From Leptodontidium sp. MPI-SDFR-AT-0119 (taxonomy: Eukaryota > Ascomycota > Leotiomycetes > Helotiales > Leptodontidiaceae): DNA of 64,000 nucleotides. Positions 1 to 64,000 of the stretch are shown one piece after another. The translations under genes were made by a program, and so were the position numbers. Every line of letters starts with the position of its first letter. Position 1 is the stretch's first letter. The notes under the pieces are model-generated. The model was not told the DNA's origin. It did not search any database and worked only from the letters and a program-made list of their open reading frames with translations. The stretch covers positions 4,464,001 through 4,528,000 of the forward strand of contig JAHLEZ010000002.1 of the NCBI GenBank assembly GCA_020726505.1, read 5' to 3'.

Positions 1-3000
1 GCGCTGCTTCATCTTGAGCAACGACTTCAGAAGCCTCTGGCTCACTGGGCTGAACAGTATCATCGTCGTCTTTCACTTCTTCTAGCTCTTTGTCGTCACC
101 CGAAGAAGCTGGCTCGATTTCTTCGGGAGCTGGCGGAGGGGAATCATCGATCTCTTTGGTCTCTTCACTCGACTCTGGTAACAGTTCTGAATATTGGGTG
201 GTCTCCACTGCTGTCTCGGGGGCAGGCTGGTCACTTTCGACCAATGGAGTCTCGGTCTCTATTGGGGCCGGTTCCTCTTCTTTTGATTCCTCAACCTGTA
301 TCAATGTTAGCGTTGAAGCCTTCGTCGCTAAATGTGACAGGGTGGGTGGATTGCAAATCTTGCAACAAAGCTCAAAATGCCATGACCCAATCGTAGCCAG
401 TATACCACTGCAACCTTATTATGGAGATGAATCCACTTGCACTTACCACTGGAGCTGGAGTTTCTTCGGCCAAAGATTCAGGTGTTGACTGAGCTTCAGG
501 TTCGGAGGTTTCATCCGCCTGTCAAAATTAGTTCTGGACTCGAGACAATGTCGTGTACTGGAGTCGCAACTTGTACACATTTACTGGAAGTGACTTACCG
601 TTGGGACTGGCTCTTCTTCTGATGGCTTGGGGGTTTCCTCGACCTAGTAGTGGTTAGATACGGTCCAGGGTCTCCATATGAATTTGGTAAGGAACAATTA
701 AGAGAGCCATGGCGCAGAATATTTAAATAGGGGGATGTAAATAGACAATGTGTACATACCACTTCATCAACCGGTTCAGCAGCGGCGGCAGCCACGGGAT
801 CTTCCTCGGCCTATATATATTTAATCAATCTCACTGCTCCAAGACATTTTTCGGGCACTTCGAGGCATATCACGTGTGATTTTTTCAACAAGCTTCAACC
901 GTCGACAGCGCAATGGAATTTAGGATCCGACCAAGCAGAGATCTACTTACTGCATCAGGAGCTTCGTCTGTTACTGCTTCCGCAGTCTCAGCAGCCTGTT
1001 TCCATGTGAGTAAAATAAAATCTCGTGGTCAAAAGAAACATCAAGCGGAACGAATCATTAATAAGACTCGGGTACGCGAAAGAGTAGCTTACAGATTCTG
1101 GGACGGTCTCCTCCTCTGGGGGACTAGGAGTTGGCTCACTTGGAGCTTCTAGAATTTCAACTACCTAGTATATGTCAGCCGCGAAATTCATTATCCCGAA
1201 ATTCCTAGTCCCGGCGACAGGAAATGGCTTATCGTATACGTACTGGCTCCGGTTCTGGGTCAGAAGCTACGGTCTCTTCGCAAGCTGGAGGTGAAGGATC
1301 TTCTTCCTTCTAAATACTGTTAGTTAGATGTATTCAACCATGCCTGAGGAGAAAATAGGCTGGACTTTGACTCACCACTGGTTCGGGGTCTGGCACAGAA
1401 GCCTCTTCAACAGCAGCGGGTGGCATATCCTCCTCCTATACAACATAAGTACTGAAATATTTATGGACATTGAAAAAGTGGGTTGAGTATTGCTTGACTT
1501 GAGCTGGAGGAACACAGAATGACCCCCTCGAGAAGAAGGGCTTGGGAGGAAGAGCAAAAGAAGGTGAACAGTGTCTTACAGCGGGGCTAGAATCAACCTC
1601 CTCTACTTGGGGTGATGCATCGTCAGTCTGAATGAAGGTGGTCAGTACCGTTTGGATGCAAGATAATTAAAAGCGGAAAATTGCTCCCAGGAGCCCACCA
1701 CAGGGTAGAACTCACAACTTGTTCTAAAGTAGGTTCATCAGCAGCTGGATCGGAAGCCGGTGTTTCTTCCTCCTGCATAAATGTTAGCGGAAAATTCTAG
1801 TCTAGCAATTTTTGACGAAATGTGGTTCGGAGAGAAGACTTACAGCAGGTGTCGGGCTGTCTTCTGCAGCCGGAGCATCCTCAGTCTTATCAAGTTAGTT
1901 AGAATAATGAATGGAAGTCCTTCAACAGGCTGTCAAATGCAAACGCGGTACAAGGAAGACTTACTGCTATTTCAGGGGCAGCCTGCTCTTCGACTGCTGG
2001 AGCTGGCGTCTCCTCCTGAAAACAGTTAGCATGATCGTTCAATGTCATGAAAATTGGCGACAACTTTGACCAAGAGACTGGACTTACCGCGGCTGGGGGG
2101 CTAGAATCTTCTTCAACCGGAGCTGGTGTATCTTCGACCTAGACAAAGTCAGCAAATGTATTTTTCTTTAAATCAGATTACTCGAGGGAAGAATCCACTT
2201 GGAACTCACAGCAGGTGCTGGGCTAGAATCTTCTTCAACCGGAGCTGGTATATCCTCAGCCTAGACAATATTAGTAACTGAATTCTGTTCATATAGAAGT
2301 CACAAGAAAAGAACTTAATACTTACAGCAGGTGCTGGGCTAGACTCTTCTTCGACTGGAGCCGGTGCATCCTCAGCCTAGACAATGTCAGTAATTGAATT
2401 TGTTTTAAAATGAGATTACTTGAGGAAAGAATCCACTTAGAACTCACGGCGGGTGCAGGGCTAGGCTCTTCCTCAACTGGCGCGGGAACATTCTCAGCCT
2501 GGAAAATGTCAGTAATTGAATTCTGTTCCTACGGAAGCCACAAGAACAGAATTTGATCCTCACATCTGGTGTAGGGCTAGAGTCTTCTTCAACTGGAGCC
2601 GGTGTATCCTCAGCCTAAACGAAATTAGCAATTGGATTCTGTTCATACGGAAGTCAAATGAAAAGAATTTGTTTCTCACAGCAGGTGCAGGGCTAGACTC
2701 TTCTTCAACTGGAGCCGGTATATCCTCAGCCGGTGTATCCTCAGCCGGTGTATCCTCAGCCGGTGTATCCTCAGCCTAAACGAAATTAGCAATTGGCTTC
2801 TCTTTCGGAAGAAACTCCCATGGGGTGATAGTGATCGAAACTCACAGTGGGTGCGGGGCTTGATTCTTCAACTGGAGCTGGTACATCCTCGACCTATAAA
2901 GATGTCAGAGATAGAACATTGGTGTAGCCGAGAAATCTTGACTAAGTCATTCGTCGAACTCACAACCGGTGCGAGCTCTTCAGTGAGAGCGGGTGTGTCC

Positions 3001-5394
3001 TCAACCTAATTCGATCAGTATTGAAATGCCATAATTGAATAGCATTGGGCCGAGACTCACGACGGCACTTTCTTCAGCCATTGGGACAGGAGTTTCCTCG
3101 ACCTGAGCGACTTAGCAGCGGCGCTTTATAGGAACCGAGATAGACAGGAAGCATCGGGATGAAGCTTACCACAGCTGCTGGGCTCTCCTCAACTACTGGG
3201 GCTGGAGTCTCCTCCTCAACTGCTGGGGCTGGAGTCTCCTCTTCAACTACTGGAGCTGGAGTCTCCTCCTCAACTACTGGAGCTGGAGTCTCCTCCTCAA
3301 CTGCTGGGGCTGGAGTGTCCTCAACTACTGGAGCTGGAGTGTCCTCTTCAACTACTGGAGCTGGAGTCTCCTCCTCAACTACTGGAGCTGGAGTCTCCTC
3401 CTCAACTACTGGAGCTGGAGTCTCCTCCTCAACTACTGGAGCTGGAGTCTCCTCCTCAACTGCTGGGGCTGGAGCCTCCTCCACCTGGATGAAGATTAGT
3501 ATTGAATTCTTGAAAGTGGAGGCAAACCTTCGTGAGGGAAACTTAGCAGGGGAAACTTACCGCTGACTCTGGGCTTTGCTCCTCGGCTGGAGGCGGGACG
3601 TCTTCGACCTACAAAAATTCGTCAGTAATCGAAATTCTGGGATAAATCACGAGTGGAGAGGGAAATTGGAGATTCGCAATCGGAGATAAACACTTACTAC
3701 AGGTTCTTGAACCGACTCCTCTATAGTTGGAGCCGGAACTTCCTCAACCTGTTGAATCAATGAGTCTATTGTCGACAATAGTGTCGTATGCAAGGCTTGG
3801 AACTTTGACTTACCACGGGCTCCGGTGTGGACTCTACGGGAGCTGGTGTTTCTTCCTTCATTGAATTAGACGTGGAACATATTAGGGCAACAGAAAACTT
3901 ACCACAGGCGCTGATGGCTCTTCGACAGTAGGTTCAGCAGGACTTGGTACTGACTTAACTTCGACAGGAGCCTCTGCCGATTCAACTATAGCCTCTGGCT
4001 CGGAAGCTGGTGCTACATCTGGGATTTCCACAACATCGGTTGAGGGAGCTGGGTCCGAAGCTGGGCTATCGTCGACGGGACTGGAATCACCCTCACCAGG
4101 GCTATCTGAAGGTGACTCGTCCGAAGGTGGAGGTGTCATTTCACTGGCTATGGCGGCAGTTGCTCCTATCGCAGCTACACCTGCCAAAGCTTTGCCAGCC
4201 TTACCCTTTCCTCCTTTCTTGTCTTTCCTACCCTTACCTCCCTTTTGCTGGTTCTCGACCTTTTCTGGCTTCAACTCCTTCTCAACCTCAGCTTCAGGTT
4301 CCCGGGACTTGTCTGCTTTCTTGCCCTTCTTTCCCTTCTTGCCAGCTTTTGGGAAGTCAGCTTCGAGCTTTTCGGTCTCAACTGGCTTCTCAGGTTCGGT
4401 CTCCTTATCGGCGGCTTGTTTCGCCTTTTTGTCTTGCTTCTTGTCTTTCTTAGATTCCTTTCCTTTCTTTCCAGGCTTCGGAGACTCTTCTTCGATTTTC
4501 TCGACTTCAGCGATGGGTTCCGGCTCAGGTTCTTTCTCGACTTGTTTGCCCTTTTTGCCCTGCTTCTTATCCTTTCTCACTTCCTTTTTCGAGTGTTTGT
4601 TGTTCTTCCATTTAGGTTCGAACTCGGGAGCAGGTGGAGCAGTGCCATCAGCGAAATGAACGCTGCTGGGACTGGGTGGTGAAGATCCATCGGTTGGTCC
4701 GGAAACATCTTTGGGTCTGATCTCTAAACTTTGTTCCTGAACATCACCATCCTGGGTTGGAGGATCAGGTGCAGCTGGCGGCACACTAGAAACGCCTTCT
4801 GGTCCATCATTAGCGATCTCCGATGTGACAGGTTGGGATATGCCACCATCGTCATCCTTTGATTCTCCCCCGCCATCCATCATTTTCTGCCCCTCGTGGT
4901 CGCCTTCAAGCTCGGCCATAGGTTCCAGGACAGGGTTATCGTCGTCGTGTTCGTCGTCTTTTATTGATTCATCGTCGGAGTCATCTGAGCCACCAAATTA
5001 GCTTTTTCAAATCTTGATGTGCAAATCCGTTTGAGGACTTTAATCCTTGTTCAATGCCTCACTGCATGTGAATATAAATATTTCCCGAGCATGATCACCT
5101 GGATCGTAATCAGGAGGGAAAATTGACGGATACCTTACCTTCCACTTGATATTCAAAAGCAGTACCCTTCTTGCACTTCGCTAGCAGTGCAAGATCTTTT
5201 TCCGTACCCGTAAAAGTCATGGGTTTGCCGTATTTGGTTTGTTGGACCTCGAATCTTTGAGGGGGTTGGAATTCGTACTTCTGGGTTTGAACCTCAAATG
5301 TTTGAGTCTGTATTTCGTATTGTTCCGTCTGAATAGAGGACGGGTCATGAACTTGTGTCCTGTAGGGACATACTGAAACGGAGGGTTCTTCCAT
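1..5394 (-). CDS. Acidic PAPVEE-repeat protein encoded by an array of phase-0 mini-exons (3' end off window)
   Basis: Not a family I recognise. Exon 1 is 5394-5139 and exon 2 is 4984-3903 (joined in phase 1, giving about 446 codons). Exon 1 is Gln/Tyr/Thr-rich with several F/Y-E-V-Q-T-like units. Exon 2 is highly charged, with KKGKK-type lysine runs and a short Ala-rich stretch near its end. It is followed by 24 exons, nearly all 42-96 nt, each an exact multiple of three: 3855-3814, 3748-3698, 3608-3561, 3484-3170, 3102-3061, 3005-2964, 2893-2846, 2775-2680, 2614-2564, 2498-2448, 2376-2326, 2260-2210, 2138-2088, 2015-1965, 1885-1844, 1772-1716, 1627-1580, 1435-1376, 1309-1244, 1164-1093, 995-951, 810-760, 643-599, 518-447. 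A last exon starts at 295 and is cut by the window edge. All introns are GT-AG, 47-151 nt. Each mini-exon encodes variants of V/A-E-E/D-x-P-A-P-V-E-E. About 1060 residues are visible; they are likely disordered. No signal peptide or membrane segment is seen. Function unknown. Confidence 0.8.
2139..2775 (-). repeat. Tandemly duplicated exon-intron cassettes
   Basis: Five consecutive mini-exons (2775-2680, 2614-2564, 2498-2448, 2376-2326, 2260-2210) and the introns between and after them are recognisably copies of each other. The exons share the A-E-D-x-P-A-P-V-E-E-x-S-S-P-A-P-A plan. The introns fall into two sequence types. One type (2679-2615, 2563-2499, 2325-2261, all 65 nt) shares a block around ttctgttcatacggaagtc on the plus strand. 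The other (2447-2377, 2209-2139, both 71 nt) shares a block around gaggaaagaatccactt. The first exon also holds three extra 15-bp copies encoding AEDTP. Confidence 0.85.
3190..3484 (-). repeat. 27-bp coding minisatellite (EEETPAPVV units)
   Basis: About ten to eleven head-to-tail copies of a 24-27 bp unit inside the only long exon of the mini-exon array (3484-3170). Units read EEETPAPVV, EEETPAPAV, EEDTPAPVV or EDTPAPAV. Copies are nearly identical at DNA level, so the tract is probably recent and length-variable. The reading frame is preserved by every unit. Confidence 0.9.
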
Positions 5395-7182
5395 ACTAGA
5401 AAGTCTGCCTCGTCCAGAGACGACTGAAGAGCTTCACCTGGAACGTCTTGGGTGTTCCTCTTATTCTCTCCTCCCCATGTCAGAAAGAGTTCTCGGCAAT
5501 ATGCGGGCGCCCAATATCGGGGACTTTAAGGTCGAAGTATTTTCGTGGTGTACACGACGTAGGCCTAAGTAACGTGAATGGGGGATTGGGCTGCAGTTGT
5601 AGTTGAAAATAATTTGAGAAGTGTTTATTCAAATTGAAAACAGACAATCAAGTGCCTATGAAGTATAATTGCAGAGACAGAAGAATAGAGGAAACGTTGC
5701 CATTGGAAATCGGCAGAAACAGTGAGTGAGAGGACTCGACATAATCCGACCCACGTTCGTTCCGCGGGGGAGACCCCACGAGAGAATTGCTCGTCGAGCA
5801 AATGATCAATATCGTGCTCGATATCAATTGGAGCAGAGAAAGGGACTGGCGCCACGTCGCAGGCGAGTGGTCTTGCTCTGATCGCATGCTGCAGCATTCG
5901 ACGACCACCGCGATATCGCAACACATCTAATGCGGCCCAACGCCTGCAGGCCAGCACATATCGGGTTAACCGGGCTGCAAGAAAAAGCTCTCAACTTGCT
6001 GGACTTGCTGGCCAGCATGCACAATCCGCCGCGAGGGACATGACAACCATGGCACTGCGTCGTGCTAGGCAGTTGCTTGATATGCTTCCTACTGGCTCGC
6101 TGGTTCCTGGCCATGAGGAGGGAAGACCTTGACTCCCGTCCCGCCATGCATGCGACGTGTTCGCCTTGTATGCCTTGTCAGGAGAGGTTTGTGGTGCACC
6201 ATCGGTTCATATGATTCGTTGGTGGGAGGTAGAACGTGGGTTGCATCGACAGAAGAATTCTCCTAATAGATATTGAGCATCAGTGGGGATGAATAGTGAC
6301 ACGGAATACTGAGTCGAACAGAAGTCGCTGTGTTGTCCCACGATTTGCTAAGTGGTTTGGGCACGGCACGCTTCAGGGGTTCGTTTGGCGAGCATGACTA
6401 TGAACCTAGACAAAATAACACTCCCTTCGACTGAATTTCTAACAGATCCTTTATACCATACTTCATTTTATGTCATGTGCCAATGCATGTACTTAAATCA
6501 TTACCAAAGTGAACAAAGAAGAGAGAAGTCCCCTAGGAGGATTGCGATCACTACACTAGGTTTCACGACAGTCGACTCAAGATCCCGTCTCTTACCGAAT
6601 AAAATGCAGTTACCCGAGTCAAGCACTCACTGAAAAATGGAGTACCACGTGAAACCTTCCTCTTCTCTGCAACCTGTACCCAAACTGGCATCCAAGCTAG
6701 AGTCATGGACTACTGTTCGGTACATCGCAAATCCACTCTGAATGACAATAAGATATGTTTCAGCATTAGTGGGGCTTAGCCAAGCCCCAATGAAACTTCT
6801 CGAAAAGGTACTGAATGTCAACCTCATTTGAGGGATCTACAACCCACCTTGCCCAGGTACAGGTACATTAGTTCCCGGCTGCTGGATTTGGCGGTGTGTC
6901 TCACGTGGCATGAAAGGTCCCGATGCAAAATACAATGCCCGTGAGATGATGGCGAGAGTGCTTCTGTATCTTGTTGGCGTGTAAAGAGGTATTCCAGTAT
7001 TGAAAGATGTACATCAGCAGATCCTAAACGCCGGCTCAGAAGGTGGATCAGGAATCTTAAAAGACGCAATTGTGGAATCCCAACGCAACCATAACCCCTC
7101 AGCAACATGCAGGTCCCAGACGCAACGCAGGCGTCGTGCGGTAGATGAAAAGAAAAAAGCGGCGACCGTAACATCGTCACAG
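5395..7182. other. Intergenic, no gene supported
   Basis: About 1.8 kb between the start of the repeat-protein gene and the stop of snf7. It must hold the promoter of the former and the 3' UTR of the latter. Open stretches on the minus strand around 5625-6147 are about 100 codons long. They overlap in different frames, lack splice-consistent continuation and have no recognisable domain, so I do not call them. Confidence 0.6.
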
Positions 7183-8092
7183 TTACATGGCCATCTCGGC
7201 CTGTAGCTTCCGAAGTTCTTCCTCTTCGTCCTCCTCCTCTGCATGCACCGGTGCTTTGCCTTTGACTGGATGTGATGTGAGCAAGTGGCCAAGAGTAGGT
7301 GTGATAGGGACTTACGTTCTCCATTCGCGGCTGCTGGCAATCTGTGCACCTCATCCGACACAGGAACAGTTCCAGTCTTGAGCATCTTGTTATCAAGTTG
7401 CTCCTGCTCCAGCTCAGCCAACTCATCATCCAACTCCGACTCATCGATCGGTTCGCCAATAGGGGCACTTGTAATAGCTTGAGCAATTTCCTCGCCCAAC
7501 GCATGTTGCTCTCTGAGTTTCTCCCTAGAACAAAACGGTCAGCAATTTTATCCCGGATTCCAAAATATGTATTGTAACGTGCATTGTCTCGTCAACTTTG
7601 TCAATGTTGAGCTTGCCGTGGATTTGTTGCATAGCCTCGCCCGCGCGCTCCATAGCCGCAAGAGTCTCTCTGTTAATGTTCGCTGCCTCAATCGAGTATA
7701 TTTGCTGCTCCAAGGTTGCTACTTGGGCAGTCGTTTGTTCAAGGGTATGCTCATGTTGCTTCTTTCGTCGGAGGGCAGCCTTGGCAGCTATATCGAGATA
7801 TCAGTGACAGTCCTAATCCAATCCAACTCAATAAATCTTCGAGCCAGCTTCAGATCAATCCACGCAGTCTGCGACTTGGTCTATGCGATGGCGGGGTGGG
7901 CTGCGTACCGTTCTTATTCGTGCTCACGTTCTTCCTGGCAATAGCATCTTGCTCATCCATCTGATTTTGCAGATGTCTCTCCCGCTTCTGCAGCATCTCC
8001 AACTGTGATCTTAACCCGAGGATGGCATTCTTGGGAGTATCCTTTCTCTTCTGGGCACTTTGCCCGCCAAACCAACCCCACACTCCAGACAT
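7183..8092 (-). CDS. snf7: ESCRT-III subunit Snf7/Vps32
   Basis: Vacuolar-sorting protein of the Snf7 family, the main filament-forming subunit of ESCRT-III. It drives inward vesicle budding at endosomes and works with Vps20, Vps24, Vps2 and the Vps4 ATPase. Exons 8092-7909, 7787-7583, 7524-7316 and 7265-7183 join in consistent phases to 226 residues, the usual size. The N-terminus MSGVWGWFGG is followed by a basic helix (KRKDTPKNAILGLRSQLEML), then long charged coiled-coil helices, an acidic linker (ESELDDELAELEQEQ) and a C-terminal acidic helix EEELRKLQAEMAM typical of MIT-interacting motifs. The second intron only keeps the conserved M-E-K-L-R-E-Q-H frame if its donor is GC (7582-7581) rather than GT. 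It is divergent from ten1 across about 514 bp. Confidence 0.93.
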
Positions 8093-8606
8093 CTTGTATT
8101 ATGTGGTTTTGCTGTCTTGATGAAATCGATATCGACGGACCGCCCAGTCCCGAGATACAGTCGTGATTCCTTCTAAAGATCTTCGAATCCGGAGGAGGGA
8201 TCTAGATGGACCTTTCCGGTCGAGATTCGCTATCGGAAGGCTGGTGATAGTGGGGCACTGTGAGCTCAGGATAAAGAGGCTTCGCAGGGTATCGAAGGGA
8301 GTTGTATCGCGAGGGATCGTAGATAAATAGTCGAGGGGTTGGTGAATAACTGGTTGGTTTCGTGGCGCGGACTCCAGGTACAGTATCTTGTCTTGTCTTG
8401 TTGCCTGTATCGTGAATGACCAGAGATGTCGGCGATGACGAGCTAGTCCGCCCGCCTATCGCTGATCAAGGTCTAGCGCCTCCGCTTGGCACGTGGTTAG
8501 ATTTAGATGAGTCGTGACTTCATTACCTCGGTTCCAGGTTGTCTTCGATTTATCTGACGTCTGAATAGCCTCACTTTGACAAGAAAGTATTGATCTTCAG
8601 TCAAAT
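8093..8606. promoter_or_regulatory. Divergent promoter region between snf7 and ten1
   Basis: The 514 bp between the two start codons must carry both promoters. It contains one CACGTG hexamer (near 8490) and no clear open frame. Confidence 0.55.
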
Positions 8607-9286
8607 ATGGCCGGTATACACAACGGTCCAATTCCTACAAATTTATGCTTGCTTTCTGACCTTGGAAGATTCTCTCCACGGTCCAAAGTCCGCTTCCTAG
8701 GATGGTGAGGATTTCTTTTGTCTCCTCATATTCTGTCTATTGTTGGATTTTCTGTATGACCTTAGTATCGCTGGTGCATATCACGGTTTACAAGAGCTCG
8801 TATCTGGGTTCCTCAGAGAAGTTGGTTCAAAGATCAAATGATCAGTTCTCATTAATTGTCTGACCTTTTTTTCCTTTTTTTGTTCGTTGTTATATTCAAA
8901 ACGATGGTCACTTATCATCGAAGAGCAGCCTTCGAATTTTGGGGATTGTCAAGCTTACATTTCATAGCGTCACAAACTACTCTACGAAAACGGCAATCCT
9001 GACTCTGGAACACAATCACCCTCCAGGAAATCCGCTTAAAGCCAATGTGGATGTCAATCTTCTCATCACTACCTTGAAGTCAAACGAGACCCATATAGGA
9101 GAGTGGATTAACGTGATGGGTTATATCACAGGTGGTCAGAAGCGGAAAGCAGTTGGTGAAGAGAAGGTGGAGGTCAGTGTTCAGGCACTCATATTGTGGT
9201 CTGCCGGTGCCTTCGACCTTGCCGGGTACGAAAAGAGTCTCGATCAAAAAGCTGCCGATAAAAGGACAGCTCAGCAAGCGTCATGA
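8607..9286 (+). CDS. ten1: CST telomere-capping complex subunit Ten1
   Basis: OB-fold protein of the Ten1 family. With Stn1 (and Cdc13/Ctc1) it binds telomeric single-stranded DNA and coordinates fill-in synthesis. Exon 1 is 8607-8704 and exon 2 is 8968-9286, joined in phase 2 to give 138 residues. The splice recreates a continuous first OB strand: VRFLGC at the junction followed by VTNYSTKTAILTLEH. Later blocks VDVNLLITTLK and IGEWINVMGYI, and a C-terminal VQALILWSAGAFDLAGYE helix, match the fungal family as I know it. The 263-nt intron is long for this window. The 191 bp to the convergent secreted-protein gene are short. Confidence 0.85.
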
Positions 9287-9477
9287 AAGTCCTAGAGTGC
9301 CCTCAAATACGCCATTTCAACTACCCAAGTACCCAGGAAATCAGAAGACGCCGATACGAAAGCAAATCGTAACCAAGTCATGCCCACAAATCCCATGAGA
9401 CAAAACATATCCTACTCCAACGATACCATTGTTGACAAAAATATCCCAGGCACTCATTACATATTGGCCCATCAAAC

Positions 9478-10077
9478 CTAGTAACCGTTTCCACACGTCC
9501 CAGCTTCTTCAGCTTTCACCAAAGATATTGGCTCGCTACAGTTGACTCCACGAACGGATCCAGCACCTTTCCACCAAATCTGGTAGCCTTCATAGGGACC
9601 CTTCTTGACCTGATCCTTCGTCTGGCAGGCCACGAATTTGTTTTGGCCTTGGAATGTCCAGTTGCCATACTTGTCGAAGCCAAAACCATCAGCACTTGCC
9701 CCAGGAGGGACGTAGTGACCGTGTGCCGTCGTAAAGGCAACTGGAGCTGTTTTATTCGCGAAGATGTACATGTTTTGCCAGCCAGTTGGCGTTTGGTGCC
9801 ATGAGGTGAAAGAGATGTTGCCTCCGACTATAGGACAGAAGGGCTCTGAGTATTGCTTGTATTTGGTGTAGCCAATCCAGAGAGATTCTGGTAAAGTCAG
9901 TACGTCCCAGTGCCTCTGTCAGCGACCAAGATACTTACCTTTTGCGAAAGAGACTTGAGACTCCAGGATGTTCAGAAGCGGGGGGTATGGATTCACGAAA
10001 AATTGGTATACACTGAAGGGCTGGGCTGTCGCGGTCACTGTCATCGATAACACGAAACTGGTGGTTGAGAAGCGCAT
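9478..10077 (-). CDS. Small secreted protein, four cysteines, candidate effector
   Basis: Exons 10077-9939 and 9887-9478 join in phase 1 to 182 residues. The N-terminus MRFSTTSFVLSMTVTATA is a clear signal peptide with probable cleavage before Gln-Pro. An in-frame Met eight codons upstream would spoil it, so I start at 10077. The mature part is about 160 residues, rich in Gly, Trp and aromatic residues, with four Cys (PFC, VAC, VNC, GTC), enough for two disulfides, and N-glycosylation sequons such as GNIS and GNWT. No catalytic motif is recognised. Size, secretion and Cys pattern fit an apoplastic or effector-like protein, but that role is inference. It is convergent with ten1. Confidence 0.75.
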
Positions 10078-11230
10078 CTTCAGGTTGTCTAAATTTCGCA
10101 ATCCAGTGGATCTGGCTGGATTTTGGCAGCCTTGTGGCAGAATCTTCTACGGTATATATATTACTGGGAAGACATCATACGTCCTTTTCGATGGCAATCA
10201 CAAGGGCTACATGTCGGACAAGAAGCATCGGCCCTCCCGTGAGTCATATCGGTGACATTGCTGTGCTGCATTGATTCTTAACTTGCAAAGCAGGCTCAAG
10301 GCAGCGCTTGAGGGAAATTTCAAGCCTTGCAAACTTCGACTTCAAGCTACATCCTATTAGGAAGCCATTTCATTTGATCTATAGCCCATCCCCAAAATCT
10401 GGCTTCAAGGAGTAGAAAGTGTTCACTGTGGGCTGTGGTCGGAATAGTTCTTTCCCAGCTGTCCACCCCAAAACTGCTCAAAATCTTCTCCGCCTTTTCA
10501 CCTCGCACGAATCCCGTATTCAACCAGCCGCTACACAATCGTACTACAGCGTACGATTTTTTGTGTCTCAATCCTGCATATTTGAAGCACAAGGCTGGGT
10601 AGTGGCGTTTGGGCTGATTTAACTGGATGCCTATTTTTGCCACAGCCTGCATGAGGAGACAGTTGCCTCGCTGGCTTCATATGCATCGTGAATTTGCCTC
10701 GCCCAGCAACTGAGCCTCCATCACGACAGCCTTATTTTAGGAGGCAAATTTCAGCCGCACGCAATGTCGGGATTCTGTAAGGCTTACTATTGCCCCTTTT
10801 CACCGAGAAATGTACATTAGTGTGTTGACTTAAGCCTGACGTTTGCCTCCGGTGCAAGCGAGGGTGGGTGTTAGATTGGTGAGACTTTCATGATGATGGC
10901 TTCGTCCAATGGTTTACAGGTTGAAACAGCTGGATGGGAACATCGTTCTTTGTTTCGCGGCTTTTGTATTGTTTAGAAGTGGAATTGATCGCTAATTAAA
11001 ATGCTAGGCGGCCAACAACAAACACCACGCTATGCATCAGCTCTTAAAGTCACTCAATTGGTAAATCTTCTGGTCTCCAATCGTCCTATCCATCTCTTTC
11101 TTGGCGGCCAATCTATCTCCATTGCATCTCGCAACAGGAAAAATGTAAGGACAAGCAGAAGACCACCTGCAGACCCATCCTTGAACTCCATAGTATTCCC
11201 AGGAATAAATATTCTTCCCCAACTTGACCT
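10078..11230. other. Intergenic, nothing called
   Basis: 1.15 kb between the secreted-protein start and the stop of the next minus-strand gene. A 101-codon minus-strand open frame at 10347-10652 has no signal, domain or consistent splicing, so it is not called. Confidence 0.55.
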
Positions 11231-11768
11231 TCACCACCTGTCGCCTCGACCATAGCTATCATAGCTCCGCTCGTCTGACCGTCTTCTTCCCGACCCTGAC
11301 CCATCTCCTCGTTCCCGTTCGCCTGAGTGCCGACGATTTCGTGTCGAATCGTTGTTTCTCGACCCTCGTGATACGACGACGGGCTTGTGAAGTGGACGTT
11401 TGAGTTGCTTGTCCGACTCCTTCTTCGTCCGTGCAGCTGCTTGTTTGTCCCACACTTCCTTGGACTTGCGACAGATGTCATCGATTTGCTCCTGTTATGC
11501 GGTTAGTGTCTTGTCCAGGAGATATCATAAAGTGTTGACTCTTACGTCTGTCAAGCACTCTCCTGGTGTGGTGATGAGGAAACCGTCTTCGCCCTGGGAA
11601 TTGTGTTAGTTCAAACGGACATGAGAGGGATACGGGTTGAAAAACATCTTGAGTATATGCCCGCACTGTCGATTCAGGACCAAGGTAATATTGAATCTCC
11701 GCGATAATCACTTTCTTGTTGATATCAACATGAGGTATCCAGTATCGATTCTTCTCGGACGAAGACAT
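11231..11768 (-). CDS. Conserved short fungal protein, function unknown
   Basis: Exons 11768-11634, 11593-11546 and 11491-11231, all in phase 0, give 147 residues. The N-terminal two thirds look folded: RYWIPHVDINKKVI, a YYLGPESTVRAYT block, then GEDGFLITTPGECLTDEQI and DDICRKSKEVW. This resembles a short conserved Pezizomycotina family I remember only as uncharacterised. The C-terminal part is a basic and acidic low-complexity tail rich in Arg, Ser, Gly and Asp (RRRSDERSYDSYGRGDRW), like an RNA-binding RGG/RS-type tail. No targeting signal is seen. Start chosen at MSSSEKNRYW because the frame and splice phases agree. Confidence 0.75.
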
Positions 11769-14700
11769 GGTTTATAATAAGTATGAATGAAGAATAGCAA
11801 ATGTGATAAGATTGTAGAACAGACTTCGAGAACAGTTAAAGAAGAAGATATGTATAAAATTTCTTGTATCTGATCCTCTAAAGTTGCTGACGGGGCCGGC
11901 CGCTTAAGGTGCTCTTATACAGAGCAGAGGGGAAATTGACAGTCAGAGGCGAGAATGCCAATGGCAGGCATACGCGCCAAGGGCTCGTTTGGAACCGCTC
12001 ACCTGTTCTAAAGTCGAGACCTGGCTTGATCCACGTAGTCGATTTTGCCCGCACCCTGCATCTGGGGCAGCGAAGATTAGCTCGCCCTGATGAGGCGAAC
12101 AAACGAGGCCACTCATGATTCAGCCGTGCGCCGAGGATGGTCAACACGATGCTTGCGGCAAGCCACTATTTTGGGACCCCAACTTTTAAGAGATGCAGGA
12201 GATACCACAGAAGAGGAAATGTATAAACAGCGGTGAAACGTTGTCGCTGCATTGCATTATGCACTCAAATTTTGAGGAATTGGGAGACGAGCAATCTCTA
12301 TTCAACTGGGCGACAATTCCAAACGCCTATCTTCAATTGCCACGCAAACCCGAGATTCTTGAAGCTGCTACACAATTTTGGGCTCTTTGGACATGGATCG
12401 ATGATCTTCTCACGCAGTCTCGCCTCATCCAGTGCGATCTCCCCACTGGTCGAAATATCATATACGCTTTCCCGCGTGTGATACATAAACCAGTGATGTC
12501 CCAAGCCGAAACCAAGTTCCCAATGTTATTGATCGGCAAATGAGTGAGCCTCTAGCCATATCCTGGACTTGATCTTCATGAAGGCCTACAAATGGCACAT
12601 CCATCGCCGAAAACAAGACTCCCTTCCCAGGAGCCCCCTCGTTGAGATTCATCGTCGACTTCCTCGACAACCATCCATTTGAGCTCGCCTTAGGAAACTG
12701 GATATACTGGCTCTTCACGAACTTAACTCCGGATCAAGGGCACAAACCGACCACAATCGAACCAAAATGGCCATGGATGACTTTTTTATCACACCACGCA
12801 CACCGACTACAAAAAGAGAAATACCAAAGGGCAATCATCTGCCTAGTAGGCCTCACCTTTCTATCTTCCGTGGAGGACGCACCAGCAACACTATGCAAAG
12901 AAGCTTCCGTCAGTTCCTGTCCTCCAGCCCTGGTGATACATTGGCTGTCGGGCAAACTTCCACCAGCTATCCTGTACCAACAGATGGAAATCGCTCACGC
13001 CGCCAGGGCTTATCCGTATACCTGTACAGGCATCCAGACTCTCAGTTTTGAGGTTGCCCTTCTGTCCGAAGGGCAAGTTTTATTGCTTGTTCCGCAGGAC
13101 AAGATATCTCCAAGGACCGAGGAACGGCGAAAGCTGGAGAAAGACAACAACCCCCGCCAGGATGGGAATCTCGATCACTTGCGCCCAGCCCGGTGCTGAT
13201 TTCCGGTACTCTTTCAGCGGAAAGTGTCGTCCATTCCAAAGGGCAAAATAGCCACGACCTAGGACACATGAGGGATTTCGGGAAAATTTCTCGGACCCCA
13301 TGGCCACCACGACAGTGGCGCAAGGCTGGAACGCCTCATCCCGCACATCCGGAGAAAAACGATAACGACAAAATTGGCAATAACAATTCCATTCCTGTAA
13401 CGCGGCTCTCATTCTGGCATCGCAGCCTCTTCGATGCTATGTAGTCGGGCGTCTGTGTCGTCTCGGTTATGTCGGACATCCCTTTTCGTTCCAGCATGGC
13501 TTAGGAGAATTGAACCCATTTCGGAAATTGAAACAACGCCTTTGTCAGACACGGGTTCGAGTAGATTCCAGGGAGAATGTATCTTCAATGCCACCTCTTG
13601 TGTAATGATATCAAAGGCAGGGCGACGGTCAGGAGCAGTCGAGTCGCTTTCTGTGTCATCAGCGCTTCGGAGACAAGACCACGCCGAAGCCAGTGACAAA
13701 GTTCGTTCCTGGAAGTGCAATCAATGTGCCATTCTAAACCCACCGGTGACCGAGCAATACCGAGCTTCCTGGAATTGCTAAACGAGGGAGTATGGCAAAA
13801 GCCAATATTGAAACTAGACGCCCTGCTGAAGCTACATTCGCAAACACTTCCCATGCGCTCTAAACCCTCCCGCGACACGACAAGACTCAAGCTTCTATCT
13901 TGGTCCACGTCTTTTCACACCTATCCCTCATATCAGCGTGTTCTTGGTTACATTTCCTGGCCTTTTCTTCGACATCTGCAAGTATTCAATGCAGTACGGA
14001 ATTCCAGGGGCGAATGGAGGATTGGGGGATCTGACAGGAGATGAATTTCAGCTCAACACCGTCGCTGCAGAATCTATGTGCACTTGCTCGATGTCCTGGC
14101 ACATAATCTACCTCGGACTCCTGTCGTATCAAAACTCTGCGGTCTGCTGCCTCGCGACACCGATAATGACAGCCTAGGTGCCCTCTTCGAGCTGGCCAGT
14201 CCAATTAAGTGAAGCGATCGCCTTGGTTCTGAGTTCGAGGCGGTCTGGTGTCAGCTACAGGACATCCACGACTTGACGGCGGGAGCTGAATGGATGAGAG
14301 AGTAAATTACCTTCGCCCCATTAAGTTCCAAACACGAACGATTGTACATCCTTAAGCCACCACTAATTCTCGCCTTCCACAGGGTCGCAGTCAAGAAAGC
14401 CTTCGCCTCGACGCAGCAGCGAGCCCAAAAAAAAAAACTACTACCCCGCAAGCCCTACACATCGACAACTCACCGCCAAATCAACAGGAAGGGTAACAAG
14501 AAGCAAGAAGGGCAATTGTCTCCCCATAGCACAGTATGAGATGTAGGAAAGGGCAAAGAAAGGCCAGCGAACGGCACCACGAGAACAACAGTCCAATCCG
14601 CATCTGACGCGAATCCCACCGCCTCGCAACAGCGGATCCGAGAACAGCGAGTGGGATAGGAGATCCGGCACCAGCAGAATCAATACTTGTTCATGCAGCA

Positions 14701-15172
14701 AGACCCGGTTTCGGACCGCTCCGTCGTTCGATACAGCGAACGTCTGCAGGCACTTGCGCACGAGGTTCCGGATGTGGTTACTTGGCATGAGCGACACGAT
14801 ACACGGTAAAGGAGAGGAGAAAGAGGTGGAACCAAGTCCCTTGCTTTTAGACAATGTATTCCTAGCGATACTAGCGAGTATAATACTATGTGCATGTCCA
14901 TGATTACAAATGCTTGAACAAGATCCTATCAGAATACCAGATGTGCCCCGTCCGCCAATTCCCCAGGCTTAGCAATATGCCATGGGATATCTGTAACGCC
15001 TTTGGTAAACAAATGCAAATGCCATGGCTGATAACGCCAGCCTGGCCAATCCCTATTTTGACGCCAATCATAAATCTCCCTCCAATATAACCCCAAAACC
15101 CATAGCCGATATCCCAAGCAATAACTCCATACTCATGATTTCGTGAATTCGTTCCTCAGACTATGTCCAACC
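11769..15172. other. 3.4-kb region without an intact gene, decayed-looking coding fragments
   Basis: No splice-consistent gene could be built on either strand. On the minus strand several protein-like pieces sit in different frames and are separated by stops. They lie at 12458-12718 (APGKGVLFSAMDVPFVG), 12891-13076 (LVQDSWWKFARQPMYHQ), 13080-13412 (a hydrophobic WAQVIEIPILAGVVVFLQL segment) and 13585-13908. The longest single open frame is on the plus strand (12642-13199, 185 codons) but lacks recognisable domains. This could be a disabled membrane-protein gene or chance. Confidence is for the absence of an intact gene. Confidence 0.5.
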
Positions 15173-18100
15173 CTATGGTCTTGCTTCTTCCGTCTGTAAG
15201 GGAGGAGGCGAAGGCCCAGTTGCCGGCTCACTCTTTACGTCCACCAAATCATTGGCAACCTCCTTTTTCGGACTCTCCAGCTGGCCCATCTCGCTTGTGG
15301 GCAACGGCGTGCTGGCTCCATTCGAGGGGTTTGCAGAAGGCGCTGGCGAGTTCAGAGGAGTCTGCTGCCGCATTGGTGCATTGCTACTATTCGAATTGGA
15401 TCTTCCCATGTTGTTCATTGGCGGTCTGGGGATCGATACACCACTTGGACGATTCTGATTAAACGTGGGCCGCATGATCGTAGGGTTCGGCTTTTCTGGT
15501 CCAGTGGATTTGGCAGGCGGTTGTGGTTGAGATGCGCCTGCTTGTGTTCCACTCTGATTCGCCTGTTGGTATGATTGGGGTTGCGGTTGAGGTGGAGGCG
15601 GAGACGATATTTGGTCGCTGTGCGAACTAGTGGCACCAGCCTGCGGGAGGAGACCAATCTTTTTGAGCATGTTTTGCAGAACTTCTACAATTGGAGCCTC
15701 ATCTGGATGGCCAGGGGCATCGTCGCTACTCTGTCCAAGTACTTTGCGCACAGCACCATCTAGTATCTCGATGCCATTAGGCTTTGAAGCCATTTGAATT
15801 GCTAGAGCCTTTCTGAACGACTCAACAGCAGTCATAAGCTGCTGATTGACCGGAGCAGAGGCTGTGCTCATACCCATTTGCTGTACGGTCTGGGGCTGGC
15901 TTTGAGGAGGTGCTGGCTGTGGGGGTTGAGCCTGGTATGGGCGAGAGCTTGGTTGCGTTTGCCTTTGCTGCATTTGCGGTTGTTGTGAAGGAAACGATTG
16001 AGCGAAGTGTTGTGATTGGCTATACGGAGGGTATTGGGGTTGTCGTGCATACTGATATCCTGCTCGAGGTGCGGGTGCATCAGGTAACCCTGAATCTTGA
16101 GAGTGTCGGTTCGTTGCAATTCCTGGTTGACTACTCGATGGTCCTATTTGCCCAGTCGAGGTTCTTGGCTGACTTTGCAGAGCAGATTGAGTTGACGCGG
16201 GTCCTGACTGATTTATTTGGGCACCTGACTGGGACGCTGGAGCACCTGACTGGCTTGTCGAAGGACCAGTTTGTCCCGTTGAAGAAGCAGGCTGACTGGT
16301 TGGAGGACCTGATTGACTTGCCGGAGCACCTGATTGAATTGTCGAAGGACCGGGTTGACTTGTTGGAGAACCATGCTGAGCAGTCGAAAGACCAGGTTGA
16401 CTTGCAGGTGGACCATTTGAAGCAGCGGGCTTAGGGCCGTAAGGAGAGCTGTAAGAAGTAGAGGCCGGAGGAGCCAGTGCAGGTGGAATAGTTAAAGGGG
16501 GTTGACTGTTCATAGGAGGCTGGGATCCTGGCTGATAGAGCCCGTTCATGTGTGGTTGATGCCCCATATGCCCCATGTATGGTTGCGGCTGACCAGGACG
16601 GTAATTGGGAGGAAGTTGATGGTGCATCTGATAACCCATGGGCGGGACCATCATTCCTTGAGGAGGATAGCCTGGCATTTGATACCCAGGAGCATAGCCT
16701 GGATATATTGGCTGCATGTGTCCAGGTTGGTACGGAGGTGGAGGAGAGGCTTTCTTCTTTTTCTCTTTCTCGAAGGTGGCACCCTCTTTTATGGCCCATT
16801 TCCATCCTTTACCATCACGCTCCACCTTCTCAAAACCTTCATTTTGTCCCAAGTTATGGCGAACACTGCTCTGCCACCCAACTGTAGAAACCCTAACTAC
16901 GAAATACGGATATTTTCGCTGGATGGCCCTGTAAATTTGTGGCAATGACATTTGCTTATGCTTTGATTCTGAAAGTGCCTCATAGATGAGCTGGACGTAG
17001 TTGCAGGATGGTTTGGTGAGTTGCTCTGGAGTGAGATCCTCTTCATTGTATACTGGAGACGGCGATCGGGGCGACCTAGCGGGTTTCTGCTGCTCCTTCG
17101 GATCCCTGTTTTCACCATCACCAGCCTCGCCATCTGCTTTGGATTCCCCGTCTTTCGGTTCCTTCGGCTTCCTCTTTGTGTACTTGCGTTTCTCCCTTGG
17201 CTCTGGAGGCGTGTCCGGTCTAGGATGCTTTCGCGGACGGCCGACCTTTCTCTTCTCACCACCTTCAGGGGCAGTCTTGTTGCCAGTGTCCGCACTTGCT
17301 TGGCTGCCTGCCTCGGGTTTAGTCGCTTTCTTCGCCGTTCTGCCCTCTTTGCCCTCTTTGCCTCCTTTGCCCCCCTTGGTTTCTTTGGTTTCTTTTGGCT
17401 CTTTGGGCTCTTTGGGGACTTTCTCTTCCTTCCTGGTGGTCTTTTTAGACTCCTTTTCAAAAGCTTCTTTAGCAAGTCGCGCTGCTTTCTCTTCTCTCTG
17501 TTGCCGCTTGGATATTCCATCCTTTGGTGGGCGACCAACTCCGCGCTTCTTGGGTTCGGGGGTTATAGGTTCAGGTTCTGGCCTCAAATGCTCAAAATCA
17601 TCTTCTACTCTGTCTTCATGTTGGTCATCCTCGTTCTCTTCCTCTTCCTCTTCCACTGCCTCATCTCCATCTTCATCCGACCCTTGATCGTCGCTGTAAA
17701 GTTGAGATTGGCCGGGATCAATGACTCCGTCATCTTCCTCGTCGCTTGCCTCGTCATCCCGGTCACGGTCTTCGTCATGGTCCATGATAGGCTCATCGCC
17801 ATAGTCATCAGAGTCGCTGTCGTCGTCCAAGCCCAGAGCCTGCCGCCGCTCATTCTGGAAATCTAGACTCATCTCCTTACCAGCCATCACGTACTTCAGC
17901 CGGTCGTCACCATCAACGTCGAATTGGAGACCCGCTGCAGTGCTATCATCCTCTTCATCAGATTCCTCATCCTCATCGGCTCCTGTTTTACCAATTGGAA
18001 TGTGCTCTGGGAGTCTGAACAACAGTTCTACCGCGCCAATTTGTAAGTGACAGCCATTCGTGAGTTCGAAAATTTGGCCTTGGCTTTTGAGTTCGTCTTC

Positions 18101-19456
18101 CACAAAACAACCGTTCCTTCCCTTGACTTGGCCCTCCCATAGATTTTTTTCGAAATTGAATGCGATCAGTAAATGCTCTCTTGAAATGGCTTTCCAATCC
18201 GATGTGCTGGCAGGGTAAGGAGGGTGGATGAATAATGTGACCATCTTATGAGGGGACGGCTGGTGCTTCTCGACATCAACTCTGGCAGGGCGTTCAGAGT
18301 CCGAGTACTGATGCTGTGGAGTATCCATAGGTGGAGCCATAGAGGGTCGTCTGGATCGATGGTGTGAGGATGAGCCAGAAGACCTTGACTTCTTGAGGCG
18401 CTTGCTTGGCCTGCTGGAACCACGATCTTTCCTTCTTCGCTTTCGGTCGTGACCTTCCTCGTACTCATCCTCATCGAATTCTCTGACGAAACCACCTCTG
18501 TCACTGACGATTGACTTTGTAGCCTTGGTAGTCGAAATTCGTAAAGCCCCCGGACCATTCCTCATCTGAGCCTTTTGAAGCCGCAAGTCTCTGCCAATCA
18601 TGAGGGAGTATGAATTCAAGTAGAAGTGTCCATCGTCGAATTCGATCTTTGCGTAGCCTTGAACTTTATGGTCTACTTCCGCGACAGCTTGTTGGCCATA
18701 TTCGGAGTTGTAATACGCAGCAGCGTCTTGAAGGCTATTTTCGAACATCGTAGGGGCCGGCATAGGGACCATTGGGTCTACGCCGGTGAGCCAGTCTTCA
18801 TGGATGGGGTTCTGTCCGTCGTGAGGGATGCTAGCATGTTGAGTAGACTGCTGTAACTCCTGGCCTTGAGGAAATCCTAGGTCCGGCATGAGTTCTGGGA
18901 TGAACGCCCGGGCGTGCACCATCTGCGCCAGGATCTCTTCATTCGTGGTCAAGGCATCAATCTCAGCAGCGATACGAGATGTGTCTGGCTCTGCGACTGC
19001 TGGTGCTGTAAGAGGCTGCATTTGCGCTCCCCGCTCTTCGTTCCCCTCTGCCGTTTCTTCCCCAGCATTCGCGACCGCAACCTGCCCTTCCAGCCTTCCA
19101 CTCTGCAAGTCTTCCATGGGCGGTACGTTTTCTCCTTCAAGAGAGACTTGTTGTTGTGAATCGTTGGTTGCATTATCGGTTGTGGTGAGAGCGGCAGCTT
19201 CGCTGTTGTTGTTGTCCAGCGGATTGTCCAGCGTGTTGGTGAGAATTGCTGTAGTTGCGACCGGTTCGGCTTCTGGTTCTACCTCTCCTTCGGGGGTGGC
19301 GTTTGAAGTCATCGCTGTCAGTTTACTCCGTTGAGAAGGTGACAACTCGTTCATAGCCATGTACAGTTCGATTGGGTTGGGTTGACCAAGCGGAAAGGGT
19401 TCTGCGCCGGCCAGCTCATCAGAGATCATGAATCGGTAGACCTCGCTCTTGTCCAA
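15173..19456 (-). CDS. fhl1: FHA plus forkhead transcriptional regulator of Fhl1 type
   Basis: Intronless 1427-residue protein. Order: a Gln/Asp-rich N-terminus; an FHA domain (about 268-485) with GRD in its first half, SREHL and KGRNGCFVE in its second; an acidic stretch (495-625) of Asp/Glu runs; two AT-hook-like motifs (GRPPK near 641, GRPRK near 739) in a Lys-rich linker; a forkhead winged helix (about 815-890) including SLPQIYRAI and WQSSVRHNL; and a long Pro/Gln/Ser-rich C-terminus with SQPGPST-like repeats. FHA plus forkhead in one chain is the Fhl1 arrangement. In yeast this factor sits at ribosomal-protein promoters with Ifh1/Crf1 under TOR control. A basic Ser/Arg insertion (about 325-400) splits the FHA fold. 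A TCACGTGA palindrome lies about 33 bp upstream of the ATG. Confidence 0.92.
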   Translation of the reverse strand: MDKSEVYRFMISDELAGAEPFPLGQPNPIELYMAMNELSPSQRSKLTAMTSNATPEGEVEPEAEPVATTAILTNTLDNPLDNNNSEAAALTTTDNATNDSQQQVSLEGENVPPMEDLQSGRLEGQVAVANAGEETAEGNEERGAQMQPLTAPAVAEPDTSRIAAEIDALTTNEEILAQMVHARAFIPELMPDLGFPQGQELQQSTQHASIPHDGQNPIHEDWLTGVDPMVPMPAPTMFENSLQDAAAYYNSEYGQQAVAEVDHKVQGYAKIEFDDGHFYLNSYSLMIGRDLRLQKAQMRNGPGALRISTTKATKSIVSDRGGFVREFDEDEYEEGHDRKRRRKDRGSSRPSKRLKKSRSSGSSSHHRSRRPSMAPPMDTPQHQYSDSERPARVDVEKHQPSPHKMVTLFIHPPYPASTSDWKAISREHLLIAFNFEKNLWEGQVKGRNGCFVEDELKSQGQIFELTNGCHLQIGAVELLFRLPEHIPIGKTGADEDEESDEEDDSTAAGLQFDVDGDDRLKYVMAGKEMSLDFQNERRQALGLDDDSDSDDYGDEPIMDHDEDRDRDDEASDEEDDGVIDPGQSQLYSDDQGSDEDGDEAVEEEEEENEDDQHEDRVEDDFEHLRPEPEPITPEPKKRGVGRPPKDGISKRQQREEKAARLAKEAFEKESKKTTRKEEKVPKEPKEPKETKETKGGKGGKEGKEGRTAKKATKPEAGSQASADTGNKTAPEGGEKRKVGRPRKHPRPDTPPEPREKRKYTKRKPKEPKDGESKADGEAGDGENRDPKEQQKPARSPRSPSPVYNEEDLTPEQLTKPSCNYVQLIYEALSESKHKQMSLPQIYRAIQRKYPYFVVRVSTVGWQSSVRHNLGQNEGFEKVERDGKGWKWAIKEGATFEKEKKKKASPPPPYQPGHMQPIYPGYAPGYQMPGYPPQGMMVPPMGYQMHHQLPPNYRPGQPQPYMGHMGHQPHMNGLYQPGSQPPMNSQPPLTIPPALAPPASTSYSSPYGPKPAASNGPPASQPGLSTAQHGSPTSQPGPSTIQSGAPASQSGPPTSQPASSTGQTGPSTSQSGAPASQSGAQINQSGPASTQSALQSQPRTSTGQIGPSSSQPGIATNRHSQDSGLPDAPAPRAGYQYARQPQYPPYSQSQHFAQSFPSQQPQMQQRQTQPSSRPYQAQPPQPAPPQSQPQTVQQMGMSTASAPVNQQLMTAVESFRKALAIQMASKPNGIEILDGAVRKVLGQSSDDAPGHPDEAPIVEVLQNMLKKIGLLPQAGATSSHSDQISSPPPPQPQPQSYQQANQSGTQAGASQPQPPAKSTGPEKPNPTIMRPTFNQNRPSGVSIPRPPMNNMGRSNSNSSNAPMRQQTPLNSPAPSANPSNGASTPLPTSEMGQLESPKKEVANDLVDVKSEPATGPSPPPLQTEEARP

Positions 19457-19488
19457 GAAGTCATCCAGTCAGACCGTCAGGGATCCGT

Positions 19489-19496
19489 TCACGTGA
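19489..19496. promoter_or_regulatory. TCACGTGA E-box palindrome upstream of fhl1
   Basis: Perfect 8-bp palindrome with a CACGTG core, the binding sequence of bHLH factors such as Cbf1. It starts 33 bp before the fhl1 start codon on the minus strand. Function is inferred from sequence only. Confidence 0.4.
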
Positions 19497-20210
19497 CTGG
19501 CGTCCAGCATCTTGGGGATTAATTGTCCCCATCTTTACTTTGCTTTGCTTGATTTCCAGACTGCAGGTTGCCAATGAAATGATTTGCTGCTCTACTCTGG
19601 GAACACACAGCTCTCTTGGATTATCTATCTGTCTCTGACATGGATTTTGTCTCTCCCACGAAGCAGTCCAATGTCATTCTGACGGGTTTCCATGGTCCGG
19701 CCGAAGCAGCAATCCGTGGTTCAAAACTCCCAAAAGACATGCATTTCTTGGGACCCAGCAAAGAAAAAGATGCGGGTTTGCATCCGGTGTATTGCATTCG
19801 ACCGTTCCTTTACTTCTTTCTTTCGTCATACTTGTTTCTACTCATTTATTCCCAAGTGTCTGGGAGAGGTCTGAACGAGCACGGCTTTACGTGCCAGCAG
19901 CGGCCAAGCATTTGTCAGTATTATCCTATGTAAAATGTCTTTCCTACGTTCAGTGAGGATCTCCATCAAATGCAAGCTTTCTGATAAGTGTCTTGCTGTG
20001 GTTTTAGTTCGTTGAGCTAATACCGGCTCTTGTGTGCAAGTTCTTCAAGAGTCCACTCCATACGTCACCCTTAACGTGCTATTCGAAGAAACCAGATGAA
20101 TTGGGTCGAGATAGTCATATATCCAACCACCCTCCCTCAAGACTCTTTCCCCGGGTCCTCAGTACATTGAAATTTTCTCTTCCATAAACTCTGGCCTCAC
20201 GGAGCCTAAA
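19497..20210. other. Intergenic between fhl1 and the Cys-rich microprotein
   Basis: 714 bp upstream of the microprotein ATG on the plus strand, also upstream of fhl1. A 105-codon plus-strand frame at 19616-19933 has no coding signature that I trust. Confidence 0.5.
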
Positions 20211-20339
20211 ATGACGGGTGTACCTCTTCCTATCCCTTGGGTCTGTTTCCAGTGCGGTACCAACCAGAACCCATGTCACTGCAAAGTCGTAGGCCCAACT
20301 TTCGGCTTCTTCACTACAGTGGTACTTGCTGTATATTAA
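20211..20339 (+). CDS. 42-residue Cys-rich microprotein with hydrophobic tail
   Basis: Short open frame MTGVPLPIPWVCFQCG followed by TNQNPCHCKVVGPTFGFF and a hydrophobic end TTVVLAVY. The four cysteines have the spacing C-x2-C-x6-C-x-C, like a zinc knuckle or a disulfide-clamped head, placed directly before a possible membrane-inserting segment. The ATG follows a pyrimidine-rich leader. A GTACTT after the ACAGTG codons could be a splice donor, so the true protein may be longer. Too short to be picked up by ordinary gene finding. The ordered Cys pattern is the main argument that it is real. Confidence 0.45.
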   Translation: MTGVPLPIPWVCFQCGTNQNPCHCKVVGPTFGFFTTVVLAVY

Positions 20340-22202
20340 GGATAAGTTCTTACGGGCTGCTCGTTGTACAGAGTATTGATCTACGTAGCAGGTTGTATGT
20401 TGACCAGCATCGTTCTTCTGCGGATGTTGCGCGAGCGAACGTGGGAAGAAGTAAGTCTGGCCTAGCGCCTTGTTATCACGATATCGAAATATTTACGTCG
20501 ACTTCCATTTGTTAATTCCTTACCAGAATACTTGGTTCGCCGGTGGACATAAGCGGGAAAGTTAGTGATGCGATACCGATCTAGAGAGCTGGAGAGGGAT
20601 GCCGATTAAAGGATGACGGATGAGAAAGGCTCAACTACAGTATATCATACCTCAAAATTTCTTTCGAAACCAAAACAAGATGCGCACATGCTTAGGTGCA
20701 ATATACCACTTGTCAACGAGGATGAAGTGAGAAGAGTGGGTATGAGAAGGCTAATTGCTCTCTATGTTCTAAGTAGAAAGGAGACAGTAAATAGAAAGTG
20801 TAGAGCCAAGTTCAACTTTACTGAGAGTTAGGGACAAGGTAAGAAGTCGTTCCGATTCCCATCGTGAGAGAAGAACATGGGGCTCCATTAAGGTCAACGC
20901 TTCCCAGACTCTTGCATTTGTGAACTAAAATGAAGGGCACTCCTAGACCTACGCTCTCCTCCAATGCCAGACAGGCATTACAGACTATCCAGCGTCTTTC
21001 TTTCCCTCACATATTACGCACAACCTCCACAGGATTTTACTCCATCACGTGGTCGCCTAGCTGTTTACCAACAACCTGAACAACCGACGTAGGCCCAAAG
21101 CCACCAAACTACTTCCTTCTATAAGTAACCAAATAATCAATTTCCCGTCAGCCAGCCTTCAGATCGCGGTCTGTTGGTGTCGTAATTGGTTAAATCGTGC
21201 AGGTTACTTGAATATTTGCTAGCAAGTAGAGTTGGCGCAAGTCAGAACTAAACATTCAGACTGGCTCGCTCCTTGTTGGAAAGCCCTGTTCACAGAGAAA
21301 AAGATGATTCTTGAATCATCTATTTCCTTTTTTGCTAATGTTCTTTTCTAATTCTATTCCGACTGCTTCATTTTCACAGCTGGTGGTTAGGCTGTAAATT
21401 TCGTTTTTCTTTTTTCTTTTTCTTTTTCTTTTTTGAGAAAATGGAGGGAGGTGTTGTTGCTTTGCCGAGCCAAAGGATACGCCGACTTTTATCAACGTCC
21501 GACCCCCGGAACGCTTCCAGTCACGACCACGCAAGCACGGTTACGAATCCACACGGAGTTGTGTTGAAGACATGTGGTTGAGAACACAAACGTGAAGCTT
21601 CACCACAATCAAGATAACTGCGAAAGGCTATGACAAGTTCCAAAGGATTTCGAAATTTGATCAGCGGCGCTTTCATAGCTGGTAAATAGACAGGTGGCTG
21701 AGTGTCAAACTTGCTTCGCGTTTCTATCAATGTCTTAGCAGTGAACTTCATACATCCAAATTATCATGGCTTATCCGTCGCGGAGTTTTGGTGGTCTGAA
21801 TTGGCGAGGGCACTGGTACCGGGAGGGGTTTGGCTGTTCGTACTGGGTCAGGATCTAAGACATAGGGAGTGTGCCAAGGTTTCTTCGTAGGATGTAATGC
21901 TCTAGAAAATTTTCTAGCTTTCGGTGTAAGAAGGATGGTACCAGATGGGTAGAAGCTCCAAATGAGGCGCAAGACAGGTCGGGAAACATCATGAGTCATT
22001 TTTAATTGTAATCGGGCTCGTCCCTAAATTTCCCTTTAGAATCTACCTCGAGTAGCATTAGACGTTTCACGGTTACTGAGGAGTTGGATATGTCAGTCGT
22101 TGTACTTGACGCTCACGCGAATACATAAAATGCCGCAAGGGAAGTGTCTGTTTAAGTCGAAACGCCAAGTCTATGCAGTCTAAACCTCAATGCAGTTGTC
22201 GT
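20340..22202. other. Intergenic, low-complexity T/C tract
   Basis: No gene supported over about 1.9 kb. Notable only for a T-rich tract with spaced C (about 21402-21437). A segment around 21172-21210 resembles the 5' half of a tRNA (D-arm-like GGTTA) but no anticodon or T arm follows. Confidence 0.5.
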
Positions 22203-25200
22203 TTATTTATCCTTGAACTCCTGCGAAAAGATTTTCTGCCAGACCTCCAACCATTTCTGCTGTTGACCAGTGGGCTGCTTTCCGGGACTCTTGAACGATC
22301 TCGTCAAGATGTCTCGCAGCTTGGATCTCAGTGTCTTAATTACAAGCATAGTCTTCCAGTCGGAGACTGCAAATCGCGCTCGGTTTCCATCGAGAATGAA
22401 AACCCCGGCATACATCTACATCACATTAGGTCTGCACTATGGAGTTTTTTTGGGGGGTGCCACTTACATCACACCGAACGTCCCCACAGAGGAGGGCGAT
22501 AGAGAACTCTTCGACCGCCGTGGTTTCGTGAGCGTTATAAAATCTAAATTAAGTCAACAAGATGCCAGGGAGAGGCATAACTCGCACTTACTGCTTGTTC
22601 TGCATAATATGATAGTATGAAAGCCATTTCAGTTCATGGTGGCCTTTGTTGACTGAGGATGGATGCAGGCTAATAGATTGATTGTTCGCAACGTTTCGGA
22701 AACCTCTTCCATCTCGAATGAGTAGCTTTGGGTAGAAGCTCCAAGCAATTACAGAACTCGTAATAATATCATTGTCGCTATTAGCGTTTGCCCGTTGGGG
22801 GATGTCAAAGAACTGCCGGCGTCTACTGGAGTAGCGGGTTCTGAAATGTCAGCCATATCCGAAACTCAGAACGTCTTGCTTACCTGTTCAGGGCCGTACG
22901 CTCTTCTCCTGTCAATGGCAGAAAGCCAGAGTCGACCAAGCACACAACAAGCTGGCCCTTGAGATCTTCAATGTTCAACAGCGTCTGCTGACTGAGGAAG
23001 TTCTTCCGGCAAAACTGGTAATCCGAATTTCCTGTCACACAGACTCGCTTCCAGGCCAAGTATGCATTGTAGACGGTAAGAAGATCCGAATCGCCTCTAC
23101 GGAATGCCAGTCGAACAGTATCTGCTTGTGCTCGCGCACCAAATGGAGCAGAGAACGGAGACTTGGATGACAAGATAGCTGCGATAGTAATCGAAGCATC
23201 CAAACATTTGAAAATGCTGCCGAGAAGTACCAGCTTCCCCAAAAAGACATCCAGTGGTAGACGTGCTAGTTGGGTACCGAGAGGGGTAAGATCCTCGCCA
23301 GGTGTCAAGGCTCTGACATCTATGAGAGCATCCACTGCCCGGCGAATATTTTTGGACGACGGTGGATCTAGAGCTTGGCTCAAAGTCTCCTCAATACCGC
23401 CGAGCTTGCAAATCTTTACACGAATGGCAAGATCCTGGAGAGACAAACGTAGAAGTTCGGGTGTTTGTTGATCTGACATCTTCAAGGACGGAAGTTAGCA
23501 AAGTGCATCTCAACGCTGCGTTTTCCACGTGAATGAACGTGACTTACCAACACATCGTGCCGATGCTTCGTGAAAAGATGGAAGCACAGTCCCTCTTGGA
23601 CTCTTCCCGCTCTACCTCGGCGCTGCTTGGCATTTGCCTTGCTTATAAATGTCTCCAGAAGTCTAGAAAGTTGCTTTCTTTCATCGAATCTATTACAAAG
23701 TGAGTAAAGTGAAGACAATGTCTCAATAGGACTGAATTACCTCATCTCTCGGTGCTTTCCAGTATCGACAACGCAGGTAACATCTGGGATCGTGATACCA
23801 GTTTCAGCGATATTCGTGGCGAGAACAATCTTCCTAGTTCCGGGCGGAGGTACGAGGAAAGCAGCTTCTTGATCTTCGCTGGCGATCGTCGAGTGAAGTG
23901 GATAGACATACCAATTCGCAGAAAATACAGGATGTCCAGCCAGCATGTCGTTGAGCTGTCGAATTTCACCAATGCCGGGGAGAAATACCAAGATAGCCTT
24001 GCTGAACATTTGGAGGTGATCGTCCGTAGCAATCTTCGCAAGGAGCTGAGTGACCAATTCGAAATCAATCTGATATTCGTCCAATTGCGCAATCGTGTTC
24101 TTGGTCCTACCGCTGTAGCCTCGGAGAGCTTTGGTATTCTCAACTTTGTTCGCCTCAGTGAGATCGGCAGGCTCAATCTCATCATCATCAAGGTCCTTGA
24201 ACTTTTCGTGGTAGGTATTGTCTAATGTGTAACCAGTCAATTCCACGGCATCTTCCAGGTATTTGACTGTAACTGGGAAAGTGCGACCCGGAACAGTAAG
24301 AACTGGAGCGCCATCCAAATATTTAGAAAATCGATCGGCATCGACCGTTGCAGACATCAAGACGACCTTGAGATCTCTTCTACGAGCCATAAGTTTTCTC
24401 AAAACAATCAACAGAAAGTCGCTGTCAATCGTCCGCTCGTGTACTTCGTCGAGAACGATGTGCGTGATATCCTTTAGATCGTTAGATCCCTCGAGCATTC
24501 TCATCACTATACCTGTTGTTGCATAGACGAGGCGGGTTTCCTTGGAAGTGTTGGACTCTAGCCGGATCGCATAGCCAACTAGAGATCTTGAAGTACCAAG
24601 GTCGTTCTTACGTTCCCCAAGCTCCTCACTGACACGTCGGGCTAGTGAGATTGCGGAGATACGCCGTGGCTCCGTACAATAGATCTTGCAAGGTTTGCCT
24701 TGGGAAAGCTGATGTTCCAGAATGAAAGAGGGTACCTGGGTACTCTTGCCGCATCCCGTCTCTCCGCAGATGATGACAACTTGCTCTCGATCAATAGCTG
24801 CGAGAACTTCATTCTTGAAACCCCACATCGGGAGTTGTATGCGAGAATTCTAAAATCATGTTAGAAGACCGAAAACATGCGGAGGGAGAACTAACCAGCA
24901 TCATTTGGTAACTCTGTGTATTGCATTTATCATTCCAGATTCGCTGGTAAGCCTGAGGTTCAAGTAATCCCTTACTAGCTTTATCCGGGCCAGACTCATC
25001 ACCGTTATCCAAGGCTCGAGGGGTGTTGCGATTTCTGAAGGCGCCCTGTATGAGGACACCATCCTCGAGTTCTTGATCTCTCTTCTCGCGAACCATGTCC
25101 CGGAAGACACGAATGCTTAAACGGTCTGCTTCGTCTGCTTTCTCTTTCTTTGTCTCGGCGAATTCTGTCCATAGATCTCTCCACGTAGGTGGTAAGCGAA

Positions 25201-27084
25201 GGAACACCTTATCTTCTTTTGCTGAAGAGCTAAACAATAGAAACAACGCAACAGTAGCGACATAAGCTTCCGACTGCTTAGAATCAGGGGTTGATACCGA
25301 TACCATAGTGAAAGTTTGCGATTTGGGCGAAGATATGCAGTCAATCTGGGTTGGTGGACTTAGCGGTGGAATGTCCTGTGCCTTTGACCACATAATCCGC
25401 AGCGAATGTCTATTTGAGAAGCTTGAATCAGAGATGAGAGTAAAGTTCAACTTCACAGATGAGTCCCTAGGGTTTATGTTAGCGCTACGTCTAAATATCC
25501 CGTTTGAAGTTGCATGTTGGACAGTAAATCGAGGATAGCGTACCTAGCACGGCAAGCCTCCTCGAGCACTCTGGTGGGGTTGATTCCTGACCACTTGCCA
25601 AACTCTCTAATCGTAACCTTCACACCATTCAGGCCAGTTACAACAGTGCTACTCTTTCCAGTAATAGGGTCAACTTCATTTACAGGCAGGCTCGCAAACA
25701 GGTTTGCTAAGGCCCCATCATCGTCGCTGTCGTTCTCCTCGAGCAATTCGGCTCCTATTCTAGCGGCTTCTTTGCTGACCTCGTCGTCAGAATCGACCAA
25801 AGTCTGAGATCCCTGAGAATTAGAGTCACTGTTGTCCTGGCTAATATCCGCAGCTTTTCGCAGAGTTGCAGCCTCCTTTTCAAGCTCAATCCGCTTGATT
25901 TCCCACTGCTGATCGGCAACATACTGGTCAAACAGAACGTCATCCTGGATTTTCTGGACTTTTCGAAGCCATCTTGCTGATTGTGGGTCTGTGCCAGCTG
26001 CAGCAGCTTTGGTGTTTGCAGCAGGACGGCGAGGATTTCCTCGTTGAGGCTCTTTTCGTGGCATGGACTGTTGTGCATGAAACAAGTTTGTCTTGCATTC
26101 GAGATAGACTGGTAAGAGATCATCGGGATCAATGTCGCTATCATAGTCAAGAGCTACTGGCTTCTTAGCAGGCGAACGCTGTCTCTCCGTGCCCGAGGCA
26201 TTGTTGTTGAATACCATAGTCCCCATATGCCTGGTATCAGACTCGATACGAGGGGTCGTTGCTCCAGATGGCAAAGGGCTATCAATTGGTGTGTCTGGGG
26301 CAATCTTAGCATATTGAAGGAGGGAAACATGGAAAGAATACTGACCTGTTTGCGATTTTGACAACAATCCTGCTTTGCGATGGGCATTTTCGTAGTCCGG
26401 AAGCTCATCTCTCGTACACTCCCTCGCCAACCATTCTAAAGATTCCTCCATGCCCCAGATTGCGTCCTTATTTCCCGCTCCTATCTTGTCCGAAATATCC
26501 AAGACATGCCTAATGGCGCGAACCACCTTCTCCTCAATGAATCCTGCCCCAACAAGAGCTTGCTGTAGGGTCCAGAGACGGATCGTCAATTCCTCCTCTG
26601 ACGTTTGTTTGGCGTTGCTAGAAGAGTCGTTTGACTGCCCTCCAAAACGTCCCTCTCCACCGACTAAATCCAGTATTTCTTCCATCAATTCTGGAGGTAG
26701 CCATTTTCTGGTATTGAGGCTCTCTGCCTGGCTCCTCAATACGCGGCGATCTGTCTCCAGTCTCGTCTTCTGACGGAGGGCATCTCTCTTCGATTTCTGG
26801 GCATGTTTCTCAACAAGAATTTGTAGTTCCGAATCCTCCAACTGTTTCTCGAATTCCTCTGCAGTCAAATTCTTGTTCGATGCTACCGCAGGGCCTAATT
26901 TTGGATTTGCGGACGCGGTTTGGTCCTTCTCCTCCGTTTCGAGATTGGCCTGGTGCTCGGGTGAGGCTGTAGATGGAGTCTCTTGCTCAGCAACTTCGAT
27001 CTTTGGCTTGGAAGCAATAGATGTAGTTGCAAATCCTCTAGCCGGGTTCGTGGCTGGCTTCTTTTTTTTCTTTCCCCCAGCCAT
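22203..27084 (-). CDS. DExH-box RNA helicase (YLR419W / DHX29-DHX57 type)
   Basis: Eight exons (27084-25544, 25466-24896, 24849-23741, 23689-23548, 23479-22884, 22840-22592, 22543-22468, 22415-22203) join in phase to 1498 residues. The N-terminus MAGGKKKKK leads a low-complexity region. A UBA-like helical segment ([19 protein letters not shown]) follows. The helicase core carries GETGCGKS (about 733-740), [12 protein letters not shown] (838-841), SAT (870-872), a VFLPGIGEI region, TNIAETGIT and QRRGRAGR. Winged-helix and ratchet (HA2) segments follow ([19 protein letters not shown]). The C-terminal OB-fold region ends [14 protein letters not shown] and LTRSFKSPG. Family members unwind structured mRNA during initiation or act in ribosome quality control; the exact role here is inference. 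Divergent from gcn1, with 240 bp between start codons. Confidence 0.93.
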
Positions 27085-27324
27085 AGCAACGGATTTTGTT
27101 GGGCGTGTTTTTTGTGAGAAGTCGAAGTCGAGGTCGAATATCAGGTGCGGGGTGTTGATGACGCTGCGGCAGGTAAAAGCCTCGAGCACTTTTTATTTAT
27201 GCATCTGCAAGTCTCGCCAACTTCCAAAAACCACGCGACGACCAAACAAAAACTAGCCCACCCAAAACCACCAAACCCAACTCGAGTCAGCCTCGGGTCA
27301 TGACAAGGAATTTGAATCTACGAG
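27085..27324. promoter_or_regulatory. Bidirectional promoter of helicase and gcn1
   Basis: Only 240 bp separate the two ATG codons, so both 5' UTRs and promoters share this stretch. It has a CA/CCA-rich plus-strand half. One CGAGTCA (near 27283) is one base off a TGAGTCA bZIP (Gcn4/Cpc1) site. Confidence 0.6.
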
Positions 27325-30300
27325 ATGACTGAGGTGGAGGTCAACGGTACCGGTGGGGTGGATCTGGATCTCAGTGCCACCAAGGTAGCATTGTCTTCCT
27401 CTTCTACCACGATTCGTTTGGGCAGCCTGCACACCCTCGAAGAAAGGCTCTCGAACAACGGTAAGCTGCTGGAACGGGGCTTTTGGTCTCTGAGCATATG
27501 CTGATGCTATTCTTCTGGCAGAAATAAGCCAGGGGCTCTTCCCACCTCTTCTACGACTTCTGTTCATCACATACCCATACTACCACGATCGAAATTCACG
27601 GCAAGCAGTACAGCGATGCATAAGGGCCACATTCGGTTCTGGGTGCACTCCAGAAGCGCTGACAGAGTTTGTTAAGACTATCGATGCAGAGACTGCAAAG
27701 CAGGGGCTCGCCCCAGGCAATGCTTTTGTCCTGATTGAATGGTGCAGCATTTTGCTACAGGAAATCGCTGGTACAGTGTACTGGGACAAATGGGGGCTGC
27801 AGGTGATTCAAAGCAATGCCCGAGTACTCGAACTCTGTCTCAGCGAATCGACGAGATCGAATATGAAGCAGACGGCACTTGTCATCACTAGGCGTGGGCT
27901 GCGAAAGGCATTCTCGAAGAGCGATACTAGGGAGAAAGTGATCCAGGATGCGGTACACATACTTGCTGCCAAAGGACCACAACCGTCTGCGAAGAACGCT
28001 GTCATGTTAGGAGTCATTGCCGGGGTCTGTGCAAGGAAGACTGAGGCCAAGAAAATACTTTCAGCAAATGCACCGGAATACTATGCCTTCTACATTCGAG
28101 AGATCATTGGATCACGGACTCCAGTACCAGCGCACATATCGAAAGCTTTGGGGGACTTTTTTGTCGACTTCACTACGTCGGAAGATGTAGTGAAATTGCT
28201 CGTTCCTGCACTCGAAAAGGCTCTTCTCCGAGCTCCCGAAATAGTGCTCAATGATTTGGTTACTCCGCTTTTCCATTCTTTCTCCGAATCCATAGACCTC
28301 TCGAGTGTTCTTCGAAACAATCTCCTAAAGCCATTGCTGGCTAACACCAAATCTACAAATGCTGTTGTACGACAAGGTGCTTTCTCAGCCTTCAAAGCTG
28401 CCATCCTCAAGAGTCACGACTCGGACTTGATCATCCAAATCGCTCAGGAAATTCTTGTCCCGTTGAAGTCTGGGAAAGTACCGTCAGCAGAGCAGAGAGC
28501 CTATTATGCGGATATGCTCACTGCACTACCACCTTCAAAGGCAGCAGTGACCCACGTTGCTCCTGCAATGGCCGTCATTGCTGGCAAAGAAGCCAATGAA
28601 GCAGCTCTTCATTCAGAGACTCTGACCCTCCTTCACTATGTTACCTGGGGTCTTCTCAACGATCTCGAGCTCGACAAGCAGGTCATTGACTCGTTCGTCA
28701 AAGGCTTGTCTGATAAGAAGGTGCCTGTCAAGAAGCTATGGGCTGCACGTCTCGGTGAAATGTTCTTCACCATTGACAGCGAGGAGATCTTGAAGTCCAA
28801 GTTTTCCAAGCTCGCAGAGTCATCTATCCCAGCTTTAATGGATATTTGGCAGGAAGTCATAGCAAATCCCTTGGCAGCTGCGCAGTCTGGTCTTGTCACT
28901 TGTGCCTACGTTCTCACAGCAATTGCGCAACCTAAGCTTGCCTTGTGCTCGAATGGAAAACTTGAGACAGCACTCAAGAAAGCACAAGTTGATCGTCAAG
29001 CCCTAACAATGGAGCCCAAGCCATCCTTCTTGCTAAATCAGCGCATATACGGCAAACTTTCCAGCGACGACGATTTCAAGTGGTTTATTCGTGCTCTGTC
29101 CTCTGTGTCACACAGCCTTGCTGTTTTTGAACAAGACTCAGTAGTCGCCACTGCTTGGTCACAAGCTATCATCTTTTGCATTTGCTCATCTAGTGTCAAG
29201 CCGGAGCTTAGAAATGTTGGTTCCCGAACGCTTTCGCAGCTTTACACCCGCGAGCCAGCACGTATCTCGGCAATAGTCATTGCTGGACTTTGGCGCTGGC
29301 ACTACTGTGTTGAATCAGGGGACAAGGATAGTGCAGCTACATCCGCAAAAACAGAAACTCAGAACCTTCACATGATTGTAAAGTCAATCTGTCTCTCTGC
29401 TGCTGAGATGACCAAACTGGGCTGCGAAGTTGATATTGCAGTCCGGCGACAACAAATGATTGCACTGCTCGTTCTGTCAAGACCGGAGCTGATCCCAAGA
29501 GTCAACTGGATTGAGCTATGCCTCAGAGTTCAAGTTGATCCAGGAGAGCTCGCACGAAGTTCTGGGGATGCTTTAATGCAACAGATCCTTGACTCTACTA
29601 GCTTCAGTGAATCAGTATGTATCTTCCAGCGACTGTGTTGTATAGATGCGAGCTGATGCAGTTTTAGGAATCCTTGCAGAAAACCGAAAGTGTCAAAAAA
29701 GCAGCGTTCAATGCTGCCGCCGAACTTGCCTTTGTTTCACCGGACACAATGATTTCCCGAATTGTAGATCTCATTGAAAAAGATCTCAATCCGTCTCAGC
29801 TCGCCAATGTTGGCCCAACAGAGGCCGCCATTTTCCGAACCGAGGAGGGCACTGCTTTCGTGGATGTTCTTGCTTCAAAGTCCCAGAGTTACGTGCCCAA
29901 CAAGAACACCAAAGATTACGACACCCTAAAATGGGAGGAAGAGTTACGAGCACAATTAGCCCAGAAGAAGGGCCAGCAGAAAAAACTCACCCCTGAAGAG
30001 ACCGCTAAAGTCAAAGCCCAGCTGAAAAAAGAAGCTAGCATCCGCTTAGAAATTCGATATCTTGAAGCAAGACTTTTGCGTGGAATCGGAATTACCAAGA
30101 GCCTGGCGACTGGTCCTCCCACCGAGGCAAGCCTCTGGATGGGCCCTGCAGTAAAAGCATTGGTCGATGTTATCAATGCTGGTGCTGGCCTGATAACCGC
30201 CAATGCTGCTCCCGAGGCATACATTCAGTGCGCAGAGATACTGCCTAGTCGCATTGGTGTTCTACGACCATTTATTGGGATCGCGACTCTGAGAGCTCTT

Positions 30301-33300
30301 GATGTCCCTCATCTCGCAGAACATTTAGTGCAGGAACCATTAGGTGCACTCATTACTCGAGTTCTTTACCGCCTTCGATTCTCAGGAGAACAGCGCCCGT
30401 TCGACACGGTCTCCTTGACCTACATACTCCCGCTTGTGTTCTTAGTGCTCCGGAAGGGAGGTTTTGGTGACTCTGATGATGCAGAAGCCCAACTTGTTCT
30501 AGCTCTGGAGTTTCTGACATTCCATACCGACTCTTGCTCAGATGCTCTTGTACCACGCGAGGAAGTATTGTCAATCTTGATATTCTCCATGCAAACTTAC
30601 AACCAGCACTACAAGATAGTCAAGGATTGCTTGGCAGACCTTTGCCGCTGCCTCGCTCCAAATATCACCAACCAAGAGATCGCAATCCTTGCCAAAGGTT
30701 CTATTGTCCCACAGATTTCTGTCCGAACGTCCGTACTGCAGTCTATCAGTGCTGACATCGACATGAGCGAATTTGAGTTTTCTGAAGAAATCTGGCTAGC
30801 CTGCCACGACGATGTTGGGGAGAACATTGAGATTGGCAGAGAAATATGGGAAGAGAGTGCCTTTGAAGTTTCAGCCAACACGCCTTTCAAAATGTTACCA
30901 TATCTTGAGAGCTCCGACAAGCAACTCAGGAGGGCAGCAGCGCGGTCACTAGCAGAGGCTGTGAAGATACAGCCGTCAACATTCCGTGATACGTTGGTAC
31001 GCCTTGAAACTACCTACAACGAACTGGCCAAACCACGAGTCCCTCAACTCGACGAGTACGGAATGCCCAAAAAGATGGACCTCTCAGACCCCTGGGAAGC
31101 CAGGAATGGTATTGCTTTGGCTTTCAAGGAGCTTGCCGCTGTATTTGAGGAGGGTATGCTAGATGAATTTCTTCGTTTCCTTATTGAGCAGGGTCCCCTT
31201 GGTGATAGAGATCCCAATGTTCGGGAGCAGATGGTCGAGGCTGCTACCGCCATCATTGCCATTCATGGGAAGGACAAAGTGGAAGATCTCATGAAGACAT
31301 TTGAGCAAACCCTTGAAGCTCCTGACAAGGGCTCCGAGTTCGCAGACCGTGTTAATGAGGCCGTCATTATTATGTACGGTGCTCTGGCTCGTCATCTGAA
31401 GTCAGGAGATTCTCGTGTGCCAAAGGTTGTCCAGAGACTTCTGGATACTCTAAGTACACCTTCCGAAGCTGTTCAATATGCAGTTGCTGAATGCCTTCCC
31501 CCCCTCGTGAGAGCATCCAGCGAGAATACACCTAATTATATTCAACATGTTCTCGAGCGCCTCTTCAATTCGAAAAAGTACGCTGGTCGACGTGGTGCGG
31601 CCTATGGTCTCGCTGGAATTGTCCACGGTAAAGGCATATCTGCCCTAAGAGAATACCGCGTCATGTCAACACTGAAGAGCGGTATCGAAAACAAGAAGGA
31701 CGTTTACCACCGCGAGGGTGCTCTACTCGCCTATGAGCTCTTGTCCACTATTCTAGGCCGCGTCTTCGAGCCGTATGTCATTCAAATCGTGCCTCAGCTA
31801 CTCTCTAGTTTTGGTGATGCTAGCGCCGATGTGCGTGATGGTTGCTTGGCCGCCGCGAAAGCTTGCTTTGCCAGCTTGAGTTCCTATGGTGTAAAGCGAA
31901 TCTTACCTACACTTCTGGATGGCCTCGATGACCAGCAATGGAGAAGTAAAAAAGGTGCATGCGATCTTCTTGGTGCCATGGCATACCTCGACCCTCAACA
32001 GCTCGCGCAAAGTCTTCCCGAAATCATTCCACCGTTGACTGGTGTACTCAACGACAGTCACAAGGAAGTCCGACTTGCTGCAAATAGAAGTCTGAAGCGC
32101 TTTGGTGAGGTTATCAATAACCCTGAAATCAAGGGTCTGGTCGATGTACTCCTCAAGGCTCTGAGCGACCCCACCAAGTACACAGATGGTGCTCTAGATG
32201 CCTTGATCAAAGTTTCATTCATCCATTACCTGGATGCTCCATCTCTCGCTCTCGTAGCTCGTATCCTCGAGCGAGGTTTGGGAGATCGTTCAGCTACAAA
32301 ACGCAAATCTGCCCAGGTCATTGGTAGTTTGGCACATCTTACTGAAAGAAAAGATCTTATTGCCCATTTGCCGATTTTGGTAGCAGGTCTCAAGATTGCT
32401 GTCGTCGATCCTGTTCCCACAACTCGTGCAACAGCATCTAAAGCCCTCGGCTCTCTGATTGAAAAACTGGGCGAGGATGCACTCCCAGATCTTATTCCGG
32501 GCCTAATGCAAACCCTCAAATCAGACACCGGCGCTGGAGACCGACTTGGTTCCGCTCAAGCTCTCAGTGAAGTCCTCGCAGGTCTTGGAACAGGTCGCTT
32601 GGAAGAGACCCTCCCTACCATTCTTCAAAATGTTGGCTCTGCAAAACCTTCTGTCCGCGAGGGTTTCATGTCGCTCTTCATCTTCTTGCCTGTCTGTTTC
32701 GGAAACAGCTTCGCCAACTATCTCAGCAGGATCATTCCTCCCATATTGTCTGGTCTTGCCGATGACGTGGAATCCATTCGTGACACCTCACTCCGTGCCG
32801 GCCGCTTACTTGTCAAGAACTTCGCCACCAAGTCCATCGATCTTCTGCTTCCAGAACTTGAGCGAGGCCTTGCGGATGACAGCTACAGGATTCGTCTCAG
32901 TTCGGTTGAGCTGGTCGGCGATCTGCTGTTCAATCTCACGGGCATCAATTCAAATACTGAAGCAGATGAAATAGAAGAGGGGGCACAAGAGGCAGGAGTG
33001 TCACTCTTGGAAGTCCTAGGCGAAGAGAAGAGGAACAAGGTTTTGTCATCACTCTACATTTGTCGGTGCGATACGTCTGGTCTGGTCCGAACTGCAGCCG
33101 TCAACGTTTGGAAGGTCAGCATATTCCCCCCTTGTTTTGTTGATGGTTCGGAATCGGGATCGTGTCTTAGGATCGTAATCCTGATACTTTAGAATCACTT
33201 GGAGCTAACACGCAGAACAGGCACTTGTTGCCAGTCCTAGAACACTGAAGGAGCTTATTCCGACATTGTCTCAACTCATCATTCGAAGACTTGGAAGTTC

Positions 33301-35635
33301 CAATATGGAGCAGAAGGTTATTGCGGGCAACGCGCTTGGGGAGTTGATTCGTAAGGCTGGAGATGGTGTGCTGTCGACTCTGTTACCAACTCTTGAAGAG
33401 GGTCTCCAGACATCGACAGACACAGATGCCAAGCAGGGCATTTGTATTGCGTTACGCGAACTGATTTCCTCTGCATCACCAGATGCCTTGGAAGACCACG
33501 AAAAGACCCTCATCTCAGTTGTCCGAACTGCTTTGATCGATTCCGACGAAGACGTTCGAGAGGCAGCGGCGGAAGCTTTCGACTCTTTACAACAGATTCT
33601 TGGAAAGAAAGCAGTGGATCAGGTGCTGCCGTACCTTTTGAGTCTATTGCGGACTGAAGATGAAGCCGACAACGCATTGTCTGCTCTCCTGACCCTTCTC
33701 ACTGAGACTACACGATCCAACATTATTCTCCCCAACTTGATACCCACTCTTACCACATCTCCAATATCGTCCTTCAACGCCAAGGCTCTGGCCTCTCTGT
33801 CAACCGTCGCTGGGTCTGCAATGACACGACGCTTACCAAGCATCCTGAATTCTCTCATGGACAATATCATCGCATGCAAGGATGATGAGCTCCGTGCTGA
33901 TCTCGATGCGTCGTTCGACACCGTCGTTTTGTCTATTGATGAGTTTGATGGCTTGAACACCGCCATGAGTGTCTTGCTGGCACTTGTCAAGCATGACGAC
34001 CATCGCAGGAGAGCTGCGATGGACTATCACCTGGCGAAGTTCTTTGCCTCGGCAACCGTCGACTATTCTCGTTACAACCAAGACATCATCCGGGCATTAC
34101 TGATCTCATTCGATGATAGTGATAAGGAAGTAGTCAAAGCTGCTTGGACTGCACTGTCCGAGTTCACGAAGCACTTGAAGAAAGAGGAAATGGAAGCATT
34201 GGTTTACTCTACTCGACAAATCTTGCAACATGTCGGTGTTGCAGGTGCCAACCTCCCAGGTTTCGCACTGCCGAAGGGTATCAACGCTATCTTGCCTATC
34301 TTCTTACAAGGTTTGATGAACGGCACTCCAGAACAGAGAACCCAATCTGCTTTGGCTATCTCCGACATTGTTGATCGAACAAGTGGAGATTCTCTGAAAC
34401 CATTCGTTACCCAGATCACTGGACCACTCATCAGAGTCGTATCTGAACGTTCGGTGGATGTCAAGGCTGCAATTCTACTGACATTGAATAATCTTCTCGA
34501 GAAAATCCCCACCTTCCTCAAGCCTTTCTTGCCTCAACTTCAACGAACCTTCGCCAAATCATTGGCTGATACTTCCAGCGAGGTTTTGAGAACACGAGCA
34601 GCAAAGGCCCTGGGTACTCTGATCACATTGACGCCTCGTATCGATCCTTTGATCGCCGAGTTGGTCACTGGTTCAAAAACATCAGATGCCGGAGTTCGCA
34701 ATGCTATGCTGAAGGCACTTTACGAAGTCATCAGCAAAGCAGGAGCCAATATGAGCGAGGCATCCAGGGGTGCAGTTCTCAGTCTGATCGACACTGATTT
34801 GGAAGACAACGACGTCTCAATGGCCATTACCAATGCCAAGTTGCTCGCTGCTCTCATCAAGAACGTTCCGGTGGACAGCGCGGCTGGTCTTATCAAGAAT
34901 CGTGTCTTACCAAATCACTTCAGTCAGCCATCTGTTCTGGCTTTGAACGCTGTCCTACTGGAAGCACCAACCTCCCTCACCGAGACTACCTTTGCAGGTG
35001 ATCTACCATCGGCCATCCGCCAAGGCATGACGAGCAAGAATGTAAATATTCATGTCTTCCTGTTACTTCATAGCTAATATTTGCAGAACTTCATCTCCGA
35101 TAATTGTGTTCTAGCCGCAGGCAAGTACCTGCTGCTCGACAGCCGCAGCGATGACTACGAAACCATCAAGCCATTGTTTGAGGCACTCGCCAGTCTCATT
35201 CAACCTGGCAACTCGGTAGACACCCGCCGTCTCGCTCTAGTGGTAATTCGTACAACATGCCGTCATCACATGGAGATTATTCGACCACATCTACCATTGC
35301 TAGCACTGCCAGTCTTCGCTAGTGTTCGAGACCCCGTCATCCCGGTCAAGCTCGCCGCAGAAGCAGCATTCATGGCACTTTTCAATGTCGTGGACGATGA
35401 GAGCAAGGTGTTCGACAAGTACGTTTCTACGCAAGACTTGCCTGCCAATCAAAAGAGAAGTATGCAAGATTACTTCAAACGTGTAGCTTTGAGACTTGGT
35501 AATACGGCACGGGAGAGAAAGGAGGCCGAAGGAGGACAGGGTGGATTGGGACTGTCTAACGATGAAGTCGATGATGAGCGAGAGATTTGGAGTGTAGGCA
35601 AGGTGGATCTTGGAGAGGGGGTATTTGACGAGTGA
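27325..35635 (+). CDS. gcn1: Gcn1, activator of the eIF2-alpha kinase Gcn2
   Basis: Exons 27325-27460, 27522-29614, 29668-33114, 33221-35041 and 35087-35635 join in phase (136+2093, then three phase-0 exons) to 2681 residues, the normal size. The protein is almost entirely HEAT repeats, seen as recurring helical pairs with P-x-x-x-x-L-L and D-x-x-x-x-V-R-x-A-A motifs. The central block around LEARLLRGIG and AAYGLAGIVHGKG, with DPWEARNGIA before it, belongs to the part most conserved in Gcn1. The EEF3-like and RWD-binding regions lie in the middle and C-terminal half. Gcn1 binds stalled or collided ribosomes with Gcn20 and passes the uncharged-tRNA signal to Gcn2, switching on general amino-acid control. 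The start MTEVEVNG is the first ATG after the shared promoter. Confidence 0.96.
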
Positions 35636-36279
35636 ATGACTGATGAGAAAAGCATGTGTTTTGGTAGAAAAAAAGGGTTAGTGCATTGCAGTGGGTGAGG
35701 TTGAGGTTGGTAGACGATGCATTTGGCACAAATACATCTCCCTAAAAATTTCTCAAATCTCAACAGTGCAGCTTGATGTGAAGATAAAATAGGATAGAGG
35801 CCATCGATCCTCACTTTGCCCGTCTTTCCTATTTTCAATGGCATGAGACTAGTCAGATTTCGAGTCCGCCATCGCTCTGGTCATCATCCAGGTTGTCCAC
35901 CATGTCCGGGTCACGTGTAAATGTGGAGCTGAACATGGAGCTCGACAACTATTCCAATTTCTACGCCAGAATTATGGGAATGCAAATAACCACTGAGAAT
36001 CTACCTGACAATTTCTGGGTAGAATTTTTTCTCTTGCTGGTCTCTTCTGCTGTTCAAATTTTAAGCAATTCCTTACCTACTGTAGAGGGCTGTAATTGAT
36101 CTGAGGGCTAGGCGAGAAAGAAGCCCTGTTCCGCACAACAAATTTCGAGGATTAGTCAGCTAAAGTTCTGAGACGAGACGCTAGCTTCAGAATCAACTTC
36201 ATTTCGACCGACCAGCAGAGATTCGCCCATCGACAACCACGACGACCATCCCACCGACGACATCAACCACGCTGTCAAG
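35636..36279. promoter_or_regulatory. gcn1 3' region and rpl19 promoter
   Basis: 644 bp. Contains a CACGTG E-box at 35912-35917, about 363 bp before the rpl19 start, and a C/A-rich leader (CCATCCCACCGACGACAT) directly before the start codon, as is usual for highly expressed fungal genes. Confidence 0.5.
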
Positions 36280-37113
36280 ATGTAAGCCTTTCCAGCCTTC
36301 GCAGCGCCCTCACGATTTGAGACCTTTTGAGCCTCTCTGCCGACTTGTTTGGCCTGCACAGAATGCGTCATAGATTCTGGAATGAATGCTGACTTCAATT
36401 GTCTCGATAGGGTCAACCTCACCACCCAAAAGCGCCTGGCGGCCTCCGTCGTAGGCTGCGGAAAGCGCAAGATCTGGCTCGATCCCAATGAGACCAGCGA
36501 GATCTCCAACGCCAACTCCCGCCAAACCATCCGCAAGCTCGTTGCAGATGGACTCATCATCCAAAAGCCCGTCACCATGCACTCGAGATCCCGCGCTCGT
36601 GAGCTCACAGCCGCCCGAAGAATTGGTAGACACCGTGGTTTCGGAAAGCGTAAGGGTACTGCGGACGCACGTATGCCTAGGTATGCTACAGTACAACAAA
36701 TGGATGGAAATGAGGGGCAAATCTGATGTTTTTTTCTACAGCCAAGTTGTCTGGATGCGCCGTCTCCGAGTCCTCCGCCGTCTTCTCGTCAAGTACCGTG
36801 CCAGCGGCAAGATCGACAAGCACCTTTACCACGAGCTCTACCACCTGAGCAAGGGTAACACCTTCAAGCACAAGCGGGCATTGGTTGAGCACGTAAGTTG
36901 ATATACTGCGGGGTAGATTAGGGTCAGGATCACAATCTAACAACATCACAGATCCACCGAGCCAAGGCTGAGAAGGCGCGTGAGAGAGTCCTGAAGGAGG
37001 AGATGGATGCCAAGCGTCTGAAGACCAAGGCAGCCCGTGAGCGAAAGCAGGAGAGAGTTGTTGCCAAGCAACGTGCGATGTTCGGAGATGACGAGGAGAC
37101 CGAGACCAAGTAA
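36280..37113 (+). CDS. rpl19: 60S ribosomal protein L19 (eL19)
   Basis: Exons 36280-36281, 36411-36680, 36742-36892 and 36952-37113 give 194 residues. The first exon is only the two bases AT; the G of the start codon comes from exon 2 after a 129-nt intron. The protein begins [20 protein letters not shown] and continues through [44 protein letters not shown] and [10 protein letters not shown], all hallmark eL19 blocks. The long basic C-terminal helix ends [11 protein letters not shown] and EETETK. eL19 sits at the base of the large subunit and forms the eB6 bridge. Three introns crowd the 5' half, typical of fungal ribosomal-protein genes. Confidence 0.97.
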
Positions 37114-38170
37114 AGGGAATGCTTTTGTGACGGTAGCATACGGAGTGTATCGGGCAGGGGCTTTCTTCAAGGCCGGTTGCTTTTACTAGTCTTTCTTGCA
37201 TCTGCACGGAATGGAATTCATGAACTTGGAACAACAATGGTTATTGGTGCTATCCGCAGGCTATGTGAAGTCTTAGTGATTGTCTAACATGTCAAAATGG
37301 GTTTGTTAAGGTCATGGGAAGGTTTGGTTGATTTCCAAACGCATCGAGCAATTTATTCCAGCACAGCAGCTACCACCTACGAACCAACATTGGACCACCA
37401 TGATGATGTCAGACCACGGCCAGAGGCTACGAATAGAAACAGCAATTCTCGAGTTATGGAATATATAAGGAAATCGGATGGTGACCTGGAGCTGGCACTG
37501 GCCCTGGACAGTGAAGTAATACAAGCAATGTATTCCTCTGCTCGGAATTAAAGCTATGGCCGGAGATACGTCCGGAACCACGGTGATGACGATAACGAAA
37601 GGTCACCACTGCGACCGCAACTCAGAACAAAGGGGAATAACTCCATGTAGAACATGAAGACAGCAAGAAACACTAGCAAATGCACATCAATCAACAGGTG
37701 CAGGTGCAAGGGCAAAATCAATCAACGGCCAACAGCCACAAGTGAAGGGGGTTTCAAGAAACGATAGTTCAGAAGATAATTAAATCAACAGAAAGACGGA
37801 TCAGATATATTCACATTGTCCCTCGAAGAGTGGTGATGTGAGCCCGAGACATAGCAACATCGCCCGCCGGTGAAGGCGAGAGCTGTACCTGACGTAGAGG
37901 CATTCATCACTTCCGCTTTAGTTGTGAGGAGAGAAGAAGAAGAGGAGGAGGTGAGAGGGCGCGAGGCTGGAGATATGTAGGCGGAGGGCGCCACAGTCGC
38001 TAGCGTATTTTGCGCGTGGCGGGGAAGTGAGGCAGGTGAGTGCAGCAACCGGGAACAAGGTGCCCTCTGTTTTTTCTGTGACTCTTGACTCTGTGTTCGC
38101 AAAAGAAAGAGGTGAGCTTCAATTGATTCACAGGTTGTCTGCAGCATAGTACTGATTCCTCCAGATCGTC
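37114..38170. other. Intergenic between rpl19 and SHMT gene
   Basis: About 1.06 kb with the rpl19 terminator and SHMT promoter. A plus-strand frame at 37297-37551 and a minus-strand frame at 37785-38147 show no recognisable domain and are not called. Confidence 0.55.
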
Positions 38171-39940
38171 ATGTCTCTTTTCAGGGGAGCTTCGAAGTCT
38201 TTGCTCAGAGCTTCTGCGCGCAGAGCAGCGCCAGTCTGTGGAACGAGGCGAGCTGCATCGTCCATGACGGCAGAATCCCAGCAGAAGGTATGAAGGACCT
38301 ACTCTTTCTATGTCGCAAAAGCTAATCAGAATACCGAAATACAGTTACTTTCTGCAGATCTCGAGCACGCAGATCCAGCCATTTACGAAATCCTTCAAAA
38401 TGTACGCTTGCCCTTGAAACCCGGAGCTTGGATTGGAATAAGTGTTGATATGCAGGACAGGAAAAAAGAAGGCAGAAGCACTTCATCAACCTCATTCCGT
38501 CCGAAAACTTCACCTCGCAGGCCGTCCTCGATGCTCTAGGAAGTGTTATGCAAAGTAAGTCTTTGCACGAAGTGGGGTGACTCTTTTCTGACCGCTTTGC
38601 AGACAAATATTCCGAGGGATACCCAGGAGCAAGATATTATGGCGGAAACGAGTTTATTGATCAGGCAGAACGATTATGTCAATCGCGTGCTCTGCAGACT
38701 TTTGGATTGAAGGACTCGGAATGGGGTGTCAATGTTCAGCGTATGTTGACCTCCTGGCACTGTTGACCACCTTGACTAACTGATTGATGTAGCTCTATCT
38801 GGATCTCCTGCAAACCTTATGGCATATTCTGCACTTCTCAATACACATGATCGGATAATGGGTCTAGATCTACCACATGGCGGACATCTTTCTCACGGAT
38901 ACCAAACACCTACCAAGAAGATCTCAGCCATTTCTAAATACTTCGAAACTTTCCCCTACCGTCTGGACGAATCTACCGGCCTTATTGACTACGCGAAGTT
39001 GGAGGAGATGGCTATGCTTTACAGACCTAAGCTTATCATTGCCGGCACTTCAGCTTATAGCAGACTTATCGAATATGACCGCATGCGAGCTATTGCCGAC
39101 AAGGTTGGCGCATATCTTTTGGCGGATATGGCACATATCTCTGGTTTAGTAGCAGCTAAGGTTATCCCTACGCCTTTCGAGTACGCAGATGTCGTAACTA
39201 CAACTACCCACAAATCTCTCCGTGGTCCAAGAGGCGCCATGATCTTCTTCAGGAAAGGAGTAAGACGGACCAACGCAAAGACTAAGGAGCAAGAAATGTG
39301 GAATTTGGAGGACCCCATCAACGCGTCGGTTTTCCCAGGACACCAAGGAGGACCACACAACCACACCATCACAGCTCTAGCAGTTGCTCTCAAGCAAGCC
39401 CAAAGTCCTGAATTCAGAGCTTACCAAGAAGCCGTTCTCCTTAACGCTCAAGCCTTCGCCAAACGTCTCGGTGACTCCAAAGAAAAGGGTGGTCTAGGCT
39501 ACACCATCGTCTCAGGCGGAACAGACAACCACCTCGTGCTCATCGATCTCAAGCCTCAAGGCGTTGACGGAGCCCGTGTAGAGCGCGTCCTCGAGCTCGT
39601 AGGCGTAGCATCCAACAAGAACACCGTACCAGGTGACAAATCAGCTCTCAAGCCCGGCGGACTCAGAATGGGCACACCTGCCATGACAACGCGTGGCTTC
39701 CAACCAGAAGATTTCGTCAGAGTGGCGGATGTGGTGAACAGAGCTGTGACGATCACGCAGCGGTTGGCGAAGACTGCTAAGGAGGCTGCAGAGGCGAAGG
39801 AAAGAAAGAACCCTGGTAGCGTCAAGGCTTTCTTGGAGTATCTTGGGGAGGGAGAAAATGAGACAGAGATTGTGCAGTTGAGGAGTGAGGTTGAGGAGTG
39901 GGTTGGCACGTTTTCTTTGCCGTGGGAGTCGAGTACATAG
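38171..39940 (+). CDS. Serine hydroxymethyltransferase, probably mitochondrial
   Basis: PLP enzyme interconverting serine plus tetrahydrofolate with glycine plus 5,10-methylene-tetrahydrofolate. Exons 38171-38287, 38345-38401, 38461-38554, 38603-38740 and 38793-39940 give 517 residues. The N-terminus [20 protein letters not shown], with further Arg/Ser/Ala residues and almost no acids, looks like a mitochondrial presequence, pointing to the mitochondrial isoform rather than the cytosolic one. Conserved blocks are [64 protein letters not shown] (PLP-binding Lys about 276), [11 protein letters not shown] and [13 protein letters not shown]. The last exon carries nearly the whole catalytic domain. 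The third exon starts at GAAAAA after a GACAG acceptor; an upstream AG would break the frame. Confidence 0.95.
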
Positions 39941-41764
39941 GTTGGTTGGTCGGTTGGTTTCCGGGATGCAGTAATGAAATGAAATCATGGTTTATGGCGC
40001 ACACACTTAGTTACCTTATTACTCGTTGGTGGTTTCGCAGTAATTTGGCGCAAAGTCCGTATTTATGCAGTGTTATAACCTTTTTTGTTGGACGTTGGTG
40101 GGAATTAGGTGATTGGCCTTGCTTGCTCAAAGTCATGTGACAATTTTTGCCGGGGACCGTTTGAGACGTGTAGGATATCTAGATTAGATACTCCCCTGGG
40201 TTCTAGGTAGTCGTGTTCAAGATGAGAGGGGTTTGGAGTGTAAGCTTGTTTGTTGTCTTCGTCCAAGTGCGGTTCGGCCTATTAATAAAACCTCTTCTTC
40301 AGCTTGTTGTTACATGAGAAAGTAAACAGTACAAAATCTGGCGTTGTCAGAATTTTATTGACATGATACTGAACAAGACAAAAAACAAATGTTGGAAAAA
40401 AAATTTGAGCCGTCAAACTCGAAGCAAGTCATGTTCAGGGAGGAGAGGAATTTGCTTACCGGTTTTTTTGATGTTACAAAGGTGTTTGCCCTTGACGGTT
40501 TGTCTTCATTAGAAGACGCAGGTGGAAGTCTCAAAGGTTTTTACCCTTGACGATTTTTCTCTTCATTAGAAGTCGGAGTTGGATTTTTCAAAGGTTTGTA
40601 CCCTTGACGAGATTCTCTTCGGTTGAAGACGGAGTGGCTGGCGAAGTTCCAGTTCATTGTTGGAGGGGACTAAGGCATATGGCGCGGCCAAGTGCTATGA
40701 GAATGTTAGTATTCAAATTTGCTTGAAGCTAAGGTAGCATTGAGTTTAACAACTCGGCCATGTGAATGGCTAGTTGGAATGGCGTGGCTAGTTGGAATGG
40801 CGTGGCTTGTTTGGTTATATAGTTGGGTTTGTTTTGATACATGTTGTCTGTTCGTTCCACCGGATCACGAAGTGTTGGGTTGGAGCCGGGGTAATAGAAG
40901 AGAAGAGAGATATTATCACGAGGTTTTGGCATTCCACGGGCGATAGAAATATGCTAGCTTATAGATAAATAATTCAAATTTTCAGATCTAGATTCATTCA
41001 TTTCCCTCTCTCCTAAGGAAGGAAGACAGTAAATAGGCCGACTTAGACTTGGGTATGGTGATGTCTCCCATTCTTCGCTTATCCTGGTCTACTCCTGGGA
41101 AAGTAAATACCAGGTTCTTGGCAGTCAACGAAAGAGGAAGAACGTCTCTGATCATGCAGGTTAGATCAAGGGGAAATCAAGAGCTATTTAATTTAAACTC
41201 AGAAGTTTAAGGGCATTGCATCACATTTAATCGGATACTTCTTGATGATGAAGCTGATCTCATCTCCTTCCCTGCAGTTGCTTTAGAGGAAATTTGACAA
41301 GGTGGACCATTTTCGGCCAGACTCGAACACAGCATTCTCCCATTTTGGCCTCATTCATGCAGCTTGAATATTAAGATGCGATGATCGGCTAGATGTTCTC
41401 AAATATCCAAACCCAAATTTGACAATACGAAGGGCACGGAGTTCGTCTTTTACACTGGGGTAGTTGTCATGCCGAACGCCGAAGCAATCGGGCCCAAATC
41501 AACTCAGTTTAAGCAAAAATACAATTCCGATACCCGAATACTGATGCCTGTCTATTGTCCTGTATGTCAGCATCATTAGTGGGGGTTTTCGTACGCAGAT
41601 TTGGTCCAATAATTTCACATCGTCGTACCTGGCGATGCGAGCTCCTTCCTCATTGGGTGGCCAGCGGGGAAGCCTAACCGAGACGTCGACGACCTCAAAA
41701 GCTTGATTTCACCTATATAAGCCTCAATCCTTCAACATACAGTGCAAACACCAACACATTCAAA
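39941..41764. other. Intergenic with short tandem repeats
   Basis: 1.8 kb between SHMT and the carboxypeptidase, without a supported gene. It holds the three-copy repeat at 40477-40640 and a short 18-bp duplication near 40764-40805. A CTATATAAG box at 41712-41720 is a good TATA element about 45 bp before the carboxypeptidase ATG. Confidence 0.6.
40477..40640. repeat. Three imperfect 55-57 bp direct repeats
   Basis: Three head-to-tail units start CAAAGGT at 40477, 40532 and 40589. Each holds a CCCTTGACG core followed by TCTTC and a GAAG-containing segment (TTAGAAG in the first two, TTGAAG in the third). Copies differ by point changes and small indels. Not coding. A few dozen bases further on, an 18-bp unit GTGGCTAGTTGGAATGGC is repeated about twice. 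Confidence 0.8.
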
Positions 41765-43550
41765 ATGAAGTTGTCTCTTCTACTCCAGGCGTTGATCGCA
41801 TCAGGCTTTGCTTTGGCAGAGTCACAAGTGCCAATTGTCGAGCCTACGTCTCATTCCAGCGATTTCGCAGTCTACCAGAGTCAAGTGTCTCCCAACCACT
41901 CAATTCGAGTCAAGAGACAGAACTCGACGCTTTGCAACACTCCTGTTGATCAGTATACTGGTTGGCTTGATGTTGGTCACAAGCATCTGTTCTTCTGGTA
42001 TTTCAAGAGCGAGAGTGCCAGTTCGAAAGCTGATGATGAACCGTTGGGGTTGTGGTACGTATAATGACCACTTTATATTCCGGCTTTTGCAAGCAATGCA
42101 TATACAATTGAACCAAAAGCTGTCAAATACGTATCGTCGGACTTTACTAATGTACGCTCAGGCTGACAGGTGGTCCTGGAGGTTCCTCTATGTTGGGTAT
42201 GCTCCAAGAGCTTGGTCCGTGCTTGATCAATGAGCATGGAAATGGCACGACATACAACCCTTACGGTTGGAACAAGGAGACAGCCTTCATTTTCGTGGAT
42301 CAGCCCGCAGGTGTGGGATTTTCTTACGTCGATGAGGGTGAAGCTATCCCAGGTGACTCTTTCACCAGTGCGGCAGATATGCATCTGTTCTTGCAGATGT
42401 TTGTCAGCCAAGTATTTCCTGAGCACAAGAACGGTCCAGTAGTTATTACAGGAGAGAGTTATGCTGTAAGTCCAAGTTGCCGTTCGTCTTCAATACAGTT
42501 GCTATCTTGAAACTGACCCGCTAATTCAAATTCAAGGGGCATTACCTCCCGGCTCTCGGTGCCCAAATCGTTGCTCAGAACCTCTTACACCCCAACCAAC
42601 CACAGGTGCTTCTCAAGTCTGTGGCAATTGGGAACGGCTACGTCTCGCCTCTAGATACCGCCTACGGCTATTGGGAGACTCTCTGCACTACCAATCCAGG
42701 TGTCAAAAAGCCAGTCTTCAATGAGACTCGTTGCGACATCATGGCCACCAATCTTCCTCGTTGTATGGCAGTCTCGAAAACTTGCTATGATCACCCAGAT
42801 CCTGCCATTTGTGCTGCAGCTGCTGAGGTTTGCTGGGATGGCGTTGTCAAGTGGTATGATGGAGAGTCCGGTGCTGGTGGCCGCAACAGATTTGACAGTA
42901 AGTGAATCTTGTTGTTCAATCTGATATCGTGCGACTGTCGTTCTAAGGCTGTTAGTTACACTTCCATGCGAGATTGATAATGTCTGCTATCCCAACACAC
43001 TTTGGATTGAAGACTATCTCAATCTTCCATCCTCATTCGCTGCACTCGGGGTACCCAAGGAGATTAAGAAGTTCGGCGTTGTCTCTCCCGCGGTCTCCGA
43101 TGCCTTTGAATTAACAGACGACCTCTCCATCAGCTTGGTACCCGAAGTTCAGTACCTTCTCTCCAATCAAATCGATCTGTTGATCTACCAGGGCAATCTA
43201 GATTTGGCTTGCAACACCGCAGGTGCGAAGAGATGGACTGCTAACATGCCATGGAAAGGGCAATCTGAGTTCAATTCTATAGACCTGAAGCCTTGGAAGA
43301 GCACTAAGGATGGTAAAGAGATTGTTGCTGGTGCTTGGAAGGAAGTCAACATCAAAATGGTTGAGGGGGATGAAAAGAAGACGAGATTTGCTCTTGTCAC
43401 TATTGATGGGTCAGGTCATATGGTATGTTCATGGACGTTATGGGAATGTTTAACTGAGACTAACTGTGTGCTTAATAGGTACCCCAAGATCAACCTGAAG
43501 TGGCTTTGGATATGCTGAGTCGTTGGTTGAATGGAAAGTCTTTTGCGTGA
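41765..43550 (+). CDS. Secreted serine carboxypeptidase (peptidase family S10)
   Basis: Exons 41765-42054, 42162-42465, 42537-42897, 42956-43422 and 43479-43550 give 497 residues. Signal peptide [18 protein letters not shown], then a possible Lys-Arg processing site before QNSTLC. S10 blocks: [10 protein letters not shown] (oxyanion region), [28 protein letters not shown] with nucleophile Ser196, the acid Asp401 in GNLDLACN, and His473 in GSGHMVP. Multiple Cys and N-x-T/S sites fit an extracellular or vacuolar enzyme. It removes C-terminal residues from peptides at acid pH. A TATA box and a short AC-rich leader (ACATTCAAA) precede the start. Confidence 0.93.
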
Positions 43551-45157
43551 ACTGGTCTTGGATCTTCTCAGTCCACCTGGAGCTAGAATACCGTCTTCAT
43601 TTTGTTTTAAAATGAGAAGGCCTCCCTCGGAAGAAATTGTATTTGATACTAAAAATTGGAAACCGGTAGATTCATAGATCAGATCTGAATTTCTTCGACA
43701 CTCAAAGTGTTGTGAAAATAGATTCAGCTTCAGCTTTATTTAACTACACTTTTGGTAATGTACAAGTGAAGGAGTAAGAGGAAGCAGTATGAACAGAGCG
43801 CTCGTAAGTTAATTCTCTTGCAATCCAAAGGCACCCAAGGCTATAATACAACTAGCTCATCCGCCAAAAACATCAACATCATCACACCGAAATCTCGGAG
43901 TCAAGGGTTTGTTTACATCAGAATATCCTGGCTTCATTTAATGCCATGCATTCTTCAAAAAAATTCGACTGGTAGCTCTGAGCCGTTGATCTTATCCCAC
44001 TAAAGCGAAGACCTCGTTTGCAGTCCGAAATTAGAATATTCTTTTGGGAGCCTCTGCATCTCTTGCATCTTGTTGCTGGAAGTATCTCATTCTCAGCAGT
44101 TAAACGATGTGACATATCTTGACTTGATGTCGCTGTATTCGATTGCTGAGCTCATGTTCGACAGCAACTCTGCATCGTCAAAGCACCTTGAAATCCTACA
44201 AAAGACAGCGTGATCATTTCCTAGCGAGAGGGAATTCGGCGCGCGGGAAACTGCATTCAGCATGACTTCCCAGATTTGATCTTAGCGGGAAGTCATTTCC
44301 TCATCCGCCGGGTCATACCGCAGATTTTGATCATGTGTGCCTTTCACAAATGATGAGAGTGTCGTCCGAAATCCGGGCTTTCACCCAGCATAGAATTCCC
44401 CTCCCTGTTGTCGTCCGCCCATAACCACAACTTCAGCTGTCAATGATTTTTTTGCTGCTGCTGCCGCCGCCGCCGCTTCTTCCAGTCCGCTCTGGGTGAG
44501 CTCTTTGGACTTCTATCGAGCGACTCATTCTGTGCTCAATGGATTCTGCTGACCTTGTCCTGCAGTGCGTCTGGACAAAGATGCACACCGACGGTGAGCA
44601 GTGACACGCTGTCCCTGGCTTGACTTGATGTCGTGCCACCACACCTCGATTTCGTCCCGTTTCAATATCGAACCAATCATCTAAAGCAATTCAGCCAGCA
44701 GAGCCTCGAGGATTTCCTTGTGGTGTTCTCGTGGGACCGAGCGCGTTTCAAGAGCAAGCCACCGACCAATTCAAAAGGAAACATGCGGGAACAGCGAACA
44801 AAGGCTTCGGTTTTCAGCTTATCAGAGCTGAGAGATCCCCAGGTACTGGTGAGCACCCCTGACTGCCAGATCATGAGTACGGGATGGCTGAAGGGCGAAT
44901 GCCGCTGAAACTGGGCAGTTCACGCCCTCTCACTTCGCCCTAGTCGAGGCTCCGAGGATTGAGGGCATACATAAGCCCGAATGATGAGGTTTTCTCAAGG
45001 TCTTGTTGTTGATGCCTTTCGACTTGGATTTGCCATACACACACTCGTTTAACGCTCTATCCTCGCCCCACAAGAATTGATATTGAATACTGTTATAACT
45101 TGTCCAATTCTTCCAGCAATTGACGGAGACATCGAAGCGCTTTGTACTGCACTCACA
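43551..45157. other. Intergenic, upstream of the homeodomain gene
   Basis: 1.6 kb. Contains a short GCC/GCT trinucleotide run near 44455-44475. Possible long 5' leader of the downstream gene. A 91-codon frame at 44633-44908 lacks any domain and is not called. Confidence 0.5.
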
Positions 45158-47128
45158 ATGGATCCTCCACCAATCACAGAGGATCAAGAGTCGACGCTCC
45201 GCCGGTGGGCATCTACCGTTCAGAAGCGGCCGAGCAAACGCGACAAAGCTTTCTTGCAGGCAGAAAAGGGCCTCAGCGGAAAGCAGATTGACAACTGGTG
45301 GAAGAACAATAATCAATCTCTAGACTCGAATAGTAAGTCATTGTCATGTGCGACCAAACCTCTGCTGATCCTTGCTTAGACACAAGCCTTTCGATGCTTT
45401 CGACAAAGGCAGACGACAAAGAACTAAGCTTTCATTTCCAAGACTTTGGGAATGTGGAGACCAGCAATACTGAGCATGACTTCCAAAGTCAACCAAGTCT
45501 TTCCAATGATATGAATCTTAGCGACTTTGGTGGCGGTTCGTCCAACTTCCAACCTTTTGTATCACAAGAGGTACACGATTGGGCTACAATTGGCCTCGCT
45601 CAAGACGGGTCTTCGTGTTCATACCCTTCGTTACCTGACGAACACCAGCAGCTTGTTCACTGCTCTCCAGGTATGGGTCTTCTGAGCAGTTTCCGTCGCT
45701 CCACAACATCCTCGATGACGGATACGATGCCTCTGCTTTCGCCATCATCTGAACGCTTGAGTTATGCAGCTGATTCGGACCGATCTTCTTACGCGTCATC
45801 ATTGATGACTTGGGGGACTGCTTCGACACTCGCATCAATATGTGACAATTACATTGATGATCACAATGATGTCGAGCAAGAGTTGCCAGCGCTTCCATCA
45901 ATCAGCCCTGCTAAACTTGTCAAAAAGTCGCGGCAGGTTTCCGATACATCCTATGCCTCCATTGCAGAGGAAACTCCTCTCCAGATACTTGTCAAACCGA
46001 CTAGAGGGCATCGTAACCCCAAATCAATACCCGCTACTCTGTCAGGACCCGGTAGTGACATTGTACGGGAACAGGAGAAGTATCAATGCACTGCTTGTCA
46101 GTGGAGTTTTCCACGCAAGGGAGACTGGAAACGACACGAAGAGTTGCACGACCCCCAAAAACACTGGACTTGTATGCTTGGAGAGCCTGCTATACACTCA
46201 ACTTCTGGGTGGACTTGTGTGTTCTGTACCAACTTTATGCAAACGCGTGACGAGATAGTCATGCATCTGATTGAGCAGCACAACTTTCAGAACTGCAGGA
46301 AGAAACTGGTGGAAGACAGGACGTTCACGAGAAAAGACAAATTGAAGCAGCACTTGCAGCAAGTTCATAGTCTTTCGGAAAGCTCAACCCTATGGGAGAC
46401 ATGGAACAAACCAGCTAGACCGAAGTTTGCTTGGGGTTGTGGGTACTGTGGCTGCTGTTCGTATACATGGGAAGGTATGTCTTGAGACATTTCATTCGTT
46501 ATTCTGTCGCCTATACCTTAATAGGTATTTTTATCTATCATTTGTGGACTCGGGGTTCCTCTCAGATCTCCCTCCTCCTTCCATCTCCAGGAAAATACGT
46601 GGACCATAGCAAGGACTGCCGCAACTTGGACAACCCACTAGCAGTTGCATACACGGTGATTCTGACAAGCAAGCAGGGCGATTAATCCACCTCGCTGAAC
46701 ACTACGAGAAGCAACCACACCCTCGTCCTCGGTGGTCTGCATCGCTTGTAGTGAAAGGCCTCCTCCGGCAGCAAATGCGATACGACTTCAAGATCTTCGA
46801 GATCTGGAAAGAACTCATGGGTAATTCCCCAAACTGTGACCGACTGTTAGAGTGGTCAGAAAGCACCGCCTCAAGCCTGAAGCATAAACTTGAGTTCAAC
46901 GAGGGATTTGCTAGAGATATTGCCCTTGAAGCTCAGCGATTGGCGCTCCTCCCAAATCCCAGCTCAGGGCATGTCAAGTGGACGTCAGGTGACTCCAGAG
47001 TCACGACCCTCATCACTCCAATGGTTGATGAAGTACGAGTTGAGCAGTGGCAACAGCAATCAGGGTCTCCTAGCCCCCGTATTTATGGCTCAGATACTAC
47101 CGAGACAGCCATGTCAGGATACTTCTAG
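45158..47128 (+). CDS. Homeodomain plus C2H2 zinc-finger transcription factor
   Basis: Exons 45158-45332, 45380-46474 and 46677-47128 join in phase 1 to 573 residues. The N-terminus carries a short TALE/KN-type homeodomain (about residues 10-50) with EKGLSGKQIDNWWKNNNQ as recognition helix; the usual W-F-x-N-x-R is W-W-K-N-N-N here. A Ser/Asp-rich middle follows. Zinc-finger region: C-x2-C-x12-H-x4-H (Cys295 onward, CTACQWSFPRKGDWKRHEELH), a second finger from Cys338 (CVFCTNFMQTRDEIVMHLIEQH), and a degenerate third (FTRKDKLKQHLQQVH). C-terminal helical region with IHLAEHYEK and VVKGLLRQQ. The 202-nt last intron is unusually long; its acceptor at 46675-46676 restores the HLAEHYE frame, while nearer acceptors lead to a stop. 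Confidence 0.85.
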
Positions 47129-47137
47129 TTCTTGACT

Positions 47138-48966
47138 TTACTTCAACTGCGCATCCATCGCGACACGCCATTTTGGCCCGAATCTCCTCATGGAGAACAC
47201 GACTCCAAACGCACTTATCCAGCAGATTACGCCAAGTCCCGTGAACAGCCATCCGTTCCCGATTGCCTTAATGAGTGGCTCGGCAACAACTCCTCCGATA
47301 CAACTGAAGATGTTTCTCACGAAGTTATTCACTGCCACGCCACTACTAGCGCGCTTTGGAAGGAACTCAGTGAGCATGGTCGTCGCTACACCGAAGATGA
47401 TCATGCTGCCAACACCAAAGAAGAAGCCAGCGATCATCGGTACGATCCAGATGATGCCTTTCTCAGCCGTCCATCCGTACCAAACCATAGCACCGGGGAA
47501 CATGACGGCGGCGATCCAAGCATTCTCCCGCATTCGATCTTCTGGTCGAAAGTCCAGTCCTCCCGATGCGTCATATCGACCAGCAGCTCGTGCCTCTCGA
47601 TGCATGATATAGTCGGTCCATCTTCCTCCAACGAGGGAAGCTAGGATGTAGCCAAGAGAATTCGGAATGTACAACAGACCGATGATTATGACCGTAAAGT
47701 TGTATGGAGATTCAGAGAATGTTTGCTGGATAGAGATATTGAGAATATATAGCGAGCCGAAAGTGACACTCGCCAGATACACCGTGAGAGCGACGGCTGG
47801 GAAACGGAGATATGCTATTACGCTTAATGGGTCGATAATACAGCGCTTGAAGACTTTAGCGGCTTTCTTTGTTTTCAGATGAACCGATTGCCGGGTTGAT
47901 ATTCGAGTCAGCGCTGGCCGCACTCCAGACTTTTCGTCTGTCTCGAGAAGAGCTGGGATCTGTCGCTTTGCCAGGGTCTCGGGGAGATAGAATGTTAGGA
48001 GAACAACTAATACACCACCATATATCACTTGGAACCATTGGGTAGCTCTCCATCCCCAAGCCTGTGACAAAGCACCTCCAATGATAGGCGCTAGTAGAGG
48101 GCCAAGTAAAGGTCCTAGGTAGAAGATCCCCATGGCTCGGCCTCGTTCTCTAACTTCCCAAATATCAGCAATTGTCCCGGCGCCAACTGCTTGTACCGAA
48201 GCTGCGGCGCCGCCCCCGAGAACTCGCATGACTATCAACATTCCCATTGAAGTTGAGATTGCAGAGATGATATTCCACAACGTAAAGAGCACGAAAGACG
48301 TCAGGTAGATAGATCTCCGACCGAGTGTTTCTGAGAACGAAGACCACCAAAGAGGGAAGATAGACATGGATAACATGTACATAGCCACGGACAGATTAGT
48401 GATTGTCGGTGTAGTGTCGAGATCTATCGCTAGCTCCGGGAGCGCAGCTGAGTATATCGTCAGCACTTTACTTTACTTCTCACTCATTACCTAACCAGGT
48501 TTTGATTAGGAATTGGACTCTACTTACGCAATAAAATCGCGCTTCCCATTGGAGCAGCAGCAGCCGCTATAGCGACCTGAAACGTGATGAACCATTTCGT
48601 GCTATTCTTGTACTCGTACGGCCGCTCGACTTCAGGGATAACAGTCAGTCTCGCTAAGAGACCTCTCCTCTTCGCGCGTGGGACTATGGTCAAGGCTCTT
48701 GATCTCACAGAAGAGGATTTGGACTTTGTCTGCGAGAGGGGTGGATTTGTTCTCGAGGTCTGTTCTGGGATAGGCTCGATATTTATACTGCCGATGGAGG
48801 AGTGGGTGTGTGAGTGGATGGTGTCTAAATCGGTGTCTTTTTCTCTTTCTTTTTCTGTGCCTTGAAGAGTTGAGACCCCGGGGTGCTCGATTGGATCGTC
48901 GATGTCAAGGTTGTGTGGCGAAGATGAGCTTTCTAAGACTGCTTTCTCTGGGTCGTGAGGAGCCAT
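47138..48966 (-). CDS. MFS transporter, DHA1 drug:proton antiporter type
   Basis: Exons 48966-48528 and 48447-47138 join in phase 1 to 582 residues. About 130 cytosolic N-terminal residues, rich in Ser, Glu and Asp, precede twelve predicted membrane helices. Signature A is WWSSFSETLGRRSIYL after the second helix. The region AGTIADIWEVRERGRAMGIF leads to the antiporter motif C (GPLLGPLLAPIIGG). A Lys/Arg-rich central loop follows LPETLAKRQ. These are features of proton-coupled DHA1 exporters of the Qdr/Flr group that remove small molecules or drugs; substrate unknown. The stop codon is 9 nt from that of the convergent homeodomain gene, so the two transcripts must overlap at their 3' ends. Confidence 0.9.
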
Positions 48967-49807
48967 GATATCTGATCTGACTGGTTCTTGTATGGCTGCT
49001 GTGCGGTGGAATTTGTGAATAGAGGCTTATGTGAGCCAGCGGTGTCGGGGAGGAGGTGGTGTAGAGCAGGCAGTGTAGGCTTACACTCAGACTCGAGCAG
49101 AGCAGACTCTGAAGCAATGATGGCTTCAGAGGTACAGCAGAGTGCATAGACAGAGCAAGAGTAAGAGCAAGCAGAGCAAAGATGACGACAACTGAGAGAG
49201 ACAAGAGAGGACGAAGAACGTTGAGACAAGAGACTTAGAGGTATAAGACCGTCATAACCAGACTACTTGCGGTAACGATGCTCTTGAATCAAGCAATGGA
49301 CTAAAAAAGAAATGCTCCCCGATGCAAGACTACACTACCTTACCTACCTAGGTACCTCCGCATAGCCACGGCCAACGAAATTTTACCCTGCTGTTGCTGC
49401 TCTCCCCCATTCTTCCAACGGACAGACTGCTATTCCGCTGTGCGGGAATAAGTACGGAGTAAAGTGACGTTGCCGTCCCTCGGTCGGCACTCGGCACACT
49501 TGGTCATGATAGGTTGGAATACCGGTGGTGTTGTGGGTAAGAGGTGGTTGTTGTGATTGGTGAGAAGATGAGAAGATAAAAGAGTTTCCAGAATGAAAGC
49601 GGGACGAGCCGAGAGACGGATGTTTGCAAACATCGACTGCTCTTTTTCTTCTTCTCAATTCCATGCAGCACATCGCCTTAACTTAACTTGCAGCTAGATT
49701 CTAGACTATTTGTCAGCACAGGTCACTTTCGAAGACCTCATTTCAAGAGCACAACTCGCCATCACCCCCCTCGAGTACCCCGCCGCTCCCACCACAACTC
49801 GCCCACA
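48967..49807. other. Promoter region of the MFS gene
   Basis: 841 bp without a supported gene. Contains a TACCTAGGTA palindrome in a TACC-rich stretch at about 49338-49355, a pattern common in Pezizomycotina intergenic DNA. Confidence 0.5.
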
Positions 49808-49987
49808 ATGGAATCCTTCGAGGCCATGCAGAGTCGGCATCGCACAGAGCAAAAGGATCTCCAATCTCGAGTCACAAGCGAGAAGAAGAATGCCACGAAA
49901 AAGACGTGAAAGGGTGTGAACAGCGAGTGTGAAGAGCTGGAGCAGCAGCTGAAGGAAGGCAAGGTCAAGAAGAACGCTAAGACTTAA
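49808..49987 (+). pseudogene. 5' fragment of an OTU-domain cysteine protease gene (OTUD6/Otu2-like), broken
   Basis: MESFEAMQSRHRTEQKDLQS and the following NATKKT match the start of the OTUD6/Otu2-type deubiquitinase family, whose N-terminus has an RHR-x-E-QKDLQ coiled coil and a KKNATKKTRKGVN block. Here the frame runs 33 codons to TGA at 49907-49909, exactly where Arg (CGA) would be expected. It continues as KGVNSECEELEQQLKEG for 25 codons to TAA. The OTU catalytic domain (Asp-Cys-His) is not found downstream. The pattern fits a truncated gene copy with one C-to-T change. Family assignment is from memory of the conserved N-terminus. Confidence 0.6.
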
Positions 49988-50456
49988 ACCAAAAGTAAAA
50001 GGGAGGGCCAGTTACGAATAGAAGCTCTATGAACGATCGATTTTTCATCAAGTTAGTTTAAATCAGATAAGTACCTGGCTAGATATTCTACAGAATTTGT
50101 AAACCCACAAGAATAGTATCCAGCAGTTCAGACAGAAATATGGCTTAAATTCACAGTCTCTTTTCCTATCTTTTAGAACTCCTACAACTCTTGTCGAATT
50201 TTCCAGCAAGTGATCTTACAAGATAATTACTCAACTGTGGAAAGTTTGGCCCCGAAGCCGAAGTCGTCTCCAAGCCACCTCGTAATCATGAGGAGAGAGC
50301 CTTATCAAACCTCGGCTCCTCGATAAGCTTTGGACCGAGCCAGACTTACCCCGAATATCAACATCACTCAAAGATCTTTCAACTTCCATCTCGATAACAT
50401 TCACTCAATCACCATAAACCTCAATCAACACCCTTCCAACCTCTTCAATACTCACA
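49988..50456. other. Intergenic and SDR promoter
   Basis: 469 bp. The last 100 bp form a C/A-rich leader (TCAACACCCTTCCAACCTC) typical of a fungal 5' UTR. Confidence 0.5.
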
Positions 50457-51511
50457 ATGGACTCATCTACCTTATTCGACGTCAAAGTAAGCTTTCCCCC
50501 GCCCTCAAGTAACTTCGTTAATTGAGTTCAAGCTGACAAGATTACTTTACCCCACAGGACAAAGTTGTTCTCATCACCGGCGGCGCAAAAGGTATCGGTC
50601 GTATGATCTCAGAAGGTTTCGTTGCCAATGGAGCGAAGGTTTACATCTCATCGAGAGATGCAAAGGCATGCGAGGAGGCGTGCAAGGAGTTGAATGCTTT
50701 GGGTTCGTATTATTTGATCGCCTCCCATCCTGCTCCCCTGTTCTTGCCTACCCTCTTGCTGGAACTCAATTGTTGAATTAGAGAATTGTTTGCTGATGTG
50801 TGATGATAGGCAAAGGCAGTGCCCAATACATCCAAGCCGATCTGTATAAAGTGGAAGATTGCAAGAAGATTGCCGAGGAGTTGAAGAAGAAGGAGACAAA
50901 GTTGCATGTTTTGGTCAATAACTCTGGCTCTAATTGGGGAGCGCCTTATGATGAGTTTCCTGAGTCTGCTGTAGGTTTACCCTTCCTTCCTTACTTGCAA
51001 TCGTCGCATCTTTTGTACTCTCTGAAAGGTATCCCAATTCTAATATACCTCCCTCCAGTGGACTCGTGTCCTAACACTCAACCTCACCCGCGTCTTCACC
51101 CTCACCCAAGCCCTCACACCCCTCCTCGAAGCCGGCGCCTCAAACCTCTCCCCCTCCAGGGTAATCAACATCGGATCCGTGGATGGACTCCGTGTTCCCT
51201 CCCTCGAGACCTTCTCCTACTCCGCCTCCAAAGCTGGTCTCCACCAGCTCTCTCGCGTCCTCGCCAACCATCTCGGCAAGCGCAACATCACATCTAACAC
51301 GCTCGCTTGCGGACCCTTCCAGAGCAAGATGATGAAGCAGACGCTAGAGACGTTCGGAGAGGAGATCAAGAGCGGCATTCCCCTGGGCAGGATTGGCGAG
51401 AAGGAGGATGTGGCTGGTGCGTGTCTGTTTTTGAGTAGTAGGGCGGGAGCGTTTGTCAATGGTGCGACGATCGCGTTGGATGGGGGAAGTCTGGTGGGGA
51501 GTAAGTTGTAG
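50457..51511 (+). CDS. Short-chain dehydrogenase/reductase
   Basis: Exons 50457-50486, 50558-50702, 50810-50970 and 51059-51511 join to 262 residues. Classical SDR: cofactor motif TGGAKGIG after a short N-terminus, NNSGSNWG (NNAG equivalent), catalytic Ser in NIGSVDGL, and YSASK with Tyr-x3-Lys. The PFQSKMMKQT segment after the PG turn (ACGPF) and a DGGSLVG end are typical of the 3-oxoacyl-ACP-reductase-like subgroup (RhlG/gluconate dehydrogenase-like). Probably NADP(H)-dependent cytosolic enzyme; substrate cannot be told. The second intron's donor is an atypical GTTCGT, but it alone keeps ALGKGSAQYIQ in frame. Confidence 0.9.
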
Positions 51512-54500
51512 GGTTTGTTGGAGAGGGAATGTAGGTGTATGATACGGTACCAGGTTTGGATCGGTGGGAAGGAGAGTTAGGCTAGTGAAAAAGAGGCGGG
51601 GAGAAAAGTACATTAAGGCTTCGAATCGTACTAAGGATTAAAAGAATACGATGAAAATATAGTTTACTAGGCCAGCCAACTTTATGCATCCGAGTGTCAA
51701 TTGTCAAACGATATGAATTCATCTCATCTTGCTTTGCCTTCAATCTTCATGTTTAGCAACACCTCGACCTCAACTGCGAAGTTCTGATTTACTGCCAAGT
51801 GGTTGCGTTTCTCATCTGAGTGTTGTGCAGTCCTAGCTAGAACAACGAATGGCTAAATCAATTCTCACATCGTCAGAAGCAGAGTCTGATACTCCCCCTC
51901 GGGTTTCCACGGAATAGAAAGCGTGCTCTTTCATCATATTGCGTAAGTTTAAGAAGGAATACAGATGCACGACTGGTTTCCCTTTCTTCAACCATTAGAC
52001 CATTGATTATTTTCTAGTTTGAGATTAGGTCATTTGTATTTTGTGTTGCAGTATACGTGATAGAGTAGTGTTTCGTTGTAGTGTTTTTGAATTTTGCTAA
52101 CTTTTCGCTAAATTTTGGCATGGTAGTCTCCCCTCCCCTTTCCTTCTCTCTCCCTATCCCCACATTCGCCACCTTTGAAATATAAACAGACCCTGACTAC
52201 TACAGGATTTAGTACCAATTGCTGCCACGAAATACCGTTACCAAATATTGGGCGTTCCATACAAGAAGAACGACACTTAGACCGATTGTTCTCGCCTTCA
52301 CCAAGCTCTAGATCATCACCTAGAAAAGTGTATTATTCAGGCTTTCTCTATACATTCACCTTCTAGTGTTTGAGCCAGATACACGTCTCAAGTTGTCACA
52401 ATTTGCCCCTGGCAGTGCTAATGTTCTTTATCTGCTAAATTCCCGTACTCCTTCGCGAGGAAGAAGATATGTGACGTTTGTTGACGAGCATTTTGCCTTG
52501 ACTGGAACCCTGCGTGGTGAATCGCACTTAGGCTAGCATGTCATATTTACCTCTATCCTCCGATCCACTGACTGCTAATCGCCAGCCAGGCCCACTGTCC
52601 TCCGAATATAAATACGTGAGCCACATTTTCAAATGCTTCCTCAAGAGCATTGCGAAACCTACACCAGAGCAGCTCCAGAGCTGGCAAATTTGGGATAATG
52701 CGGCCAAAGCCTAGATAGTAGAGTATCCAGCTTCCGTCCCGTCCCAGTAACTGGCAACTGCAGTTTACTCGGACTCTATTTTCAATAGTCCAGGAGATCA
52801 AGAAGAGGATGAGAGAGAGTCCTGCTGTGTTTCATCCCATGTCAAATCATGTTCTGCTGTCGATCGATCGATAGGCGTGGATGACCTAGGACTTGGTTAC
52901 ATATGTACCTTATGCAATCTGGTTTATGGTTTGATATTTATCGCCAGGAGACTGTGTTAGAGACTACGAGTACAACGGCAGCGCCGCTAATAGGTGATCT
53001 CGTGGGCTGTGCTCCAACGATTATAACGCATCATCGATTCCTCGTTAAAAAGGCATATCCTTCTTCGAAGAAGAATTACATTATTTTATATTTAAATTTC
53101 GTCAATAGGAAAGGAAAGTCGTGAGTTCAAGAAGAGACCTATCAGTTGCTTAACTGGAGGCTAGAGGTTGGAGGTTGAGAAGTGGAGAGTATTTATGACT
53201 TCCCCTCCTCAGAACTTCTAACAATGAATAACAAAATGGCCAGCCAGGGCTTTCAAGGGGAGTGATATAATATCGCTAAATTCGCCATGCAGTAAACTCC
53301 TGGAATTCAGAATGGCTGATGAGTAAGTAATTCCCTAAGTAGGGAGCCCAATGAGCCACGAAGTCCACGTCTAGAATGAAATTGATCTCTGAGATTTTAT
53401 GTTATAGAAGTATATTACTGCCGTTTATGCTTTTGCTGCCAATCATCGTGGTCAACTCTTGATCTTGGAATCAACATCAACAGGCATAACATGACATGAC
53501 ATCCTCACAAATCTAGAGTCCGCAAACCCTAGATTTCGAGGTAGACCTTCATTTCTAATTAAGAGTCACCTACACTTTGCATCGCCACTAGACTTGAATC
53601 TCTGCGATGAGGCTTTCGACGGTGGAGAATAGGGTGAACCTCAATGTAGATGGTGGGCTCAACTCGTAACGAGAAAGGTTTTGATATAAACTATGCCTCT
53701 ACCAATTTCTTTACCAAGTATAGGAGGTCCACAATCGAGTCGCGTTGCACCATTACTTTAACCTCCTTTGTGATATGCGTCACTGATCCCGGAGCAAGTG
53801 TTATCCCTTCTATTGTTGGATTTTCCCCCCAGACCTGTATTGTAATCAAATCTGCAGTGCTTTCAACTACTATTCGTGGACTGCAGGCGCCATGGATTCT
53901 CACTACGTTGTATTTCATACCCTTAATCTGGATTCTATTAGTTTTGATTAGGACTCAAGAAGTTATTATTAGCTTGTCTTTGAATCCAAGCGCGGTAATG
54001 AGGCTACCACATGCTTTGGGCAGGCCTTCGTCCTTGCACCTTTGGAGCGCCCTTCCACAGGATTGTTGAGTGCAACCGTTTTAAGAAACTTCCGCAAATC
54101 TACAAACGCCCCAATACCTACGACATTTTGTGAAAGGTGGGAGCTCTACATAGTGTGAGGGATCTGTTGTTCTTCCGCCATCTGTGCTGGAGGTGGGAGG
54201 AGTAGGATCGAGAAATGGTATTCGTGGGAGTGGCTTGACCAGATCGCGAGAACTTTACGGCCGTCTGTGCAGTATTTTTAGTGACACCTGTGCTCGCAGA
54301 AGACGTTTTCGACTTACTTTCATTTGTTAGATCAGAGTTTGACTGCTTGACACCTTGCGCAGCAATGCCACACCAGCTGCGAAGATCGAAAGCATTTCGG
54401 GACAAAGCGAAGTACCATGCACGTCCTGTGATCATGTGATGAAGGAAGGTTAAGTGGCTTAGATTATGTACAACATCGGCCCGCTCCCGTACGCACCTTA
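51512..54500. other. Gene-poor region, no intact gene
   Basis: About 3 kb. No splice-consistent gene. A 75-codon minus-strand frame (53918-53691) has good protein texture (IVVESTADLITIQVWGENP, then GSVTHITKEVKVMV) and may be a fragment of a larger lost gene. Its flanks contain stops in all frames. A 129-codon frame at 54118-54507 (minus) overlaps the mobile element and is not called. Confidence 0.5.
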
Positions 54501-54763
54501 CGAACATGGTTGCAGAAGTCCATGCTTTCAGGGCTTTTCAGGCGCGTAAGCGAGCAGCTCTTCAGGCTTTAAAAACCTCGAATTTTGGTTTTCACTTCAA
54601 AAGATCTAAGCCAAAGATAGTGTTTAAAGCTTCATATCTTCGGCACGCAAGAATATTTAGCTAATTAACAGTTTGATTTAATTCGATTTCGCGATATCGA
54701 AGTTATCAATTTTCATTTGTTAGCAAAATGCCCTGAAAGCACGGACTTATGCAACCATGTTCG
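54501..54763. mobile_element. MITE, 263 bp, PIF/Harbinger-like
   Basis: Terminal inverted repeats of about 38 bp: the left arm 54501-54538 begins CGAACATGGTTGCAGAAGTC; the reverse complement of 54726-54763 begins CGAACATGGTTGCATAAGTC. About 35 of 38 positions agree. Both ends are flanked by TTA (54498-54500 and 54764-54766), the 3-bp duplication characteristic of PIF/Harbinger insertions. The interior is AT-rich without a frame, so it is non-autonomous. Confidence 0.8.
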
Positions 54764-55081
54764 TTAGTGTCCACAGCAGGACTTATGTCCTTTAAGCTTA
54801 ATTAGCAGCGGGGAAAGACTTCACATCTTAATTCATTATTTAGTCTTCAATGATCATCATTGTCTAATCCTTCTAATTCCTCGCAATAACACCTGCTGTT
54901 CGCAGCCGACCGTCCCAAGAGTGTAACTCCTCACCCACTCCACTAGGACTCCACTAGGAGTAAATACATCCTGTTAAACTATTGGCTACCGGTGGAGATC
55001 AAGACTGCCCACCTCCTTGATTTCTTTCCCTTTCACCAATACCAGCTTCCACACACTCACATATTGAGCACACCTAGAGCT

Positions 55082-56613
55082 ATGGACTACGATAAGCGTA
55101 AACACCTCATCCAGGAAGTGCAGAAGGATAATTGGATCGATAAAGTGAACGCTGCCCGTGTCGATGGCCGGATGTGCAGTTGGATTACGACCTTTCATCC
55201 TGACCAACTGCGATGTGGATTTGATGGGGGCTTTCTTAATGGCTCATATAATTTATGCCAGAAGTTCAGATTTAGCGACAACACTACCTGGATTCTGCGA
55301 TTCCCCCGGGTCGGGGCTATTTGTGAGGACAACGCTGATGAGAAGGTTGCTATGGAGGTAGAGGTACTGAGTCTCATCCGTGAGCGGACGAGTATTCCTG
55401 TCCCAAAACTTTATTCCTGGGGTCTTGCTGTCGACAATCCACTTGGTCTAGGAGCATTCATTCTAATAGAGTTCATCGAGGGAACAACTCTTAACCACCT
55501 ACTCAAAGATCTTAATCCTGCTGTCGACTCAAGGCTTATACGAGAGGGTATCAGTGATAACGACATCGAGCTCTTGTTTAGACAGATAAGCTGTATTCAG
55601 CTTCAACTCTTTGAACTCGACTTTGACCGAATTGGTAGCCTGCCGACGCCGAAGACAGGTTTTTCTGCCCCTATACGACCCTTGACATGGAAGGTGCATG
55701 AGATTATTCAGACTGGAGGCGTTAATACCTTTGGTATAGTATAACCCTTTTCTATTTTATAAACTAGGATTTAGAATTAATCACGTAGTCTCTAGGTAAT
55801 CGAACCCAAGGCTTTTCGACTACAACAGAGTACTTCGAGTCTATTAATAGGCAGGACTGTGAGCAGTTGGTCTAGCAGCTAAACTCAGTAGCTGGGCCAT
55901 ATGACGCCGAAAATAAGTACATTTCGTTCAAGCTCCTAGCATCCCCAGTACCTGGATACGTAAATAAGAAGTACGATCAAGGCCCGTTCAAACTCGTCTG
56001 TGACGACCTTGGCCTAGGCAACCTAATTGTTAAGAGCGACGACGATCTTACAATTGTTGGAGTTGTAGATCTCGAATGGTCGTACGCTGGACCGGCGCAG
56101 CTATTTGCTTCAGCGCCGTGGTGGCTTCTTCAAGATCGGCCGGTCAACCCACAGTAAGATTGCGATGATAACCAGCCGCCTGATTGTGCTGCGCGGTATT
56201 TTAAATACCTAGAGATCTACAAGCGCGTCCTAGAGGAAGAAGAAGCAAAACGGCCAGGCCATGAAAAGAAAGATTTTTCAAGTCTCGTCAAGTGGTCCGA
56301 GACTTCAGGGGCTATGTGGCTTCATATGCTCCTCTCTTGCGGGTTTAACGACACTTACAGCTTCCCTTTTACACAGCTACGGCAACATGTAGGCATCGAG
56401 AAGTGGAGGAAGAGTGAAAACGCAGTGGACCTAGGAGAGGTAGAAACATTTGTAGCGCAAAAGATATTGCATTTAGCAGAGTACGACGCAGAGTTGGCAA
56501 AGATAGAGGCAGATAAAGCCTGTGTTGACCGCGGGGAGATGGAAAGGGCAGACTTCCTTGCAATACATGATCACGCCTTGGTTGACAGCAACAAAACGGC
56601 TTTGAAAACATGA
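55082..56613 (+). pseudogene. Aminoglycoside-phosphotransferase-family (APH/choline-kinase-like) gene, two in-frame stops
   Basis: The first exon from 55082 (ATG, MDYDKRKHLIQEVQ) encodes the N-lobe: WILRFPRVG with the nucleotide-binding strand, EVEVLSLIRERTSIPVPKLY and AFILIEFIEGTTL. An intron probably lies at about 55735-55794. The C-lobe then reads FKLVCDDLGLGNLIV (catalytic Asp and Asn loop; C-D-D in place of H-x-D is, as I recall, common in this fungal group) and VVDLEWSYAGPAQLF (metal-binding region). In-frame stops are TAG at 55873-55875 and TAA at 56155-56157; the reading frame continues in register through both to 56613. Two nonsense codons in otherwise conserved sequence mean a recently inactivated gene. 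TGG-to-TAG and CAA-to-TAA transitions would explain them. Confidence 0.75.
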
Positions 56614-59600
56614 AGGCGTTTCTGTTAGTAAGTGTTTGACTCCGGCTCAATAAGTCTTTCGTTGACATCTTCAGGGACAAACAATCATCTCCTTCTTCAT
56701 AAGCATCGTATGGGTTGGCTTGACAGCACACAATTTTGAGCGGGGGAAACGCGACCGCAAGGACAGAAGAAAACCACATGCAGATGCATTGCGCCTGGTC
56801 TTGGACAAGTCGAGCGATGTAGATATGCAAAGCCACCTTCGATTGCACAAGGAGAGTCACAAACAGTGGTCAGGAGTTTAAGTTTCTTTCTGTTAAAAGA
56901 GGTCACTCTTGCTCTTTAGGGTATTGAAAGCTATGGGATTGCAGGAGCGCGAGGAGGAGAGGATATTCTGTAGTCACTACCTGAATTTGTCAATAGGAGC
57001 GTCACTGCCGATGTCCCATCCTATTTGACACTGAAATCGAGAAAATGAAAGTCCATATGTACATATCCTTTCTTCATTGGATGATACCCAATAATGGAAA
57101 TAAAGACGAAATGCAAGGAGTATTTAGATCCTCCAGGTGGCCGAAATGTAGAGTATTCAACGAGATGGCCGAGGTGCTGAGGTCGAGGCAAGAGTGGGAA
57201 TGGGCAGCGTAGTTCATCGAAGAGAACGGATACAAACGTGTGTCGTCGAAGCAATCAAGGGGACAGATGTAGTTTTAGGTCTGCCCAGTACTCCCTCCCC
57301 GTTCACTCTCTGCCCTTCTTCACTCCATGTACCCCCTTCACTGACCCTCCTTCGTCAAATTCTCCTCTATCAAGTATCTTTCCTCGCCACCCATATACAA
57401 TTACAGGACTACCATCCCTCCTTAACGTGAATTGTGTGAGCCTCTTTGTACCTGATGAAAGGTTGCTGCTCTTTCTGAGAACCACGTAATTATCGCGAGA
57501 TCAGGGATCTGCAATGAGGACGCTCTGGCATCTGATATCGCGTCTTCCGAATCAGACATCTAAAAAAAAAGATGCTCTTGGTAGGACTTGCAGCTCTGGA
57601 GGCAGACGTTGCTCATAGGGGCAGTCATAACAAAGATTGGATGTTGAAGTAGTTGGATAGTCTGTTTCCTTCACAATATTCCTACTGGACTGGGGTTAAC
57701 GGAGGAGAGCAAACTGGAATCTAGAATATATATTGGGTCTAGATCACAAGGGCGGGAAAATTAACTGGCATCAATTCGATAGAGAGAACAAGCAGGAGAT
57801 GGGTCGCAACTACTTCTTTGACAGACCAAATTCAGATTTATACTTGATGATGCCTCAAGATCTCTACTAGTTATTCGGTTGATCGTCTCATTGTTGCACG
57901 TACCAATCCATCTCCATCGTATCAAGCCTGGTCATTGATTTCGTCAATACTCACAAACGCAAATTATATGCTTGCTCCTACCAGATCATCGTGATCACGC
58001 TTCTGGCCATGAAATCCCGAAGACGATATGGTGTTTGACATTCGTGTTCCAGCTTCCTGGGCGTTCTTGCCTCTCGCACGATTCATACGATATGCGTCAA
58101 GAACATTACCCCTCATATGACATCTTTCCCGAATAGAAGAGCATTCGTCCAGATGATTCCAGGGTACTGCGAGGCAGTTTCATCCGCGTATTATTTCATG
58201 CAAAGGGAGGAAGGGTTTTTGTTGGATCGGAATGTGGATTCTGGTCTGTTGTTGAAGGAAATGGTTGATTAACTTTGATGTGGCCTACAAAGGATGTTAG
58301 TGTACCAGCTTCTGCCTGTAGCTTCTACTCACCTGGAAGTTGATATCAGATTCTTGACACGAGAGCTTCGCCGTAGGTTTCTGATCGGTTTTGATTTGGA
58401 GACACCATCCGACTTCTTCTTTTTCTCCCCATATCTCTTACCTCTATCCACTAGGTCTGGGAGACAGGTTGATACGAAAGCCTGAAAGCCGTGGATGGTG
58501 TGCTGTGCATCAAGGCTTGACGGAAAAGCGAACTGCTTGTAATTCGTCTGTAAATATTTCGGGGCCAGAAAGCATCAACTCGTACGCTTGTTCCTCAAAT
58601 TTTGTGCGAGACTGGGAGTATCTCTCGTCCATAATTCTTCCTAGGAAAGGGGGCCTTTTCGAGCCCCTTATTAAAAGTTAATGATGTTTGGCGAGATAGG
58701 TAAATAGACTTAGCCTGAGCCAGCCTGAGCAAAGGCGGTGCGAGATCACGTGAACTTAATTGTTGGGAGGTGTCGAGATTCCGGTCAAGAAACACCAAAA
58801 CCTGTTTTCTATTCTATCCCATCCCATGCAACACCCCAACTGAGAATAATCACCGGTCTCGAATCTCAAACCCCCACTTCCTCATCCAACCAAGATCACC
58901 CCTCCCAATCTCTCTCACTTCCATCTCCTTATCATCGGGCCAACCTCCCCAATCCAGCCACACACGCCTGACACGCATCTCATCTCACCTCGCCAAATGC
59001 ACCAATGAAAAAAAACGGGATAAAAAAACACAAGGGATCCTTGCATTAGCTTTCCCGCCACACCATCGAGGCCATCGCCGCCGCCGCCCCCCCGGCCCGA
59101 TATTGTTTTGATTGCGAACGACTCGGCGGGTGGTCGGGTGTTAGTGAGGCTTTAATTTCCGTGCTTTTTTGGGGGGTTGGGTGATTCCCCCCTGATTTTG
59201 AGCCTGAATGCATGTTTTCTTCTGGAGGAGTCGAGGTGAGGTAAGGTGAGGTGAGGTGGGGATGACTGCAGATAAATGTAAACACAGAGGGATTATGTAT
59301 CTATAAGTGCTTGCGGTTCTATTTATTTGCTCGTGTGTTTGATTAATTTTTTAATTTGTTTTTTTATATTTGATAATGAAGAAGTAAGTGGGCGCAGTTG
59401 CTCAAAACGAAAGGCGAAAGGCCCAATCAATGCCAGGCCAAGGCCAGGCGTTCATGCACACTCGCCTCGCCCAATCGATGCAATGCAACAGCACCAAGCA
59501 GCGTCCTTTCACGACGCAGGTCTGAGATGGTACCTGAATCGGCACGAGACCTGAGAATTGCTTTTTCCTTTTTCGTCTCCGTCTCTTCTTATTGGTGAAG

Positions 59601-60124
59601 TATTATCAAATTATGCATGTGATGAAAATAAACCAGTCGTGAAGAATCTTAGAATAGAAATTGATTGAAATTGTTAGATGGAGGGATGGAAGATGGCTCT
59701 CAGAGTATGGACTACTTTTGGGTTTGTGTTTACTTCACGATGTTTCCCATTTCCTGCAATTAACATGCGACGAACTCCTCTCACATACTCACTAACATTT
59801 CATCTCGTCTCAGATCGATCGAATCAAATTGAAATGAAACCAAACCTCACAACCGAAGAAACATCCAGCAAGGGAGTTTACGACACAGGTTCGAGATTAG
59901 AGATGTGGAAAAACAAGATTCATGTGTTCGTGTTAGATTGTGTGGTGTTGATTGGCTTTTATGAAGATGCTGGTGATTATTATCATAAGACGTCACTTGC
60001 ATTTGTGATTAGAGAGTGAGTGAATTAGCCTCGAAGTGATCAATGGCGAGGAGTGTTGCGAGTCGTCAAATTGACTGCCTGGGAAATTATGGTGGAGATT
60101 GCTGTTAATCATACCTATCTTCTA
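56614..60124. other. Gene-poor region
   Basis: 3.5 kb without an intact gene. A stop-free plus-strand stretch at about 58047-58272 has protein texture (TSFPNRRAFVQMIPGYCEAV) and ends in TAA, but has no supportable start. Short GAGGT repeats occur at 59228-59260 and a CG-rich CCGCCGCC run near 59080. Confidence 0.5.
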
Positions 60125-60885
60125 TCACGATACGTACTGTACAGCAACACCCTCTTCCTCACTTTCCTTATCTTCGTGAGAGAATGCGCGTTTCAAAAAA
60201 GGGTGCTGGGCCAAAAACTTGGTCTCCCATGCAGTGCCGCCGTTTTCATAATTTTGATCTGTCTGTCTACCGGTATGTACATACACAAGAACAACAGGCG
60301 CAGGCACTGTGTAGGAAGGATCATTATCATTCACAACGATAAATTGTGGCTTGAAGTTTTGTTTTGACTTTGATATATTGTTGAAGAAGAGACCAATAAA
60401 CACACCCAGCGTAACGGTCATTAAGGTATAGGTAACGGACAAGAAATCTATAACAAGAGCATATCCCACAGAATCGAATAAAAGATTGCGAAGCAGACAA
60501 GGAAACAAATATCAAATGGCCCAAAATGAAGACGCGAATGTTTTTCCAGGTGGAGCAAGTTTGTTCGGTTGTATTTACCAAGCTCTGATTTGCATCTCTC
60601 TCTCTTCCTACTCCCTCGCGACAGCAAGATTGAAAAATAAGCTCTCAGAAGCATTGCAAAAACATTAATAGACAAGAACCAGAAAAACCCAATTGCCTCT
60701 AGACACCTGAAAGACCGCACACTTTGGGGGTATGATAATGGATCCTCGTGTTGATGAACAACACTCTCGACCACATAAGCAATTACAAGAAAGATGCCAA
60801 CCTGCATTGGACGAAGGACTCCACCGAGCAATGCAAGAACACCATTATGCCCAAAGACGACGCTTATCCATAACTCGACCACCAT
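60125..60885 (-). CDS. Putative multi-pass membrane protein, unknown family
   Basis: Exons 60885-60579 and 60447-60125 join in phase 1 (a 131-nt GT-AG intron) to 209 residues. Hydrophobic segments: MVVELWISVVFGHNGVLALL region, MQVGIFLVIAYVVESVV, AIGFFWFLSINVFAMLL and LMTVTLGVFIGLFF, followed by a hydrophilic C-terminus with VVNDNDPSY and an acidic HEDKESEEEG. The start is the first Met after an in-frame stop. Only 89 bp separate this start from the stop of the upstream GPI protein gene on the same strand, so an upstream exon or co-transcription is possible. No family recognised. Confidence rests on splice-phase agreement and the helical pattern. Confidence 0.5.
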
Positions 60886-60974
60886 CCAGGCGCCTTTCCT
60901 CCATCATGAAATTACCAATTGTCGCAAGAGAATTCGTAGGTTCGTGATTCAGATTGGCGATAGGATCAAGCCGC

Positions 60975-61614
60975 TTACAAAAGGTAAGCAGCGAGGCCGA
61001 GGAGACCAGCGAGGGAAGCTCCGGAGAGAGCGAAGACCTTGTTGGCACCGGAGGCGGTGATTGGGGATGGGGTTGGGGTGGCAGTTGGGGCAACAGTTGG
61101 TGCGGCAGTTCCAGCTGGGTAGGTTGGGACGGCGGCAACGGTGGTGGCGTTGGCAGTTGGGTACACTGGGGTGTAGGTTGGGGCACTGGAAAGATGTTAG
61201 CTGGAGCTGCAAGGACTGTATTTGGAAACAGTATAAGGGTACCAGGTGGAGCAGTACACAGCGCTTGAGGTGGTGACTGGCTTGACGATGGTGCATGGGC
61301 AGTTGGTGATGGTCAAGGTCTCGGACTGTGATTGATATCAGCTTCTATCGTCTTTTGCAGGCAGGTTCTCAAAAGAAGCGTGTCGTGATCTGAAGCTGTT
61401 GTCTCCTTCTCTAGACGCGCTCTTCCGATCCCCAGGCGCGGATTCTCACCTCAGTGGCAGTGTAGGTGACGCCATTGTAGGTCAACTCAGTGGCAGCTGG
61501 GCAGACGGTGGTGTAGGCAGTGTGGACCTCGGTGGTGTAGACGACGGTCTCGTTGCTGTAGGAAGCAGTGGCGGTTGCTGCAAGAGCAAGGACGGCGACG
61601 GCGGAGTATTGCAT
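60975..61614 (-). CDS. Small GPI-anchored cell-wall protein
   Basis: Exons 61614-61450, 61325-61243 and 61185-60975 join in phase to 152 residues. Signal peptide MQYSAVAVLALAATATA. A Thr/Tyr/Val-rich middle contains TVCPAATELTYNG, ETLTITNCPCTIVKP and VYCSTCAPTYTP, a five-Cys pattern found in short fungal cell-wall proteins. A Pro/Ala/Thr-rich stalk (PTVAPTATPTPSP), probably O-mannosylated, and a GPI signal follow: small omega-site residues SGAN, then the hydrophobic end LAGLLGLAAYLL. Likely attached to the plasma membrane or wall; it may be highly expressed or developmentally regulated. Function unknown. Confidence 0.88.
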
Positions 61615-64000
61615 TTTGACGGTTGGTGGTTGGTATTAAGTTACTTGAAAAGTAATTAGATGGGAGAGTTGGAGTTGAGGTTTGAGGTTGAGGAGTTCGT
61701 GCGTAAGTTGAACGAATGTAAGTGACTAAAAGTCAGGTATGTTGTTTGATGTACGAACGAGAGTGTGGGTGAAGAAGGAAAGCAGGAGTTGAGATGGGTG
61801 GCAGAAGTGCTTTATACGACAGAGGGCAGAACAGGCGGGAGCAAGTTGGGTTGGGTGGGCCCGTTGCGTTGCGTTGACTGAGGAGCGAGGTGGCCGGGGG
61901 GGTGCAGGGCGATTGGCAGCGCGGAAGAGGTGGGTGGCAGGTGGGTGTGTGCCTGGGCGGGTTGTCTTGGCCTCCGTTGTTTAGCGTGCGCCAAGGTAGA
62001 GACTAAGGCCTTGCTGGCGTCAGGGGCGAGTGGGGATTGGTGGAAACGCCAGGGGTAGAGACAGTAATACTGCCCGATTCAGCTTAGATCGCTGTCACTT
62101 TGTCCACTGGTTCTGTTTCCTGGTTTTATTTTGGGTTTTCCTGCCAGCCACCCCCCTGCCACTCAGAAATTGCTGCCAGGGGAGGCGTGCTCAGTCACTT
62201 CGAACACTGCTGGGATCTCTGCCTCCCCAACCATTCAGCAGACTCGCATCGCTGGAGCCTCTCCTTTCCAGCCCTGGAGGACTTTGGATTGCACTTCGTA
62301 CCCGCTGGACTGCCAATTCCAGGTGAGTCCTCAGTGTGGGAATCAGGGGAACAAAAGCCTGCTTGGGCACTCGCACTGGCGCTGGGCTGTCTCCTTTTGT
62401 GGGGGCATTAGAAGACTCGAGAGGGCCTGGAAGGACAGGAAGGATGGTGGTGAGGTCATTCATGGAGACACGCAACAGCTGAGGAGTCCTAGAGGGTCAA
62501 CTCAGCTGTTGCTCTGCTTAGCAGCTATCGCGAGTGTATGGCTCACTACTGCTGATGGTGTGGTGCAGCGGTGTTCCATCGTTGGAATTCATCCATAGGT
62601 ACCTAGTAGAAGCTATGGGTGGGATGCACAATATTATATACGAACTGTGCAAACATCCAACACGAAGATATGCAGCCCTCACTTCCTTCCTGCACCATTA
62701 CTCAGAAATGCAGCTCGATATGCACAGCTTATCCTGCACACACACACTTCTTTTCTTATCCCATCAGTGGTGCACAATATGCCGTGACCCATTTCCTCCG
62801 TGCCACTATTCCCAATAGCCTCTCATCTTCGCAGTTTTTTCATCCGATCTCGCACAGCTTCCCTTTGTTTGGCTCGCTTGTTCTTCCCTCCTGCAGGCTG
62901 AACCACTCTTTCCCCTGACCTGCAAAGCAAAGCAAGAAATCATAATTGCCCACCGAAAACTAAAAACAACCTCTGGGGTCGGATCACTCCATCCATTTCC
63001 TTACCCTGAACGCAATTCTTACTTCAGGCTTTTAATGGGCTAAATTCGGCATCAAGAGCCCCATCAGATAGCCAAATCATCTCGGGCTCATCTTGTTAGA
63101 GCTCCCAGGGAAATCAGCTGTTTCTTCTTCGGTTCAATGGCACACTCACCGACATGGCAAACCGTGCATGTGTTTTGGAATTGCAGATAACCATCGATGT
63201 TCCAGTTCCACAACTTCCACCCTGCCTGTCTTGCTACTGGCTGCTTGCTGATTACTCACGCTGGAAATCTCCTGCCTGCGGTTGGCTCTCGTGTGGAATG
63301 GAGATTTTTAATCTGAAGCCGCAACCACCAGAGAGCTTGTCGCCAGGGTGTTGGAGATTACCATCCCCTGCTCGACAAATCACAGCTTCTCATTTACCAA
63401 ATTCTCGCAGGACAAAAATTCAGACGAGAGGACTTCTCCCCCGAGGGGGTTTCCCCGGCGGTTGCATGAGCACATTGTGGAATTTCTGCACTGTGCACAA
63501 TAATATAAAATAATACCCGATGGGGAAATCGAAATCGAAATCATCAAACGACAGGAGATGAGACGTTGCTCGAGGTGTCCAGACCAGAACCAGACCAGCC
63601 CTCCAAACTCCAAAGCAAGATGTCTAGGCCGCCCTCAGATATCTGTATCATGTTTAAGTTTCATAATCCGGAACGATGCGCCGAAGCCTCGTTCATCTGT
63701 GCAACCCGTCATTTCGAACTTGTGGCTTGCCCGTTGGAAATTCAGAAATCGAATCCTTCCCGTCCATCTCAAGTCATCGTTGTCGTCCCAAGTTGGTAAG
63801 ATGACACCCACCCACCGTTGCACGAGCTGCAACCTTATCTCACGGCTTGGACTCGGGGTTGAAATTTGTACCCACCGGCCGTTATCACCACTTCATCGAT
63901 ATGAGCATCTCGTGTTCCCTCAAATCCCAGGTTTTTCATGCCATGGCCCATGGCTGTTTCCACCCGTCTGGCCTCCCGCTCCCGGCAATCGAAATCGAAG
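61615..64000. other. Promoter of the GPI gene and terminal gene-poor stretch
   Basis: 2.4 kb to the window end with no supportable gene. Plus-strand frames at 62131-62598 (155 codons) and 63154-63513 (119 codons) have no domain, signal or splice continuation. Confidence 0.5.

Follow-up and report, generated by a model that had tools for sequence, protein, structure and literature searches.

Gene model and exon array

The window analyzed here is the whole 64,000-nt stretch (contig positions 4464001-4528000) of a 77-Mb, 69-contig genome. The gene described below lies on its minus strand and runs over the lower edge of the window, where we read the nearer 10 kb of a 20-kb flank. Dynamic programming between the start codon at 5394 and the stop codon at L002:5538, with partial codons carried across junctions and introns permitted in any phase, gave a splice model of about 39 exons, in which the stop lies ~4.46 kb past the window edge and the product is ~2,287 aa long. 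Two draft pieces of exon 1 are merged in this count: a draft in-frame intron at 5373-5281 was dropped because the related proteins P0026 (Rhynchosporium agropyri) and P0029, compared by eye, read straight through it. No Rfam family passed its gathering threshold in the window (0 matches), and Pfam searches with the head plus E3 region and with the tail gave a single result, DUF2613 with the former query, at E 0.027 and under the curated score. Elsewhere on the same strand, the window holds a 1,427-aa uninterrupted ORF at 15173-19456 (-).

Table 1 Features of the predicted gene, in window coordinates; negative positions lie beyond the window edge.
Feature	Position	Strand	Evidence
Exon 1, 256 nt: ATG and conserved 85-aa head MEEPSVSVCPYRTQVHDP..., ends in phase 1	5139..5394	-	Splice model; head conserved in P0026, P0029 and P0030
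First intron (I2 in the splice model), phase 1, GTAAGG...CTCAG	4985..5138	-	Insertion at the same place in the P0029 and P0030 ORFs, by eye
Large exon, 1,082 nt: Lys-rich stretch, first hydrophobic segment, start of the acidic linker	3903..4984	-	Splice model
First hydrophobic segment ALAGVAAIGATAAIASEMT, residues 351-369	4134..4190	-	Mean hydropathy 1.41 over 19 residues
E4-E27, 24 frame-neutral exons with phase-0 introns	447..3855	-	Splice model
E7, 315 nt: ~11 copies of a 27-nt (9-aa, VEEETPAPV) repeat, intron-free	3170..3484	-	TRF, 11.1 copies, 91% matches
E11, 96 nt, with internal 15-nt repeats (AEDTP)	2680..2775	-	TRF, splice model
Recently duplicated cassettes, I11-E12 to I15-E16	2088..2679	-	TRF, intron alignment, block identity
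E28, 348 nt, the part inside the window (the exon ends at -52)	1..295	-	Splice model
E29-E39, 11 further symmetric exons, reaching -3071	beyond window edge	-	Splice model
Last exon, to the stop at -4461 (L002:5538)	beyond window edge	-	Splice model

The original prediction placed at least 24 consecutive exons here, of 42-96 nt with one of 315 nt, all multiples of three, separated by GT-AG introns and joined in phase 0, and had the array continuing past the window edge. The phase-free model recovers the same 24 base for base, from 3855-3814 down to 518-447, together with their sizes, intron borders and junction phases. Past the edge it adds 12 exons, the first of which straddles the boundary, with lengths of 348, 96, 117, 114, 1053, 45, 279, 99, 78, 75, 93 and 240 nt. 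In the complete model, all 36 consecutive internal exons (E4-E39) are multiples of three and the introns that bound them (I3-I39) are in phase 0 in 37 of 37 cases; array exons range from 42 to 1,053 nt and introns from 47 to 151 nt. Consecutive internal exons that are symmetric and share one phase are a feature of tandem exon-duplication arrays, and this is the arrangement present here. The gene structure is well supported by the sequence and is striking for an ascomycete.

As a control on the splice model, we simulated 15 genes whose introns had been shifted by -1, 0 or +1 base, giving 555 planted junctions (204 in phase 0, 180 in phase 1 and 171 in phase 2). The model assigned every one of these its true phase and put 536 at the exact base; the remaining 19, all of phase 1, were misplaced but kept the right phase. 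Since planted phases 1 and 2 were recovered, the model does not force phase 0. A naive (1/3)^n estimate of chance occurrence, which treats the exons as independent, was rejected: duplication of an exon with its intron copies the phase as well, so the copies are not independent and such an estimate is inappropriate.

The branch site that the model selected reads CTRAY in 29 of the 37 introns, and the donor is GTAAGT or GTGAGT in 20 of 37; both counts are partly built in because the model scores these signals. The donors of I35 (GTATAG) and I39 (GTATTT) are poor. Intron length is a multiple of three in 4 of 37 cases (binomial p 0.0016 against one third; p 0.0039 with I12, I14 and I15 dropped). 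Retention would lead to a premature stop for 36 of the 37 introns in the model, the exception being I16; 18 of 37 contain no in-frame stop of their own, and most of these would stop later through the frame shift. The paucity of lengths divisible by three and the stops on retention are as expected of introns that are normally removed. Skipping was predicted to leave the frame intact for any subset of exons, and as arithmetic on the model this holds for any of E4-E39; actual skipping is unsupported by anything in the sequence analysis.

Duplication of exon-intron cassettes

The exon had been proposed as the repeat unit of the array. What is repeated is a duplicated block of exon plus intron, with the introns in register with the protein repeat, and this can be seen directly for about six units (E11-E16). 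TRF reports repeat units of 116-122 and 238 bp that span exon and intron together, and a tandem 238-bp duplication aligns E12-I12-E13-I13 with E14-I14-E15-I15 at 194 of 238 identical ungapped positions. The intron cores pair as a duplicated dimer, with 65 nt in I11, I12 and I14 and 71 nt in I13 and I15. Given this identity and the alternation of 65- and 71-nt introns, the two-cassette block has itself been duplicated. Intron pairs in the E11-E16 region align with z of 4.3-13.5. Differences among E12-E16 fall at codon positions 1, 2 and 3 in the numbers 25, 14 and 69 (10 non-independent pairs, 170 sites per position), the pattern expected of coding exons under constraint. Judged from these alignments, neighbouring exon-intron units are recognizable as copies of one another within E11-E16 only.

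Of the 666 intron pairs in the whole array, only 7 exceed z = 4 in alignment, and one of these, I13-I20, is a weak gapped match; with so few pairs aligning, descent of all 37 introns from a single ancestor lacks support. For the remaining exons, whose introns no longer align, the case for a repeat unit is made by register, phase and motif. Of the 23 intron sites scored across the 24 exons, 19 are followed by xE[EDN] or E[EDN], a motif chosen after the exons had been seen. The expectation for random sites is 6.1 (25 draws) or, with E7 left out, 5.2 (23 draws), and in neither null did any of 20,000 sets reach 19. A proline in the three residues ahead of the intron was not significantly enriched (17 of 23 against 13.2 expected, with 1,705 of 20,000 random sets as high), and donor classes showed no significant clustering (24 of 36 neighbouring donors alike where 20.6 are expected, with 2,499 of 20,000 shuffles as high). 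With the other introns no longer aligning and donor types unclustered, the older duplications outside E11-E16 are an inference. Tandem duplication of exon-intron cassettes thus accounts for at least part of the growth of the array.

E7 is a second expansion, free of introns, of ~11 near-identical 9-aa units. Its units are near-identical and many of the intron-separated exons have diverged; introns may slow the homogenisation of repeats, or E7 may simply be recent. Searches of the 77-Mb genome, in which best candidates were kept and very common words skipped, matched only this locus, both with window 1-4000 as one query and with the 238-bp probe carrying I12-I13.

The predicted protein and its relatives

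From N to C terminus, the predicted protein consists of a conserved head, a hydrophobic segment, an acidic P/E/V/A linker, a second hydrophobic segment and a conserved basic tail. The linker (1,395 aa) contains 34.8% D+E, 16.6% P, 12.3% A, 11.1% V and 2.8% K+R, and has a net charge of -446 and 0.14% aromatic residues. The hydrophobic segments that flank it, of 19 residues each, occupy residues 351-369 and 1878-1896. The second is present in all six tail-bearing relatives scanned (P0026, P0027, P0028, P0017, P0012 and P0009) and the first in two of three head-bearing relatives (P0026 and P0029, with none comparable in P0030). AlphaFold2 modeled the tail mostly at low confidence (mean pLDDT 52.7), with helices at 172-198, 312-381 (70 residues), 417-426 and 433-445; this low-confidence model places no helix at the hydrophobic segment. 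The protein is probably largely disordered, as the composition of the linker suggests for that part, and its plan is consistent with a flexible spacer, or tether, linking two sites of attachment.

The tail is 99% identical, over 87% of its length, to P0001 (390 aa) of the nearest named relative, Leptodontidium sp. 2 PMI_412, which makes the present fungus a close relative of that one. The P0001 record begins at an internal Met of what is here the last exon and covers only part of that exon. The array behind P0001 seems to have escaped automated annotation and, given this partial record, such arrays may be mis-annotated elsewhere. P0026 (RAG0_09220) is a single 2,331-aa model that joins head and tail and thereby gives independent support, at the level of protein letters, for the single-gene span. 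Identity to P0026 is 223/365 within the first 370 residues (61%), 469/1226 in the linker (38%, due in part to low complexity) and 349/444 in the tail (79%). Because the ends are conserved among relatives and the linker changes fast, gain and loss of cassettes could be followed directly among them.

Several records also bear on intron position. Compared by eye as protein letters, the P0029 ORF ends ...APV/VSF..., matching the present gene read through I3, and P0004 has EEVKD/VCP where the present gene has EEVKE/VFP at I39; these ORFs seem to continue into I3 and I39, the first and last introns of phase 0, at equivalent positions. The contig size of 14,245 bases given for each of P0030 and P0004 suggests that both lie on one contig, and inspection by eye suggests that P0017 and P0021 have a different phase for the intron before the last exon. 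P0028, an uninterrupted ORF of 1,500 aa, shares the tail and has a linker of 1,111 residues; since this linker is uninterrupted, the mini-exon layout is not general to the family, unless the P0028 record is a transcript. P0002 (487 aa) is uninterrupted where I38 and I39 would fall, and its record may be RNA or DNA.

The tail protein P0001 was also sought in bacterial and archaeal contigs (387 pattern matches, none confirmed) and in viral contigs (97, none). Within its own genome the tail matched only itself, and the 85-aa head matched itself and, weakly (E 0.024, 37%), L012:3075-4097 (-) on the same contig. The latter is a different-looking 340-aa ORF.

Explanations for the array and comparison with known systems

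With a probability of roughly 0.7, we interpret the locus as one real gene of ~39 exons whose linker grew by cassette duplication, whose introns are normally removed and whose product is a spacer. A short exon with its phase-0 intron would have been tandemly duplicated again and again through unequal exchange, lengthening the linker, and every exon would thereby be frame-neutral by descent. All introns would normally be spliced out, the conserved ends would bind two sites, and the linker would be a flexible spacer, as the leashin PELS linker or titin PEVK is. Gain or loss of cassettes would then alter its length at no cost in frame. Most likely the gene is spliced constitutively and its product is a spacer resembling titin PEVK or leashin.

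Titin PEVK exons are differentially spliced, and on that model the array could be a splicing-controlled length dial, in which cassette exons are skipped in varying numbers to yield tethers of different length. With 36 frame-neutral exons and phase-0 junctions, skipping would create no new codon, and titin PEVK is likewise reported to consist of many small exons (human exons 112-224; PMC6469411). Frame-neutrality, however, follows from duplication alone, and in the survey of 23 fungi in PMC3925392, whose authors propose intron definition, skipped exons are given as 3% of alternative-splicing events against 61% for intron retention; we rank constitutive splicing first on these figures and regard a length dial as quite unlikely. 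A bolder version, an independently evolved fungal titin-like array in which an elastic intracellular tether is made longer or shorter by the count of included cassettes, retention being punished by premature stops and skipping tolerated by design, seems to us very unlikely. The array nonetheless offers a test of whether a fungus splicing by intron definition can skip exons at all. Introns might instead have been inserted many times in parallel into an already repetitive coding region, by introner-like elements or similar. Such a history would account for the dissimilarity of most introns (7/666 pairs above z 4) and for the ~11 units of E7 without introns, and the uninterrupted linker of P0028, if not taken from a transcript, may mean that some other lineage has an intron-free linker. 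Insertion sites are typically AG/GT, however, and AG precedes the donor in only 5 of 37 exons here; in addition, I11-I15 were clearly copied along with their exons, and among the best candidates neither window 1-4000 nor the two-intron probe was matched elsewhere in the genome. We consider parallel insertion unlikely.

Duplication of cassettes in a spacer gene also has to be weighed against two other identities for the locus. The gene could be this fungus's leashin, a Woronin-body or septal-pore tether, or part of it, since in both a fast-evolving, acidic, P/E-rich repetitive linker joins conserved ends; the authors of the leashin study liken the PELS linker to titin PEVK and describe 6 of 7 newly found lah introns as in-frame (PMC2690989). 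The same paper, on the other hand, gives Pezizomycotina leashins a predicted size of ~600-800 kDa, which the proteins of 2,287 aa here and 2,331 aa in Rhynchosporium agropyri do not approach. Our protein searches scored ~8,000 candidates each, with length limits that would hide proteins above about 4,000 aa. Among the 30 matched proteins, three have a named organism (Leptodontidium, Rhynchosporium and Calycina, all of them Helotiales). We find a leashin identity highly doubtful. The possibility that the intron calls are wrong and the sequence is a degenerate or non-coding repeat could draw on the 18 of 37 introns without an in-frame stop inside. This reading is extremely improbable in view of the codon-position bias of the differences, the premature stops on retention of 36 of 37 introns, the conservation of both ends in relatives and the whole-length predicted protein in Rhynchosporium agropyri.

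Among known systems, fibrillar collagen genes have arrays of 54-nt exons, with a rigid 9-nt arithmetic tied to Gly-X-Y. The present array is similar in using tandem symmetric exons for a protein repeat; unlike in collagen, its repeat is loose and its exons span 42-1,053 nt. Fungal introner-like elements also entail the gain of many introns in fungal genes (PMC4457414), but the near-identical introns in unrelated genes that characterize them were not seen here, window 1-4000 and the I12-I13 probe having matched, among the best candidates kept, their own locus only. The nearest described fungal analogue is leashin (LAH), the Woronin-body tether of Pezizomycotina, which is reported to combine conserved ends with a poorly conserved, highly acidic, repeat-rich linker and in-frame introns (PMC2690989). 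Its highly acidic, P/E-rich linker has a counterpart in the 34.8% D+E and 16.6% P found here; the likeness is one of overall plan. Septal disordered proteins, as described in PMC10023807, are biased to arginine and histidine, unlike the acidic linker of this gene.

The PEVK region of titin, in vertebrate muscle, resembles the array in that many short consecutive exons, subject to duplication and loss, encode a P/E/V/K(A)-rich spring, and there too automated annotation is reported to find fewer exons than a dedicated search (PMC6469411). The fungal case differs in its 2.8% K+R against 34.8% D+E, in its ascomycete host, and in its introns of 47-151 nt and 36 array exons, for which regulated skipping is unsupported; we make no claim of homology. 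Literature searches aimed at a mini-exon array in a fungus brought up no such report, and the locus would be a new fungal form of a gene architecture that is already known. With its short introns, the locus is a compact ascomycete case of exon-duplication arithmetic, in which symmetric exons are copied together with their introns, best known from animals. The comparison suggests that animal muscle and fungal large proteins arrived at a similar gene architecture for acidic, spring-like linkers.
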